A stretch of 64,000 nt of DNA, from the NCBI RefSeq assembly GCF_000283655.1, contig NC_016585.1, positions 5,001 through 69,000 of the forward strand. Reading direction: 5' to 3'. The position numbers and the translations under genes are program-made. This DNA is from Azospirillum lipoferum 4B. Lineage in GTDB: Bacteria > Pseudomonadota > Alphaproteobacteria > Azospirillales > Azospirillaceae. Under the pieces are notes generated by a model. It was not told where the DNA came from. It worked only from the letters and a program-made list of their open reading frames with translations, and made no database searches. How positions within the stretch are numbered: position 1 is the stretch's first letter; every line of letters starts with the position of its first letter. Positions 1-64,000 of this stretch are shown piece by piece.

Positions 1-1948
1 AGGCGCCGTCGACGATGTCGCGGGCGAGATCCTCGTCCATCGTCCGGGTCGGCTGCTCCAACGCGCGGGAGGACAGGCGCAGATAGACCGAGCCGCCGGT
101 CTCGTCGCGCAGCCAGTTGCGCTCGTCCGGCACCCCCTCCCCATCCCGCTGCATGTAGTCGAAGGCCCAGCGCATCACCACCGCCAGCTCGTCGGCGAAG
201 GCGGGCTCGAAATAGGCCAAGCCATCCTGCGCCATGCCGACCAGCGGGGTGGCGATGGACTGGTGCGCGCCGCCCTCCGGCGCCAGCGTGACACCGGACG
301 GGGTCGCCACCAGCATGAAGCGGGCATCCTGGTAGCAGGCGTAGTTCAGCTGGTCGGCGCCGCGCATGATGAAGGGGTCGTAGACGGTGCCGATCGGCAG
401 CAGCCGTTCCCCGAACAGGCTGTGCGACAGGCCGAGCGCCGACAGCAGGATGAACAGGTTGGACTCGGCGATGCCCAGCTCCAGATGCTGCCCCTTCGGC
501 GAGAAGTCCCAGCTGTAGGTGGAGGGGATGCGTTCCTTCTTGAACAGGTCGGCCATCTCGCTCTTGGCGAACAGGCCGCGCCGGTTCACCCAGGCGCCGA
601 GGTTGGTGGAGACGGTGACGTCCGGCGCGGTGGTGACGATGCGTTCCGCCAGAGCCGAGGGCTCGCGCCCGATCTCGTTCAGGATCAGGCCGAAGGCCGC
701 CTGGGTCGACAGGCTCTTCTGCGTCGGGGTCTGCAGGGCGGCCGGCACGGCGACGGCCGGCGCCTCGTAGCGGCGGCGGCCCTTCTGGGCGAAGGGGACG
801 CGGCGCAGGAACTCCTCCAGCGCGGTCTGCGGCAGGGAGAGGCCCTCGAAGCGGTCCCATTCATGGCCGGGGCGGACCTTGTTGGCGGCGCGGAAGCCGT
901 CCATCTGCTCGCGCGTCAGCAATCCTGAATGGTTGTCCTTGTGGCCGGCCAGCGGCAGGCCGAAGCCCTTCACCGTATAGGCGATGAAGCAGACCGGCCG
1001 GTCATGGGTGCGTGCCTCGGCGAAGGCCTCCAGCAGCGAGGGCAGGTCGTGGCCGCCGAGATTGCCCATCAGACGGGCCAGTTCCTCGTCGCTGCGGCGC
1101 TCGATCAGGCGGGAGACGTCGCCCTGGTCGCCCAGATCGTCCATCAGGCGGCGGCGCCACGCGGCACCGCCCTGGTAGGTCAGGGCCGAATAGAGCTGGT
1201 TCGGACAGCTGTCGATCCACCGGCGCAGGCGCTCGCCGCCCGGCTCCTTGAAGGCCTGCTGCATCAGGCTGCCGTATTTCAGGATCACCACGTCCCAGCC
1301 GAAGGCGCGGAAGATGTTCTCCAGCCGCTCCCACAGCCCTTCGCGGATCACCGCGTCCAGGCTCTGGCGGTTGTAGTCGACGATCCACCAGGTGTTGCGC
1401 AGCCCATGCTTCCAGCCCTCCTGCAGGGCTTCGAAGATGTTGCCCTCGTCCATCTCGGCATCGCCGACCAGCGAGACCATGCGCCCCTCCGGCAGGCCGG
1501 GTGCCCAGCCCTTGGCCTTCAGGTAATCCTGCACCAGCGAGGCGAAGAGGGTCTGCGCCACCCCCAGCCCGACCGAGCCGGTGGAGAAATCGACGTCGTC
1601 CACGTCCTTGGTGCGGGACGGGTAGGATTGCGCGCCCTTGTAGCCGCGGAAATTCTCCAGCTTCTCCCGCGTCTGGTTGCCCAGCAGATACTGGATGGCG
1701 TGGAAGATCGGGCTGGCATGGGGCTTGACCGCCACCCGGTCCTCCGGCCGCAGCGCCGCGAAATAGAGCGCCGTCATGATGGTGGACAGCGAGGCGCTGG
1801 AGGCCTGATGGCCGCCGATCTTCAGCCCGTCCAGGTTGGGGCGGACATGGTTGGCGTTGTGGATGGTCCAGGAGGCGAGCCAGAGGACCTTGCGCTCCAG
1901 CTCGGCCAGACAGGCGAGATCGGCGGAGGACGGCTGGATCGCGGTCAT
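1..1948 (-). CDS. Homodimeric 2-oxoacid dehydrogenase E1 component (AceE/MdeB-like), 3' end outside window
   Basis: The first 649 codons of a thiamine-diphosphate enzyme are present; the C-terminus lies beyond base 1. The protein begins MTAIQPSSADLACLAELERK and reads as a transketolase-fold E1: an N-terminal helical region, a ThDP-binding stretch GDAEMDEGN around bases 1450-1480, and later the pyrimidine-domain sequence LELGIAESNLF. This is the single-chain (alpha2) E1 family that includes AceE and the 2-oxobutyrate dehydrogenase MdeB of Pseudomonas. It decarboxylates a 2-oxoacid and passes the acyl group to a lipoyl E2, which is not in the window. Start chosen at the ATG at 1948. The divergent Lrp/AsnC gene resembles the mdeR-mdeB arrangement, so an amino-acid-derived oxoacid (2-oxobutyrate or a branched-chain acid) is a fair guess. 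Pyruvate remains possible. Confidence 0.8.
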   Translation of the reverse strand, partial: MTAIQPSSADLACLAELERKVLWLASWTIHNANHVRPNLDGLKIGGHQASSASLSTIMTALYFAALRPEDRVAVKPHASPIFHAIQYLLGNQTREKLENFRGYKGAQSYPSRTKDVDDVDFSTGSVGLGVAQTLFASLVQDYLKAKGWAPGLPEGRMVSLVGDAEMDEGNIFEALQEGWKHGLRNTWWIVDYNRQSLDAVIREGLWERLENIFRAFGWDVVILKYGSLMQQAFKEPGGERLRRWIDSCPNQLYSALTYQGGAAWRRRLMDDLGDQGDVSRLIERRSDEELARLMGNLGGHDLPSLLEAFAEARTHDRPVCFIAYTVKGFGLPLAGHKDNHSGLLTREQMDGFRAANKVRPGHEWDRFEGLSLPQTALEEFLRRVPFAQKGRRRYEAPAVAVPAALQTPTQKSLSTQAAFGLILNEIGREPSALAERIVTTAPDVTVSTNLGAWVNRRGLFAKSEMADLFKKERIPSTYSWDFSPKGQHLELGIAESNLFILLSALGLSHSLFGERLLPIGTVYDPFIMRGADQLNYACYQDARFMLVATPSGVTLAPEGGAHQSIATPLVGMAQDGLAYFEPAFADELAVVMRWAFDYMQRDGEGVPDERNWLRDETGGSVYLRLSSRALEQPTRTMDEDLARDIVDGA

Positions 1949-2080
1949 GGAGAGGCTCCCGGATGGCGGTTATGGTTTGACCAGCCTATCATTTGCGATC
2001 CGGCAGATGCTTGCGAACTGGCGTCGGTCAAGGTTCCGTTTTAGCATTGGATGCCAGGACATCGCAGGAAACGGCATCCG
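1949..2080. promoter_or_regulatory. Divergent promoter region between the E1 gene and the Lrp/AsnC gene
   Basis: This 132-bp spacer must hold both promoters. GGCATC and GATGCC motifs recur in it, and a perfect 13-bp palindrome (GGCATCCGATGCC, 2073-2085) overlaps the proposed start codon of the Lrp gene. That position would suit autoregulation by the Lrp-type protein, but no binding site can be proven from sequence alone. Confidence 0.4.
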
Positions 2081-2560
2081 ATGCCAAAGCATCCCCTCGA
2101 CCGTATCGACCGCAAGATTCTGGCCGCCCTCCAGCAGGATGGCCGCCTGCCCAACAACGAGCTGGCGGAACGGGTCGGCCTGTCGCCCTCGCCCTGCCTC
2201 AGGCGGGTCAAGGCGCTGGAGGAGGCGGGGGTGATCGCCCGCTATGTGGCGCTGGTCGATCCGGCCTCCGTCGATCTGCCGGTCAACATCTTCGTCAATG
2301 TCAGCCTCGAACGGCAGGTGGAGGCGCGGCTCGACGGCTTCGAGGCGGCGGTGATGGCGCGGCCGGAGGTGCTGGAATGCTATCTGATGACCGGCGATGC
2401 CGACTACCTGCTGCGGGTGGTGGTGCCGGACCTCGCCAGCTACGAGCGCTTCCTGAAGGAACATCTGACCCGCATCCCCGGCGTCGCCAGCATCCGCTCC
2501 AGCTTCGCGCTGAAGCAGGTGCGCTACCGCACCGCCCTGCCGCTGGAGCATCTGGGGTGA
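2081..2560 (+). CDS. Lrp/AsnC family transcriptional regulator
   Basis: This is a 159-aa protein of the usual size for the family. It has an N-terminal winged helix ([20 protein letters not shown], then [27 protein letters not shown]) and a C-terminal RAM ligand-binding/oligomerisation domain ending [18 protein letters not shown]. The [10 protein letters not shown] recognition helix is typical of Lrp. An upstream in-frame ATG at 2051 would add ten residues, but AGGAAA about 9 bases before 2081 favours the shorter form. It is transcribed away from the 2-oxoacid dehydrogenase E1 gene. Such pairs usually mean that the regulator responds to the amino acid whose oxoacid the enzyme uses, as MdeR does; that is inference here. 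Confidence 0.9.
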
Positions 2561-3103
2561 TAGGCCCTGTCGCGCGAGAATGACCGGCTGCGGCGACCGG
2601 CGGCAAGAGCTGACGTCCCCATGACGGCATCATGAAAAATCAGCGAAAAAGGCCGTCCCCGGCAAGCGGCAGCCTTGCAAAGGCAAGGGGATGCCGACGC
2701 AGCCGCCAACCCCACATCAGCGAGGGGCCGGGCCTGTGGTGGCGCCGACACATGCCCCGGCGCATAGGCAGGCATACATAAGGACACCCTTGACCATGGC
2801 GCCGCAACGGATCATGAAAGCGCCGTCCGCCCGTTCATGTATACGCATGTATCCGGTGCCGGCAGGTCTTGTTCTTTCTTTTGGCTGGGGCGCCAATGTT
2901 GCTTGCACAGCGCTTGGAAAGCCCAAGACTTGCCGTCTCGCGTCGGTACGGGTGCCGTCATACGGATGGCAAGCATTCGTTAACCATAAAGCGCCACACC
3001 ATGCGCGCGGCTCATCGCCGCGTTCAGCCGACCGCCGGGACCAGCCGATGAACGGGTCTCTTTGGCGCCACCGCGCTGATTCCCTTTGGAAGGCTGACAC
3101 AGC
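2561..3103. other. Intergenic region, no convincing gene
   Basis: This stretch of 543 bases has open frames only without family resemblance or good ribosome-binding sites. It contains a short hairpin (CCTTGC AAA GGCAAGG type, near 2672-2690) and ends in a clear Shine-Dalgarno GGAAGG at 3088-3093 for the next gene. I recognise no riboswitch, small RNA or tRNA in it. Confidence 0.5.
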
Positions 3104-7216
<4,113 letters not shown>

Positions 7217-7227
7217 GGGGCGTTCAG

Positions 7228-7362
7228 TGCCCCCTCCCCATCCCTCCCCCGCTCTCGGTCGGCCAAAGGCCGATCCGATCGCGGTGGAGGGGGTAGGAGC
7301 TTTGCAGGAGTGCAACTGAGTTCCCTCTCCCGCGATAGCGGGGGAGGGTTAGGGAGGGGGCA
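7228..7362. repeat. REP-like palindromic repeat, copy 1
   Basis: The element begins TGCCCCCTCCCCATCC and ends in the complementary GGGAGGGGGCA. Its inner part holds CTTTGCAGGAGTGCA and CCCTCTCCCGCGATAGCGG. A second copy with the same borders and core lies at 22802-22911. It occupies most of the 340-base gap between the peptide synthetase and the fumarase gene; the rest of that gap (7363-7556) carries only the fumarase leader. Confidence 0.8.
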
Positions 7363-7556
7363 CCGAACGCCACCGGTACGACCACTTCCCCACCATCTCC
7401 CCCACGACAAACCGCCGCGCCGCCTTCCGTCCCGCCGATGGTTGTCTCCGCCCCGCAGCGGTGTATAAGGGGGGCCGAGCGCGGCCTGCCCCCTTCGCGC
7501 GCCCGGCCGGGCGCGGTTTCGCGGAGGCCGTTGGATCGTCACGAAGGAACGCCCCA

Positions 7557-9182
7557 ATGCCCGACGACATCGCCTCAGCCCGCGGCCTGTTTCCGCTCGC
7601 CAAGGACGACACGACCTACCGCAAGCTGACCTCGGATCACGTTTCGGTCGTCGAGTTCGACGGCGAACAGATCCTGAAGGTCGAGCCGGAGGGTCTGCGC
7701 CTGCTGGCCGAGGCTGCCTTCTCCGACATCAACCATCTGCTGCGTCCGGGCCATCTCGCCCAGCTCGCCAAGATCCTTGACGATCCGGAGGCGTCGGCCA
7801 ATGACCGCTTCGTGGCGCTCGACCTGCTGAAGAACGCCAACATCGCCGCCGCCGGCACCCTGCCGATGTGCCAGGACACCGGCACCGCCATCATCATGGG
7901 CAAGAAGGGCCGCCGCGTCTGGACCAAGGGCGGCGACGAGACCGCCTTGTCCGAAGGTGCCCGCGACGCCTATCTGAAGCGCAACCTGCGCTACAGCCAG
8001 CTGGCGCCGATCTCCATGTATGAGGAGAAGAACACCCGCAACAACCTGCCGGCGCAGATCGACATCTATTCCGAGGGCGAGGACTATTACAAGTTCCTGT
8101 TCATGGCCAAGGGCGGCGGATCGGCCAACAAGACCTTCCTGCATCAGGCCACGCCGTCGGTTCTGGCGCCCGACCGGCTGCTGAAGTTCCTGGAAGACAA
8201 GATCCGCTATCTCGGCACCTCGGCCTGCCCGCCCTACCACCTCGCCATCGTCATCGGCGGCCTGTCGGCGGAGCAGAACCTGAAGACGGTGAAGCTGGCC
8301 TCCGCCCGCTATCTCGACAATCTGCCGACCGAGGGCGGCGAGGACGCACACGCCTTCCGTGACTTGGCGATGGAGGCCGAAGTTCACAAGCTGACCCAGA
8401 ACATGGGCATCGGCGCCCAGTTCGGCGGCAAGTATTTCTGCCACGACGTCCGCGTCATCCGCCTGCCGCGCCACGGCGCCTCCATGCCGATCGGCATCGG
8501 CGTGTCCTGCTCGGCCGACCGTCAGGCGGTGGGCAAGATCACCAGGGACGGCATCTTCCTGGAGCAGCTGGAGACCGATCCGGCCCAGTATCTGCCGGAG
8601 ATCGGCGACGAGCATCTGTCGGGCGAGGTCGTGAAGATCGACCTGAACCAGCCGATGGAGCAGATCCGCGCCACGCTGAGCCAGTATCCGATCCGCACCC
8701 GCCTGTCGCTGACCGGCCCGCTGATCGTCGCCCGCGATCTGGCCCACGCCAAGCTGCGCGCCCGCCTGGACGCCGGCGAGCCGCTGCCGGATTATTTCAA
8801 GAATCACCCGATCTACTATGCCGGCCCGGCCAAGACGCCGGAAGGCTACGCCTCGGGCTCCTTCGGGCCGACCACGGCGGGCCGCATGGACAGCTTCGTC
8901 GACCAGTTCCAGGCGGCGGGCGGCTCCATGGTCATGCTGGCCAAGGGCAACCGCAGCCCCGAGGTGACGGCGGCCTGCAAGCAGCATGGCGGCTTCTATC
9001 TCGGCTCCATCGGCGGCGCCGCCGCCCGTCTGGCCCAGGACTGCATCAAGAAGGTGGAATGCGTCGAGTATCCCGAACTCGGCATGGAAGCCATCTGGCG
9101 CATCGAGGTCGAGGATTTCCCGGCCTTCATCATCGTCGACGACAAGGGCAACGACTTCTTCAAGGAGTTGAAGCTCGCCTGA
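7557..9182 (+). CDS. fumA: Fumarate hydratase, class I (oxygen-sensitive 4Fe-4S type)
   Basis: The 541-aa enzyme interconverts fumarate and malate in the TCA cycle and is one chain carrying both domains of class I fumarases. The three cluster-ligand cysteines stand at residues 105 (MCQDTG), 224 (TSACPPYH) and 318 (GVSCSADR), the same numbering as in Escherichia coli FumA. Other landmarks are KGGGSANK and [15 protein letters not shown]. The ATG at 7557 has AAGGA 8 bases upstream; an upstream in-frame start at 7461 lacks such a site and adds an unrelated tail. A strong terminator follows at 9207-9239, so the gene is probably monocistronic. Confidence 0.95.
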
Positions 9183-9206
9183 TCCGGACCTGACCGGCTG
9201 TGAAGG

Positions 9207-9239
9207 GGGCGCGGTGCCTTGCGGTGGCCGCGCCCTTTT
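9207..9239 (+). terminator. Rho-independent terminator after fumA
   Basis: A stem of GGGCGCGG (9207-9214) pairs with CCGCGCCC (9228-9235) around a 13-base loop and is followed by TTTT. It starts 25 bases after the fumarase stop codon. Confidence 0.85.
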
Positions 9240-9309
9240 CCTGCCTGCTTGCCGGACGGCACCGGGGGCGCCTATCTTCAGTGCATCGGGATCGGGGGAG
9301 GGCTTTGCA

Positions 9310-9552
9310 ATGGACGGTGTCTATGACCGGCGCGCACCGAAGCGGGACGTCACCCTGTCGTTGGACGAGGACATCCTGCACCGCGCGCAGTCCCTCCCCG
9401 GCGACCTGTCGGAACGGGTCGAGAAGTTGCTGGCCGACGAGGTGGCGAAAGCCGACCGTGAACGTCGCCTGGATGACGTGATCGAAGCATGGAACCGCTT
9501 CGACGAGAAGCATGGCTCTTTCGCTGACCAGCATGTCGATGACATCTTATGA
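9310..9552 (+). CDS. ccdA: CcdA-type antitoxin
   Basis: This small protein of 80 aa has an N-terminal ribbon-helix-helix DNA-binding part (RDVTLSLDEDILHRAQSL) and a C-terminal tail WNRFDEKHGSFADQHVDDIL. The tail matches the toxin-binding end of CcdA proteins (pattern WNxFxxxxGxFADexrxL). Its stop overlaps the start of the toxin gene (ATGA, 9549-9552), the usual antitoxin-first order. CcdA neutralises CcdB and, with it, represses its own operon. A longer reading frame starts at 9214, but 9310 is where family similarity begins. Confidence 0.92.
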   Translation: MDGVYDRRAPKRDVTLSLDEDILHRAQSLPGDLSERVEKLLADEVAKADRERRLDDVIEAWNRFDEKHGSFADQHVDDIL

Positions 9553-9866
9553 GCCAGTTCGACGTCCACAGAAACATCGGGGCCGGTCGTCAGACGACTC
9601 CGTTCGTGGTTGTCGTTCAATCGCGAAGGTTTGACGGAGCACGCAGCCGCGTCGTCATTCCAATGGTCGACAAGCGCGCGGAGCCGCCCATCGATCCCCA
9701 ATTGAATCCGTCTTTTGAAATCGATGGACGCTCGGTGGTTCTTCATCCACTACAGACCGTGTCGGTCCGCACCGAACGGCTCGGCGAGAAAGTCTGCTCC
9801 CTCGCCGACGACAGCGACCGCATCATCGCCGCCATCGACCTCCTGATTTCCCGCGCCTGGGGATGA
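9549..9866 (+). CDS. ccdB: CcdB-type toxin (gyrase poison family)
   Basis: The 105-aa protein matches CcdB: MSQFDVHRN start, VVVQSRRF, RVVIPMVD, and a C-terminal helix DSDRIIAAIDLLISRAWG. CcdB traps DNA gyrase on DNA; in the F-plasmid protein the last residues Trp-Gly-Ile are needed for poisoning. Here the chain ends in Trp-Gly and lacks the final residue, so activity is likely but not certain. Start overlaps the ccdA stop by four bases. On a secondary replicon such a pair often works as an addiction module. The RluA-type gene follows within 7 bases, so it may be co-transcribed. Confidence 0.9.
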   Translation: MSQFDVHRNIGAGRQTTPFVVVVQSRRFDGARSRVVIPMVDKRAEPPIDPQLNPSFEIDGRSVVLHPLQTVSVRTERLGEKVCSLADDSDRIIAAIDLLISRAWG

Positions 9867-9873
9867 GTTGCCC

Positions 9874-10554
9874 GTGACACCCGCCCAAATCCAAGACCGC
9901 ATCCTGTACCGCGACGGGCTGATGCTGATCCTCGACAAGCCCGCCGGGTTGCCGGTCCATGCCGGTCCTGCCGGCGGGCCGAACCTGGAGCGGCATTTCG
10001 ACGCGTTGCGCTTCGGCTTCCCCAAGCCGCCGTCGCTGGCCCACCGGCTGGACCGCGACACGTCGGGCTGCCTTATCCTCGGCCGCCATGCCAAGGCGCT
10101 GCGCAAGATCGGCATCCTGTTCCAGAACGGCAAGGTCGACAAAACCTATTGGGCAGTGGTCGCCGGGGCGCCGCCGCAGGAGTCCGGGCGGATCGAGCTG
10201 CCGCTCGCCAAGGTTTCCAACAAGACCGGCGGCTGGCGCATCGTCGGCTCGCCCGACGGGCAGACCGCGGTGACCGACTATGTCGTGCGCGGGCAAGCGG
10301 ACGGGCTGACCTGGCTGGAGCTGACGCCCCACACCGGCCGCACCCACCAGATCCGCGTCCATTGCGCCTCCATCGGCTGCCCGCTGGTCGGCGACCCGCA
10401 ATATGGCGGGCCGGAGGGCAAGCCGCTTCACCTGCATTCCCGCGCCATCTCGCTGCCGCTCTACCCGAAGCGCGATCCGGTGGGCGCGGTGGCGCCGGTC
10501 CCGCCCCACATGCGGGCGGCGCTGGAGGCTTGCGGCTTTACCGAGCCTTCATAG
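9874..10554 (+). CDS. RluA-family RNA pseudouridine synthase
   Basis: The 226-aa enzyme isomerises uridine to pseudouridine in rRNA or tRNA. The catalytic motif HRLDRDTSG is present, with the active-site aspartate at about residue 60, followed by YWAVVAG, the conserved LTPHTGRTHQIRVH block and GCPLVGDPQYGG. There is no S4 domain, which makes it a short member of the family. The GTG at 9874 fits the GGGGATGA stretch upstream; a TTG at 9868 is the alternative. The exact RNA target cannot be assigned from sequence. It begins 7 bases after ccdB. Confidence 0.88.
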   Translation: MTPAQIQDRILYRDGLMLILDKPAGLPVHAGPAGGPNLERHFDALRFGFPKPPSLAHRLDRDTSGCLILGRHAKALRKIGILFQNGKVDKTYWAVVAGAPPQESGRIELPLAKVSNKTGGWRIVGSPDGQTAVTDYVVRGQADGLTWLELTPHTGRTHQIRVHCASIGCPLVGDPQYGGPEGKPLHLHSRAISLPLYPKRDPVGAVAPVPPHMRAALEACGFTEPS

Positions 10555-10651
10555 CCTCAAGGCTACCCTCGCCCATTGCCGCAATGCGGCAGATGACCCG
10601 ATTATGCTGTCCAACGATGGCAATGGGCATCGCGGCCGAGGGGAAGAGGGC

Positions 10652-12100
10652 ATGATACCGACCGGCACCACCACGGCCCGCTGGATGACCGTGCGCTATG
10701 CCCTGGCGCTGACGCTGATCGCGCTCGGCACGCTGGCCGGCTTCGTCATGACCGAAGGGGTGATCGGCCAGCACGAACGGATGCTTGAGGTCGTCAACGT
10801 CTCCGGCCGCCAGCGCATGCTGTCGCAGCGGACCGCCCTTCTGGTCGAGCGGTTGAAGACCGCCGCCGATCCGGCGGTGCGCACCGACCTCGCTCGCCAG
10901 CTGGCCGAGACCACCGACATGTTCGAGGCGGCCCACCGCCGGCTGAGCGGCCGGGCCGGGCCGGAGGAAGGCCCGCCGCTGGGGCCGCCCCCCAACGACC
11001 TGTTCCATGGCGGCGCCGATCCGCTGGACCCGGTGGTGACCGGGCACATCGCCGCCCTGCGCCGCGTCATCGCCGCCGCAGCCGCCGGCCAGCCGCCCGA
11101 TCCGGCCGAAGCGGACCGCATCACCTCCCAGGCCCTCGGCCCGCTGCTGGATCGGCTGGAGGAGATGGTTGCCCTCTACCAGGAGGAGGGCGAGGCCGGA
11201 TTCCACACCCTGCACCAGCTGGGGCTGGCGGCCCTGCTGATCACCCTGCTGATCCTGGCGGTGGAGGCGCTGGCGATCTTCCGGCCGATGACCCGGCAGG
11301 TGCGCCGCCAGTTCACCGAGATCCTGCGCATGGCCGAGACCATCGAGCGGGCCAACGCCACGCTGGAACAGCAGGTTCGCGAGCGCACGGCCGAGCTGCA
11401 CGCCGCCAAATCCGCGGCGGAGCAGGCCCACCGCGCCAAGTCCCGCTTCCTCGCCCATGCCAGCCACGACCTGCAACAGCCGCTCCAGGCCATCGGCATG
11501 TTCACCGGCATGCTGGAACGCCAGCCGCAGAGCGCCAAGGCGGCGGCCCTGCTGACCGACCTGAAGGCGGCGCAGCGGTCGATGCGCGACCTGCTGAACG
11601 CGATCCTCGACATCTCGAAGCTGGAATCCGGCGCGGTGACGCCGAAGCCGGCCGACCTGCCGCTCTCCCCCCTGCTCGACCAGCTGGAGGCGGAGTTCGC
11701 CGGGCTGGCGGAGGCCAAGGGACTGCGGCTGCGCGCCGTTCCCACCAATGCCGTGGTGCGCAGCGACCCGGCGCTGCTGGAGCGCATCGTCCGCAACCTG
11801 ATCGCCAATGCCATCCGCTACACCGAGACCGGCGGCGTTCTGGTCGGCTGCCGCACCCGCGGCGACCGGCTGTGGATCGAGGTCTACGACACCGGACGCG
11901 GCATCGCCGAACCCGACCGCCAGCGCATCTTCGAAGAGTTCGTCCAGCTCGACCGCCCCGACCGCGACCGCAGCGAGGGCATCGGCCTGGGGCTCGCCAT
12001 CGTCGAACGGCTGGCGCGCCTGCTGGAGCATCCGGTGACGGTGCGCTCGGCGGAAGGGCGCGGCACGGTGTTCGCGGTCGGGGTGCCGCTGGCGGGCTGA
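10652..12100 (+). CDS. Sensor histidine kinase with PilJ/NarX-type periplasmic domain
   Basis: In this 482-aa kinase a membrane helix (about 15-33) is followed by a periplasmic helical domain beginning VNVSGRQRMLSQRTALL, the signature of the type IV pili methyl-accepting N-terminal fold also seen in NarX. A second helix lies at about 187-210 and a coiled coil (ETIERANATLEQQVRERTAE) precedes the kinase. The phospho-accepting histidine is at about 272 (HASHDLQQP). The ATPase domain has NLIANAIRYTE, DTGRGI and GIGLGLAIVERL. It has no receiver domain and no response regulator next to it, so the partner is elsewhere. Start at ATG 10652 after GGGGAAGAGG. Confidence 0.88.
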   Translation: MIPTGTTTARWMTVRYALALTLIALGTLAGFVMTEGVIGQHERMLEVVNVSGRQRMLSQRTALLVERLKTAADPAVRTDLARQLAETTDMFEAAHRRLSGRAGPEEGPPLGPPPNDLFHGGADPLDPVVTGHIAALRRVIAAAAAGQPPDPAEADRITSQALGPLLDRLEEMVALYQEEGEAGFHTLHQLGLAALLITLLILAVEALAIFRPMTRQVRRQFTEILRMAETIERANATLEQQVRERTAELHAAKSAAEQAHRAKSRFLAHASHDLQQPLQAIGMFTGMLERQPQSAKAAALLTDLKAAQRSMRDLLNAILDISKLESGAVTPKPADLPLSPLLDQLEAEFAGLAEAKGLRLRAVPTNAVVRSDPALLERIVRNLIANAIRYTETGGVLVGCRTRGDRLWIEVYDTGRGIAEPDRQRIFEEFVQLDRPDRDRSEGIGLGLAIVERLARLLEHPVTVRSAEGRGTVFAVGVPLAG

Positions 12101-12219
12101 CATTGTAGCTCCATCAGCAACGATCTGATGCAAATGCACCTGATTGTTCCGCGTGCCGTCCGGTGCCAAATTCCCCTCCAGACAACGGCACACACCCCAA
12201 CGGTACGGAGGGTTCCATC

Positions 12220-12918
12220 ATGATCACCATTCGCCATCGCGACGAGCGCGGGGTCGCCAACATGGGTTGGCTGAACAGCAACCACAGCTTCTCGTTCGGC
12301 CATTACTTCGACCCCGGCCATATGGGCTTCCGCGCCCTGCGGGTCATCAACGAGGACCGCGTGATCCCCGGCGCCGGCTTCCCCACCCATGGGCATGCCA
12401 ATATGGAGATCGTCTCCTACGTGCTGAACGGCGCGCTGGAGCACAAGGACTCCATCGGCACCGGGTCGGTGATCCGTCCGGGCGAGGTCCAGGTGATGAG
12501 CGCCGGCCGCGGCATCCGCCACAGCGAGTACAACGCGTCCGACACCGAGCCGGTGCATTTCCTGCAGATCTGGATCCTGCCGGAAGCCAACAACCTGGCC
12601 CCCGGCTACCAGCAGGCGGATTTCCCGGCCGAGCAGAAGCAGGGCACGCTGAAGCTGGTCGGGTCGCGTGACGGGCGCGACGGCAGCGTCACCATCCACC
12701 AGGATGTCGACCTGTACGCCACGCTGCTGGACGGCGAGGAAAGCGCCACCCTGCCCCTGCGCCCCGGCCGTCATGCCTGGGTCCAGGTCGCCCGCGGCCG
12801 GGTCCATCTGAACGGCACCCTGCTGAAGGCCGGCGACGGCGCCGCGCTGACGGATGAGGAGGCGGTGACGCTCGACCGCGCCGACGACGCCGAGGTGCTG
12901 GTCTTCGACCTCGCCTGA
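12220..12918 (+). CDS. Pirin family cupin protein (YhhW-like)
   Basis: The 232-aa bicupin protein starts MITIRHRDERGVANMGWLNS and has the pirin hallmarks FGHYFDPGHMGFRALRVINE and PTHGHANMEIVSYVLNGALEHKDS with metal-ligand histidines. RHSEYN supplies the next ligands. YhhW and related pirins bind a metal and some have quercetin 2,3-dioxygenase activity; the physiological role is usually unknown. ATG at 12220 has ACGGAGGG in front. It stands alone between the kinase and a palindromic intergenic repeat. Confidence 0.9.
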   Translation: MITIRHRDERGVANMGWLNSNHSFSFGHYFDPGHMGFRALRVINEDRVIPGAGFPTHGHANMEIVSYVLNGALEHKDSIGTGSVIRPGEVQVMSAGRGIRHSEYNASDTEPVHFLQIWILPEANNLAPGYQQADFPAEQKQGTLKLVGSRDGRDGSVTIHQDVDLYATLLDGEESATLPLRPGRHAWVQVARGRVHLNGTLLKAGDGAALTDEEAVTLDRADDAEVLVFDLA

Positions 12919-12930
12919 TACGGATGGGCT

Positions 12931-12970
12931 TACAGCGTCGTGCGTTTAATACGAAACGCACGACGCTGTA
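12931..12970. repeat. Perfect 17-bp inverted repeat plus nested hairpins downstream of the pirin gene
   Basis: Arms 12931-12947 (TACAGCGTCGTGCGTTT) and 12954-12970 are exact complements around a 6-base loop. No T-run follows, so it is a weak candidate for a terminator. Just beyond, GATCGGAT (12985-12992) pairs with ATCCGATC (13024-13031) and encloses AAATCG/CGATTT. The whole 13-kb gap is thus mostly palindromic and looks like a dispersed intergenic repeat. Confidence 0.75.
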
Positions 12971-13149
12971 GCTTTATGTTTGGCGATCGGATTCACGCTC
13001 CAAATCGATTCCGATTTTACGCGATCCGATCTAACGTGTCAGAATTGACACAAAAGGTTGATTTGAAGCGGGAACGGGGCTGGCGGCACAGTGTCGCCAT
13101 CCCAGTCCCGCCGTCGCTTCCGTCGGTGGGCCGAACCCAGGGGTAGGCC

Positions 13150-13680
13150 ATGACCGAGAAGAAGACCTACAATGTCCTGTTTCTCTGCGCCCACAATTCG
13201 GCGCGCAGCATCATGGCGGAATGCCTGATGCGCCGGTGGGGCGCCGGCCGCTTCAACGCGTGGTCGGCCGGCAGCTTCCCGGCGGGCGAGATCAACCCGC
13301 ATACCCTGGCCACGCTGAAGGCCTTCAACCTGCCGACCGCCGATCTGCGTTCCAAGAGCTGGGACGAGTTCACCGGCCCGGACGCGCCGGCGCTGGATTT
13401 CGTCTTCACCGTCTGCGATCGGACGGCGGGGGAACTGTGCCCGGTGTGGAACGGCGCCCCGCTGACCGCCCATTGGGGCGTCGAGGATCCGGTGGCCGCC
13501 ACCGGCACGGAGGACCGCATCCGCATGGCTTTCCGTCGCACCTATGTGGAGCTGGAAAGCCGCATCAAGATCTTCGCCAGCCTGCGGGTGGAACAGCTCG
13601 ACCGGCTGACCCTGCAAAGCTCGCTGCATGCCATCGGCACCGTCCATAGCTCCGAAGCGGACACGATGGCCGACGCCTGA
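13150..13680 (+). CDS. arsC: Arsenate reductase, ArsC (low-molecular-weight phosphatase type)
   Basis: The 176-aa protein has the catalytic loop CAHNSARS (Cys13, Arg19) of the low-molecular-weight tyrosine phosphatase fold. Two further cysteines at 89 and 97 (FTVCDRTAGELCPVW) match the thioredoxin-coupled arsenate reductase cascade. It would reduce arsenate to arsenite. The C-terminal 40 residues past LRVEQLDRLTLQ are longer than in minimal ArsC proteins. No ArsR regulator or arsenite pump is adjacent, so it may instead act as a phosphatase-like protein; reductase is preferred because of the paired cysteines. Confidence 0.85.
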   Translation: MTEKKTYNVLFLCAHNSARSIMAECLMRRWGAGRFNAWSAGSFPAGEINPHTLATLKAFNLPTADLRSKSWDEFTGPDAPALDFVFTVCDRTAGELCPVWNGAPLTAHWGVEDPVAATGTEDRIRMAFRRTYVELESRIKIFASLRVEQLDRLTLQSSLHAIGTVHSSEADTMADA

Positions 13681-13688
13681 GGCACGGC

Positions 13689-14711
13689 TCACAGCACCTG
13701 CTTGGGCACCGACAGCAGTTCCTTCCTGATGCGGTTCAGGCTGGGGCGGTTCTCGGTGCCGAAGGCGATGGGGCGGCACAGATGCATGGCGGTCAGCCCG
13801 ACCCGCGCGGTCAGCAGGCCGTTGATCACCCCCTGCCCCATCCGGGTGGAAATCGCGGCGGCGAGCGAGCCGCCCAGCGCCTCCACCGCCACATGATGGG
13901 CGCTTTCCGTCACCCCGGCGACGGCGATGTTGGCGAGCATCCGGCGCAGCAGCCGCAGCGAGCCGACATAGCCGGGCCGGGCGCCGTAGAGGGAGGCGAT
14001 CTCCCGCACCAGCTTCAGGTTCCGCCACAGCACCACCGCGAAATCCAGCAGCGCCGCCGGGCTCAGCGCGGTGGCGACGGCGGTGTCGCGCGAGGCGAGC
14101 AGCACCCGCTGATAGGCGGCGCGGTCGAGCGGAGCCAGAACCTCGCGGTCCAGCAGCCGCACCACCTCATGCTCGTCATGGGCATCGGTCACATGGTCGC
14201 GCACGCGGGCCAGCGCCGGGGCCAATTCCCGCCGGTCGGCATAGAGCGCCACCAGCGACCCGGCGAAACGGTCGGCCCGGCCGCCCGGCGCCTCGATTTC
14301 CAGCCGCCCGGCTTCCGCCCGCAACTCCTCGATCCGGCGCAGGCGGCGCAGCGACAACAGCTCGTTCACCAGCATCGCCACGGCGGCGATGCCCGCCGTC
14401 GCCGCCAGCAGCGCCACCAGCACGCCCAGCACCACACTGGTGGCGAAGGCGCGGTTCAGCAGGTCGGCGGTGTCGAACCCCAGCGCCACCACCACCAGCG
14501 CCGCCAGCGCCCCGAACAGCCAGCGCCCGAGCCTGCGCGTCGTCCGCACTGGCGCCGCCGGGGCCGGCAGCAGCTCCGCCGGGTCGCCCGATCCGGTCAG
14601 CAGCGCCGTCTCCTCCTCCGCCGAAACCGGAGCGGCGCGGTCCAGTTCCAGCTCCATCGGCGGGACCCAGCCCTTCGCGGCCTTGCGGCTGTCGCTGTCG
14701 CGCTCCGTCAC
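13689..14711 (-). CDS. ycjF: YcjF family membrane protein (DUF697)
   Basis: The 340-aa inner-membrane protein has an acidic, proline-rich cytosolic N-terminus, two close hydrophobic segments (about 65-115: WLFGALAALVVVALGFDTAD and VLGVLVALLAATAGIAAVAMLV) and a C-terminal DUF697-type helical domain (VTESAHHVAVEALGGSLAAAISTRMGQGVINGLLTARVG region). The start is GTG at 14711 and overlaps the ycjX stop (GTGA), which indicates translational coupling. YcjX and YcjF co-occur across Proteobacteria and are linked to phage-shock and envelope stress in enterics. No pspA is seen here. Confidence 0.88.
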   Translation of the reverse strand: MTERDSDSRKAAKGWVPPMELELDRAAPVSAEEETALLTGSGDPAELLPAPAAPVRTTRRLGRWLFGALAALVVVALGFDTADLLNRAFATSVVLGVLVALLAATAGIAAVAMLVNELLSLRRLRRIEELRAEAGRLEIEAPGGRADRFAGSLVALYADRRELAPALARVRDHVTDAHDEHEVVRLLDREVLAPLDRAAYQRVLLASRDTAVATALSPAALLDFAVVLWRNLKLVREIASLYGARPGYVGSLRLLRRMLANIAVAGVTESAHHVAVEALGGSLAAAISTRMGQGVINGLLTARVGLTAMHLCRPIAFGTENRPSLNRIRKELLSVPKQVL

Positions 14712-16126
14712 AGCAGGTAATCCCCCAGCAGGAATTGCAGGGCCTGATCGACGCGGATGTGCGGCAGGCCGCGCGGGTCGCGGCCGAGATCGTCGGGCGG
14801 ACGGAAGGCCATGAAATTATAGGGGCGGTCGCGGCCGGGCGGAAAGGCCTCGGCATCCTCCGGGATCTCGCCGGGGAACAGCACGGTCGGACGGTCGCGC
14901 CCGACCGGCACGCCGCGCACGCAGCGCAGTTGCCGGCCCTCATGCTCGGTCACCACGCTGTCGGTGCATTTCAGCGCGGCGATGGCCATCGTCTCGACCT
15001 GGGCGCCTTCGAAGCGGATGGCGTTGCGGGCGTCGCCGACCAGCCGGTCGAGCAGCGCCCGCAGCTGGGCATGCTGGTGGGCGGCGATGTGGTCGGCCTT
15101 GGTCGCGGCGAACAGCACGCGGTCGATCTTGGTGCCCAGCAGCCAGTCGAGCCAGCCGGACGAGCCGTGGCGGAAGGGCTCCAGGCTCAGTTCCAGCGCC
15201 CGCTTCATGTCGGCCATCCCGGCCGGCCCGGCGTTCAGCGCGCCCAGCACGTCGATCAGCACGATCTGGCGATCGAGCCGGGCGAAATGCTCGGAGAAGA
15301 AGCGGCGGACGACGTTGGTCTTGTAGGCCTCGTATCGCTCCTCCATCAGCGCCCACAGGCTGCCGCGCCCCCGCGACCCGCCGGCCTGGGGCGGGGGCAG
15401 CGGGCAGAAGGTCAGCAGCGGCGCATCCTTCATGTCGCCCGGCTCGACGAAACGGCCGGGCTGGATCAGGCTGAGCAGCGTGTCCGCCCGCCGGCAGGCG
15501 TGGAGATAGTCGGTGTAGAGCGCCGCCCCGCGCCGCGCCGTCTCCTCCTCCGCCGCTGCCATCGGATCGATGGTGGCGAGCCAGCCGCGCCAGGAGGCCG
15601 ACAGCTCGTCGCGCGGCGGCCGGGCGGCAAGCTCCAGCGTCAGCGCGCTCCATTCCGCGAAGCTCTGGCGCAGCAGCGGCAGGTCGAGCAGCCATTCGCC
15701 CGGATAATCGACGAGGTCGAGGTTCAGCGTCGCCACCGGCTGCACCGCGCGCTTCAGCGCGGAGTCCGGGCGGTAGCGCAGCGAAACGCGCATCTGGCCG
15801 ATGCCGCGCGTCGGCTCTGGCCAATGGGGATCGGGACCGGTCAGGGCGGCCAGATGGCCTTCGAAATCGAAGCGCGGCACGTCCGGATCGGGCTGCGGCC
15901 GCAGCCGCGCCGCCTGGAAGCGCCCCGACGACATGACGTCGAGGAAGGGAAGCCGCCCGGCCTTCAACAGGTTGTCGACCAGCGCGGTGACGAAGACGGT
16001 CTTGCCCGCCCGCCGCAGCCCGGTGACGCCAACGCGCACCGTCGATTCCAAAAGAAGCCGGCTGCCGGCATCGTACAGGTCGTTCAGGTGAGGGATACGC
16101 ACGGGCGGTCGTTCACGTCTGGCCAA
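14708..16126 (-). CDS. ycjX: YcjX family P-loop NTPase
   Basis: The 472-aa protein carries a Walker A GLRRAGKT at residues 36-43 within VRVGVTGLRRAGKTVFVTAL. It continues with the family landmarks DLVDYPGEWLLDLPLL, VLIDVLGALNAG and LFAATKADHI. YcjX proteins are GTPase-like and are stress-associated in enterics; the exact role is unknown. It is the first gene of a two-gene operon with ycjF (4-base overlap). The next gene upstream on this strand is separated by a terminator. Confidence 0.9.
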   Translation of the reverse strand: MARRERPPVRIPHLNDLYDAGSRLLLESTVRVGVTGLRRAGKTVFVTALVDNLLKAGRLPFLDVMSSGRFQAARLRPQPDPDVPRFDFEGHLAALTGPDPHWPEPTRGIGQMRVSLRYRPDSALKRAVQPVATLNLDLVDYPGEWLLDLPLLRQSFAEWSALTLELAARPPRDELSASWRGWLATIDPMAAAEEETARRGAALYTDYLHACRRADTLLSLIQPGRFVEPGDMKDAPLLTFCPLPPPQAGGSRGRGSLWALMEERYEAYKTNVVRRFFSEHFARLDRQIVLIDVLGALNAGPAGMADMKRALELSLEPFRHGSSGWLDWLLGTKIDRVLFAATKADHIAAHQHAQLRALLDRLVGDARNAIRFEGAQVETMAIAALKCTDSVVTEHEGRQLRCVRGVPVGRDRPTVLFPGEIPEDAEAFPPGRDRPYNFMAFRPPDDLGRDPRGLPHIRVDQALQFLLGDYLL

Positions 16127-16195
16127 GGACCGGCCCTATATGGGGTGGGACGCGCAGGATGCGAAGGGGCTGCGAAGAGGCCATCCCCGCGGATA

Positions 16196-16234
16196 CGAAA
16201 GGGCCGCACCCCCTTCCGGAAGCGCGGCCCTTCG
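16196..16234 (-). terminator. Terminator-like hairpin after the leucine operon
   Basis: CGAAAGGGCCGC (16196-16207) pairs with GCGGCCCTTCG (16224-16234). The hairpin lies 15 bases past the stop of the HMG-CoA lyase gene and between two minus-strand operons. The T-run is short, so it is only a probable terminator. Confidence 0.6.
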
Positions 16235-16249
16235 TTGCCGAAGGTTCCC

Positions 16250-17149
16250 TCACGCACAACCACGAGCGCGGGCCACCTTCGATGCGGTCGGGCGGCCGAT
16301 GGCGTCGCCGATGAACGCCCCCGCCGCGATCAGCTTGTCCAGATCGACCCCGGTCTCGATGCCGAGGCCGTTCAGCATGTACAGCACATCCTCGCTCGCC
16401 ACGTTGCCGCTGGCCCCCTTGGCATAGGGGCAGCCGCCGAGACCGGCGACGGAGCTGTCGACCACCGCCACCCCCATCTGCAACGCCGCCAGGATGTTGG
16501 CCAGCGCCTGCCCGTAGGTGTCGTGGAAATGGACGGCGATCTTCTCCACCGGCACCCGCTCCGCCACCGCGGCGATCATCGCTTGAGCCTTGGTCGGCGT
16601 GCCGGTGCCGATGGTGTCGCCCAGCGAGATCTCGTAGCAGCCCATGGCGAACAGCCGCTCCGCCACATCGGCCACCGCCCGTGGCGCAATCTCCCCCTCA
16701 TAGGGGCAGCCGAGCACGCAGGACACATAGCCCCGCACCGGCACGCCCGCCGCCTTGGCCTGCTCCATGACGGGAGAGAAGCGGTCCAGGCTTTCGGCGA
16801 TTGAGCAGTTGATGTTCTTCCGGCTGAAGCTTTCCGACGCGGCGCCGAACACCGCCACCTCGTCGGCCTTGGCCGCCAGCGCGCCTTCCAGCCCCTTCAG
16901 GTTGGGGGTGAGGGCGGCATAGCGGACGCCGGGCTTGCGGGCGATGCCGGCCAGCACCTCGGCGCTGTCGCCCATCTGCGGCACCCATTTGGGCGAAACG
17001 AAGCTGGCCGCCTCCACCACGCTCAACCCGGCGTCGGACAGGCGGTCGACCAGCTCCACCTTCACAGCGGTCGGCACCATGGACTTTTCGTTCTGGAGGC
17101 CGTCGCGCGGGCCGACCTCCACCATGCGGACGAATTTCGGCAGCAGCAT
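16250..17149 (-). CDS. liuE: Hydroxymethylglutaryl-CoA lyase
   Basis: The 299-aa enzyme splits 3-hydroxy-3-methylglutaryl-CoA into acetyl-CoA and acetoacetate, the last step of leucine degradation. It starts [21 protein letters not shown], which is the conserved catalytic-Arg/Asp start of the DRE-TIM metallolyases. Later [12 protein letters not shown] supplies the metal-binding histidines and [19 protein letters not shown] holds the family cysteine. It is the last gene of the operon, three bases after the carboxylase alpha subunit gene. Confidence 0.95.
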
Positions 17150-17152
17150 CGA

Positions 17153-19156
17153 TCAGCCCTCCGCGATGTCGAGAACCAGCAGATCGACGCCTTCCGACAC
17201 CTGATCGCCCGCCGCGAAATTCACGGCGCTGACGGTGCCCGCCGCCGGGGCCTTGATGGTGTGCTCCATCTTCATGGCTTCCAGCAGCATCAGCGGCGCG
17301 CCGGCCTCGACGCTCTGGCCCGCCTCCACCAGCACGCGGACCACGGTGCCCGGCATCGGCGCGGTGAGACGGCCGGAGCCGCCCTCCTGCTCCGCCGCGC
17401 GGGCGCTGGGATCGTCCAGCGTCAGGCGGTACACCGCGCCGTCGATCAGCACGGTGATGTCCAGCCCCTGCCGCACCACGGTGGCGCGGGTGCGCATGCC
17501 GCCCAGCGTCGCGGTCAGCAGGCCGTCCGTCAGGCTGACCCCGGTCACCGGCATCGGCTTGCCGCCATCCGCCGCGACCTCATAGCCATCTGCCCGGAAA
17601 TGCAGCGTCACCTCGCGCGCCGTGTCGCCGTCCATCAGGCGCAGGTCGTAATGGTTCTCCTCGTTCAGCCGCCAGCCATTGGCGAGCAGCCAGGGCGAGT
17701 AGCGGTCCGACCGGGCGCGCAGCGCGGCCTGGGCCTCCTCCCGGCGCTTCAGCAGCACCGACAGCGAGGCGGCGGCCAGTGCCCTGTCCGAAACCGGGGC
17801 CGGCGGCGGCAGCAGGTCGGCGCGGTGGCGCTCGATGAAGCCGGTGTCGATCTCCACCGCCTTGAAGGCCGGATGGCCGGCGATGGCGCCGAGGAAGCCG
17901 ACATTGGTGGTGACGCCGACCACCTCGTATTCGGCGAGCGCCACGCGCAGGCGGCGCAGCGCGCTGTCGCGGTCCTCGTCCCAGACGATCAGCTTGGCGA
18001 TCATCGGGTCGTAATACATCGTCACCGAATCGCCCTCGCGCACACCGGTGTCGACGCGGACATGATCGCTCTCGGCCGGCGGGCGCAGGCGCACCAGCTT
18101 GCCGATGGCCGGCAGGAAGTCGCGCTGCGGGTCTTCCGCATAGAGCCGCGCCTCGAAGGCATGCCCCCTGCGGGTCAGCTGGTCCTGGCGCAGCGGCAGC
18201 TCCGCCCCGGCCGCCACGCGCAGCTGCCACTCGACCAGATCGAGGCCGGTGATCTTCTCGGTCACCGGATGCTCCACCTGCAGGCGGGTGTTCATCTCGA
18301 TGAAATAGAAGCCGCCATCCTCATAGAGGAACTCGACGGTACCGGCGCCGACATAGTTCACCGCCTTGGCGGCGGCAACCGCAGCCTCGCCCATGCGGCG
18401 GCGGAGGTCGTCGGGCAGGTTGGGGGCCGGCGCCTCCTCGATCACCTTCTGGTGGCGGCGCTGGACCGAGCAGTCGCGCTCGAACAGATAGACGCCGTTG
18501 CCGTGGGTGTCGCAGAAGACCTGGATTTCGACATGGCGCGGCCGGCCGAGATACTTCTCCAGCAGCAGGCTGTCGTCGCCGAAGGCGGCCTTGGCCTCGC
18601 GCTGGGCGCCGGCCACCGCATCCGCCAGCTCCCCAGCGGCGCGCACCACGCGCATGCCCTTGCCGCCGCCGCCGGCCGACGCCTTGACCAGCACCGGATA
18701 GCCGATGCGCTCGGCCTCCGCCGACAGGGTGGCGAAATCCTGGTCGGTGCCGTGATAGCCCGGCACCAGCGGCACGTCGGCATTCGCCATCAGCCGCTTG
18801 GATTCCGCCTTGGAGCCCATGACACGGATCGCCTCGATCGGCGGGCCGATGAAGACGACACCGGCCTCCGCACAAGCCGCCGCAAAGCCGGCATTCTCCG
18901 ACAGGAAGCCGTAGCCGGGATGGACGGCCTGGGCGCCCGTGCGCCTGGCAACATCCAGGATGACGTCGCCGCGCAGATAGCTTTCGCCGACCGGGGCCGG
19001 GCCGATGCAGACGGCCTCGTCGGCCATCTGGACATGCATCGCCTTGGCATCGGCCTCCGAATGGACGGCCACGGTCTTGATGCCCATGCGGCGGGCGGTG
19101 CGGATGACCCGGCAGGCGATCTCGCCGCGGTTCGCAATCAGGATCTTGTCGAACAT
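17153..19156 (-). CDS. liuD: Methylcrotonyl-CoA carboxylase, biotin-carrying alpha subunit
   Basis: The 667-aa subunit has an N-terminal biotin carboxylase (MFDKILIANRGEIACRVIRT; ATP-grasp KASAGGGGKGMRVV; FIEMNTRLQVEHPVTE) through about residue 450. A linker domain follows, then a C-terminal biotinyl domain with the target lysine at 629 in EAMKMEH. It carboxylates biotin for methylcrotonyl-CoA conversion to methylglutaconyl-CoA. Biotin carboxylases of this layout also serve propionyl- or geranyl-CoA, but the neighbouring methylglutaconyl-CoA hydratase and HMG-CoA lyase genes decide for leucine. Confidence 0.93.
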   Translation of the reverse strand: MFDKILIANRGEIACRVIRTARRMGIKTVAVHSEADAKAMHVQMADEAVCIGPAPVGESYLRGDVILDVARRTGAQAVHPGYGFLSENAGFAAACAEAGVVFIGPPIEAIRVMGSKAESKRLMANADVPLVPGYHGTDQDFATLSAEAERIGYPVLVKASAGGGGKGMRVVRAAGELADAVAGAQREAKAAFGDDSLLLEKYLGRPRHVEIQVFCDTHGNGVYLFERDCSVQRRHQKVIEEAPAPNLPDDLRRRMGEAAVAAAKAVNYVGAGTVEFLYEDGGFYFIEMNTRLQVEHPVTEKITGLDLVEWQLRVAAGAELPLRQDQLTRRGHAFEARLYAEDPQRDFLPAIGKLVRLRPPAESDHVRVDTGVREGDSVTMYYDPMIAKLIVWDEDRDSALRRLRVALAEYEVVGVTTNVGFLGAIAGHPAFKAVEIDTGFIERHRADLLPPPAPVSDRALAAASLSVLLKRREEAQAALRARSDRYSPWLLANGWRLNEENHYDLRLMDGDTAREVTLHFRADGYEVAADGGKPMPVTGVSLTDGLLTATLGGMRTRATVVRQGLDITVLIDGAVYRLTLDDPSARAAEQEGGSGRLTAPMPGTVVRVLVEAGQSVEAGAPLMLLEAMKMEHTIKAPAAGTVSAVNFAAGDQVSEGVDLLVLDIAEG

Positions 19157-19161
19157 GTGGA

Positions 19162-19944
19162 TCAGCTCCGCCAGGACGGGGTGCGTTTTTCGAGGAAGGC
19201 GCCGACGCCCTCCTTGCCTTCGGCGCTGGCGCGCTGGCGGGCGATGCGCTCCGCCGTGTCGCGCATCACCTCTTCGGTCAGCGGCCGGCGGGCGACGGCG
19301 CGGATCAGCTCCTTGGCGGCGGTGACCGCCGTGGGCGCGCTGTCCATCAGGGCCCTAACCGTCTTCGCCACAATGTCTTCCAGCCCTTCGGCGCTGGTCA
19401 GTTCATGCAGCAGGCCGATGCGGTGGGCCTCCGCCGCGCTGAACCTCTCGCCGGTCAGGAAATAGCGGCGGCAGGCGCGCTCGCCGATGGCGGCGATGAC
19501 ATAGGGGCTGATGGCGGCGGGGATGATGCCCAGCCGCACCTCCGACAGGGCGAAGGTGGCGGTCTCGACGCCGATGGCGATGTCGCAGGCCGAAACCAGC
19601 CCGACGCCGCCGCCGAAGGCCGGACCCTGCACCACGGCGACCGTGGGCTTCGGGCATTCGTCAAGCGTGCGCAGCATGGTGGCAAGGCCCATGGCATCGG
19701 CCAGATTCTCCTGATGGGAGTAGCCGGCCATCCGCTTCATCCAGGACAGATCCGCCCCGGCCGAGAAGCTCTTGCCCACCCCGCGCAGCAGGACGACGCG
19801 CACCGCCGGATCCTCGCCCACCCGCCGGAAGGCCGATGTCAGGTCGGCGATGACCTGCTCGTTGAAGGCGTTGTGCACGTCGCCGCGGTTCATGGTGACG
19901 GTGGCGACGCCGGTGTCGGCAACGTCGATGAGGATATCGCTCAT
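19162..19944 (-). CDS. liuC: Methylglutaconyl-CoA hydratase (enoyl-CoA hydratase family)
   Basis: The 260-aa crotonase-fold protein has the oxyanion-hole segments GKSFSAGADLSWMKRM and VVQGPAFGGGVGLVSACDIAI, with SEVRLGIIPAAISPYV beyond. The SAGADLxWM pattern with the AAISPYV region is typical of the leucine-pathway hydratase. It adds water to 3-methylglutaconyl-CoA to give HMG-CoA. It sits between the two carboxylase subunit genes, five bases before liuD. Confidence 0.9.
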   Translation of the reverse strand: MSDILIDVADTGVATVTMNRGDVHNAFNEQVIADLTSAFRRVGEDPAVRVVLLRGVGKSFSAGADLSWMKRMAGYSHQENLADAMGLATMLRTLDECPKPTVAVVQGPAFGGGVGLVSACDIAIGVETATFALSEVRLGIIPAAISPYVIAAIGERACRRYFLTGERFSAAEAHRIGLLHELTSAEGLEDIVAKTVRALMDSAPTAVTAAKELIRAVARRPLTEEVMRDTAERIARQRASAEGKEGVGAFLEKRTPSWRS

Positions 19945-19954
19945 GGCTCTCTCC

Positions 19955-21562
19955 TCACATCCGGAAGACGCCGAAGGGCGTCTTCGGCACCGGGGCGTTC
20001 AGCGAGGCCGACAGGCCGAGGCCCAGAACCATACGGGTATCGGCCGGGTCGATGATGCCGTCATCCCACAGCCGGGCGCTGGCGTAATAGGCGTGGCTCT
20101 CGCGCTCGAACTGGGCGCGGATGGGGGCCTTCAGCGCCTCCTCATCCTCGGCCGACCACGGCTTGCCCTGGGCCTCCATGGCGTCGCGCTTGACCTGGGC
20201 CAGCACGCCGGCCGCCTGCTCGCCGCCCATGACGGAGATGCGGGCGTTCGGCCACATCCACATGAAGCGCGGGCTGTAGGCGCGGCCGCACATGCCGTAA
20301 TTGCCGGCGCCATAGCTGCCGCCGATGATGACGGTGAATTTCGGCACCTTGGCACAGGCGACCGCGGTGACCAGCTTGGCGCCGTCCTTGGCGATGCCGC
20401 CGGCCTCGTATTTTCGGCCGACCATGAAGCCGGTGATGTTCTGCAGGAACACCAGCGGGATGCGGCGCTGGCAGCACAGCTCGACGAAATGGGCGCCCTT
20501 CAGGGCGGATTCGCTGAACAGGATGCCGTTGTTGGCGATGATGCCGACCGGATAGCCGAAGATATGGGCGAAGCCGGTGACCAGCGTCGTGCCGTAGAGC
20601 GGCTTGAACTCGTCGAAGCGCGAACCGTCGACCACCCGCGCGATCACCTCGCGCACGTCGAAGGGCTTGCGGGCATCGCTGGGGATGACGCCGTAGAGCT
20701 CGCGCGGGTCGAAGGCCGGCTCCTCCGGCTCGCGCAGATCCAGGTCGATGTGCTTGGCACGGTTCAGGTTCGACACCACGCGGCGCGCCATCGCCAGGGC
20801 GTGGGCATCGTTCATCGCGTAATGGTCGGTCACGCCGGAGGTGCGGGAATGCACGTCGGCGCCGCCCAGATCCTCTGCCGACACCACCTCGCCGGTCGCC
20901 GCCTTCACCAGCGGCGGGCCGCCCAGGAAGATGGTGCCCTGGTTGCGGACGATGATCGCCTCGTCCGACATCGCCGGGACATAGGCGCCGCCGGCGGTGC
21001 AGCTTCCCATCACCACCGCGATCTGCGGGATGCCCTCGGCCGACATGTTGGCCTGGTTGTAGAAGATGCGGCCGAAATGGTCGCGGTCGGGGAAGACCTC
21101 GTCCTGGTTCGGCAGGTTGGCGCCGCCCGAATCCACCAGATAGATGCAGGGCAGGTTGTTCTGCTGGGCGATCTCCTGCGCCCGCAAATGCTTCTTGACC
21201 GTCAGCGGGTAATAGGTGCCGCCCTTCACCGTCGCGTCATTGGCGACGATCATGCATTCCTGCCCGGCGACGCTGCCGATGCCGGCGATGATGCCGGCCG
21301 ACGGAATGTCCTCGGCATAGACGCCGTCGGCGGCCAGCTGCGACAGCTCCAGAAACGGCGAGCCGACGTCGAGCAGCTGGCGGATGCGCTCGCGCGGCAG
21401 CAGCTTGCCGCGGGCGAGGTGCTTTTCGCGGGCCTTCGCCCCGCCGCCCTGCTGGATGGCGGCGACCTTCCGGCGCAGATCGTCGACCAGGGCCTGCATG
21501 GCGTCGGCGTTGGCCTGGAACTCGGCGGAGCGCGCGTTCAGGGCGCTCTTAAGGACGGTCAT
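19955..21562 (-). CDS. liuB: Methylcrotonyl-CoA carboxylase, carboxyltransferase beta subunit
   Basis: The 535-aa subunit has the two crotonase-like halves of acyl-CoA carboxyltransferases. The N-terminal half includes [17 protein letters not shown]-type sequence, [21 protein letters not shown] and [20 protein letters not shown]. The C-terminal half includes [41 protein letters not shown] and [20 protein letters not shown], the last being hallmarks of methylcrotonyl-CoA carboxylases. It forms the complex with the biotin subunit encoded two genes downstream and lies ten bases before liuC. Confidence 0.94.
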
Positions 21563-21620
21563 GCCGTCTTCCTCCCGGTTTGGCGATTTTGGTTTTTGGC
21601 GGTCTCGGTTATTGGACGCG

Positions 21621-22754
21621 TTACTGGACGAGCGCGCGGCTGATCACCAGCCGCTGAATGTCGCTGGTGCCCTCGTAGATCTGGCAGACCCGGACGTCGC
21701 GATAGATGCGCTCCACCGGGAAATCGGCGAGATAGCCATAGCCGCCATGGACCTGGATGGCGTCGGAACAGACCTTCTCCGCCATCTCCGAGGCGAACAG
21801 CTTGGCCATCGCCGCCTCCTTCATGCAGGGCACCCCGGCATCGCGCAAGGATGCCGCATGCAGCACCATCTGCCGCGCCGCCTCCACCCGTGTCGCCATG
21901 TCGGCGAGGCGGAAGGCGATGGCCTGATGCTGGATGATCGGCACGCCCATGCTCTGGCGCTCCTGGGCATAGCGGACGGCGTGGTCCAGCGCCGCGCGGG
22001 CCATGCCGACCGACTGCGAGGCGATGCCGATGCGCCCGCCCTCCAGGTTCGCCAGCGCCACCTTGTAGCCGGCGCCTTCGGCCCCGAGCATCAGATCGGC
22101 CGGAACCCGGCACTCCTCGAAGACGATCTGGCAGGTGTCGGAGCAGTGCTGGCCCAGCTTCTCCTCCGTCCGCGCCACCTGATAGCCCGGCGTGTTCGTC
22201 GGCACGATGAAGGCGCTGAGCCCCTTCTTGCCGGCCGCCGGATCGGTCACCGCGAAGACGATGGCGACATCGGCCTGCGAGCCCGAGGTGATGAACTGCT
22301 TGGTGCCGTTCAGCACCCAGTGGTCGCCGTCGCGCCGGGCGCGGGTCTTGATCGCCGAGGCGTCGGACCCCGCCTGCGGTTCGGTCAGGCAGAAGGCTCC
22401 CAGCATCTCGCCGCGCGCCATCGGCTTGAGGAAGCGGTCCTTCTGGGCGTCGGTGCCGAATTTCAGGATCGGCATGCAGCCGACCGAGTTGTGGACGCTC
22501 ATGATGGTGGACACCGCACCGTCGCCGGCGGCGATCTCCTCGATGGCGAGCGCGTAGGCGACATGGTCGGTGGCGGCGCCGCCGAACTCCTCCGGCACCA
22601 GCATGCCCATCAGGCCGAGTTCGCCCATCTCGGCCAGTTCGGCCTTGGGAAAGGCGCCGCTGCGGTCGCGCTCGGCGGCGGTCGGGGCGAGCCGGTCCCG
22701 CGCGAAGGCGCGGGCCATGTCGCGGACCATGGTCTGTTCTTCGGTCAGGTGCAT
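21621..22754 (-). CDS. Acyl-CoA dehydrogenase (short/branched-chain type)
   Basis: The 377-aa flavoenzyme begins [20 protein letters not shown] and holds [17 protein letters not shown] and [18 protein letters not shown] for FAD binding. The catalytic glutamate is in the canonical place near the end ([19 protein letters not shown]). It oxidises an acyl-CoA to the enoyl-CoA with electrons going to ETF. The operon already has a distinct isovaleryl-CoA dehydrogenase, so this one probably handles another short substrate such as butyryl-, 2-methylbutyryl- or isobutyryl-CoA; the exact one cannot be told. Confidence 0.88.
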
Positions 22755-22801
22755 CGGACGTTTCCTCGGGCGATGATTTTTGTTGGTGGCGTGCGGTGCC
22801 G

Positions 22802-22911
22802 TGCCCCCTCCCCATCCCTCCCCCTCTTCGAGGGAGAGGGGGCAGGAGCTTTGCGGGAGTGCAGCGGCAGTTCCCTCTCCCGCAAAGCGGGGGAGGGTTA
22901 GGGAGGGGGCA
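22802..22911. repeat. REP-like palindromic repeat, copy 2
   Basis: This copy shares borders (TGCCCCCTCCCCATCC... GGGAGGGGGCA) and core (AGGAGCTTTGC.GGAGTGCA, CCCTCTCCCGC) with the element at 7228-7362, but has a shorter left half. It lies inside the leucine operon between the thiolase and acyl-CoA dehydrogenase genes. Confidence 0.8.
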
Positions 22912-22922
22912 AGCGCCTGCCC

Positions 22923-24104
22923 TTACACCCGCTCCACCGCAATCGCCGTCGCCTCACCCCCACCGATACACAGCGAAGCCACGCCCCGCTTCAAATCGTA
23001 CTTCTCCAGCGCCGCCAGCAGCGTCACGATGATCCGCGCCCCCGAAGCCCCGATCGGATGCCCGAGCGCGCAGGCGCCGCCATGGACGTTCACCTTGTCG
23101 TGCGGCAGATCCAGATCGCGCATCGCCGCCATAGTGACGACCGCAAAGGCTTCGTTGATCTCGAACAGGTCGACATCGCGGGCCGACCAGCCCACCTTCT
23201 CGAACAGCTTCTGCATCGCACCCACCGGGGCCGTCGTGAACAGCGCCGGCTGCTGGGCGTGGTTGGAATGGCCCTTGATCTCGGCGATCACGCGCAGGCC
23301 GCGGCGGTCCGCCTCGCTGCGGGTGGTGACGATCAGCGCCGCGCCGCCGTCGGAGATCGACGAGGCGTTCGCCGCCGTCACCGTGCCGTCCTTGGCAAAG
23401 GCGGGCTTCAGCGTCGGGATCTTCTTGGGATCGCCCTTGCCCGGCTGCTCGTCGGTGTCGACCAGCGTATCGCCCTTGCGGCCCTTGACCAGCACCGGCG
23501 CAATCTCCGCCTTGAAGGAGCCGTCCTCCACCGCCTTGCGGGCGCGGTTCAGGCTTTCGATGGCGTAGTTGTCCTGCGCCTCGCGGGTGAAGCCGTAGCT
23601 GCCGGCGCATTCCTCGGCGAAGGTGCCCATCAGGCGGCCCTTCTCGTAGGCATCCTCCAGACCGTCGAAGAACATGTGGTCCAGCACCTTGCCGTGACCC
23701 ATGCGGTAGCCGGCGCGGGCGCGGTCCAGCAGATAGGGGGCGTTCGACATGCTCTCCATGCCGCCGGCCACCACGACCTTGGCCGAGCCGGCCTTGATCA
23801 CGTCATGGGCGAACATCACCGCCCGCATGCCCGAGCCGCAGACCTTGGAGATGGTGGTGCAGCCGACACCCTTCGGCAGACCGGCGCCCAGCGCCGCCTG
23901 ACGCGCCGGGGCCTGGCCCAGCCCGGCCGACAGCACGTTGCCCATGAACACCTCGTCCACCGCGTCCGCGGCGAGGCCCGAGCGCTCCAGCGCCGCCTGG
24001 ATGGCGACGGCGCCCAGCTGCGGGCCGGTCAGGCCCATGAGGTCGCCCTGGAAGCCGCCCATCGGCGTGCGGACGGCGGCGGCGATGACGATGCTGTCGG
24101 TCAT
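22923..24104 (-). CDS. Acetyl-CoA C-acetyltransferase (thiolase)
   Basis: The 393-aa thiolase has nucleophile Cys89 (SKVCGSGMRAV), the GGMESMSNAPYLL segment, NEAFAVVTMAA, the HGGACALGHPIGASGARI block and the C-terminal CIGGGEATAI with the second active-site cysteine. It condenses or cleaves acetoacetyl-CoA. In this operon it can turn acetoacetyl-CoA, formed from the acetoacetate of leucine degradation, into two acetyl-CoA. The CoA transferase or ligase that activates acetoacetate is not in the window. Confidence 0.92.
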   Translation of the reverse strand: MTDSIVIAAAVRTPMGGFQGDLMGLTGPQLGAVAIQAALERSGLAADAVDEVFMGNVLSAGLGQAPARQAALGAGLPKGVGCTTISKVCGSGMRAVMFAHDVIKAGSAKVVVAGGMESMSNAPYLLDRARAGYRMGHGKVLDHMFFDGLEDAYEKGRLMGTFAEECAGSYGFTREAQDNYAIESLNRARKAVEDGSFKAEIAPVLVKGRKGDTLVDTDEQPGKGDPKKIPTLKPAFAKDGTVTAANASSISDGGAALIVTTRSEADRRGLRVIAEIKGHSNHAQQPALFTTAPVGAMQKLFEKVGWSARDVDLFEINEAFAVVTMAAMRDLDLPHDKVNVHGGACALGHPIGASGARIIVTLLAALEKYDLKRGVASLCIGGGEATAIAVERV

Positions 24105-24159
24105 GGTGCTCGGTCCCTTTCCCTCGATGCTCTTTGTTTCCGGCCTCAGGCCGTTTCCC

Positions 24160-25332
24160 TCAGGCCGTCTCTTTGAACAGTTCGCGCCCGATCAGCATGC
24201 GGCGGATCTCGCTGGTGCCGGCGCCGATCTCGTAGAGCTTGGCGTCGCGCAGCAGGCGGCCGGTCGGGTATTCATTGATGTAGCCGTTGCCCCCCAGGGT
24301 TTGAATGGCCTCCAGCGCCATCCAGGTCGCCTTTTCGGCGGAGAACAGGATGGCGGCGGCGGCGTCCTTGCGGGTGGTCTCGCCGCGGTCGCAGGCTTTG
24401 CAGACGGCGTACACATAGGCCTTGGCGGCGTTCATGATCGTGTACATGTCGGCGATCTTGCCCTGCATCAGCTGGAACTCGCCGATGGGCTGGCCGAACT
24501 GCTTGCGGTCGTGGACATAGGGGATCACCACGTCCATGCAGGCCTGCATGATGCCGAGCGGACCGCCGGACAGCACCGCGCGCTCGTAATCCAGCCCCGA
24601 CATCAGCACGTTCACGCCGCGACCGACGCCGCCCAGGATGTTCTCCTCCGGCACCTCGCAATCCTCGAACACCAGCTCGCCGGTGTTGGAGCCGCGCATG
24701 CCCAGCTTGTCCAGCTTCTGCGCCACCGAGAAGCCCTTGAAGCCCTTCTCGACCAGGAAGGCGGTGATGCCGCGCGGGCCGGCGTTGATGTCGGTCTTGG
24801 CATAGATCACCAGCGTGTCGGCGTCGGGGCCGTTGGTGATCCACATCTTGGTGCCGTTCAGGACGTAACGGTCGCCCTTCTTCTCCGCCCGCAGCTTCAT
24901 CGACACCACGTCCGACCCGGCATTCGGCTCCGACATCGCCAGCGCGCCGATATGCTCGCCGGAGATCAGCTTGGGCAGGTAGCGGCGCTTCTGATCCTCG
25001 TTGCCGTTCTTGCGGATCTGGTTGACGCAGAGGTTCGAATGGGCGCCGTAGCTGAGCCCCACCGAGGCCGAGGCGCGCGACACCTCCTCCATCGCCACGA
25101 CATGCTCCAGATAGCCCATGCCGGCGCCGCCATACTCCTCCTCCACCGTCACGCCGAGGATGCCGAGATCGCCCATCTTGCGCCACAGCTCGTTCGGGAA
25201 CTCGTTGGTCCGGTCGATCTCGGCGGCGCGGGGGGCGATCTCGTTGGCGGCGAAGCTGCGCACCGAATCGCGCAGCATGTCGGCCGACTCGCCCAGGTCG
25301 AAATTCAGGCTCGGGTACTGGTTGGACAGCAT
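24160..25332 (-). CDS. liuA: Isovaleryl-CoA dehydrogenase
   Basis: The 390-aa flavoenzyme starts [15 protein letters not shown] at 25332, with AGGGGAG in front on the coding strand. The catalytic base is in the isovaleryl-specific position, Glu250 in [13 protein letters not shown]. The place where other acyl-CoA dehydrogenases have Glu reads [11 protein letters not shown], with Gly, as in known isovaleryl-CoA dehydrogenases. It oxidises isovaleryl-CoA to 3-methylcrotonyl-CoA and starts the leucine arm. As the first gene of the operon, it has an operator candidate 38 bases upstream. Confidence 0.95.
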
Positions 25333-25369
25333 GGCGTATCGCTCCCCTGGGAAATCATCCGTTCTTTGA

Positions 25370-25387
25370 CCATACGTTACCGTATGG
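25370..25387 (-). promoter_or_regulatory. Palindromic operator candidate for the leucine operon
   Basis: CCATACG (25370-25376), TTAC, CGTATGG (25381-25387) form a perfect 7-4-7 inverted repeat 38 bases before the isovaleryl-CoA dehydrogenase start. The size and spacing suit a TetR- or MerR-type regulator. Known liu operons are controlled by LiuR or LiuQ regulators, but no such gene is in the window and this motif is not asserted to be theirs. Confidence 0.5.
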
Positions 25388-25634
25388 AGAGGCGCGAGGC
25401 AAGGGGGAAGCTGACGCCCGCGAAACCTGCAGTCCTTCAAGGGATTAAGGCGGTCCGGCCGCCTGCGGATACACTGCCGCATCGTGGAAAGACGGCGAAA
25501 AAGACAACCAGTTCAAGGCTGCCATGCGTTCACCCGGCCCCGGCGCGGCATGGTCACGCTTTCCTGATGCTGCGCTGCAGGGTTAAACTTTGGATACTGT
25601 ATACCTGAGGATGCCGCGAAGGAGCCTTGCGACG

Positions 25635-26630
25635 ATGATCCGCGTACCGCGCCCGAACATGGATGGCTTCACCATGGCCCTGGTGGCGACCGTCGGGCTG
25701 GCGACCGTGCTGCCGGTTCAGGGCCAGCTCGCCCAGGGCGTGCATTGGCTGGCGGAGGCGGCCATCGCGCTGCTGTTCTTCCTGCACGGCGCCCGCCTGC
25801 CGCGGGAAGAGGTGGTGGCGGGCATGGCGCACTGGCGCCTGCACCTGCTGATCTTCAGCCTGACCTTCGTCGCCTTCCCGCTGATCGGCTGGGCGGCGGT
25901 GGCGGCGCTGCCGCACAGCCTGCTGCCGCCGGCACTCGCCATCGGGGTGCAGTTCCTCTGCCTGCTGCCGTCGACCGTCCAGTCCTCCATCGCCTTCACC
26001 TCGATGGCGCGGGGCAACGTCGCGGCGGCGGTGTGCAGCTCCACCCTGTCCAACATCTCCGGCATCCTGATGACGCCGCTGCTGGTGGCGCTGTTCCTGA
26101 AGGTGCAGGGGACGGCGCTGTCGCTCGACACGCTGCAGACCATTGCGGCACAGCTCCTGCTGCCCTTCGTTGCCGGACAGTTGCTGCGGCGCTGGGTCGG
26201 TGCCTGGGCGGCGCGGCACAAGACGATGCTGAAGTTCACCGACCGCAGCTCGATCCTGCTGGTCGTCTACATCGCCTTCAGCGAGGCGGTGGTGAACGGT
26301 CTGTGGCATCAGGTGCCGCCGACGGCGCTGGGCATGGTGGTGCTGATCGACGGTGTCATCCTGGCGCTCTTCCTGGTCGGCACGATGCTGCTCAGCCGCC
26401 GCCTGGGCTTCTCCCGCGCCGACGAGGCGGTGATCGTCTTCTGCGGGTCGAAGAAGTCGCTGGTCAGCGGCGTGCCGATGGCCGGCGTGCTGTTCGCCCC
26501 GGCCACCGCCGGTCTGGTGCTGCTGCCGGTGATGGTGTTCCACCAGATCCAGCTGATGGTCGGCGCCGTCCTGGCCCGCCGCTACGCCGACGAGGAAGAG
26601 GCGCGCGACGCCCTGCCGGCGACCTCGTGA
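25635..26630 (+). CDS. SBF-like (bile acid:sodium symporter family) membrane transporter
   Basis: The 331-aa protein is mostly membrane: about ten hydrophobic segments such as LAEAAIALLFFLHGARLP, LLIFSLTFVAFPLIGWAAVAAL and VFCGSKKSLVSGVPMAGVLF. The LLPSTVQSSIAFTSMARGN and CGSKKSLVSGVPMA stretches are the crossover motifs of the SBF-like branch related to YfeH. Substrate unknown; the family moves organic anions with sodium. Start taken as ATG 25635, with AAGGAG 10 bases upstream, in place of a longer frame from 25590. Confidence 0.85.
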   Translation: MIRVPRPNMDGFTMALVATVGLATVLPVQGQLAQGVHWLAEAAIALLFFLHGARLPREEVVAGMAHWRLHLLIFSLTFVAFPLIGWAAVAALPHSLLPPALAIGVQFLCLLPSTVQSSIAFTSMARGNVAAAVCSSTLSNISGILMTPLLVALFLKVQGTALSLDTLQTIAAQLLLPFVAGQLLRRWVGAWAARHKTMLKFTDRSSILLVVYIAFSEAVVNGLWHQVPPTALGMVVLIDGVILALFLVGTMLLSRRLGFSRADEAVIVFCGSKKSLVSGVPMAGVLFAPATAGLVLLPVMVFHQIQLMVGAVLARRYADEEEARDALPATS

Positions 26631-26660
26631 GGGGGTACCCTCTCCCGGATAGAGTCCCCT

Positions 26661-26684
26661 CTTCCCCCTGGGGAGAGGGGGAAG
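26661..26684. terminator. Bidirectional hairpin between convergent genes
   Basis: CTTCCCCCT (26661-26669) pairs with AGGGGGAAG (26676-26684). It lies in the 63-base gap between the SBF-like gene and the convergent unknown gene, so it could end both transcripts. It also resembles half of the CCCTCTCCC-type REP repeat. Confidence 0.5.
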
Positions 26685-26693
26685 CAGGTCCCC

Positions 26694-28124
26694 CTACTCC
26701 TCCGCAAATTCCCCCGTCGCGGCCATGATGGCGGTGCGGAGCCGGTCGGCCTTGGCGGGGCCGGCGACCATTTCCAGCAGGCGCAGGGCGTAGAACAGGT
26801 TGATCTCCGCCGTCTCCGCGTCGTCCGGGTCGCCGGCCGATTCCGGATATCGGTCCAGCAGGGCGTGCGCCCGCTCCAGCAGGCCCTTTTCCATCGACGC
26901 CATGGCGTCCTTCAGCGGCTCGTGCAGGCCCAGCGCATCGGCCAGCCCCTCGCAGCGGCGCAACGCGCGGGCATGGTCCTCCGCCGCGGTCTGGGCGTCG
27001 TCGTCGACGGCGACCGGCCGGCCATTGGCGGCGGGGGCCGCCACCGCGGTCAGGATGCCCTGGGGCGCCGTGTCGAGAACGCTGCCGGTCACCATGGTCC
27101 GCACCGCTGCCTTCACCGCCTCCAGCCGCTCGCGATAGACCGGCTCGGCCAGGAAATCCATGACGGCGGAGGTGGTGGCGACGCTGGCAACCAGCCGCTC
27201 GGCGATGGCGATGGCCTCCTCCGGGACGATGGCGACGACAGCCCCGCCGGCCCCGTCGCCCTTGCCATAGACGTTCCCGTCCAACCGGGCGCTCCGCTCC
27301 TCCAGGTTGGTGACCACAAGCCCGCTCAGCTGGGCGAAGATCACCGGCTGTTCCCGCCGCGCCTTGCCCAGGTCGATGTCGTTCAGCACCGTCAGCAGGT
27401 CGGCCGGGTTCGCCATGCGCGAGGCGGCGACCAGCAGCAGGTAATAGACCAGCGTCGGCGATTGGCGCGCCGCCGCCTGGGCCGCCTGCTCGACGGCGTC
27501 GACATGGCGGTCGTCCAGCGCCGGCAGCGGCTTGGGCGCCAGCGCGTCCTTCAGCGTCTCCACCGTCAGGCCGATCTCCAGGAAGGCGGCGACGTCCAGA
27601 ACCTGCCGCCGCAGATCCTCGTCGCCATGCAGCAGCCGCCAGACCAGCTGGCGCGAGGCATCCTGCTCCACCGCCCCCCGAATCGCCTCGGCAGCCATCG
27701 GCCACAGCCGGCGCCCGATGTTGCGCAGCGCGTTGACGTTGCCGGGCGCGGTTTCCTGCACCTGACGGTCGAGCTGGTCGATCAGGGCGGCATCCCCGTA
27801 TTCGGTCACCAGCCGCCAGACCGGTTCGATCACCCGCCGTTCGATGCGGCCCAGCGGCACGTCGACCCCGCTGAAACTTTCCAGCACATCCTCGAACGGC
27901 ATGCACAGGACACGCTTCATCGTCGGCCGGCGGCCGGGACGCAACTGGACCAGCCGGGGGCGGATGGCGGCGAAGGTCTGGCGCACGTCGGGATGGTCGC
28001 GCACCCGCTCCAGCAGGCGGACGACCTCGATGAACTTGTCCTCGGGGATGTCGAACAGCCGGCTTTCCAGCCCTGGCAGGCGGTCGACCTTGCCCTGTCC
28101 GGTTCCGTCCACCGCTTCGGTCAT
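26694..28124 (-). CDS. Unknown conserved-looking protein, second gene of a coupled pair
   Basis: I do not recognise this 476-aa protein. It is soluble, largely helical and acidic, starting MTEAVDGTGQGKVDRLPGLE. Early landmarks are FDIPEDKFIEVVRLLERV and KRVLCMPFEDVLESFSGVDV. It has no membrane span, signal peptide, P-loop or zinc motif. ATG overlaps the TGA of the upstream gene (28121-28124), so both are translated as a unit. Codon use matches the rest of the replicon, so it is not a recent import. The long frame that continues to 28391 is the antiparallel-free extension over the neighbour and is not used. Confidence 0.8.
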   Translation of the reverse strand: MTEAVDGTGQGKVDRLPGLESRLFDIPEDKFIEVVRLLERVRDHPDVRQTFAAIRPRLVQLRPGRRPTMKRVLCMPFEDVLESFSGVDVPLGRIERRVIEPVWRLVTEYGDAALIDQLDRQVQETAPGNVNALRNIGRRLWPMAAEAIRGAVEQDASRQLVWRLLHGDEDLRRQVLDVAAFLEIGLTVETLKDALAPKPLPALDDRHVDAVEQAAQAAARQSPTLVYYLLLVAASRMANPADLLTVLNDIDLGKARREQPVIFAQLSGLVVTNLEERSARLDGNVYGKGDGAGGAVVAIVPEEAIAIAERLVASVATTSAVMDFLAEPVYRERLEAVKAAVRTMVTGSVLDTAPQGILTAVAAPAANGRPVAVDDDAQTAAEDHARALRRCEGLADALGLHEPLKDAMASMEKGLLERAHALLDRYPESAGDPDDAETAEINLFYALRLLEMVAGPAKADRLRTAIMAATGEFAEE

Positions 28125-29227
28125 GGCGCGCGCGCCTTCACCGCCTCGATCCGGCGGATGGCGTCCATGTCCATCTGGCCGGTGCGCCAGTCCTCCAGCA
28201 TGCGGACGGAGCGGCGGTGGGCCAGCTTGACCTGCTTGGAATCGGCCACGAAGTCGCGGCTGGACTCCTTCCTCGGCAGCAGGGGCAGGATACGGAACAG
28301 GTCGTTGACGGTCGCGGCCTGCTGGTGATGGTCCTCGGTCTGCGCCACCTCCCAGGCTCCGGTGATGTGGCTCCAGCCGTCGAGCAGCCACGCCATCCGC
28401 CCCGCCTGGGCGCGCACGCGGACGATCTCGCTGTCCCAGTCGCGCATCAGCGGACCGATCGCCTCGATGCGGCGATGGAAGTCACCCAGAACCTTTTCCC
28501 CGATGCCGATGGTGTGCTGCGCCACCTCCGCGCAGAAGGCGGCGACCGGGGCGGCGTCGCTCGGCACCTCGCGCGCCCAGTCGGTCAGGCTGTCGCGGAA
28601 ACCCTTCAGGTCGGTCAGCCCGCGCGTCAGCCGGCCGGGCTTGGGCGAGCGCGCCAGTCCGACCGGGGCGGCGACCGCGGCGATCTCGGCCAGCCGGGAA
28701 TAGAGCAGGGTCGCGTCCATCCGCAGGCTTTCCGCCGCGCGGGTCATCAACTGGCGGGTCAGCCGCTGCCCTTCGTCGGTGTCGATGCCGGCCTTCAGCA
28801 TCTCCGGCGATTCCAGCCCGACCGCCTTCAGGATCGACAGGATCAGCAGGTAATGGGTGAGGGTGCCCTGCTCCTCATCCTCCTCCAGCGCATGGCGGGC
28901 CGCCTGCGCCGCCTTCGGCCCGGCCAGCCCGCGCCGCGCCGCCTTCAGCGTCGCCCGCCGGATCTCGTGCGGGGCACAGGCGTCCTCCTTCACGATCAGG
29001 TCGTGGAGATAGCGGTCGTGCATGGTCATCGACACCATCTCCGGCACCGCTTTCCAGGCGACCACATAGATGCCCATGCCCTGCGACAGGCTGGGGATCA
29101 GCACCTCCAGCTTGGACCGTTCGCCGCGGCGCACGCGGGTCTGGGACAGCAGCGGCGTGGTAAAGGCCACCGCGGCCCCCCGTTCCTCGAAGGTCGACGG
29201 CGCGTATTCGATCGCACCCTTCAACAT
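28121..29227 (-). CDS. Unknown protein, first gene of a coupled pair
   Basis: I do not recognise this 368-aa protein. It begins MLKGAIEYAPSTFEERGAAVAFTTPLL and SKLEVLIPSLSQGMGIYVVAW, a beta-rich start, then becomes helical (ATLKAARRGLAGPKAAQAARHALEEDEEQGTLTHYLLILSILKAVG region). The end is basic and helical (KQVKLAHRRSVRMLEDWRTGQMDMDAIRRIEAVKARAP region). There are no membrane spans and no known catalytic motif. It overlaps the next gene by four bases and starts 425 bases away from the divergent lumazine-synthase-like gene. Confidence 0.8.
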   Translation of the reverse strand: MLKGAIEYAPSTFEERGAAVAFTTPLLSQTRVRRGERSKLEVLIPSLSQGMGIYVVAWKAVPEMVSMTMHDRYLHDLIVKEDACAPHEIRRATLKAARRGLAGPKAAQAARHALEEDEEQGTLTHYLLILSILKAVGLESPEMLKAGIDTDEGQRLTRQLMTRAAESLRMDATLLYSRLAEIAAVAAPVGLARSPKPGRLTRGLTDLKGFRDSLTDWAREVPSDAAPVAAFCAEVAQHTIGIGEKVLGDFHRRIEAIGPLMRDWDSEIVRVRAQAGRMAWLLDGWSHITGAWEVAQTEDHHQQAATVNDLFRILPLLPRKESSRDFVADSKQVKLAHRRSVRMLEDWRTGQMDMDAIRRIEAVKARAP

Positions 29228-29652
29228 GATTGCCGTTCCGGATTCGCCTGACCGATCTTCTGCGGCCGCGCCGTTCCTGCATTGGCCCTGCAGGCCAGGA
29301 CCGGCGCAACCCCCACATGCTCATAATTACATGGCTGCAACACAAGCGGAGGCGAGAAATTTGCGCCGATTTGTAGCACGCTGCGACGGCCTGCCGCAGT
29401 CGGGAACGAACCGTATGCGAAGCTTAACCTTGTCCGCGGGCATTTGTGCATCCACCAGTCCTTGACCGGACGCTGCAAATCCCGATTTCGGGCCGAAACA
29501 ACGGGAAGTAATATTTAAAGCGCAGGCCGAAATTTTCGAACTGGCGACGCCCCTTGCGCTTTGCGCGGCGACGCGACAGTTTGGGCGCAGGTTCAGACCG
29601 TAACACGTCAGACCGCCAGATATCAGGCTGCCAATCAGGGGAGAGACAGAGG
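29228..29652. other. Divergent intergenic region without a gene
   Basis: The 425-base spacer is relatively AT-rich (GTAATATTTAAAG near 29508-29520, TAATTACATGG near 29324) and must hold promoters for the unknown pair (leftward) and the lumazine-synthase-like gene (rightward). It ends with AGGGGAGAG at 29637-29645, the ribosome-binding site of the latter. No RNA gene or FMN riboswitch could be recognised. Confidence 0.5.
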
Positions 29653-30057
29653 GTGAGCAACATCGGCATCGTGCTCGGACGGTTCCACCGCAAGGAGGTG
29701 GGGGAGATGCTGGACGAGGCGCGCGCGGTCGCCGCCCGCCGCGGCCTCGGCATCGTCGCGGAGGTTTGGGTTCCCGGCTCGATGGAGAAGCCGCTGGCGA
29801 TCAAGCGCCTGCTGATGCGCGACGACGTCGCCGGCGCGGTGGCGCTGGGCATCATCGAGCGGGGCGAGACGGAGCATGGCAACGTCATGGGCCATGCCGT
29901 CATCTCCAGCCTGATCGACCTGCAGCTTCAGTTCATGAAGCCGGTCGGCGTCGGCATCCTCGGGCCGGGCATCAACCCGTCCCAGATCCCGCCGCGCATC
30001 CGCCCCTACGCCGCCGCCGCGGTGGAGGCCTGCGCCGACCTGATCGAGCAGGGCTGA
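29653..30057 (+). CDS. Lumazine synthase family protein, divergent
   Basis: The 134-aa protein has the lumazine synthase fold motifs VWVPGSMEKPLAIKRLL (substrate loop) and ALGIIERGETEHGNVMGHAV. Arg70, Gly71, Thr73 and His75 match the RGxTxH catalytic signature of 6,7-dimethyl-8-ribityllumazine synthase. The remainder is unusual: the usual aromatic residue after the His is Gly, and the C-terminal half (MKPVGVGILGPGINPSQIPP) does not match standard RibH. It would join a diaminouracil to a butanone phosphate in riboflavin synthesis, or act as a paralogue. No other rib gene is nearby. GTG start at 29653 with AGGGGAGAG upstream. Confidence 0.75.
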   Translation: MSNIGIVLGRFHRKEVGEMLDEARAVAARRGLGIVAEVWVPGSMEKPLAIKRLLMRDDVAGAVALGIIERGETEHGNVMGHAVISSLIDLQLQFMKPVGVGILGPGINPSQIPPRIRPYAAAAVEACADLIEQG

Positions 30058-30075
30058 CGCCTCACGCGATCCCGC

Positions 30076-32586
30076 TCACCGCAGCCCCAGCAGCTCGCCG
30101 AGCGCATGGCTGAGTTGGCGCGGGGTCACCGGCTTGTGGATGATGCCCAGCCCAAGGACGGCGGCGTCGCGTTCGCATTCGGGGCCGGTCTCGCCGGTCA
30201 GGATCAGGCCCGGAACCGGCGGGCCGCCCGCCTCCTCGAACAGCGCGCGGATGCCGGCGACGGCGTCGGTCCCGAGGCGGCCTTCGCGCAGGCGGTAGTC
30301 GGCGACGACCAGATCGGGACGGCGGCCGCTGCGGCGCAGCGCCTCCACCGCCTTTTCGGCGGAACCGGCGACCAGCACCTCGTAACCCCATTCGCGGAAG
30401 ATCGTCTCCAGCCCCAGCAGCACGATGGCGTCGTCGTCCACCACCACGGCGAAGCGGCCGTGGCCGGTCGTCGCCGCCGCCTCCGCCGGGCTGAGCTGAC
30501 GCTCGACGGCCCGGCCGGGCGGCAGGGCGATGACGAAGCTGGTCCCCTGCCCCGGCTTCGACTGCACGTCGACGGGATGGTTCAGCAGCTGCGACAGCCG
30601 CCGCACGATGGCAAGGCCGAGACCGAGGCCGCGGTTGCGGTCGCGTTCGGGATTGCCGACCTGATGGAACTCTTCCCAGATGCGTTCCAGATGGTCGGGC
30701 GGGATGCCGATGCCGGTGTCGCGCACCTCGATCAGCAGGCGCCCGCCGGCCTGCCGGCATTCGATGTCGATCCTGCCTCTCTCGGTATAGCGCAGCGCGT
30801 TCTCCACCAGATTGCGCACCATGCGGGTCAGCAGCGTGCGGTCGGTGCGCGCGGCGGCGTTGCAGGACAGGACATGCAGCTCCAGCCCCTTGGCCGCCGC
30901 GACCGGCCGGTAGGAGGCGGCGATGTGGTCGAACAGCGGCACCATCGGGACATTCTCGATGTTCGGCTGCACCACCCCGGCGTCGAGCCGCGACATGTCC
31001 AGCAGGCTGTCGAGCAGCTCCTTCAGCGCGTCCAGCCCGCGGCCGAGATGCATCAGCGCGTTGGCGCCCTGGCTGCCCTGCACATGGGGTTTCAGCACGT
31101 CGACGAACAGCAGCAGCGCCTGCAGCGGCTGGCGCAGGTCGTGGCTGGCGGCGGCCAGGAACTTGCCCTTGGCCTGGTCGGCCGCCTCCGCCGACTCCTT
31201 CGCCTGCATCAGCGCCTGCTGCGCCCGCCGGCGGGCGGTGATGTCGCGGAAATAGACCGAAAGCCCGTCGGGACTGGGATACATGCTGATCTCGGCCCAG
31301 TCGCCGAGGATGGGCGACTTCACCTCGATGGTCGTCTCCCGCCCGTCGCGCACCGCCTGCTTCTGCGCTTCGAACGCCTCGCTGCCCAGCACGTTGGGGA
31401 AGGCCTCCCAGATGCGCCGGCCCAGCAGGGTGTCGCGCGACCGGCCCCACAGCCGTTCCGCCTTGCGGTTGATGTAGGTGAAGCGCCAGTCATGGTCGAC
31501 GGCATAGAAGGCGTCGCTGATGCTCTCCAGGATCATGACCGTCCGCTCGTGCGAGGCGCGCACCTCCTCCTCCGCACGCTTGCGCATGGTGATGTCGCGG
31601 GAAAAGCAGCCCACCCCCTCCGCCGTCGGCAGGATGCGGATCTCCAGCCACAGCGTGGTGTCCTCGCCGTCCAGGCGTTTCTCGATGCCGGTCGGCACCC
31701 GCTCCGTCATGGTCTTGCGGCACAGCGCCTCAAGGTCGGAGCCGGCGAGCTGGGGCCAGATCTCCCACAGGCGGCGGCCGCGGATCGCCGACAGCGGCAG
31801 ATGGTCGAGCTGCTCGGCCCGCCGGTTCTGGTAGATCACCCGGTAATCGCGGTCGAGCGCCACCAGCGCCTCGTCGATGCTGTCCAGGATGTCGCAGGCA
31901 CGCTTGCGCGCGTCGGCGATGGCCTCTTCCATCCGCCGCTCGTCGGAACGGTCGTGCAGGATCCACAGATAGCCGTCCTCGGCGCCCTGCAGCGGCAGGA
32001 TGGTCAGCGCTCCCCAGACCTCGGACCCGTCGCGGCGGCGGAAGGCCCGTTCCTCCTGGATGCGCCCTTCGGCCAGCGCCCGCAGCCTCAGCGAGTCTGG
32101 CACGCCGGCCACGACATCCTCCGGCGGGAAGAGAAAGGCGACCGGCCGGCCTTGCGCCTCCTCCTCCGTCCAGCCCAGGATGCGGACGGCACCGGGATTC
32201 CAACTGGTCACCCTGCCGTCCGGCGCCAGGGTCAGGATGGCATGACCGACGGCACTGTCCAGGATGGCGCGCAGCCGCCTTTCGCTGTCGGCATGGGCGG
32301 CGCGGCTGCGCTCCAGGGCGTCGAAGGCGATCCGCAGATCCTCGTTGCGCACGGTGACCGTCTGCAGGTCGTCGCAGCCGCTGCAGGCGGTGGCAAGGGC
32401 GGCCCGCAGCCGCGCATTCTCCTGCTCCAGCTCGTTCACCCGCGCCGCCAGCCGCGGATCGGGAGCGGTGGCCGGATCGACCGTCGGCCGGGTGTTCGGG
32501 GAAGCCTTCGGCTGGGCATCCGGGTCCGCCCCGCCCCCCATCCGGCTGGTCGCGGGCTCATCCGGGACAGGCTGCGGTTTGGTCAT
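30076..32586 (-). CDS. PAS-rich hybrid sensor histidine kinase with C-terminal receiver
   Basis: The 836-aa cytosolic protein has no membrane helix. A coiled coil (LAARVNELEQENARLRAALA) is followed by three PAS domains (about 105-215, 225-335 and 350-460; for example LDSAVGHAILTLAPDGRVTS and ESISDAFYAVDHDWRFTYIN). The phospho-accepting His482 is in AAASHDLRQPLQAL, the ATPase domain has RDTGIGIP and RGLGLGLAIV, and the C-terminal receiver has Asp763 (LVVADYRL). The kinase core closely resembles that of the kinase at 57662-59596. A shared response regulator or self-contained phosphorelay is likely. No partner is next door. Confidence 0.92.
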   Translation of the reverse strand: MTKPQPVPDEPATSRMGGGADPDAQPKASPNTRPTVDPATAPDPRLAARVNELEQENARLRAALATACSGCDDLQTVTVRNEDLRIAFDALERSRAAHADSERRLRAILDSAVGHAILTLAPDGRVTSWNPGAVRILGWTEEEAQGRPVAFLFPPEDVVAGVPDSLRLRALAEGRIQEERAFRRRDGSEVWGALTILPLQGAEDGYLWILHDRSDERRMEEAIADARKRACDILDSIDEALVALDRDYRVIYQNRRAEQLDHLPLSAIRGRRLWEIWPQLAGSDLEALCRKTMTERVPTGIEKRLDGEDTTLWLEIRILPTAEGVGCFSRDITMRKRAEEEVRASHERTVMILESISDAFYAVDHDWRFTYINRKAERLWGRSRDTLLGRRIWEAFPNVLGSEAFEAQKQAVRDGRETTIEVKSPILGDWAEISMYPSPDGLSVYFRDITARRRAQQALMQAKESAEAADQAKGKFLAAASHDLRQPLQALLLFVDVLKPHVQGSQGANALMHLGRGLDALKELLDSLLDMSRLDAGVVQPNIENVPMVPLFDHIAASYRPVAAAKGLELHVLSCNAAARTDRTLLTRMVRNLVENALRYTERGRIDIECRQAGGRLLIEVRDTGIGIPPDHLERIWEEFHQVGNPERDRNRGLGLGLAIVRRLSQLLNHPVDVQSKPGQGTSFVIALPPGRAVERQLSPAEAAATTGHGRFAVVVDDDAIVLLGLETIFREWGYEVLVAGSAEKAVEALRRSGRRPDLVVADYRLREGRLGTDAVAGIRALFEEAGGPPVPGLILTGETGPECERDAAVLGLGIIHKPVTPRQLSHALGELLGLR

Positions 32587-32701
32587 AGTCGCTCAAGAAA
32601 AACGAAATTCCCAATAAAAGAGAGTGTGCAAGACCGAAAGCCTCTGTAAACCCTCCAAAGGAAATAGGACTGTAGAGCGCCAACAATAAGCAATTTTATA
32701 T

Positions 32702-33613
32702 TTATGAATACCGCATATCCGCAATCGCCCTTACCATCGCCCGCACGCCGGAATCCGGCACTTTGTCACGGCGCAACACCAACCCAAGCTTGCGGACCAG
32801 GGGCGGGGCCAGAGGCCGCACGGCGAAGCGGTCGCGGTCGCCCGGTCCCTGGACGGTGACCGACGGCAGGATCGACCGGCCGAGCCCGGCGGCGACGAGG
32901 TTCTTGATCGCCTCGACATTGCCGAGTTCCATCGACGGGCGCGGCTGCACGCCGCCGGCCATGAACCAGCCGTCGATCACCGCCCGCATGGTGCCGCCGC
33001 GCTCGTAGAGGATCAGCGCCCCGTCCGCCAGCGCCGCCGGAGCGATGCCGTCCGGCGCCGGCCCATCCGCTTCCCTGGTCCCATCCCCGATCCGTGGACC
33101 GACGCAGACCAGCTCCTCGCTGCACACCGGTTCGATGGACAGGCCGGCGCGGACCGCCGGCAGCGTGACGAGCGCGAGATCCAGCGCCCCGGCTTCCACC
33201 GCGTCCAGGATGTCGGGCGTGTTGCCGGTGACGACGATGATCTCCAGTCCCGGATGGGCGGCGCGGAGCGCGGTCAGGATCGGCGGCAGGCGGTAGATGC
33301 AGGCGGTGGCGCCGGTGCCGATGCGCACGCGCCCCGCCTGCCCGGCGCGGTGCCGCCCCATGGCGGTCGATGCCGCCTCCGCCTCGTCGCGGATGCGGCG
33401 GATGAAGGGCAGCAGGTCGCGGCCGGCCGCCGTCGGCAGGGCGCGCTTGCCGACCCGCTCCACCAGACGCACGCCGAACCGCTCCTCCAGATTGCGGATC
33501 TGCATGCTGACCGCCGGCTGGGTCAGGCCGAGCCGGCTTGCCGCCTCGGTGAAGCCGCCATGCTCGACGACGGTGGCGAAGGTGATGAGCTGGTCGAGGT
33601 TCAGGCCGCGCAT
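32702..33613 (-). CDS. LysR family transcriptional regulator
   Basis: The 303-aa protein begins MRGLNLDQLITFATVVEHGG and has the classic LysR helix-turn-helix (FTEAASRLGLTQPAVSMQIRNLEERFG) and a two-lobed effector domain (LEIIVVTGNTPDILDAVEAGALDLALV region; SRSILPSV region). The frame continues open to 34945, but that extension is the reverse strand of the MFS transporter. It is divergent from the MFS/GNAT pair with 75 bases between the starts, the usual layout for a LysR regulator controlling its neighbour. Confidence 0.93.
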   Translation of the reverse strand: MRGLNLDQLITFATVVEHGGFTEAASRLGLTQPAVSMQIRNLEERFGVRLVERVGKRALPTAAGRDLLPFIRRIRDEAEAASTAMGRHRAGQAGRVRIGTGATACIYRLPPILTALRAAHPGLEIIVVTGNTPDILDAVEAGALDLALVTLPAVRAGLSIEPVCSEELVCVGPRIGDGTREADGPAPDGIAPAALADGALILYERGGTMRAVIDGWFMAGGVQPRPSMELGNVEAIKNLVAAGLGRSILPSVTVQGPGDRDRFAVRPLAPPLVRKLGLVLRRDKVPDSGVRAMVRAIADMRYS

Positions 33614-33688
33614 ACCCCCAGCTTTCCTTATGATTCCGATCAAATCAATAAATTTGCCTTTTCCATGGCGGTCCGCGACGGTGGGGCC
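33614..33688. promoter_or_regulatory. LysR/MFS divergent promoter region
   Basis: The 75-base spacer is AT-rich relative to its surroundings. TTATGATTCCGATCAAATC (about 33629-33647) includes T-N11-A-like spacing suited to a LysR site. Both promoters must overlap here. The site is inferred from layout and not from a proven consensus. Confidence 0.4.
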
Positions 33689-34954
33689 ATGACGACCGCA
33701 GCAACTTCCTTTCCCGGCCCCTCCCCGGCCCCATCCTCCACCCCCTCCTCCACATGGCTCGTGCTGCTGTGCGCCAGCCGCTTCGCCACCTCGCTGTCCT
33801 TCATGGTCTATGCCGGCGCGCTGGTGCCGGCGATGCAGGCCTGGGGCATGTCGGCGGGGGAAGCCGGATCGATCCAGACCGCCTTCAACATCGGCTATGC
33901 CCTGTCGCTGGTGGGGTCCTCCTGGTTCGCCGACAGCCTGGGCGCCAAGCGCGTCTTCCTGTGGGCGAGCTGGGCGACGGCGCTGACCGGCCTCGCCTTC
34001 GCCTTCTTCGCCCGTTCTCCGGAAAGCGGGCTGCTGCTGTTCGCGCTGGTGGGGCTGACGCAGGGCGGAACCTACGCCCCCTCCATCATGCTGGTGGCGC
34101 AGGGCGTGCCGGCCGCCCGGCGGGGGGCGGCGGTCGGCTGGCTGCTGGCGGCGGGGTCGCTGGGATATTTCGCTTCCATTGCGCTTGCAGCATGGCTGGC
34201 GGAGCGGTTCGGCTACGAGGCCGCCTTCATCGCCTGCGGGCTGGGGCCGCTGCTGGCGGCGCTGCTCGCCACGCCGGGGTTGCGCGGGCGCGCCAATCCG
34301 GTCGCCGGCGGGGGCGCGCGGCGGCTGCGCGGCGCCTTCCGCTTCCTGGCCGACCGCCGGTCCTTCCTGCTGACCGCCGGCTACACCACCCATTGCTGGG
34401 AGCTGCTGGGCATGTGGGCCTGGCTTCCGGCCTTCCTGACGGCCAGCCTCGCCAACTCGGGCGGAGCCGGCGTCCGCGGCCTGTGGATCGCCGCGGCCAT
34501 CCATCTCTCCGGCTTCCTGTCGTCGCTGCTGATGGGGCGGGCGTCGGACCGGCTGGGCCGGCGGGCCGTTCTGGTGGCGATGGGACTGCTGGGCGCCGCC
34601 TGTTCCTTCACCATCGGCTGGATGGACGGGATGCCGCTGGTCCTGGTGCTGGCGGTGGCCGCCCTCTACGGCTTCTCGGCGCTGGGCGACTCCCCCGTGC
34701 TGTCCACGGCGATGACCGAATCGGTCGAGCCCGGCAGCCTGGGGGCGGCGCTTGCCGTGCGCTCCATCCTCGGCTTCGGCGCCGGGGGCGCCGCGCCGCT
34801 GGCGGTCGGTCTGGTGCTGGACCAGACGGGCGGCATGGCGGGCCAGATGGGTGGCACCCCCTGGGGCTGGGGGTTCGCGCTTCTCGGCGTCGGCGGCGGG
34901 TTGGCGACCGTCTGCGCCCTTCTTCTTCCCGCCGACCGTCCTCACCGGAGTTGA
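33689..34954 (+). CDS. Major facilitator superfamily transporter
   Basis: The 421-aa protein has about twelve membrane segments in two halves. The loop 2-3 motif is WFADSLGAKRVFLWASW and its mirror in the second half is MGRASDRLGRRAVLVAMG. Early residues are low complexity (Pro/Ser). Families of this type move sugars, drugs or small acids; the substrate is unknown. An upstream ATG at 33665 could add eight residues. Five bases after it the GNAT gene begins, so the pair is an operon under the LysR regulator. Confidence 0.88.
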   Translation: MTTAATSFPGPSPAPSSTPSSTWLVLLCASRFATSLSFMVYAGALVPAMQAWGMSAGEAGSIQTAFNIGYALSLVGSSWFADSLGAKRVFLWASWATALTGLAFAFFARSPESGLLLFALVGLTQGGTYAPSIMLVAQGVPAARRGAAVGWLLAAGSLGYFASIALAAWLAERFGYEAAFIACGLGPLLAALLATPGLRGRANPVAGGGARRLRGAFRFLADRRSFLLTAGYTTHCWELLGMWAWLPAFLTASLANSGGAGVRGLWIAAAIHLSGFLSSLLMGRASDRLGRRAVLVAMGLLGAACSFTIGWMDGMPLVLVLAVAALYGFSALGDSPVLSTAMTESVEPGSLGAALAVRSILGFGAGGAAPLAVGLVLDQTGGMAGQMGGTPWGWGFALLGVGGGLATVCALLLPADRPHRS

Positions 34955-34959
34955 AACTC

Positions 34960-35529
34960 ATGCCTTCTCTCAATGGGCCTGCCATCACCGTGCGGGCGTC
35001 CGCCGACGCCGACATCCCCGCCATCGCCGCGCTCTATGCCCACCATGTCCTGCACGGCACCGCGTCGTTCGAGGAGGTTCCGCCGGACGAGGCGGAGATG
35101 GCCCGCCGCCGCGCCGACATCCTGGCCCGCGGCCTGCCCTATCTGGTGGCGGAGTGCGAGGGGAGGCTTGCCGGCTACGCCTATGCCGGGCTCTACCGCA
35201 CCCGCAGCGCCTACCGCTTCACGCTGGAGAATTCCGTCTATGTCGCCGACGGCATGGGCCGGCGCGGCATCGGCCGGGCGTTGATGGACCCGCTGATCGA
35301 GATGTGCGAGGCGGCGGGATACCGCCGGATGATCGCGGCGATCGGCGACAGCGCCAACCACGGCTCCATCGGCCTGCATGCCGCCTGCGGCTTCCGTCCG
35401 GTCGGGGTGCTGCCGGCGGTGGGATACAAGTTCGGCCGCTGGCTGGACGGCGTGCTGATGGAGCGCCCGCTGGGCGAGGGAAGCGACGGTCCGGCGCCGG
35501 AGCGGATTTTCCCCGTGGGCATGCGGTGA
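34960..35529 (+). CDS. GNAT family N-acetyltransferase (phosphinothricin-acetyltransferase-like)
   Basis: The 189-aa enzyme starts MPSLNGPAITVRASADADIPAI. It has YAHHVLHGTASFEEVPPDEA, YAYAGLYRTRSAYRFTLENS, the acetyl-CoA loop GMGRRGIGRALMDPLIEMC and SIGLHAACGFRPVGVLPAVG, all shared by Pat/Bar-type acetyltransferases (YncA, MnaT). These acetylate amino acid analogues or methionine derivatives. Together with the MFS pump it may form a detoxification pair. Substrate not assignable. Confidence 0.88.
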   Translation: MPSLNGPAITVRASADADIPAIAALYAHHVLHGTASFEEVPPDEAEMARRRADILARGLPYLVAECEGRLAGYAYAGLYRTRSAYRFTLENSVYVADGMGRRGIGRALMDPLIEMCEAAGYRRMIAAIGDSANHGSIGLHAACGFRPVGVLPAVGYKFGRWLDGVLMERPLGEGSDGPAPERIFPVGMR

Positions 35530-35583
35530 GGGCCATCGGCTTGGGGGGCGAGGCCGTCAGGCCGTCGCCACCCAAGCCCCTAA

Positions 35584-35694
35584 GCAGGTTTCTCCAGATC
35601 GGGCCACAGGCCCGGCCTGGAGAAACCTGCGGACTCTATGGTTTTGCAGGTTTTCCGAGCCCGCCCATTCGTGGGCGGAGTTCGGAAAACCTGC
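35584..35694. terminator. Tandem hairpins between convergent GNAT and porin genes
   Basis: First hairpin: GCAGGTTTCTCCAG (35584-35597) with its complement at 35617-35630, and GGGCC/GGCCC nested inside. Second hairpin: GCAGGTTTTCCGA (35646-35658) with its complement at 35682-35694, enclosing CCGCCCA TTCG TGGGCGG. The two have nearly the same outer arms (GCAGGTTT.CC) and lie between converging genes, so they can serve as a bidirectional terminator or be a REP doublet. Confidence 0.75.
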
Positions 35695-35719
35695 TTAGGC
35701 GCTACGCGCAACCCTGTTG

Positions 35720-36931
35720 TCAGAACGCCAGGATGGAGCGCGCCAGGATGACGTTGGCCTTGTCGTCCAGCGTGCTGACCTCGCCCTTGGTGTCGACATA
35801 GTCGTACTGGGCCTGCAGGGTCAGGCCAGGAGCGACGGTGTAGCCGACGCCGACCTCATAGACGTTGATGTGGCGGCTGCCCGGCGTGTCGGTGCGCCCG
35901 GCATCGGCGCCGAACTTGTAGTTGGCACCGACGGCCAGAGGCCCGGAGCTGTACTGGACGCCGGCCGTCCAGTTGCGCTGCGCTTCGGTGGCCGGCCTGC
36001 CGGCGGTGGCGGAGAAGGACTGGCGTTCACCCGACCGGTTGAAATCGGTGTAGCTGCCGCCGACGGAGAAGCCGGCATAGCCGATCGTGACGCCGGCCTG
36101 CCAGCTGGTCAGGTCGTTGTAGGCGATCCCCGAAGCGCCGGCGACCGCGCTGCCGCCCATGTAGCCGGCGCTGGCCTTGACCGAGACACCGCCGAAGCTG
36201 TTGCTGTAGTTGGCGCCGACCTCCCAGATGTTCTCGAAGATGCCGGTTCCCATGATGTTGGCCGAGCTGTCCGCCGTGAACTGCGACCGGTTGACGTCGG
36301 TGTTGCTGCTGTCGTTGCGCGGGGTGTAGCTGCCGCCCAGCTGCAGGCCGGCGAAGCGCGGCGAGAAATAGACGATCTTCGTCGAGTTGGCGTCGACGGC
36401 CAGGGCCGGATAGACGATGGTGTTGCGGGTGGTCTGGGCCGCGCCGAACGCCAGCGAGCCGGTCGTCGTGCCGTTGATATTGTTGTTGGGGCCGACCCAG
36501 AAGACGGGCTGCTCGACGAAGGCCGACACATAGTCGGACGGCGCGGAGACATAGGTCTCGTCGCTGAAGGAGTTGACGACGCCGGCGCGCACCATGCCGA
36601 AGGAGCCCTGCGCAAAGATGAAGGCGCGGTCGGCGTCCGTGTTGCGGGCATTGCTGGCGCCGCTGTTGGCGCGCATGCGGATGCGGGCACCGTATTCCAG
36701 GCCGTTGTCGGCCTTGGCGGTCGGGATGATGTTCACGCGCAGGCGGTTGCGGAACTCGGTCGACCGGGTGTTGGCGTCCAGGTCCTGGCTCACATAGCCG
36801 GCTTCGAAATAGGCGTCGCCGCTGACCTTCACATCGAACTTGGCCTGGGCATTGGCGGCACCGGCACCGGCCGCGAGGGTGACGGCGGCGCAGCCTGCCA
36901 GCAGATAACGATTCACAGCTTTTGACTCCAT
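35720..36931 (-). CDS. Outer-membrane porin (Gram-negative porin, OmpC-like fold)
   Basis: The 403-aa protein starts MESKAVNRYLLAGCAAVTLA with a signal peptide ending near AGAGAANAQA, then KFDVKVSGDAYFEAGYVSQD. The rest is beta-barrel: alternating residues, aromatic girdle, and a last strand VILARSILAF ending in phenylalanine, the barrel-assembly signal. The FVEQPVFWVGPNNN-type loop sits in the pore region. It is a passive channel for small hydrophilic solutes. The reading frame is open to 37030, but the signal peptide fixes the start at 36931. Confidence 0.92.
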   Translation of the reverse strand: MESKAVNRYLLAGCAAVTLAAGAGAANAQAKFDVKVSGDAYFEAGYVSQDLDANTRSTEFRNRLRVNIIPTAKADNGLEYGARIRMRANSGASNARNTDADRAFIFAQGSFGMVRAGVVNSFSDETYVSAPSDYVSAFVEQPVFWVGPNNNINGTTTGSLAFGAAQTTRNTIVYPALAVDANSTKIVYFSPRFAGLQLGGSYTPRNDSSNTDVNRSQFTADSSANIMGTGIFENIWEVGANYSNSFGGVSVKASAGYMGGSAVAGASGIAYNDLTSWQAGVTIGYAGFSVGGSYTDFNRSGERQSFSATAGRPATEAQRNWTAGVQYSSGPLAVGANYKFGADAGRTDTPGSRHINVYEVGVGYTVAPGLTLQAQYDYVDTKGEVSTLDDKANVILARSILAF

Positions 36932-37043
36932 GACGACGGTTTCAGAAAACAAGGCGGGATCCGGACCCCGGACGCGCCGTTTCCGCGCCGGGTTGCCTGT
37001 CGGCCAGGCATGTCGGCCAGGCATGTCCATGTCCCGATGAGGA

Positions 37044-37805
37044 TCAGCGGAGGTAATGGATGTGTGGCCGCGCGTGATGGGGGGAGACTTCCACGCGGGC
37101 GTCCACCGAGAAGACGGTCTTCAGCAACTCCTCGGTCAGCACCTCGCCCGGCGGGCCGGACGCAACGATCCGGCCCTGTTTCAGCACCACCAGCCGGTCG
37201 CAGAACATGGCCGCGTGGTTGAGATCGTGAAGGGCGGTGATGCTGGTGACCGCAAGCTCGGAGACGAGCTTCAGCAGCGCGATCTGGTGCTGGATGTCGA
37301 GGTGGTTGGTCGGCTCATCCAGGATCAGTTCCTTCGGCGTCTGCGCCAACGCCCTGGCGATGTGGGCGCGCTGCTTCTCGCCGCCCGACAGGCTGTGCCA
37401 GAAGTCGTTGCGCTTGGCCGACATCCCGGCCTTTTCCAGCGCGCCGTCCACCGCCTCCTCGTCCGCCCGCGACCAGCCCGAGAACAGCGAGCGGTGGGGG
37501 AAGCGGCCGAGCTTCACGACATCGACGACCTTCAGGTTGGCGTTCGTCGTCGCATGCTGCTCGACGAAGGCGACGCGCTGCGCGACGGTCCGGCGCGGAA
37601 TGGTCCGCAGGTCCGTCCGGTCGAGCAGGACCCGGCCGGATTGCGGCTGCTTCAGCCCGGCGAGCAGGCGCAGGAGCGAGGTCTTGCCCGACCCGTTCGG
37701 TCCCAGCAGGCCCAGCATCTCGCCCGGCCGGGCTTCCAGCGAAACCGCGTCCAGCACGGTCTTGCCGCCAATTCCCCATGTGAGACGTTCGGTCTTGAAG
37801 CTCAT
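37044..37805 (-). CDS. ABC importer ATPase (iron-siderophore/heme/cobalamin type)
   Basis: The 253-aa ATPase has Walker A GPNGSGKTS (about 35-43), signature LSGGEKQRAHIARALAQ, Walker B LILDEPTNHLD and the H-loop in TALHDLNHAAMF. This sequence type is the FecE/FhuC/BtuD branch, which energises uptake of iron complexes or cobalamin with FecCD permeases. ATGA overlaps the permease stop at 37802-37805, so it is translationally coupled as the third gene of a binding protein-permease-ATPase operon. Confidence 0.93.
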   Translation of the reverse strand: MSFKTERLTWGIGGKTVLDAVSLEARPGEMLGLLGPNGSGKTSLLRLLAGLKQPQSGRVLLDRTDLRTIPRRTVAQRVAFVEQHATTNANLKVVDVVKLGRFPHRSLFSGWSRADEEAVDGALEKAGMSAKRNDFWHSLSGGEKQRAHIARALAQTPKELILDEPTNHLDIQHQIALLKLVSELAVTSITALHDLNHAAMFCDRLVVLKQGRIVASGPPGEVLTEELLKTVFSVDARVEVSPHHARPHIHYLR

Positions 37806-38833
37806 GACGCACGCTGGAACCGGTAGAGGATGACCGAGAAGAAGGGCACGCCGACCAGCGCGGTGACGACGCCGACCGGCAGGACCTGCTGCGGGATCAG
37901 GACGCGCGACGCGATGTCCGCCGCCACCATGAAGATCGCGCCCGCGATGGCACAGGCCGGCAGCAGCCGGATGTGCATCGGGCCGACCAGGAAGCGGGCG
38001 GCATGCGGCACCACGAGGCCGACGAAGCCGATGGAGCCGACCATGCTGACGATGGTCGCGGTCATCAGCGCGGTCAGCGCGAAGAGCAGGAGCCGCGCCC
38101 GGCCGACATCGACGCCCAGCGCCGCGGCGGATTCGTCGCCGAAGGCGAAGGCGTCGAGGATGCGGGCGGAGAGCAGGCAGGCCACCAGCCCGCCGCTCAC
38201 CACGATGGAGACCAGCATGAACTCCGGCCAGCGCGCGCCGCTGAAGCTGCCGAGCAGCCAGAACATGACGTCGCGCGCCTGCTGCGCATTGCCCGACGTC
38301 GTCACGACATAGGACGTGGCGGCGTTGAACAGCTGGGAGGCGGCGACGCCGGCCAGGATCGTGCGGTCGGCGCCGCCGCGCGTGCCGTTCGACAGCAGGG
38401 CCACGAACAGGAAGGCGGCGAAGGCTCCGGCGAAGGCGCCCATCGACAGCGAGACCGCGCCGGCCCCGACGCCGAGGATGACGATGGCGACGGCGCCGGT
38501 GGATGCGCCGGCCGAAATGCCCAGCACATAGGGCTCGGCGAGCGGGTTGCGCAGGAGCGACTGCATGATCGCCCCCGACAGCGCAAGGCCGGCGCCGCAG
38601 AAGGCCGCGACCAGCGCCCGGCTGAGCCGGTAGTCCCAGATCACGGTCTCATGGATGCGGCTCAGCTCGACCGAGGTCCAGCCCAGCCGGTTGGTCACGG
38701 CGTGGAAGGTCGTGGCGAGGGGAATCGGCAGATCGCCGATGCCCACGCTGACCGCGATGACGAGAGCGATGGCCGCCAGGGAGGCGAGAAGCATGCCTCC
38801 CAGCATGGTCAACCGCCCGAGCGACTGCCCCAT
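37802..38833 (-). CDS. FecCD-family ABC permease
   Basis: The 343-aa protein begins MGQSLGRLTMLGGMLLASLA and has about ten membrane helices typical of BtuC/FepD. Landmarks are YRLSRALVAAFCGAGLALSGAIMQ, NPLAEPYVLGISAGASTGA, MVGSIGFVGLVVPHAARFLVG and RVLIPQQVLPVGVVTALVGVPFFSVIL. It forms the channel of the importer. The open frame continues upstream into the binding protein gene, but the family start is at 38833. The gene follows the binding protein by five bases. Confidence 0.94.
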   Translation of the reverse strand: MGQSLGRLTMLGGMLLASLAAIALVIAVSVGIGDLPIPLATTFHAVTNRLGWTSVELSRIHETVIWDYRLSRALVAAFCGAGLALSGAIMQSLLRNPLAEPYVLGISAGASTGAVAIVILGVGAGAVSLSMGAFAGAFAAFLFVALLSNGTRGGADRTILAGVAASQLFNAATSYVVTTSGNAQQARDVMFWLLGSFSGARWPEFMLVSIVVSGGLVACLLSARILDAFAFGDESAAALGVDVGRARLLLFALTALMTATIVSMVGSIGFVGLVVPHAARFLVGPMHIRLLPACAIAGAIFMVAADIASRVLIPQQVLPVGVVTALVGVPFFSVILYRFQRAS

Positions 38834-38838
38834 GCCCG

Positions 38839-39864
38839 TCACTTCAGCAGCCCGAGGTCTTTCAGTTGCCCGGCCACCTGTTCGGCACCGTAGAGGGTGC
38901 GGATGGTCGGATTCATCGCCTGTCCGTCCATGACGACGATGGCCTTGTTCTTGACCGCGGGCATCTGGCTCACGGCCGGATCGGTGGTCAGGAACTTGAT
39001 CTTGGCATCGGTGCGGTCGAGTTCCCACCGGTTGCGGTCGAGACTGGCCACGACGATGACGTCGGGATTGGCGGCGATGATGCCCTCCCAGCCCAGCGTC
39101 GGCCATTCGGACTCCGATGCGATGGCGTTCGTGCCGCCGAGCAGGTCGGCGATGAAACCCGACGCGCCGTTCTTGCCGCCGAGATAGGCGTCGGCCGACG
39201 GCGAGGGGCTGGAGAACCAGAAGACGTAGGAGAGCTTCCGGCCGTCCTTCGGCACGCTGGCGCGGATGGCCGCCTCGCGCGCCTTGAAATCGGCGATCAA
39301 CGCCTGGCCGCGATCCGCGACGTCGAAGATCCGGGACAGCTCGTCGATCTCCTGATAGAGCTGATCCATGCTCCAGAGCTGCGCACGGCTGCCATACACA
39401 TCCTTGGAATTCTTCGTGTCGAGGCAGGTGCTGGGCGACAGGTAGGCCGGGACGCCGACCTTCTCGAAATCGCCGCGCTTGGCGACCTTGCTGTTCGGGC
39501 CGAGCAGGACGGGCAGCGCCGCCGCGACGAAATCGGGGTTCTCGACCAGGATCGATTCGAAGGTCGGGAACTCGACGGTCAGCAGCTTGACCTTCGCATT
39601 GGCTTCGGCCAGCTGCGGCATGACCTTGCTGGGCCAGAAGGCGGTGCCGACCATCCGGTCCTGCAGACCGAGGAGCAGAAGGATTTCGGCGCTGTTCTGG
39701 CCGAGGCCAATAGCCCGCTGCGGAGCCTTCTGGATCGTGACCTGGGCACCGCAATTCTCGATGGTCAGCGGATAGCTCGTCCTGCCGGCCAAGGACGGGG
39801 TGGCGGCAAGGCCGGCCGCTGCGAACAGGCCGGCGGCGGTCAGCAGTGATTTCACGAAGGTCAT
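38839..39864 (-). CDS. Periplasmic substrate-binding protein of the iron/cobalamin ABC importer
   Basis: The 341-aa protein starts MTFVKSLLTAAGLFAAAGLA with a signal peptide, then the FecB/BtuF-type first lobe YPLTIENCGAQVTIQKAPQR and second lobe GWEGIIAANPDVIVVASLDR. Its substrate is probably a siderophore, heme or corrinoid; this cannot be decided from sequence. It is the first gene of the operon. The 990-base region upstream has a Fur-like site at 40232-40250. No TonB receptor is adjacent, but one lies at 47168. Confidence 0.9.
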   Translation of the reverse strand: MTFVKSLLTAAGLFAAAGLAATPSLAGRTSYPLTIENCGAQVTIQKAPQRAIGLGQNSAEILLLLGLQDRMVGTAFWPSKVMPQLAEANAKVKLLTVEFPTFESILVENPDFVAAALPVLLGPNSKVAKRGDFEKVGVPAYLSPSTCLDTKNSKDVYGSRAQLWSMDQLYQEIDELSRIFDVADRGQALIADFKAREAAIRASVPKDGRKLSYVFWFSSPSPSADAYLGGKNGASGFIADLLGGTNAIASESEWPTLGWEGIIAANPDVIVVASLDRNRWELDRTDAKIKFLTTDPAVSQMPAVKNKAIVVMDGQAMNPTIRTLYGAEQVAGQLKDLGLLK

Positions 39865-40858
39865 GGGAGAGTTCCAAGCCGGTTTGTCGTTACGGTGCGC
39901 CGTTGGCGGCCCATTGGCCGCGATGCGGAGCGGCGGCACTGTCATGCCATTGCAGATTGCGGGCTTCACTTGGGGCGGGGTCGCAATGGTTTGGCGCATG
40001 TCTCGGTCAAGCTGCCCATGCCAATCGCCGCGGGCGAGCAGCATCCAAGGCAATGGCTCCGCAATCAGAATTTGAATTGCGGACACAAAGAAGTCAAAAA
40101 AATGGCCTTCCATAGCCAAGCATATCGGCTCAAACCATAGAATCTATCCTCTTGACGCTTTCTGCGGGCACTGTTTTCCACATCGACCGAGGAGGCCGAT
40201 GTTTGGAACGAAGCGCTTTCGTTTTGAAAGTGATAACGATTGTCGTTTGCAAGTCAAGGGTCAATCCGACGCGAGCCGATCTTGCGCCGGCCTGGGAACG
40301 CGCGCTTCACACGGTGCTCAGCCTGGGCGTCCACCCTGCCGGGGCGAATTCACGATCCGCATCCGCAGCCTTTGGGATTCCGGGAAAGCCACGCCGCGAA
40401 TTTTCCAATCCTTCCGCGCACCCACACCGCGCCTTCCATACCCTGTCGCAAATGATGCCGGCGGAGATCGGAACCGCCGTTCAGTCAACCCTGCTGACCT
40501 TCTTGCCACCACATTTTCCAGGCTTTCCGCAGATCCGGCGGCAAAAGGCCGAACCGGCCGTATCGATTCGGCTTCCCCACCCCCGCAGCCCCCGTGCGAC
40601 AGCCGGGGGGTGCGGCAGAAGGGCGCTGCGCGTCTTTGCCGCGGTGCCGGCAGCGGGAGGGCGATGGCGGGGATGTGAACGGGCTATGGATAAATTCGGC
40701 AACTCTGTCACTGGATTGTCCGAATCTTTGGAGAAACACCTCAAAAGAGTTCAAATCGCCGCTTGGTCAGAAATCCTGCCGTTTATTTGCCGTCGAATTG
40801 ATCGGGTGGGGATGGTACTACCAATCCAAAGAAAACCCGAGAGGAGACATCCACCATC
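39865..40858. other. Long intergenic region between the ABC importer and NAD-GDH
   Basis: About 990 bases without a convincing gene. Frames across it lack family resemblance and good ribosome-binding sites. It holds the Fur-like site (40232-40250) and, at its right end, GAGGAGA for the dehydrogenase. I looked for a cobalamin riboswitch before the binding-protein gene and did not find a convincing B12 box. Confidence 0.5.
40232..40250. promoter_or_regulatory. Fur-box-like site
   Basis: GATAACGATTGTCGTTTGC matches the classical 19-bp Fur box in most positions. It lies 368 bases before the binding-protein gene of the iron-type ABC importer, which is rather far for direct control of that start. 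A longer transcript or an unseen promoter would be needed. Confidence 0.45.
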
Positions 40859-43800
40859 ATGCGGACGGCGACGAAGGATCTGGCGGGCGACTTGCGGCAA
40901 CAGCTGGCCGAGCTGGTGCGCAGCCGGGTTCCGAACGCGCGGGCGGAGCGCTTCGTGAAGCGCTTCTACGCCAACGTGCCCCCCGACGACCTGCTGCGCG
41001 GCACGCCGGAACAGCTTTACGGCGCCGCGCTGGCGATGTGGCAATGGGCACAGCAGCGCACGCCCGGCAAGCCCAAGGTCCGGGTCTATGCGCCGCGGCT
41101 GGACGAGCATGGCTGGCAGACCGAACGCTCGGTGGTGGAGATCGTCAACGACGACATGCCCTTCCTGGTCGATTCCGTCACGGCGGAGCTGAACCGGCAG
41201 GGCGTCACCGTCCATCTCGTCATCCACCCCGTCACCCGCGTCGTCCGCGATGCCGACGACCGCATCGTCGAGCTGCTCGAACCGGGTGAAGAGAAGGACG
41301 GCGCGCGCGACGAATCCTTCATGCACTGCTCCATCGACCCGCTGTCGGATCCGGCCGCCCAGGCCCGTCTGCGCGAAGGGATCGAGCGGGTGCTGGCCGA
41401 CGTCCGCGCCGCGGTGGAGGATTGGAACCCGATGCGCGAGCGCGTCCGCGCCGCCCGCGACGACATCGCCCATGCCCCCGATGCCGAGGAATCCAAGGAA
41501 GCCGCCGACTTCCTGACCTGGATCGACGACGGCAACATGACCCTGCTGGGCAGCCGCCAATATCTCGCCACCGTCGGCGGCGAAGGCCGCGAGCCCTGGC
41601 TGGAGCTGGTGGACGGCAGCGGCCTCGGCGTGCTGCGCGACCCGGAAATCACCGTCTTCGACGAGCACGGCCACGCCGCCGTCCTGCCGGAGGAAATCCG
41701 CGCCTTCCTGCACCAGCCGCGCGCGCTGCTGGTGACCAAGGGCACCCGGCAAGCCACCGTCCACCGGTCGGTTCCGCTCGACGCCATTCTGGTCAAGCGT
41801 TTCGACGAGCAGGGCAATGTCCTCGGCATCACGCTGGCGGTCGGCCTGTTCACCTCCGTCGCCTACAACCGCAGCCCGCGCGAGATCCCGTTCCTGCGCC
41901 GCAAGGTCGCCCGCGTCATGGGCCGCGCCGGCTTCGATCCGTCGGGCCATGACGGCAAGGCGCTGCTGAACATCCTGGAAACCTATCCGCGCGACGAGCT
42001 GTTCCAAACCCCGTCGGACGAGCTGTTCGAGACGGCGGTCGGCATCCTGCACCTGCAGGAACGCCAGCGGCTTGCCCTGTTCGTCCGCCGCGACCCGTTC
42101 GAACGCTTCGTCTCGGCGCTGGTCTTCGTGCCGCGCGACCGCTACGACACTGCGCTGCGCCGCAAGATCCAGGGCGTGCTGGAAACCGCCTTCCACGGCA
42201 CCTGCAGCTCCTATTTCACCCAGCTGTCGGACAGCGCGCTCGCCCGCCTGCACCTGATGGTGAAGACGGAGCCGGGCAAGCTTCCCCCCGTCGACATCGG
42301 CGAGATCGAGGCCCGGCTGGTCCAGGTCTCGCGCAGCTGGGCCGACCGGCTGCGCGACGCGCTGGTCGAGGCGCATGGCGAGGAGACCGGCAACGCCCGC
42401 CTGCGCCGCTATGCCGACGCCTTCCCGGCGGGCTACCGCGAGACCTTCACCGCGGAAACCGCGGTCCACGACATCGACCGCATCGAACGCGCGCTCGCCG
42501 AACAGCGCCTGGGCATCGTGCTGTTCCACCCGCTGGAGGCGGACAGCGATGAGCTGCACGTCAAGATCTACCACCAGGGCCGGCCGGTGCCGCTGTCCGA
42601 CGTGCTGCCGATGCTGGAGCACATGGACCTGAAGGTGATCACCGAACAGCCCTACGAGGTCCGCCCGGCCGGCGGCACCCCGTCAGTCTGGATCCACGAT
42701 TTCTCCGCCCGCACCCAGACCGGCCAACCGGTGGATTGCGTCAAGGTCAAGCAGACCTTCCAGGAGGCTTTCGCCGATGTCTGGGACGGCCGGATGGAGG
42801 ATGACGGCTTCAACCGTCTGGTGCTGCGCGCCGGTCTGGGGGGCCGTGAGGTCACGGTGCTGCGCGCCTATGCCAAGTATCTGAAGCAGGCCCGCTTCGC
42901 CTACGCCCAGGACACCATCGAGGCGACGCTGTCCGGCCATCCGCAGATCGCCCGCCTGCTGTCCCGCCTCTTCGCCGCCCGCTTCGATCCGGCCCACCGG
43001 GCCAACCGGGCCGACGAAGCGCCGATCCTGGAGGAGATCGAGGACGCGCTTGACGCCGTCACCAACCTGGACGACGACCGCATCCTGCGCCGCTTCGCCA
43101 ACCTGATCCGCGCCACGCTGCGCACCAACGCCTATCAGACCGCCGCCGACGGCACGGCAAAGCCGCATCTGTCCTTCAAGCTCGACAGCGGATCGATTGA
43201 GGAACTGCCGCTGCCCCGCCCCTGGGTCGAGGTCTTCGTCTACAGCCCGCGCATGGAAGGCGTCCATCTGCGCGGCGGCAAGGTCGCCCGCGGCGGCATC
43301 CGCTGGTCCGACCGGCGCGAGGATTTCCGCACCGAGATCCTGGGGCTGATGAAGGCGCAGATGGTGAAGAACACCGTCATCGTGCCGGTGGGATCCAAGG
43401 GCGGCTTCGTCGTCAAGCGCCCCCCGCCCGTGAGCGCCGGGCGCGAGGCGGCTCTCGCCGAAGGCATCGAGTGCTACAAGACGCTGATGCGCGGCCTGCT
43501 GGACGTCACCGACAATCTGGCAGCCGACGGCTCCGTCGTGCCGCCGAAGGATGTCGTGCGCCACGATGCCGACGATCCCTATCTGGTGGTCGCCGCCGAC
43601 AAGGGCACGGCCACCTTCTCCGACATCGCAAACGGGGTGTCGGTCGATCATGGCTTCTGGCTGGGCGACGCCTTCGCCTCGGGCGGTTCGGCCGGCTACG
43701 ACCACAAGGTGATGGGCATCACCGCCCGCGGCGCCTGGGAATCGGTGAAGCGCCATTTCCGCGAGATGGGCACCGACATCCAGACCACCGATTTCACCGT

Positions 43801-45697
43801 GGTCGGCGTCGGCGACATGTCGGGCGACGTGTTCGGCAACGGCATGCTGCTGTCCCGCCACATCCGCCTGCTGGCCGCCTTCGACCACCGCCACATCTTC
43901 CTCGATCCCGATCCCGACGCGGCATCCAGCTGGGAGGAGCGCAACCGGCTGTTCGCCCTGCCCCGCTCCTCCTGGGCCGACTACGACCGCTCCAAGCTGT
44001 CGCAGGGCGCGATGATCGTGGAACGCAGCGCCAAGACTGTGGAACTGACGGCGGAAGTCCGCGCCTGCTTCGGCATCGAGCAGACCCACCTGTCCCCGGC
44101 CGAACTGATGCGCCGCCTGCTGACGGCCCCAGTCGACCTGCTGTGGTTCGGCGGCATCGGCACCTACATCAAGGCGTCGAGCGAAACCAATGCCGAGGCC
44201 GGCGACAAGGCCAACGACGCGCTGCGCGTCGACGGCGGCCAGATCCGCGCCAAGGTGATCGGCGAAGGCGCCAATCTGGGCGTCACCCAGCGCGGCCGCA
44301 TCGAGGCGGCGCAGAAGGGCCGCGACGGCAAGGGCGTGCGGCTGAACACCGACGCCATCGACAATTCGGCCGGCGTCGACACCTCCGACCATGAGGTGAA
44401 CATCAAGATCCTGCTGGGCGACGTCATGGCGCGCGGCGACATGACGCTGAAGCAGCGCGACACCCTGCTGTCGGCGATGACCGACGAGGTGGCGGCTCTG
44501 GTGCTGGCCGACAACTACCGGCAGACCGGCGCGCTGACCGTCGCCGAGGCGCAAGGTGCCGCCCTGCTGGAGGCGCAGTCCCGTTTCATCCGCAACCTGG
44601 AGCGCAGCGGCCGGCTGAACCGCGCCATCGAGTATCTGCCGACCGACGAGGAGCTGGCCCAGCGCATGGCCGAGCGCCGCGGCCTGACCCGGCCGGAGCT
44701 GGCGGTGCTGCTGGCCTATGCCAAGATCACGCTGTACGACGATCTGCTGGCCTCGGAGCTGCCGGACGATCCGGCGACGGTCGACGACCTGCTGCGCTAT
44801 TTCCCGCAGCCGCTGCGCGACGGCCATCGCGAGGCGATCTTCCGCCACCGCCTGCGCCGCGAGATCATCGCCTCCGCCGTCACCAACAGCCTGGTCAACC
44901 GCGTCGGCCCCACCTTTGTCCGCGACATGGTGGAGAAGACCGGTCTCGGCCCGGCGGACGTCGCCCGCGCCTATGCCATCACCCGCGACGTCTTCCAGCT
45001 GCGCCCGCTGTGGGATGCCATCGACGGCCTGGACAATCTCGTTCCGGCCACCCTGCAGACCACGCTGATGCTGGAGACCGTCCATCTGATGGATCGTGCG
45101 GTGGCGTGGTTCCTGGCGCACAGCCCGCATCCGCTGGATCTGGGCCGTGAATCCGCCGCCTTCCGTCCGGGGGTGGAGGCGTTGGCCGCCGGGCTGGACC
45201 GTTTCCTCGATGCCGAGGAATCCTCCCGCCTCGCCGCCCGCGTCGCCGACGCCACCGCCCAGGGCGTGCCGGAGGATCTGGCCCGCCGGGTCGCCGCCCT
45301 GCCGGTTCTGGCCGCCGCCCCGGATCTGGTGCGGATCGCCGAGCGCACCGGCCGTGCGGTGGAAGGCGTCGCCTCGGTCTATTTCGGGCTGGGCCGCCGC
45401 TTTGGGCTGGAATGGCTGCGCGACCGCGCCGACGGCGCCAAGGTCGACAACCACTGGCAACGTCAGGCGGTCGCCGCGATCATCGACGACCTGTTCGCCC
45501 ACCAGAGCGCGCTGACCATCCGCGTGCTGGAGAGCGAAGGCGCCGAAGCCGCGGCGGTCGATGGCTGGATCGCCAGCCGGAGCCTGGTGGTGGAGCGGGT
45601 CGAACAGCTTCTGGCCGAACTGCGCGCCCAGCCGGCGGTCGATCTTGCCATGCTGGCTGTCGCAAATCGGCAGCTGCGCGGCCTGATCGCGGGGTAA
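40859..45697 (+). CDS. gdhB: NAD-specific glutamate dehydrogenase, large (about 180 kDa) type
   Basis: The 1612-aa enzyme has the size and layout of the GDH-180 class. The long N-terminal part carries ACT-like domains (residues 1-650). The catalytic core follows: GGKVARGGIRWSDRREDFRT, MKAQMVKNTVIVPVGSKGGFVVK with the catalytic lysine region, VGDMSGDVFGNGMLLS and the dinucleotide-binding VIGEGANLGVTQRGRI. A helical C-terminal region closes the chain. It deaminates glutamate to 2-oxoglutarate with NAD+ and is mainly catabolic. Start ATG 40859, GAGGAGA at 40841. It is monocistronic, with a terminator at 45836. Confidence 0.95.
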   Translation: MRTATKDLAGDLRQQLAELVRSRVPNARAERFVKRFYANVPPDDLLRGTPEQLYGAALAMWQWAQQRTPGKPKVRVYAPRLDEHGWQTERSVVEIVNDDMPFLVDSVTAELNRQGVTVHLVIHPVTRVVRDADDRIVELLEPGEEKDGARDESFMHCSIDPLSDPAAQARLREGIERVLADVRAAVEDWNPMRERVRAARDDIAHAPDAEESKEAADFLTWIDDGNMTLLGSRQYLATVGGEGREPWLELVDGSGLGVLRDPEITVFDEHGHAAVLPEEIRAFLHQPRALLVTKGTRQATVHRSVPLDAILVKRFDEQGNVLGITLAVGLFTSVAYNRSPREIPFLRRKVARVMGRAGFDPSGHDGKALLNILETYPRDELFQTPSDELFETAVGILHLQERQRLALFVRRDPFERFVSALVFVPRDRYDTALRRKIQGVLETAFHGTCSSYFTQLSDSALARLHLMVKTEPGKLPPVDIGEIEARLVQVSRSWADRLRDALVEAHGEETGNARLRRYADAFPAGYRETFTAETAVHDIDRIERALAEQRLGIVLFHPLEADSDELHVKIYHQGRPVPLSDVLPMLEHMDLKVITEQPYEVRPAGGTPSVWIHDFSARTQTGQPVDCVKVKQTFQEAFADVWDGRMEDDGFNRLVLRAGLGGREVTVLRAYAKYLKQARFAYAQDTIEATLSGHPQIARLLSRLFAARFDPAHRANRADEAPILEEIEDALDAVTNLDDDRILRRFANLIRATLRTNAYQTAADGTAKPHLSFKLDSGSIEELPLPRPWVEVFVYSPRMEGVHLRGGKVARGGIRWSDRREDFRTEILGLMKAQMVKNTVIVPVGSKGGFVVKRPPPVSAGREAALAEGIECYKTLMRGLLDVTDNLAADGSVVPPKDVVRHDADDPYLVVAADKGTATFSDIANGVSVDHGFWLGDAFASGGSAGYDHKVMGITARGAWESVKRHFREMGTDIQTTDFTVVGVGDMSGDVFGNGMLLSRHIRLLAAFDHRHIFLDPDPDAASSWEERNRLFALPRSSWADYDRSKLSQGAMIVERSAKTVELTAEVRACFGIEQTHLSPAELMRRLLTAPVDLLWFGGIGTYIKASSETNAEAGDKANDALRVDGGQIRAKVIGEGANLGVTQRGRIEAAQKGRDGKGVRLNTDAIDNSAGVDTSDHEVNIKILLGDVMARGDMTLKQRDTLLSAMTDEVAALVLADNYRQTGALTVAEAQGAALLEAQSRFIRNLERSGRLNRAIEYLPTDEELAQRMAERRGLTRPELAVLLAYAKITLYDDLLASELPDDPATVDDLLRYFPQPLRDGHREAIFRHRLRREIIASAVTNSLVNRVGPTFVRDMVEKTGLGPADVARAYAITRDVFQLRPLWDAIDGLDNLVPATLQTTLMLETVHLMDRAVAWFLAHSPHPLDLGRESAAFRPGVEALAAGLDRFLDAEESSRLAARVADATAQGVPEDLARRVAALPVLAAAPDLVRIAERTGRAVEGVASVYFGLGRRFGLEWLRDRADGAKVDNHWQRQAVAAIIDDLFAHQSALTIRVLESEGAEAAAVDGWIASRSLVVERVEQLLAELRAQPAVDLAMLAVANRQLRGLIAG

Positions 45698-45835
45698 TCG
45701 GAGACCGGTGGTCTCACAGGGATAGGAGACACTCGGTTCGGACGGCCCGGTCGCGCAGCCTTGCGCAGCCGGGCCGCCGGAACGTCGGCGCCTTTGCAGG
45801 CACGTTCGGGCGCCGGCTTTCTGTCTCCTTGCCTC

Positions 45836-45869
45836 GGGCGGATCCGCTTGACCGCGGGTCCGCCCATTT
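45836..45869 (+). terminator. Terminator after gdhB
   Basis: GGGCGGATCCGC (45836-45847) pairs with GCGGGTCCGCCC (45854-45865), with one G-T pair, and is followed by ATTTTCTATTTC. It lies 139 bases past the gdhB stop. Confidence 0.8.
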
Positions 45870-45914
45870 TCTATTTCGAAAGCAACTTATACGGATAGCA
45901 AACCGCTCCGCGAT

Positions 45915-46958
45915 TCAACCTCTGCCCGCGACCGGCGGCAGGGCGATGCGGGTTGCCCGCGCTTCCCGCGGACAGCGGCCGAAGCGCCGCTTGAAGGCGG
46001 TGGCGAAATTGGCCGGGCTGGAATAGCCGGCGAGATAGGCCGCCTCCGTCACGCTGACGCCCTCGCACTCCAGCGCCGTCCGCGCCCGCTCCATCCGCCG
46101 GGACCGCTCATACTCGAACACCGACATGCCATGGCCGGCGCGGAACAGCCGGTGCAGCGTGCTGACGCTCATTCCGGCATGGCGGGCGACCTCCTCCAGC
46201 CGCAAGGGCGCATCGTCGTCCGGGTCGCGGCTTTCCAGATAGTCGCAGGCGATGCGCAGGCGGGCGCGGTCCCGGCTGCTCAAGGGGTGGGCGGCGGGCA
46301 TGTCGACCATGCCCAGCGCCTCGGCGACGATCTCCAGCGCGTGGCTTTCCAGATAGAGGCTTTCCAGCATCGGCGGGCAGGCGATGGGTCCGGTCAGCCG
46401 TTCCGCCAGCGCCACCTGCCGCGCCGTCGGCCGCAGCACCATGCTGGCGCCATGCGTCCGGCGGAAACGCCGCAAGCTCCCCTCCCCCGCCACAGGCGCA
46501 CGGGCCGGGCCGCCGCCATCGCCGCCGTCACCGTCCAGCCAGTCCGGCGGCAGGCCCAGCGTGATCTTGCGCACCCGGTTGCCGCGCATCGCACGGCGCT
46601 GGAACCGGTCCTCCTCGGCGCGGGACAGCAGGAACAGAACCGGCTCGCGCGCAGCGGACAGAACATAGCGGCGCTCGCCGAGCGAGATGTCGACTTCACC
46701 GCGCAGGAACAGCGCCACCGTCAATCCGGCCCCGGCCGCCGCCGCCGTCGTCATGTCGCGCAGATCGACCGCATCGGTGGCGTGCAGCGACAGGCCGCTG
46801 CGCAGCATGTCCATGCGGAACCGGCCGCGCAGAACGATGTCGTCGGGATCGAGCGATGGCAGGATCGCCGGCAACACCTCGCCCCCGCGATTGCCGCGCG
46901 CCACCAGATCGCGCCAGCGGAGCGGGCTTTCCGCGTTTATCAGGTCGCCGTCCGTCAT
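45915..46958 (-). CDS. AraC family transcriptional regulator (PchR-like)
   Basis: The 347-aa protein has a sensor part with the PchR-type stretch MDMLRSGLSLHATDAVDLRD and DRFQRRAMRGNRVRKITLGL. The C-terminal AraC double helix-turn-helix is LRLEEVARHAGMSVSTLHRLF and VSVTEAAYLAGYSSPANFATAFKRRFG. It is divergent from the TonB receptor gene (starts 209 bases apart), so it likely activates receptor expression in the presence of its siderophore. This is the usual PchR/AraC-receptor logic; the ligand itself is not known. Confidence 0.92.
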   Translation of the reverse strand: MTDGDLINAESPLRWRDLVARGNRGGEVLPAILPSLDPDDIVLRGRFRMDMLRSGLSLHATDAVDLRDMTTAAAAGAGLTVALFLRGEVDISLGERRYVLSAAREPVLFLLSRAEEDRFQRRAMRGNRVRKITLGLPPDWLDGDGGDGGGPARAPVAGEGSLRRFRRTHGASMVLRPTARQVALAERLTGPIACPPMLESLYLESHALEIVAEALGMVDMPAAHPLSSRDRARLRIACDYLESRDPDDDAPLRLEEVARHAGMSVSTLHRLFRAGHGMSVFEYERSRRMERARTALECEGVSVTEAAYLAGYSSPANFATAFKRRFGRCPREARATRIALPPVAGRG

Positions 46959-47078
46959 CGGTCTCTCCCCGTCATCTGGCGAACCGGCAAAGGAGTTTGA
47001 CCGGCGCGCAAAGGCATGGTCGGCGCAGCGCGGGCTATACCAGCGTGAACAGCGTCCGTGACGCTGGATTAATGTTGC

Positions 47079-47093
47079 GAATGCGTCGCATTC
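47079..47093 (+). promoter_or_regulatory. Fur-box-like palindrome before the TonB receptor gene
   Basis: GAATGCGTCGCATTC is a perfect 7-1-7 palindrome that keeps the AATG-N5-CATT core of the Fur box. It lies 75 bases before the receptor start, between it and the AraC gene. Iron-dependent repression of the receptor is the natural reading. Confidence 0.6.
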
Positions 47094-47167
47094 TCGGATA
47101 CCACAGCGCCGGCCGACGGTCCAGCGGGCGTGATCCGGGGGTGACGCGAAAGGATGGACTGCCGACC

Positions 47168-49162
47168 ATGACCAGCCGATTCCGTCACCGGATCACCAGC
47201 ACCACCGCCCTCCTCACCCTGACCCTTCTTGCGCAGGCGGTCCCCGCCCTGGCCCAAGACAAAGTCCAGGACAAGGCCGTCACCCTCCCCTCCGTCGCGG
47301 TGGAGGGCGAGGCGCCCCGCTCGGTGGAGGCGGCGACCGTCATCGACCAAAAGACCATCGACCGCGAGCTGCCGCAGACCCTGCGCGACCTGTTCCAGGG
47401 CGAGCCGAGCATCACCGTCCCCGGCAGCAGCACGGCGGCGCAGAAGAGCTATCTGCACGGCATCGACCAGAGCAAGCTGAACGTCACCATCGACGGCGCC
47501 GCCCAGCGCGCCGGCATCTGGCACCACAACGGCAACCTGACGCTCGACCCGACCTTCCTGAAGTCGGTCGAGGTCGATCCCGGCGTGTCGCCCGCCGATG
47601 CCGGTCCGGGCGCGCTCGGCGGCGCTGTCGCCTTCAAGACCAAGAACGCCACCGACATGCTTCTGCCGGGGCAGGATGTCGGCGCCACCGCCATCCTCGG
47701 TTACGACACCAACTCCAAGACCTGGCGGACCACCGGCGCCGGCTATGCCGCCAAGCATGGCTTCGAAATCCTGGGCATCGGCACCCTGTCGCGCGGCAAG
47801 AGCTACGAGAACGGCAACGGCGTGACCGAGGCCGGCACCGGCACCGATCTGGTCAGCGGCCTCGGCAAGCTGGCCTACGAGTCCGACAGCGGCCACCGCA
47901 TCTCGGTCTCGGGCGAGCATGTGCGCGACGACGCGGTGCGCCGCCTGCGCTCCAACCTCGGCATCGTCGGCGGGCCGACCGGGCCGCTGATGAACAGCAA
48001 CACCGCGACCCGCACCACCGCCGTCGTCAGCTACGAGACCACGCAGCCGACCGACTGGTTCAATCCCGGCGTCACCGTCTCCTACACCCGCAACACGCTG
48101 GAGCGGCCGAACGAGAACCGCCGCACCACCGCGCATGGCGCCTTCGACAGCGAGGTCGACACCATCGGCCTGACGGTGAAGAACAGCTTCGCCATCCCGA
48201 CCGGCACGCTGACCGCCGGCTTCGACCTGTCCCGCGACGACATCCACATCGACCGCTTCCACTTCACCACCGACGCGGACGAGCGGATCACCACTGTCGG
48301 CGGCTTCCTGCAGGCCCGTCTGGCCCCGGTGGAGCGGCTGCGCCTGTCCACCGGCGTCCGCATCGACCACCAGAGCTACCGCTCGGTCGACCACAAGACC
48401 TTCGACAACACCGGCATCAGCCCCAACCTGTCGGCCGATTATGCCGTGACCGACCGGCTCACCGCCTTCGGCGGCTACAGCTACAATTGGGGCGGGCTGG
48501 AGATGGCGGAAGCCGCCCTGTTCCACGCCGCCAACTACCGCTATTCCAGCGACCTGAAGCCGGTGACCGCCCACAACACCCGCGCCGGCCTGCGCTATGC
48601 CCACCAGGGCCTGCGGCTGGAGGCGGCGGCCTTCCTCACCTACATGGAGAATCCGGTCGCCTGGAACTACACCACCTATACCCGCGTCAACGGCGAGGAT
48701 CTGCGCAGCCGGGGCTTCGACCTGACCGCCGGCTATGACTGGAGCAATGCCGGGATCAGCGCGAAATACACCCACACCGATGTGAAGTACGGCAACCGCA
48801 TGGCGCTGTCGTCGGACTACAACACGGCGGTTCCGGTCGGCGACCTCTTCGCCCTTCGCGGCCATTACGGCTTCGAGGATCTGCGGCTGACGCTGGGCGC
48901 CTCGGCGGAGATCGCGCTGAAGGTCGAGGACGACGCGCTGCGGGCCAACGGCTTCCGCTCCATCGACGGCTATCAGGTGGTCAACCTCTTCACCGAATGG
49001 AAGCCGCTGGAGACGGCGCCCAACTGGACCCTGCGGGCCGAGGCCAACAACATCTTCGACGCCGCCTATGTCAGCCGGTCCAGCTACGGCCAGACCTCCA
49101 CCGTGCAGCCGGCGCTGGCGGAGGGGCGGACCTTCTATCTCACCTCCACCGTCAAGTTCTGA
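47168..49162 (+). CDS. TonB-dependent outer-membrane receptor (siderophore/heme type)
   Basis: The 664-aa receptor starts MTSRFRHRITSTTALLTLTL with a signal peptide ending near VPALAQ. A plug domain is seen at about 40-170 (LPQTLRDLFQGEPSITVPGS; GPGALGGAVAFKTK), then a 22-strand-type barrel ending TSTVKF. The plug pattern is of HmuR/heme-type and hydroxamate receptors; the substrate is not settled. Start ATG 47168, whose frame also runs open from 46856. Followed by the DUF2218 gene within 35 bases. The gene joins the AraC regulator and Fur-like palindrome in one iron module. Confidence 0.9.
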   Translation: MTSRFRHRITSTTALLTLTLLAQAVPALAQDKVQDKAVTLPSVAVEGEAPRSVEAATVIDQKTIDRELPQTLRDLFQGEPSITVPGSSTAAQKSYLHGIDQSKLNVTIDGAAQRAGIWHHNGNLTLDPTFLKSVEVDPGVSPADAGPGALGGAVAFKTKNATDMLLPGQDVGATAILGYDTNSKTWRTTGAGYAAKHGFEILGIGTLSRGKSYENGNGVTEAGTGTDLVSGLGKLAYESDSGHRISVSGEHVRDDAVRRLRSNLGIVGGPTGPLMNSNTATRTTAVVSYETTQPTDWFNPGVTVSYTRNTLERPNENRRTTAHGAFDSEVDTIGLTVKNSFAIPTGTLTAGFDLSRDDIHIDRFHFTTDADERITTVGGFLQARLAPVERLRLSTGVRIDHQSYRSVDHKTFDNTGISPNLSADYAVTDRLTAFGGYSYNWGGLEMAEAALFHAANYRYSSDLKPVTAHNTRAGLRYAHQGLRLEAAAFLTYMENPVAWNYTTYTRVNGEDLRSRGFDLTAGYDWSNAGISAKYTHTDVKYGNRMALSSDYNTAVPVGDLFALRGHYGFEDLRLTLGASAEIALKVEDDALRANGFRSIDGYQVVNLFTEWKPLETAPNWTLRAEANNIFDAAYVSRSSYGQTSTVQPALAEGRTFYLTSTVKF

Positions 49163-50184
49163 GCCGACCCGAACCGATCGCCATAGGGAGCGCATCCATG
49201 CTGACCGAAACGGCTATTGTTCCGACGGCCCTTGCCAGCCGGTATCTGCAGCAGCTCTGCAAGCATTTCGCCCACAAGATCGCGGTGCGCTACGACGCTG
49301 CCAGCGGCGACGCCCAATTCCCCTGGGGACGCTGCACGATGACGGCGACCGCCGAGCTGCTGACCCTGCGGGCGGAGGCGGCGGACGCCGAGGCGCTGGC
49401 CCGCGTCAAGGCGGTGGTGGACGACCATCTGATCCGCTTCGCCTGGAAGGAGGGGCTGAAGCCGGACTGGACTCCCGCCGGCTGACACCCCCAGGTCCGA
49501 CACCGGCCGGTCCGGTTCCCGGCGGTCCTCGCCGGCCGCCGGATCCGCGGAAGCAATAAGCCGCCGCGCCCCCGCGTCCTCCTGCCGGCCGAGCGCCAGT
49601 TCCCGCTGCCGCTCGGCCAGCGCCGCTTCGCGGGCACGGGCACGACGGCGCTGCTCCTCGGTGCGGGCGCGCAAGCACTGTTCCTGCCGCAGGCGCGAGG
49701 CCAGACGCCGCAGATCGTCGGCGGCCCGGCTCTCCCCCACCGCGGGCAGAGCAGCCAGAGCGTCGCGGAAGTCGCCCAGGGTCGGAAAGCGGCTCCATCC
49801 GCTGCGGAAATTCGACCAGACGGCGTCGAAGGCCGCCATCCAGCGGTCCGCCGGCCAATCCGCCATCGCCCGCACGTCGGCCTCCAGCAGTTCGGCGTCC
49901 GGCAGTTCCAGCGCGAAGCGGTCGGCCAGCTTCTCCAGCCCGATCAGCACATTCTCGATGCCGATCGGCGGAGTCAGCGCGCCGACGGCCTGCTCCACCC
50001 GCTCGGCCAACTCACCGATCTCCTCGGGCGACAGATCCTGCGTCTCGAACCGCAGGTCGGCGACCTCAAGACTGGCCAGCGAGGCGAAGGCGCAGGGCAG
50101 CGAGGGTTTCGCGGTTGCGGACGGCTGCATTGGATGATGCGTCGGGCGCGGATCCGCTGCGGGGAAGGACGGAACGGCGATCAT
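49135..50184 (-). CDS. Unknown protein, possible helicase-loader-like (phage P-like), doubtful 3' end
   Basis: The 349-aa reading frame contains a helical domain LPDAELLEADVRAMADWPAD, RWMAAFDAVWSNFRSGWSRF, PTLGDFRDALAALP and a charged coiled coil (LRQEQCLRARTEEQRRRARA). The W.RF-P-T-xx-FR pattern resembles helicase-loader proteins of phage P type, but only weakly. The last 117 codons (below 49486) are antisense to the DUF2218 gene and look like shadow translation, so the true end may be earlier or involve a frameshift. The start at 50184 overlaps the next gene upstream by 119 bases in another frame. Confidence 0.5.
   Translation of the reverse strand: MIAVPSFPAADPRPTHHPMQPSATAKPSLPCAFASLASLEVADLRFETQDLSPEEIGELAERVEQAVGALTPPIGIENVLIGLEKLADRFALELPDAELLEADVRAMADWPADRWMAAFDAVWSNFRSGWSRFPTLGDFRDALAALPAVGESRAADDLRRLASRLRQEQCLRARTEEQRRRARAREAALAERQRELALGRQEDAGARRLIASADPAAGEDRREPDRPVSDLGVSAGGSPVRLQPLLPGEADQMVVHHRLDAGQRLGVRRLRPQGQQLGGRRHRAASPGELGVAAGSVVAHRDLVGEMLAELLQIPAGKGRRNNSRFGQHGCAPYGDRFGSAQNLTVEVR
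49198..49485 (+). CDS. DUF2218 domain protein
   Basis: The 95-aa protein has the DUF2218 pattern: YLQQLCKHFAHKIAVRYDAA, FPWGRCTM and RVKAVVDDHLIRFAWKEGL. The WKEGL/DDHL segments are conserved across the family. DUF2218 genes are commonly found beside siderophore receptors and reductases; the function is unknown. ATG at 49198 with AGGGAG upstream, 35 bases after the receptor, so co-transcribed. Its whole coding sequence lies antisense to the 3' part of the gene at 49135-50184. Confidence 0.85.
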   Translation: MLTETAIVPTALASRYLQQLCKHFAHKIAVRYDAASGDAQFPWGRCTMTATAELLTLRAEAADAEALARVKAVVDDHLIRFAWKEGLKPDWTPAG

Positions 50185-50866
50185 GGCGGGGCTCCCGGCG
50201 GTGGTTGCGAATGGCGGACGGAATGGCGGTGGACGGAGAGGCTTCGGCGGCAGGCTCGCGGGACGCATCGGCCGGAGCGACCAGTTCCCTGAGGATCCAG
50301 CGCCGCCATGCGGCCCCCGGATCCGCCGGGCGGTAGCCGTTGCGGGCATGGGCCTTGCGGCACCAGGCCACGAACTTGGCGGTCACCCGGCCGGCATCGA
50401 CCTCCGGCCGCTCCTGCGCCGCCCAGGCGAGATCGCCGGCATCGGGCTGCCAATCGGCGGGCAATGCCCCATCCTGCCGCGGATCCTCCCCGCCCGATTG
50501 GGAGGAGGAGGATTCAGGATTCTGGGAATCAAAGGAGAAGCCGGCCGGTGAACCGCCGCTGTCAGCCGGCTGACAGGACAGGCCGGCGGTAACGCCCTCC
50601 ATTCCCGTCAGCCGATAGGCGAAACCGCGCAGGCCGCGCCGCGGCTGGGCGCAGACCAGCGCCGCCGACGGCTCCTGCAGGCCCTTCAGCACGGCATTGA
50701 ACCAGGCACGGCTTTGCCCGAGCTCCTCCGCCAGTTCACCTTGCGTGGCGGTGCAGACACCGTCGCGGTCGGCATGGGCATAGAGCGCGGACAACACCGC
50801 GATGTCGGCGGCCTGGATGCCGGGCACGGCGATCCAGCGCCTGTACATGTCGATGTATGGCTTCAT
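50066..50866 (-). CDS. Winged-helix protein, possible replication (O-like) protein
   Basis: The 266-aa protein starts MKPYIDMYRRWIAVPGIQAA, ADIAVLSALYAHADRDGVCT and ATQGELAEELGQSRAWFNAV, an N-terminal winged helix as in phage O-type and DnaD-like replication proteins. A low-complexity linker (SSSSQSGGEDPRQDG) follows, then a second region WAAQERPEVDAGRVTAKFVA and AWRRWILRELVAP. It faces away from the iteron region and RepA, next to which it lies. The role in replication is inference from position and fold. Its start is at ATG 50866. Confidence 0.7.
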   Translation of the reverse strand: MKPYIDMYRRWIAVPGIQAADIAVLSALYAHADRDGVCTATQGELAEELGQSRAWFNAVLKGLQEPSAALVCAQPRRGLRGFAYRLTGMEGVTAGLSCQPADSGGSPAGFSFDSQNPESSSSQSGGEDPRQDGALPADWQPDAGDLAWAAQERPEVDAGRVTAKFVAWCRKAHARNGYRPADPGAAWRRWILRELVAPADASREPAAEASPSTAIPSAIRNHRREPRHDRRSVLPRSGSAPDASSNAAVRNRETLAALRLRLAGQS

Positions 50867-51036
50867 TGAGACACCCGTCTGTCGGTCGATCCGTGGACGG
50901 GTGGAGACAAGGGGAGAGCGTCGACGGACTCGGGATGAATCCGCTTGGCATCACGGGGCTGCCCTGCCATCATGGAGTCGCCAAACCGCCAGATGTGGGG
51001 TGCCCGGGTTTCCCTCGGTCTCCTCCGTCCGACACG

Positions 51037-51064
51037 AAGGGCCCGGAGCAATCCGGGCCTTTTG
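51037..51064 (+). terminator. Strong rho-independent terminator upstream of the iterons
   Basis: GGCCCGGA (51040-51047), loop GCAA, TCCGGGCC (51052-51059), then TTTT. There is no plus-strand gene before it within 170 bases, so it may end a small untranslated RNA from about 50870-51040, or insulate the origin. Confidence 0.8.
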
Positions 51065-51332
51065 TGTTTGCGGAGGTCGGTCCTCCGTTACGTCATGCTG
51101 CTCTCCTTCAGGATGCGCAAACCCGTGGCGCCGGCCAGGAACTGGCATGGACGCAGGATGATGGCGTGAGGGCGGTTTTCGCCCGTTTTTTGAAATGTGT
51201 ACGTCTCGTTGCGCGTCTGTCCACGGTCTTCGGAAAATGGCACATCGGCGACGTTCCAAAGGGTGCATCCGGGATTCTGCAGTGGGAATCAATCACTTGC
51301 TGCATCGCTCCATCGGCTGTCCGGTCGCGGGT

Positions 51333-51844
51333 GTCGCCGTTGTGCCGAATGATTCGGGTCCGAACGTCGCCGTTGTGCCGAAAGATTCTTCGGGACCGGA
51401 GCTTTGTGTCTGCCGGATCCTGGCCGCGAACGTCGCCGTTCTGCCGAATAATGGAGCCCTCCCCTCCCCCCCCCCACTGTCGTCCTGCCGGAATCGGCGG
51501 AGAATCGGGCGGGAATCGGCCCTTCGGCGGATCGTCCGAACGTCGCCGTTCTGCCAGTCAGGAGCCGTCCTGGGGGCATTCCGACCCGGATCGGGGCTGC
51601 AAAGCGGGGGCTTAATCCAACAAAAACAGCGGCTTACGCAATAGCCCACCCGCTGCGCCACCCCCCGGCACGGCAGAACGCAGACGTTGACGCTGCCGCC
51701 GGCCGGCTGGGGGGCGGCAGTCGCACTCCCGGCCGCCACCCACCGCCCCCGATCGGCCGCGATCCGAAAAACTGGCAGAACGGCGACGTTCGATGGAGCA
51801 AAGCGCGCCGTTCACGGGAATCTTTCGGCAGAACGGCGACGTTT
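51333..51844. other. Iteron region, candidate replication origin
   Basis: Six copies of an 18-20-bp iteron with consensus GAACGTCGCCGTTCTGCC(GAA) lie between the winged-helix gene and repA. Direct copies have core GTCGCCGTT[C/G]TGCC at 51333, 51366, 51432 and 51542. Inverted copies lie at 51774-51787 and 51827-51840. Direct spacings are 33, 66 and 110 bases, all multiples of 11. A run of C (about 51471-51476) and AT-poor DNA lie between. This is the expected layout of an iteron-controlled origin bound by the RepA downstream. Confidence 0.85.
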
Positions 51845-51875
51845 GGGCCGGAGCTGTGGAACAGGTGGACGGGCT

Positions 51876-51884
51876 TGTGGATTA
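51876..51884 (-). promoter_or_regulatory. DnaA-box-like site
   Basis: TGTGGATTA, that is TAATCCACA on the other strand, differs from the DnaA box TTATCCACA in one base. It lies between the last inverted iteron and the repA start, where a host initiator site would be useful. Confidence 0.5.
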
Positions 51885-51930
51885 TGGCTGCAACCCACTT
51901 CACGCCGCACAGCACCCGCGGAGAGATCGC

Positions 51931-52878
51931 ATGACCCAGACGACCAACGCCGAGCTGCTCGACCGGCCGCTGCAATTGGCTCTGCGGCTGGATTCTCCGC
52001 TGACCGGCGATGTCCAGAACGACCGCCACATGATGGTCTACAGCCTGTTCGGCCTGTCGAAGGACAAGGCGGAGTCGCTGCCGACCTACGATGACGGCAA
52101 GGTGCGGATCGAGGTGCGGGCGCCGAAGAATGTCGGCGTCGCGACGATCTGGGACAAGGCGGTGCTGCTCTACGCCATCTCGCTCCTGCGCGAGAAGATG
52201 GAACAGGGCAAGATGCCGGCCAAGCTGGGCGAGCTGCACTTCACCACCAGCGACCTCCAGCGCATCGTCGGCAAGACCGCCGGCGGCAGCGCCTACGACA
52301 AGATCGAAGGGGCGCTGGAACGGCTGCAGGGCACGCAGATCAAGACCAACCTGGAAACCGGCGGCGAGGGCGAAAGCGGCGCCTTCTCGTGGATTTCCGA
52401 CTACAAACTGCTGTACCAGCGCAAGAAGGACGGCGAGCGTGCGGTGCGCGGGCTGAAGCTGACCCTGTCGGGCTGGGTCACGCGCGCGGCGCTGGGCCAT
52501 AATCTGCTGAGCTACCATGACCAGTATTTCGCGCTGAAGCCGGTGGAGAAGCGCCTTTACGAGATCGCGCGCGCCCACCTCGCCCGCGGCCATGCCTTCT
52601 GGATGGCGCTGGAGCCGCTGCGCAAGCGCGTCGGTTCCGACAACGACCTGCGCAAGTTCAAGAACGCGCTGGGTCCTGTCCTGGCCGCCGACCGCATCCC
52701 CGGCTATGGCGTGCGCATCGTCGAGACGGCGGAATACAAGGAGACGATGAAGGCGCGCGGCGCCGTTCTCGGCCGCGTCCTGAATGCCGACCTGCCGGTG
52801 CTGTTCTGGAAGAAGGACCAGGGCCAGCCCGAGAACTGGATCGATGTTCCCAAGGTAGAATACGACGAAACGGTGTGA
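51931..52878 (+). CDS. repA: Replication initiator protein RepA
   Basis: The 315-aa protein begins MTQTTNAELLDRPLQLALRL and has the RepA landmarks DRHMMVYSLFGLSKDKAESL, NVGVATIWDKAVLLYAISLL and FSWISDYKLLYQRKKDGERA. It matches the replication initiator protein A family (winged-helix iteron binders) of alphaproteobacterial plasmids and chromids. It would bind the iterons upstream and control its own copy number. ATG at 51931 with GGAGAGA upstream; the frame is open back to 51793, but that part is iteron DNA. Confidence 0.92.
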   Translation: MTQTTNAELLDRPLQLALRLDSPLTGDVQNDRHMMVYSLFGLSKDKAESLPTYDDGKVRIEVRAPKNVGVATIWDKAVLLYAISLLREKMEQGKMPAKLGELHFTTSDLQRIVGKTAGGSAYDKIEGALERLQGTQIKTNLETGGEGESGAFSWISDYKLLYQRKKDGERAVRGLKLTLSGWVTRAALGHNLLSYHDQYFALKPVEKRLYEIARAHLARGHAFWMALEPLRKRVGSDNDLRKFKNALGPVLAADRIPGYGVRIVETAEYKETMKARGAVLGRVLNADLPVLFWKKDQGQPENWIDVPKVEYDETV

Positions 52879-52897
52879 ATCGCCCTCTCCCAGGGGC

Positions 52898-53105
52898 GGG
52901 CTATGGCATTCACACAATTCCAGGCATCGCTAAGCTTCTGAGACAAAAGGAACTTTGCGTCATCCCCGCGAAGGCGGGGATCCAGGAAACTCCGCAGATC
53001 AGCGGCGGATGTGGCTGGATTCCCGCCTTCGCGGGAATGACGGCCGACAAAATTGCTTTATTTCAACGTCTTAAGTGACGCTGAGATGTGTGAATGCCAT
53101 AGCCC
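52898..53105. repeat. Long inverted repeat between repA and parA
   Basis: GGGCTATGGCATTCACACA (52898-52916) is exactly complementary to 53087-53105. The arms lie 170 bases apart and enclose a REP hairpin. The motif GTGTGAAT occurs a third time right at the repA end (52873). The two ends are placed like operators or a partition site, or like the ends of a small miniature element. Confidence 0.7.
52958..53042. repeat. REP element with GAAGGCGGG palindrome
   Basis: CGTCATCCCCGCGAAGG starts one arm and its near-perfect complement (CGTCATTCCCGCGAAGG read on the other strand) ends at 53042. Each arm itself folds (CCCCGCGAAGGCGGGG). This motif type is a common dispersed repeat in many Proteobacteria. 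Confidence 0.85.
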
Positions 53106-53226
53106 CGGGGGGGCGGGAGAGGGAGTTCCATGCAATCCTCCCCACCCCTTCGGTAGACACCCGTTGCCGGAGTGGCGACGACTTGCTAGGGTCGTCGCAA
53201 CCGGTGCCGGTGCAGGAGGACGGGGC

Positions 53227-54249
53227 GTGACAGGGGAACAGTTGAAGGCGTTGCGGGAACGGCGCGGCCTGACCCAGACGCAGATGGCGGCGTTCGTCAA
53301 CGAGTTGACCGGCCGCAAATACGACAAGCAGCGGCTCAGCAAATGGGAGACCGGCAAGGAGGCCCTGCCCCGCGACGTGCTGGGCCGGCTTCTGCTGCTG
53401 GATCTGGAACGGCCGGAAAGCCCCCTGCCCCGCCCCGGCACCACCGTCGCCGTCGGACTGCAGAAGGGCGGCACGGCCAAGACCGCGACCTCCATCAACC
53501 TCGCCTTCATCCTGGCGCGCGCCGGCAACCGCGTTCTGCTGGTCGATGCCGATCCGCAGGGCAACGCCACCGTGCATGTCGGCGTGCCGCAGACCGACGT
53601 GGTGGCGCTGACCGAGGCCGGGAAGGTCCTCTACCACGCGCTGATGGGCAAGACGCCGCTCGATGCGGTGATCCGTCCGACCGGCGTCGAGGGGCTCGAC
53701 GTCGTGCCGTCCAGCATCGCGCTGGCGAGTGCCGATACCGAGCTGCCGGGCAACCTGACCAACGCCCAGACCGCGCTGGCCGAGATGCTGGACGGCGTGC
53801 GGGAGCGCTATGACGTGATCGTCATCGACTGCGCTCCCAACCTGGGCGCGGTGACCATCAACGCGCTGACCGCCGCCGATTACGTGCTGGTCCCCTGCCA
53901 GGCCGAGCCGCATGCCATCCTCGGCGTCAGCGCCTTCCTCGACACCGTCGCCAAGATCCAGCGGCGCCTGAACCCGCGGCTGGAGGTGCTGGGCATCCTG
54001 CCGACCATGGTCAACCCGCGCCAGACCCAGGACCGGTCGTCGCTGGAGGATATCGAGCGGCTGTGGGGCGACAGCCGCCGCGTGTTCCCGCCGGTGCCGC
54101 GCGCCACCATCTACGCCCAGGCGGCCGGCGCCAATGTCATCACGCTGGATGCCGACATCGGCGCCCCCGGTGTGGAGAGCTATGCCGCCATCGCCGCCGC
54201 GCTGCTGACCGCCATGGGCCGCCTGCAGGAGACCGTCGATGCCGCCTAA
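53227..54249 (+). CDS. parA: ParA partition ATPase with N-terminal helix-turn-helix
   Basis: The 340-aa protein starts at GTG 53227 with CAGGAGGA in front. Residues 1-60 form an XRE-type helix-turn-helix (LKALRERRGLTQTQMAAFVN), typical of ParA type Ia that also represses its operon. The ATPase follows: deviant Walker A QKGGTAKTATS, LLVDADPQGN and YDVIVIDCAPNLGAVTINAL. The signature lysine is kept, though Gly is replaced by Ala in the loop (GTAKT). It moves replicon copies with ParB. The end overlaps parB by 11 bases. Confidence 0.94.
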   Translation: MTGEQLKALRERRGLTQTQMAAFVNELTGRKYDKQRLSKWETGKEALPRDVLGRLLLLDLERPESPLPRPGTTVAVGLQKGGTAKTATSINLAFILARAGNRVLLVDADPQGNATVHVGVPQTDVVALTEAGKVLYHALMGKTPLDAVIRPTGVEGLDVVPSSIALASADTELPGNLTNAQTALAEMLDGVRERYDVIVIDCAPNLGAVTINALTAADYVLVPCQAEPHAILGVSAFLDTVAKIQRRLNPRLEVLGILPTMVNPRQTQDRSSLEDIERLWGDSRRVFPPVPRATIYAQAAGANVITLDADIGAPGVESYAAIAAALLTAMGRLQETVDAA

Positions 54250-55093
54250 GAAGCTGACCCGCCAGACAGCCGCCACCGTGCTCCAGGCCAAGGAGGCCGG
54301 CTTCGCCGCCGAGACCGACCGCATGTTCGGGTTGAGCGGCGTGCTGCCCCGTCTGGTCGAGGTCGATCTGGACGCCGTCGAGACCAATCCCGGCCAGCCG
54401 CGCACGGTCTTCGACGACGAGTCCCTGCGCTCGCTGGCGGACTCCATCGACCGTCACGGGCTGCAGCAACCCGTGCTGGTGCAGGAAGCGGCGGAGAAGG
54501 GCCGTTACCGTCTGGTGGCCGGCGAGCGGCGGCTGCGCGCCCACCGGCTGCTCGGCCGCGGCACCATCGCCGCGATCATCACCAAGGGCCGTCCGGAAGA
54601 GATCGCGCTGATCGAGAATGTCCAGCGCGTGGATCTGGACGCCATCGACCTTGCCCGCGGCCTGTCGCAGTTGATCGAAGCGCACGGCTACACCCAAGCG
54701 GAGGTGGCGGCGGCGGTCGGCTGTTCGGAGGCCGAGGTGTCCAAGCGCCTGAAGGTGCTGCGCCTGCCCGACGACATCCTGGCCGACTATCGCACCAACC
54801 CGGATGCGGTGTCGCGCTCGGCCCTGGTCGAGCTGGCCTTCGTCGAGGACGAGGCGGAGCTGCGCCGGCTTTGGCAGACGGCGCGCACCGGCGGGTTGAC
54901 CGTGGGCGCGGTGCGGGCGGCCCGTCCGTCGGCATCCTCGACGGCCGAGCCGCTGCGGGTCCTGGGCAAGGCGATCAACCGCATGGACAAGGATCTGGCC
55001 GCCATCGACACGGTCGCCCAATCCCTGCAGCGCGAACATCGCGAAAGGCTGCAGGCCCTGCGCGACCGTATCGACGCGCTGTTGAGCGGCTGA
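54239..55093 (+). CDS. parB: ParB partition protein
   Basis: The 284-aa protein has the CTP-binding N-domain with GERRLRAHRL and IENVQRVDLDAIDLARGLSQ, then the helix-turn-helix HGYTQAEVAAAVGCSEAEVS and KRLKVLRLP for parS binding, and a C-terminal dimer region (DKDLAAIDTVAQSLQREHRE). It loads onto parS and spreads as a clamp. The start lies inside parA and its stop codon touches the left arm of the parS candidate. Confidence 0.94.
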   Translation: MPPKKLTRQTAATVLQAKEAGFAAETDRMFGLSGVLPRLVEVDLDAVETNPGQPRTVFDDESLRSLADSIDRHGLQQPVLVQEAAEKGRYRLVAGERRLRAHRLLGRGTIAAIITKGRPEEIALIENVQRVDLDAIDLARGLSQLIEAHGYTQAEVAAAVGCSEAEVSKRLKVLRLPDDILADYRTNPDAVSRSALVELAFVEDEAELRRLWQTARTGGLTVGAVRAARPSASSTAEPLRVLGKAINRMDKDLAAIDTVAQSLQREHRERLQALRDRIDALLSG

Positions 55094-55172
55094 GGGTTTC
55101 GCACTCGAAAGCACGCTTCAGTTGCTTTTTTGGCAAAGCGCGACCGCCGGTTGCTTTCGAGTGCGAAACCCT
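55093..55172. promoter_or_regulatory. parS candidate: perfect 21-bp inverted repeat after parB
   Basis: Arms 55093-55113 and 55152-55172 are exact complements with core TTTCGCACTCGAAA. Each core is itself an imperfect palindrome (TTTCG-N4-CGAAA). The 38-base gap has CGCTT/AAGCG flanks and a T6. No T-run follows the right arm. The position just after parB fits a centromere; a terminator function for parAB is also possible. Confidence 0.55.
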
Positions 55173-55251
55173 CTGGCGGTCGTTCAGGGTGACCGCCTGC
55201 CCTGCCCCATGCTAAGGATTGCCGACAAGTTTACGAGGCGACGGATCGGCG

Positions 55252-56805
55252 ATGCGGGCTGTGCACAGACGACAGTTCCTTGGTGCGTTCGGGGGCCTTC
55301 TCGGCGCCGCCGCGCTGTCCGGCGCCCTGTCGCGGCCGGGGCTGGCCGCCGCCGGCACCCTGCGCATCGGGCTGAAGTCCCTTCCCGCGGCGCTCAACCC
55401 GCTGACCGTCAGCGATCTGGTCGCCCGGCAGATCCTGGGTTCGATGTATGAAAGCCTGACCAGCGTCGATACGCAGGGCCGCATCCTGCCGGGGCTCGCC
55501 ACCGCCTGGGAAGCCTCGGAGGATGCCCGGCGCTGGCGGCTGACGATGCGCGACGGCGTGACCTTCCACACCGGCCGCCCCTTCACCGCCGCCGCCGTCA
55601 AACGCAGTTTCGAAGCGGCTCTGGCGGGTGACGGCGCCAACTTCGCGGTGCTGGCCCTGTCCAAGGTCCGCGGCTTTCGGGAGTTGCGGGCCAAGACGAC
55701 CGCCGAGCTGTCGGGCATCACCGTGATCGACGACCGGACGCTGGAGGTCGTCTGCGACGAGCCCAACGCCGTCTTCCCCTTCGCCCGCATCCACATCGTC
55801 GACGTCGATGCGGCCGAGCAGGCCGGTCCCAACTGGTTCCGCACCATGTCGGCGGGCACCGGCCCATACCGGCTGACCCGTTCGACCGAAGGCATCCGCA
55901 TCGATGTGGAGGCCAATCCAGGCTGGCGCGGCGGTGCGGTGCCGTTCGAGCGGGTGTCCTTCCTCGCCACCGGCATCGGCAATGACGGCATCACGCTGTT
56001 CAACGACAGCCAGGTCGATTTCACCTTCGTCGACACCGATGCGCTGCGCGGGGTGATGGACGATCCCGGTTTCAAGCGGTCGCTGACCAATGTGCAGCGG
56101 ATGCAGATGCGGGTGGTGGCGCTCGACCAGCGCCGGGTAAAGGCCTTCGCCGATCTGCGGGTGCGTCGGGCGATGTCGCTGCTGATCGACCGCGACGCGA
56201 TGGCGGAACGCTTCTTCCGCGGCGTGGCCACCGTCCACAACGGGGTCGTGCCGCCGGCCCTGCTGTCGAACGAAAGGCTGGAGCCGCTGGCCTATGATCC
56301 GACATTGGCGGCGCGCCTGCTGGAAGAGGCCGGCTATCCGGCGGGGCGCGGCATCGATCCCTTCATCGTCGCCGTCATTCCGGAATACCGGCGCGAGTTC
56401 GTCTATTACGTGTCGCAATGGAACAATGCCGGCATTCCGGCGAAGCTGACCATCGTCCCGCGGCAGGAGTTCATCGCCCGCTCCCGCCGGCGCGATTATG
56501 ATTCCTTCCTGTTCGGCTGGACCGCCACTTATCCCGACCCGATGAATTTCCTGGATGAGCTGTTCAACAGCCGCAGCCGCTTCAATCCCGTCGGCTGGTC
56601 CAATGCGGAGTTCGACGGGCTGGTCGAGCGCGCGATGGCCATCGCGGACCCCGACCGCCGTGCCGAGGTCTACAAGGATGCCGAGTCCCTGGTGATGAAG
56701 GACATGCCGGTGATCCCGCTGGTCGTGCCGGATTACGTGGCGCTGCGCGGCAACGTGCTGAGCGAGAATTTCATCACGCCGTTCGGAGGTCTCAACTTCG
56801 GCTGA
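55252..56805 (+). CDS. Family-5 ABC transporter substrate-binding protein (peptide/nickel type)
   Basis: The 517-aa protein starts MRAVHRRQFLGAFGGLLGAAALS, with a twin-arginine-like signal (RRQFLG), then the DppA/OppA-type fold: LTVSDLVARQILGSMYESLT, WRLTMRDGVTFHTGRPFTAA and FLFGWTATYPDPMNFLDELF. It binds peptides or small amides for an ABC importer, but no permease or ATPase is adjacent. It follows parB by 158 bases. The frame is open from 55219; the signal sequence fixes 55252. Confidence 0.88.
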   Translation: MRAVHRRQFLGAFGGLLGAAALSGALSRPGLAAAGTLRIGLKSLPAALNPLTVSDLVARQILGSMYESLTSVDTQGRILPGLATAWEASEDARRWRLTMRDGVTFHTGRPFTAAAVKRSFEAALAGDGANFAVLALSKVRGFRELRAKTTAELSGITVIDDRTLEVVCDEPNAVFPFARIHIVDVDAAEQAGPNWFRTMSAGTGPYRLTRSTEGIRIDVEANPGWRGGAVPFERVSFLATGIGNDGITLFNDSQVDFTFVDTDALRGVMDDPGFKRSLTNVQRMQMRVVALDQRRVKAFADLRVRRAMSLLIDRDAMAERFFRGVATVHNGVVPPALLSNERLEPLAYDPTLAARLLEEAGYPAGRGIDPFIVAVIPEYRREFVYYVSQWNNAGIPAKLTIVPRQEFIARSRRRDYDSFLFGWTATYPDPMNFLDELFNSRSRFNPVGWSNAEFDGLVERAMAIADPDRRAEVYKDAESLVMKDMPVIPLVVPDYVALRGNVLSENFITPFGGLNFG

Positions 56806-56838
56806 GCCGGCAAAGGGCAGGGTGGCGCGGCCAAGAAA

Positions 56839-56871
56839 AAAGCCCCTGTCCGCTTGATGGACAGGGGCTTT
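56839..56871. terminator. Bidirectional terminator
   Basis: AAAGCCCCTGTCC (56839-56851) pairs with GGACAGGGGCTTT (56859-56871) around a short loop. A-rich sequence precedes and T follows, so it can stop the binding-protein transcript and the converging repeat-protein transcript. Confidence 0.85.
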
Positions 56872-56893
56872 CCGTTGACGCCGCAGGGGTGTG

Positions 56894-57505
56894 TCAGGCG
56901 TCCTGAGAGCGCGCTTCGCGCAGGCAATCGGCGGCCTTGGCCTCGCGCAGGCAGTCGGCGGCCTTGGCCTCGCGCAGGCAGTCGGCGGCCTTGGCCTCGC
57001 GCAGGCAGTCGGCGGCCTTGGCCTCGCGCAGGCAGTCGGCGGCCTTGGCCTCGCGCAAGCAGTCGGCGGCCTTGGCCTCACGCAGGCAATCGGCAGCCTT
57101 GGCTTCGCGCAGGCAGTCGGCACTCTTCGCTTCGCGCAGGCAATCCGCGGTGGCGAACAGGCGGGCGCTGTCGGTGCGGGCGGCCGCCATGCGGTCGGCG
57201 GGGACGGTAACACCGTTGTGGTGCAGGTACTCGCCATACACCGCCTCGCAGAAGCGGAAATAGGCGCGGGTGTCGGCGACGATGAACTCATGCCACAGGT
57301 CGTCGCAGGCGGCCGATTGCGGAACGATGTCACGGTCCGGATGCTCGGCGCAGGCCAGCAGGAAGGTCTTCAGCTGCTGCAGCGCGATCTCGGACGTGGC
57401 GCGGGTCATCCCCGCGGCGACCGCCCGGTCGACCACATAGCCAAAGTCGAAACCGGCGATGATGTCCCGGGCACGCGTGATCTCGGTTGTGGTGGCGCCG
57501 TGCAT
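56894..57505 (-). CDS. WH-domain protein with nine tandem 9-residue Cys repeats
   Basis: The 203-aa protein starts MHGATTTEITRARDIIAGFD with GGGAGGA before the ATG at 57505. The middle, FLLACAEHPDRDIV, DDLWHEFIVADTRAYFRFCE and YGEYLHHN (W71, H72, His95-96), resembles the glycine-rich-domain-like family (WH...YxxFC...GxxxHH). From about 119 the C-terminus is nine copies of a nine-residue unit with consensus ADCLREAKA, one Cys per unit. No signal peptide and no partner gene was recognised. A cysteine-rich redox or metal protein, or a peptide precursor, are both possible. Confidence 0.8.
   Translation of the reverse strand: MHGATTTEITRARDIIAGFDFGYVVDRAVAAGMTRATSEIALQQLKTFLLACAEHPDRDIVPQSAACDDLWHEFIVADTRAYFRFCEAVYGEYLHHNGVTVPADRMAAARTDSARLFATADCLREAKSADCLREAKAADCLREAKAADCLREAKAADCLREAKAADCLREAKAADCLREAKAADCLREAKAADCLREARSQDA
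56913..57155 (-). repeat. 27-bp tandem repeat array (nine units) inside the WH-domain gene
   Basis: Nine contiguous units of 27 bp, each containing GCAGGCAGTCGGCGG (plus strand), with few changes between middle copies and more at the left end (GCAGGCAATCCGCGG). No spacers separate them, so this is a coding minisatellite. Copy number probably varies by slippage. Confidence 0.9.
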
Positions 57506-57661
57506 GGAATCCTCCCAAGTTGCTTGTTCAAGCCCGTGAAACGGGTTGCAGGACTGGTTCCGGGCATGACCCCACTGTTGTGCCACAGCACAGTTGGATA
57601 TGTGAGATAATTTTAGTCCTAAGTATTCGACTCGGGACAGATGACGTCCGTCAGGCCCGTC

Positions 57662-59596
57662 TTATATGGGGCGGGTCCTGCGCGCCGCGGCGGCATCGAC
57701 CGAGGCGGAAAGGGCAGGCCGCGCGGCGGTCATCGCGTCCACCAGCATCGACAGGCGGTCGGGCATGATCGGCTTGGCGGCCACGATCACGCCCATCTCC
57801 GCCGCCCGGCCGGTCATCGCCCCGTCGAGCCGGCCGGAGATCAGCACCGCCGGAATCCGCAGGCCCAGCCGTGCCCACAGCGCGGCGATGAAATCCAGGC
57901 CGTTCTCGGTGGCGGACAGGTGATAGTCGGCGATCACCGCATCGGGACGGACGGTCCCGTCCTCCACCGCCCGCAGCCCCTCGGCGACGCTGGAGGCGCC
58001 GACCACGCGATGCCCGGCACTGGTCAGGAACATGGAGATGGCGGACAGCACGAAGCCGTCGTCGTCGATCACCAGGATCGCGAACTCCCCCTCTTTCGCG
58101 GGGGCGTCCGCCAGCGTCGCCGTCGCTGCCGCAGGGGCTGGGGCTGGGGCTGGGGCTGGGGCTGGGGCGGGAGCGGGGTCAGGAAGAGCCGGTTCCGGCT
58201 CGGCAACGGTTTCCACCGGCGCCAGCGGAATGGTGACCGAGAAGACCGACCCCTTGCCCAGCGTGGAGCGCACCTTCACCGGATGGTCCAGCACCGTCGC
58301 CAGCCGCTTGACGATGGACAGCCCCAGCCCGATGCCGTTGTCGCGGTTGCGCTCCTGGTTGCCGATCTGGTGGAACTCCTCGAAGATGGCGTCCAGCCGG
58401 TCTGCGGGGATGCCGATGCCGCTGTCCCGCACCTCGACAATCAGGGTGCCGCCGGATTCCAGGCAGGCGACCTGCACCGTCCCGCTGGCGGTATAGCGGA
58501 TCGCGTTGTCGATCAGGTTGCCCAGCAGGCGCTGCAGCAGAATGCGGTCGGTCACCACCGGCGCGCGGTATTGCGGCACGGCGAAAGCCAGCCCCTTGGC
58601 GCGCGCCACCGGGCCGTATTGCGATTCCAGCGCGTCGAACAGGTCGGCGATCTCATGCACGCCTTTGTTCGCCGTGACGCCGCCGGCATCCAGCCGCGAC
58701 ACCTCCAGCAGCTCGTCCAGCAGCTGCTTCAGCGTCATCACCACCTGTTCGATCTTGCGCGCCGATTCCGCCACCTTCGGGTTGGGGGCGGTGGCGCGCA
58801 GCATCGCGGTCAGCATCAGCAGCGACTGGGCCGGCTGGCGCAGGTCGTGGCTGGCGGCGGCCATGAACTTGGCCTTCGACGCCACCGCCTGCTCGGCCCG
58901 TTCCTTGGCGAGGCGCAGGTCGATGGCGTTCTGCCGGAAGGTGGCGAGCGCCTTGGCCATGCGGCCGATCTCGTCGTCGCGGTGACGCACCGGCACGTCC
59001 ACCGTCACGTCGCCGGCCGCCAGATCGGCCATGGCGCGGGTCATGCCGGCGATGGGCAGGGTCATGCCGCGGGTCGCCCACACCACCCCCAGCACCACCA
59101 GCAGGAGGGTGACGGCGCCGACCCCGCCCAGAACCATCACATGGTGGCGGATGGCGGCGTCGGTCGGCCCGGTATCGAGCCGGACCAGCAGAGTGCCGAT
59201 GTTGCGGACGGCGCCGGTCCGGTCCTGGTGGGTCAGCGTCACGGCGGCGGCGGTGGCGGCGGCCTCGCTGACGATGGTCACGCCCGGCTTGCGGAAGGTG
59301 GCGAAGCGTTCGCCATGGGTGCCCAGGATCACCGCCTCGGCGAAGCTGTCGATCGAGCGCAGCGGCATCAGCGCCGTCACCGCTTCCTCGGGATCGAGGT
59401 CCCACAGCGCGTTCGCCACGTCGTCCAGCACGATCCTGGTCGCCATCTCGGCCCGGATGGCCAGCTCGGCGCGGGTGTTGCGCACGTCGGCCTGGATCAG
59501 CACCACCATCGGCACGGCGATCAGCACCGACACCAGCAGCACCGCCGATGCCGTCGTCCGGGCGACCAGGCTCCGTGAAAAAACCTTGAACAGCAT
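57662..59596 (-). CDS. Hybrid histidine kinase with HAMP domain and receiver
   Basis: The 644-aa kinase starts MLFKVFSRSLVARTTASAVL with a first membrane helix at about 15-35. Its periplasmic sensor is followed by a second helix (GGVGAVTLLLVVLGVVWATR) and HAMP. His250 lies in AAASHDLRQPAQSL and the ATPase domain has RDSGIGIP and NGIGLGLSIVKRL. A Pro-Ala repeat linker follows, then a receiver with Asp557 (PDAVIADYHL). The sensor input is unknown. It is divergent from the second hybrid kinase at 59891; a shared signalling circuit is likely but unproven. Confidence 0.9.
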   Translation of the reverse strand: MLFKVFSRSLVARTTASAVLLVSVLIAVPMVVLIQADVRNTRAELAIRAEMATRIVLDDVANALWDLDPEEAVTALMPLRSIDSFAEAVILGTHGERFATFRKPGVTIVSEAAATAAAVTLTHQDRTGAVRNIGTLLVRLDTGPTDAAIRHHVMVLGGVGAVTLLLVVLGVVWATRGMTLPIAGMTRAMADLAAGDVTVDVPVRHRDDEIGRMAKALATFRQNAIDLRLAKERAEQAVASKAKFMAAASHDLRQPAQSLLMLTAMLRATAPNPKVAESARKIEQVVMTLKQLLDELLEVSRLDAGGVTANKGVHEIADLFDALESQYGPVARAKGLAFAVPQYRAPVVTDRILLQRLLGNLIDNAIRYTASGTVQVACLESGGTLIVEVRDSGIGIPADRLDAIFEEFHQIGNQERNRDNGIGLGLSIVKRLATVLDHPVKVRSTLGKGSVFSVTIPLAPVETVAEPEPALPDPAPAPAPAPAPAPAPAAATATLADAPAKEGEFAILVIDDDGFVLSAISMFLTSAGHRVVGASSVAEGLRAVEDGTVRPDAVIADYHLSATENGLDFIAALWARLGLRIPAVLISGRLDGAMTGRAAEMGVIVAAKPIMPDRLSMLVDAMTAARPALSASVDAAAARRTRPI

Positions 59597-59890
59597 GCCG
59601 AAGCCTACGAAGACACGACGACCACGAACAATTCGCGCGGGCCATCCTAGCCGAATCGGCGGCCGAACACGACAGCCGCGTGGCGCCTGTCCCGCTGCGG
59701 CCCCGGTCCGGCCCCGGCCGCCAGCAAAAGAGGTCGGTTCGACCGCATTCGGCGGCGGCTCCAGATAAAAAGCCCATATGACTGTTTCGAATCGCTTCTT
59801 TTTCTTGTTTGATTGCATGTGTAAAAGTTCGCCCCGGATTTCGGACTCCGGGATTGGGGTGGGATCGGGATTGCCGCTGGGGGGCGGAGC

Positions 59891-62800
59891 ATGGGAACCG
59901 GCATCATCATCGCCCTTGCGCATGGCGTCGGGCTGCTGGCGCTGGTCCTGCTCGCCTACCGTTATGTGCTGCGGCGGTTCGGGACGCGGCGCCTGCCCTT
60001 CGCCCTGCTGTCCGGCCTGCTGTTCGGCGTGGCCGCCGCCGTCTCGATGCTGGATGCCTACCCGGTCGAGAGCGGGGTGCTGGTCGACCTGCGCAACGTG
60101 ATGATCGGGCTGGCCGGGCTGTTCGGCGGCTGGCCGGCCGCCCTGATCTCCGCCCTTGCGGCCGGCGGGGTGCGGCTGTGGCTTGGCGGCATGGGCTCGC
60201 TGACCGGTCTGGTCGGCATCCTGCTGACGGCGCTGGTGGCGCCGCTGCTGGCCCGGCCGATGGAGCGATGGGCCGCCGCCCACCGCGCGCCAGGGCAGGG
60301 GCAGCGGCAGGTGAAGGGCGCCTACGGCTTCGGCCTGCTGGCCCTGTTCGGCCTTGCCATCACCCCGCTGACCCTGCTGGCCTTCATGCTGCTGCCCGAC
60401 TCCAGGCTCGCCCTGCGGGTGCTGGAGGAGGCGGCGCTGCCGCTGACCGCCTTCACCGCGCTCGGCATCGGCCTGCTCGGCACCATGCTGGCGCGCGAGC
60501 ACCGGCGCGTCGACGACGAGAACGCCCTGGCGGAGAGCGCCGCCCTCTTCCGCGCCGTGTTCGACAGCTCCGCCGACAGCCTGGCGATCGTCCGCGTCGG
60601 CGAAAAGGGCGGCTTCACCCTGCACAGCGCCAATGCCGCCGCCCTGCGCGCGATGGGCGACCGCGCCGCCGACGCGGCCGGCAAGCCGCTGGACAGCCTG
60701 CTGCCGCCCGATCTGGCCGCCAAGGCGATGGCCGACCTGCAATCCTGCATCGACGCCGGCGCCCCCACCCGCTTCGAGGAGCAGCACACCCACCAGGGCG
60801 TCACCCGCTGGTGGGAGGTGTCGCAGGTGCCGATCCGCGATTGCAGCGGCGCCATCGTCATGCTGTCGGTCGGCGCCCGCGACATCACCCGCCGGCACGA
60901 GGCCGAGCGCGCGATCCGCGCCAGCGAGGCGCGCTACCGCCTGCTGGCGCGCAGCGTCACCGACATCATCGGCCGCATCGGTCTGGACGGCGTGCGGAAT
61001 TTCTGTTCGGAGGCGACGCGCGACAGCCTTGGCTGCGCCCCCATCGACCTGATCGGCCGCCCGCTGGTGGAGCGGGTCCACCCCGACGACCGCGCCGCCC
61101 TGTCCGCCGGTCTGGCGCAGCTGACGCCCGCCCGCCCGACCCTGAACACCACCTACCGCCTGCGCCATGCCGATGGCCGCTGGGTCTGGATCGAGGCGGC
61201 GGTGCGGCTGGTCACCGACGACTGGGGCGCGCCGCAGGATTACGTCAGCGTCGAGCGCGACGTCACCGCCCGCAAGATCATGGAGGCGGAGCTTCAGGAC
61301 GCCCGCCAGGCCGCGGAATCGGCCAGCCGCAGCAAGACCGAGTTCCTGGCGAGCCTGAGCCACGAGCTGCGCACGCCGATGAACGCCGTCATCGGCTTCG
61401 CCGACCTGATCGCGCGGGAGTCGGAGGGGCCGGTCGGCAACGCCCATTACCGCGACTTCGCCGTCAACATCCGCGACAGCGGCCAGCATCTGCTGGAGTT
61501 GATCAACGAGATCCTCGACCATGTGCGGGCGGAGGCCGGGCAGCTGGTGCTGGAGGACGAGCCGGTCGATCTCGACGCCGCCGCCACTTTCGCCATCCGC
61601 CTGCTGACCCCGCGCGCCGCCCGCGCCGGCATCGCCCTTTCGGCAACGGTGGACCCCGCCGCCCGCTTCCTGCGCGGCGACGAGCGCCGCCTCCGCCAGA
61701 TCCTGCTGAACCTGCTGTCCAACGCCGTCAAATACACGCCCTCCGGCGGCGCCGTATCGCTGGCCGCCGGCCCGGCTCCTGACGGCGGCCTGCTGCTGGA
61801 GGTGCGCGACACCGGCATCGGCATTCCCGAACAGGATCTGGGCCGCGTCCTGCAGGCCTACACCCGCGTCGAGAGCCCGGCCAACCGCCAGACCGAGGGC
61901 GCCGGGCTGGGCCTGCCGCTGACCCGCCGGCTGGTGGAGCTGCATGGCGGCACCATGACGCTGTCGAGCCGGGTGGGGCAGGGCACCACCGTCACCATCC
62001 ATTTCCCGCCCGACCGTCTGGCCGACGAGAGCGGCGGCAGCGTCCGCCCGCCGTCGGACCGGCCCGGCCTGTCGATCCTGATGGTGGAGGACGACCACAA
62101 CATCCTGGAGAACGGCTGCGCCCTGCTGCGCAGCTGGGGCCACCGGGTGATCGGCGCGTCCGGCGCGGGCGAGGCCCTGCCGGTGCTGCGCGGGGACGAG
62201 CCGCTGGACCTGCTGTTCAGCGACATCGTGATGCCGCCGGGCATGAACGGGGCGGAGCTGGCGCGCGAGGCGCGGCGCCTGCGCCCCGACCTTCCGGTTC
62301 TGCTGGCCTCGGGCTTCGCCGCCCATGCGGTGGTGGCCGACGACGTGGCGCTGGGCGGCTACGACCTGATCGCCAAGCCCTACGACCCGCTGGAGCTGCG
62401 CGACCGTCTGGCCCGCCTGCACCCGCTGGCCCCGTCTCCGCCCCTGGCCTCACCCCTGGCCTCACCCCAGGCCCCGCCGCAGCCATCCCCCCCGCCGCCC
62501 GCCCCGCCGGTCCAGCCGGCCGCGGAAGCCCCGCCGCCGCCCATCGCCGAGGCCGTGCCCGAGGCCATGCCCGAGCCCGCCGCCGAGCCCCCTGCCGAGC
62601 CTTCAATCCCGCCCGCCGCCCCGCCGTCCGCCGCCCCGCCGCCTGCCGCAACGCCCGGCCCCGCGGCATCGGCGCCGGGCTCCCTGCGCATCCTGGTGGC
62701 GGAGGATGTGGAGATGAACCGCCTGCTGGCCGTCACCCTGCTGAAGCAGGCCGGCCACAGCGTCGCGGCGGTGGAGGACGGGGCGCAGGCGGTTGCGGCG

Positions 62801-63091
62801 ACCGCGGCGGCGGATGGGCGCGAGCCGTTCGACGCGATCCTGATGGACGTGAACATGCCGGTGATGGACGGCCTGGAGGCGACGCGCGCCATCCGCGCCA
62901 TGCCCGGCCCGGCCGGCCGAGTCGCCATCGTGGCGCTGACCGCCAACACCTTCCCCGACGACATCGCCCGCTGCTACGAGGCCGGCATGGACTGCCATGT
63001 GCCCAAGCCCATCGACCGCGTGCTGCTGCTGACCGAGATCGCCCGCTGCGTCGCCTCGCGCCGGGCGGTGGAGGCGATGGGGGAGGGGTAG
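59891..63091 (+). CDS. Large hybrid histidine kinase (5TMR-LYT, two PAS, two receivers)
   Basis: The 1066-aa kinase begins MGTGIIIALAHGVGLLALVL with an N-terminal membrane part similar to the 5TMR-LYT domain (FLLSGLLFGVA-type helices; DLRNVMIGLAGLFGGWPAAL). Two PAS domains follow (about 215-340 and 345-465), then the phospho-accepting His in LASLSHELRTPMNAVIGFAD, ATPase domain (NLLSNAVKYTPSGG; GAGLGLPLTRRL) and two receivers (LFSDIVMPPGMNG; LMDVNMPVMDGLEATRA). A Pro/Ala-rich linker separates the receivers. 5TMR-LYT kinases sense cell-wall or turgor signals in Gram-positives; the input here is unknown. Orphan as to output. Confidence 0.92.
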   Translation: MGTGIIIALAHGVGLLALVLLAYRYVLRRFGTRRLPFALLSGLLFGVAAAVSMLDAYPVESGVLVDLRNVMIGLAGLFGGWPAALISALAAGGVRLWLGGMGSLTGLVGILLTALVAPLLARPMERWAAAHRAPGQGQRQVKGAYGFGLLALFGLAITPLTLLAFMLLPDSRLALRVLEEAALPLTAFTALGIGLLGTMLAREHRRVDDENALAESAALFRAVFDSSADSLAIVRVGEKGGFTLHSANAAALRAMGDRAADAAGKPLDSLLPPDLAAKAMADLQSCIDAGAPTRFEEQHTHQGVTRWWEVSQVPIRDCSGAIVMLSVGARDITRRHEAERAIRASEARYRLLARSVTDIIGRIGLDGVRNFCSEATRDSLGCAPIDLIGRPLVERVHPDDRAALSAGLAQLTPARPTLNTTYRLRHADGRWVWIEAAVRLVTDDWGAPQDYVSVERDVTARKIMEAELQDARQAAESASRSKTEFLASLSHELRTPMNAVIGFADLIARESEGPVGNAHYRDFAVNIRDSGQHLLELINEILDHVRAEAGQLVLEDEPVDLDAAATFAIRLLTPRAARAGIALSATVDPAARFLRGDERRLRQILLNLLSNAVKYTPSGGAVSLAAGPAPDGGLLLEVRDTGIGIPEQDLGRVLQAYTRVESPANRQTEGAGLGLPLTRRLVELHGGTMTLSSRVGQGTTVTIHFPPDRLADESGGSVRPPSDRPGLSILMVEDDHNILENGCALLRSWGHRVIGASGAGEALPVLRGDEPLDLLFSDIVMPPGMNGAELAREARRLRPDLPVLLASGFAAHAVVADDVALGGYDLIAKPYDPLELRDRLARLHPLAPSPPLASPLASPQAPPQPSPPPPAPPVQPAAEAPPPPIAEAVPEAMPEPAAEPPAEPSIPPAAPPSAAPPPAATPGPAASAPGSLRILVAEDVEMNRLLAVTLLKQAGHSVAAVEDGAQAVAATAAADGREPFDAILMDVNMPVMDGLEATRAIRAMPGPAGRVAIVALTANTFPDDIARCYEAGMDCHVPKPIDRVLLLTEIARCVASRRAVEAMGEG

Positions 63092-63262
63092 GGGGGAGGC
63101 GTGAATCTCTGCAGGTACCTGAAAAATCACCAATTGACGAACTGCACACGCAGTCAACTTTGTGCTGAGAACGGTCGCACCTTTGAGAGTAGTGCCATAA
63201 AATATTCTGTATTGACTTTATGTATATTAAATTTCTTCATTTTTGCTATGTTATGAGTAGAA

Positions 63263-63889
63263 TTAATCGGCAGGCGGACGTCGGTCAGCGAGGGCGTCGA
63301 CAGGAATAATCTTACGGTTTACTGAGTCAAAAGTGACGAGTACAGTTCTGCCGATGGGTTGGTAAGTGAGGAGTGCATTCAAATCTTCTTCACTGATGCG
63401 GTTTTTAATAATGTTGTCGATCAACGTGATGAATGCTTCAATCCCGCTTTCGGCGTTATCAGCAGATATATCGGTCTGAACAATAAATTTGAATTTAATG
63501 CCGGGTGAAATCTCGCCAGTTATTGAGTAGGCTGCCGAATAACGGCGAATAGGGGGCACTTTGCCGGCACTGCCGATCAAAGTGATATTTTGTTCATCGG
63601 CGCGCTTCCACAGCGCGAATGCCGCCTTTTTTAGGGCGCCGTATGCGTCCTTGCCCAACTCCTGAAGAACACCGTTGAAGAATCCTGCCGTGACGAATAA
63701 GGCGATGGCTGTGGGTAGATAGAGTTCGATCCCAGCGTAGGGAACGTGTGGCTGACGAATTACCATCAGGTTTGAGTTCGATTTTCCTAGCTGCGTGCGA
63801 AATTCTGACTCTATATCGTCAGGAAGTCCCTCCAATAGCATCAGAATGAAGTTAGGGCGATCTACAGGAAGCATTGCATCACTGGCCAT
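63263..63889 (-). CDS. Unknown protein in AT-rich DNA, likely acquired
   Basis: I do not recognise this 208-aa protein. The start MASDAMLPVDRPNFILMLLE has GGAGAT in front on the coding strand; an upstream frame to 63943 lacks such a site. It has one hydrophobic segment (ELYLPTAIALFVTAGFFNGV), a helical part (LQELGKDAYGALKKAAFALW) and a beta-rich C-terminal half ending YQPIGRTVLVTFDSVNRKII. Codon use is AT-richer than all other genes in the window, and the region from 63092 on is AT-rich. It is a foreign insert by composition; the role is unknown. Confidence 0.6.
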   Translation of the reverse strand: MASDAMLPVDRPNFILMLLEGLPDDIESEFRTQLGKSNSNLMVIRQPHVPYAGIELYLPTAIALFVTAGFFNGVLQELGKDAYGALKKAAFALWKRADEQNITLIGSAGKVPPIRRYSAAYSITGEISPGIKFKFIVQTDISADNAESGIEAFITLIDNIIKNRISEEDLNALLTYQPIGRTVLVTFDSVNRKIIPVDALADRRPPAD

Positions 63890-64000
63890 TAATATCTCCA
63901 CGATTTTTGTATGTATAGGAAACGAGCTCAAAAAGCAGTCCATTGCAACGAATTCTGTAACAACAGAACCTACCGAAATCTACTTCCGCTGTTCAGTCTC

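Follow-up and report, generated by a model that had tools for sequence, protein, structure and literature searches.

The window analysed here, a 64,000-nucleotide stretch of DNA from Azospirillum lipoferum 4B, codes for a WH-domain protein in which a conserved N-terminal domain is joined to a tail of near-identical short units with one cysteine each. The tail is a tandem array whose unit is under purifying selection, relatives of the protein carry other cysteine- or serine-centred units, and the gene is linked across genomes to genes for sensor kinases and binding proteins. Because selection acts on the unit, because the domain is conserved while the units change, and because of the linkage to sensor and binding-protein genes, we favor a reading in which the protein would be a two-part precursor of a multi-copy short peptide, perceived by the adjoining sensor kinase, bound by the binding protein, or both. 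This reading is tentative and is given a little under an even chance. The features of the window that bear on it are:

56894..57505, minus strand: WH-domain coding sequence of 203 residues, with a GRDP-like N-domain and a nine-unit tail (ORF call)
57152..57505, minus strand: N-terminal domain, residues 1–118 (alignments, helical model)
56906..57148, minus strand: nine tandem 27-bp/9-residue units ADCLREAxx, residues 120–200 (Tandem Repeats Finder and translation)
57506..57661, minus strand: upstream intergenic region with the Shine-Dalgarno sequence GGGAGGA and the block ATCTCACATAT ... CACAACA
57662..59542, minus strand: upstream sensor, a CHASE8-like-HAMP-HisKA-HATPase-REC hybrid histidine kinase (Pfam)
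55261..56805, plus strand: convergent SBP_bac_5-like solute-binding protein (translation, synteny, homologue L117)
51931..55093, plus strand: syntenic replication and partition genes, RepA-, ParA- and ParB-like (gene calls, names from the annotated record L016; context only)

The protein is laid out as an N-domain of 118 residues, a single linking residue, the nine units of nine residues and an end of three residues. Its start can plausibly be placed at the ATG at 57505, which has GGGAGGA just 5' of it; since 11 of the 15 upstream regions aligned from relatives have GGAGG at the same place, a longer ORF from a GTG (to 57586) is not needed. The block ATCTCACATAT ... CACAACA is common to most close Azospirillum relatives, with CACAACA in 12 of the 15 upstream regions and three regions diverging from the block (L011, L013, L014), and it is a possible promoter or regulator site. 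The closest genome (G001) carries the same gene, with 91% identity over residues 1–173.

Tandem Repeats Finder reports the array with a period of 27, 8.7 copies, 92% matches and a score of 379, the second-best array of the window scoring 87, and the nine near-identical cysteine units of the original prediction are thereby confirmed. They run in the order ADCLREAKS, seven times ADCLREAKA and ADCLREARS, and by eye four successive middle copies are identical at the DNA level. A scan of the genome collection with this single protein, which reaches close relatives only, returned 13 loci, all of Azospirillum, and the ADCLREA array is present in 13/13, with 4–15 units each. Plasmid records extend from 3 units (B510, L017) to 17 (A. 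ramasamyi, L016); in the comparison between strains that the original prediction had proposed, the arrays thus vary in length between 3 and 17 units.

Blind nine-residue stepping through the arrays of 20 proteins gave 175 heptads, 174 of which contain the DCLR core, the odd one, in L017, lying beyond the end of its array; this recurrence exceeds chance. The D, C, L and R are each encoded by several synonymous codons, so that the DNA varies where the protein stays constant, and D, L and R match the cysteine in invariance. Between adjacent units of the 20 proteins, the DCLRE codons (2–6) show 333 synonymous versus 7 non-synonymous single-base differences (neutral sites 1742:5789), whereas the linker codons 8–9 show 21 synonymous versus 30 non-synonymous differences (neutral sites 706:2266); adjacent units being non-independent, these ratios are descriptive, but the contrast between core and linker is strong. 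On this codon evidence the heptad ADCLREA is a selected unit under strong purifying selection, followed by a two-residue spacer. With the linkers free, each heptad can therefore be regarded as a functional unit.

The identity of the middle copies had been taken to mean recent expansion or homogenisation, which fits the copy number, as this turns over, but not the unit sequence, which is kept by strong purifying selection. That the array is neutral, a product of slippage with no function of its own, is hardly credible: the DNA identity of four of the window's copies and the spread of copy numbers among relatives (3–17) speak for it, but the synonymous bias on DCLRE (333 versus 7) and the keeping of the array in all 13 Azospirillum loci speak against it. 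The same two observations refute neutral slippage as the source of the unit sequence and dispose of the earlier worry that the array was a slippage artefact of one strain. The copy number itself may be near-neutral.

In a wider survey, a sample of 398 genomes from the phylum yielded the WH domain in 30; it was also found in 49 of 82 genomes of the window's own family, the Azospirillaceae, and in 46 of 145 genomes of the family to which genome G295 belongs. The tails of these homologues, which the original prediction had singled out for listing, change with lineage (e.g., AYCAR, GAACYLS, GAGCFV, VECGIAV, and AFCGIVKPP), and most share one plan. Among the Azospirillaceae the multi-copy tails include, besides ADCLREA, GAGCF (six copies), GAACYLS (four), VECG (three), and AEQCW and DFAMCI (two each), while single-copy tails include ELAGCYLTV and AGAECYREP. 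Cupriavidus plasmids carry AYCARxA units at irregular spacing, a form bridging to ADCLREA. In G295's family there are 2–18 copies of small-[YFW]-[CS] per tail; 32 distinct tails hold 285 such motifs versus 23.8 expected (200 shuffles each), the tails counted being those that fit a domain pattern, with non-fitting WH ORFs dropped and close relatives entered separately. In these 32 tails 148 of the 149 cysteines stand directly after an aromatic residue, and the motif residue is only cysteine in 16, only serine in 14 and both in 2, none being without the motif.

Distant members have Gly/Ser/Cys-rich tails, some very rich in cysteine and some with hydrophobic stretches, and tails without cysteine are found in Pseudomonas (L024), Maritalea (L023) and Vibrio (L022). 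Many relatives carry a single copy of the motif, single- and multi-copy forms coexisting, and homologues without any repeats, which the original prediction had counted against itself, do occur in distant relatives. Two further observations concern tails: WH proteins of two different genomes (L103:8823-9317 and L104:8985-9476) have the common odd tail RCxxHACHxPxSCACRxPGACK, and contigs of the viral collection (L156, L157, L179, L181-L184, L187), some of which may be cellular DNA, encode WH proteins with Ser/Gly/Cys-rich tails. Across the tails compared, the common denominator is a short motif centred on cysteine or serine, often in multiple copies, as opposed to a plain cysteine ladder. Since linkers vary and units number from 1 to 18, the unit would seem to work singly and to be multiplied; on these tails, the pattern fits either multi-core precursors or short motifs acting multivalently.

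The N-domain preceding these tails is much less variable. In two alignments, of 10 and 21 sequences, P62, D68, W71, H72, T79, Y82, C86, G91, H95 and H96 are invariant or nearly so. F21 joins the same ten residues as invariant in the 10-sequence alignment of diverse members, while in the 21-sequence alignment the invariant positions are F48, P62, D68, H72, Y82 and H96. In further relatives W71 is replaced by Leu (L088, L090, L118), C86 by Met (L088-L090, L108-L110) and H95 by Asp (L086, L091), and these three are therefore not family-wide. The window protein was assigned no family by Pfam or NCBIfam, and PF07173, the profile of the GRDP-like proteins that the original prediction had seen in this domain, matched neither the full protein at E<=1 nor the N-domain at E<=10. 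The profile was above its cut-off in two of six genomes searched (G413, and G566 only when its neighbours are included in the frame), just under it in both WH proteins of G295, and at 2.7e-4 in one member of A2; it found nothing in G001 and nothing in 14 control genomes. The proposed profile search of residues 1–118 thus failed for the window protein itself and succeeded for two of its relatives.

An AlphaFold model (mean pLDDT 80.7, pTM 0.56, 21 sequences) predicts a six-helix domain, with a block at pLDDT 85-95 over residues 11–90, followed by the tail as one long helix. Among the structures of a viral library the model best matches one named as GRDP-like, at probability 1.00 and E 6.4e-3, and next come other giant-virus proteins; comparison with PDB folds gave no convincing match. 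Taking the structural match together with the profile matches in the two relatives, we conclude that the N-domain probably belongs to the GRDP-like superfamily as a remote bacterial member; the resemblance claimed earlier is borne out, with the window protein itself unmatched by the profile. Searches for other families gave no BURP domain (Pfam, window protein), no TIGR04222 or other NCBIfam match (window protein at E<=10, ten WH N-domains at E<=0.1), Vanabin-2 at only E 0.28 and 11.8 bits against a cut-off of 25 (window protein), and, from Pfam and NCBIfam, no recognised catalytic family for the N-domain.

Tail and domain together allow an explanation by thiol function to be weighed, in which the cysteine ladder would serve as a redox buffer or as a store or delivery device for metal, with the D, H and C residues of the N-domain as a putative metal site. 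A tail cysteine is present in 34 of 34 Azospirillaceae WH proteins (L086-L125, six loci of other families excluded), distant members can be very cysteine-rich, D68, H72, C86, H95 and H96 are invariant or nearly so in the two alignments, and SBP_bac_5 proteins include importers of metal chelates. Against this, 14 of the 32 tails in G295's family have serine only without losing the motif, D, L and R of the unit are as invariant as its cysteine, a cysteine only every nine residues is a low density for a metal cluster, and the replacements of C86 and H95 mean that the putative metal set is not family-wide. The explanation is therefore improbable as a general one: as serine can stand in place of cysteine with the pattern around it preserved, there is no general requirement for thiol chemistry, though it may be required within the Azospirillaceae. 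Four roles had been thought conceivable for the array, of which the multi-core peptide precursor is the best supported, whereas redox buffering, a metal ladder and a cross-linked fibre dependent on thiols find no support as a general rule, given the serine-only tails and the many single-copy relatives.

A still slimmer chance is given to self-modification, according to which the N-domain would be an enzyme acting in cis on the tandem units, in the manner of fused burpitide cyclases. The conserved polar residues (D68, H72, H96 and others), the pairing of Cys/Ser with an aromatic residue in the units of G295's family, and the fact that no separate enzyme was recognised beside the window gene would all suit such an enzyme. 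However, no catalytic family was recognised for the N-domain, and some relatives have other residues at W71, C86 and H95; it is this variation of putative site residues that lowers its odds. Equally remote is the fuller proposal, for Pseudomonadota, of a GRDP-like enzyme, fused to its own substrate and modifying Cys/Ser, whose lineage-specific peptides would be sensed by an adjoining CHASE-type kinase or SBP_bac_5-type protein.

The third line of evidence for the precursor reading comes from the neighbours. In the window kinase the CHASE8-like part is found at E 2.2e-4 and 21.9 bits, under the cut-off of 27, and a GGGGCT array of 5.8 copies (58134-58168) encodes an Ala-Pro linker inside the protein. 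The convergent binding protein has SBP_bac_5 recognised by Pfam in its homologue L117 (35% identity), its syntenic place is annotated as an ABC transporter substrate-binding protein, and RRQFLG in its N-terminus is, by eye, presumably a Tat signal. The syntenic annotated record (L016), an A. ramasamyi replicon, likewise has RepA, ParA- and ParB-type genes with a substrate-binding protein. Among the genes immediately flanking the WH gene in the window, none was recognised as an exporter, a protease or a modifying enzyme.

In genome-wide searches the linkage recurs. With the best 15 first-look candidates scored per genome, 21 of the 23 matches to the window kinase at E<=5.8e-128 lie within 5 kb of a WH match, one in another genus (G475). 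With the best 18 scored, the window's binding protein has 45 matches (E<=1e-60) in 44 of the 82 Azospirillaceae genomes, and 38 of these matches have a WH match no more than 5 kb away; the remaining seven comprise four on contigs other than those of the WH matches and three in genomes without a detected WH gene. This linkage is seen at two different kinds of locus. When the binding protein beside the single-copy ELAGCYLTV gene (L117) was searched against G001, the best of 12 matches adjoined the ADCLREA gene, at 1e-78 versus 5e-44 for the next match, and binding-protein identities between the two groups are 31-38%; judged from these similarities, the binding-protein link connects WH subfamilies that are quite unlike each other and lie at different loci. 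The gene order of the second subfamily is WH gene, PAS-LuxR-like regulator, binding protein and two putative permease-like genes. When genes up to seven places away from the WH gene were clustered by loose single linkage, this regulator (C0, with Pfam matches below cut-off) appeared in 15 of 40 loci, and an EamA-type transporter gene within seven genes in 11 of 40, in another Azospirillaceae group:

L087, L092-L094, L097, L099, L100, L111, L116, L120 and L124: EamA-linked loci (Pfam on one representative)

In G295's family the neighbour is a kinase of CHASE-HisKA_3 architecture, as determined by Pfam on three representatives. By gene calls, 18 of 20 loci have it next to the WH gene, in the same or in divergent orientation, and in the other two (G494, G482) the genome-wide search places a kinase match beside the WH gene. 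With the best 9 first-look candidates scored per genome, all 35 CHASE-kinase matches at E<=1e-150 (34 genomes) begin no more than 3.2 kb from a WH match, and conversely all 37 genomes with a WH match at E<=1.6e-27 have a CHASE-kinase match within 4 kb; the tails read for 31 of these 37 genomes are all multi-copy. Among the displayed genes, only the CHASE kinase is common to the syntenic block and to the differently placed L158, L159 and L161, and no recurrent exporter, protease or modifying enzyme was seen at the 20 loci. On one Cupriavidus plasmid a CHASE-GAF-GGDEF-EAL gene lies directly upstream of the WH gene. The gene calls in the window and in relatives are home-made and miss or shorten genes (L167 shows no kinase and L176 a piece, the genome search finding both), and much of the synteny within clades is vertical inheritance.

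The association is not obligatory. Two genomes (G415, G440) keep the kinase and the binding protein, nearly touching, with no WH gene between them, and at one array locus (L014) the kinase stands beside the array gene with the binding protein absent there:

L188, about 2979-3018, and L189, about 2941-2977: WH-less kinase/binding-protein junctions of G415 and G440

Kinase and binding protein therefore do not depend on the WH gene. A different kind of neighbourhood is seen in two distant genomes, where a WH gene with a short cysteine tail heads a gene set (L106:8886-15121 and L107:217-7183). Common to both sets are a SAM methyltransferase (c42) and a large protein (c41), which in L106 Pfam identifies as a UvrA-like ABC ATPase. 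A 290-residue gene is present in each (TauD-like in L106, the two not clustering), and the set of L107 adds a pentapeptide-repeat protein; the gene content suggests a small set for biosynthesis or self-resistance.

The main rival to the precursor reading is a multivalent docking tail, in which a cytoplasmic protein would use its repeated motif to bind the kinase, a response regulator or its own domain, for avidity or the assembly of a complex. It is unlikely on balance, but of the alternatives it carries the most weight: no signal peptide is visible by eye in the N-terminus of the 203-residue window protein, single- and multi-copy relatives coexist, sensor or regulator genes adjoin the WH gene, and the tail is predicted to be helical. 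What tells against it is that among the genes most specifically linked in the Azospirillaceae is a binding protein of exported type, which is no cytoplasmic partner, and that the motifs vary widely within one family while the type of kinase stays constant.

The precursor reading can be spelled out as follows. The N-terminal GRDP-like domain would fold and act as leader or carrier, with the tail as a string of near-identical short units centred on cysteine, or serine in some relatives, that are used singly. Cleavage, perhaps after modification, would release a short peptide, which would be exported and perceived outside the cytoplasm by the adjoining sensor kinase and could also be bound by the adjoining oligopeptide-type binding protein. 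Several observations count against it: the lack of a visible signal peptide and of an exporter, protease or modifying enzyme at the locus, tails without cysteine in some relatives, sensors that differ by lineage, and the single long helix modelled for the ADCLREA tail, which would equally suit docking or a structural rod. The loci of G415 and G440 without the WH gene, and that of L014 without the binding protein, likewise count against a dependence between precursor and neighbours.

Multi-core precursors and proteins in which enzyme and cores are fused are already known, as described for burpitides (PMC11253845). In the open-licence literature searched, we found no description of a GRDP-like domain that carries tandem Cys/Ser units differing by lineage and whose gene is linked to CHASE kinases and SBP_bac_5-type proteins. 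The WH protein system may be a hitherto undescribed means of producing a peptide signal in many copies. If so, a widespread 'hypothetical protein' would become a peptide system open to testing, its probable receptor encoded beside it, the lineage-specific units offer a ready-made key for pairing peptide with sensor, and the GRDP-like domain gains a functional lead in bacteria. To our knowledge, bacterial CHASE-domain kinases seldom have a candidate ligand.

Among known systems, the GRDP-like proteins (PF07173) probably share the N-domain, as the profile matches in G413 and G566 and the top structural match indicate, but have a long glycine-rich region where the window protein has a short repeated cysteine peptide. 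The distant WH-domain members with Gly/Ser/Cys-rich tails are reminiscent of membrane proteins of the TIGR04222 type, whose tails are Gly/Cys-rich, whereas the window protein has no NCBIfam match. Peptide pheromone systems are read via oligopeptide-binding proteins, and the window similarly places a possible short-peptide product beside an SBP_bac_5-like protein and a sensor; its host, however, is Gram-negative, and secretion and a mature peptide are here conjectural. The multi-core RiPP precursors, such as those of the burpitides, cyanobactins and dikaritins, combine a conserved leader-like part with several near-identical short cores and free linkers, and a conserved N-domain and lineage-specific tails are likewise found here in one ORF, with the roles of leader and core being putative. 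They differ in that the window gene has no recognised modifying enzyme, protease or exporter beside it, its neighbours being the kinase and the binding protein; the methyltransferase of L106 and L107 is the exception to the lack of a nearby modifying enzyme. Finally, the fused burpitide cyclases (PMC11253845) are BURP-domain proteins that unite a folded domain and several core repeats in one protein. While the window protein has no BURP match, is bacterial and carries its units C-terminally, it likewise joins a folded domain to a series of repeats.
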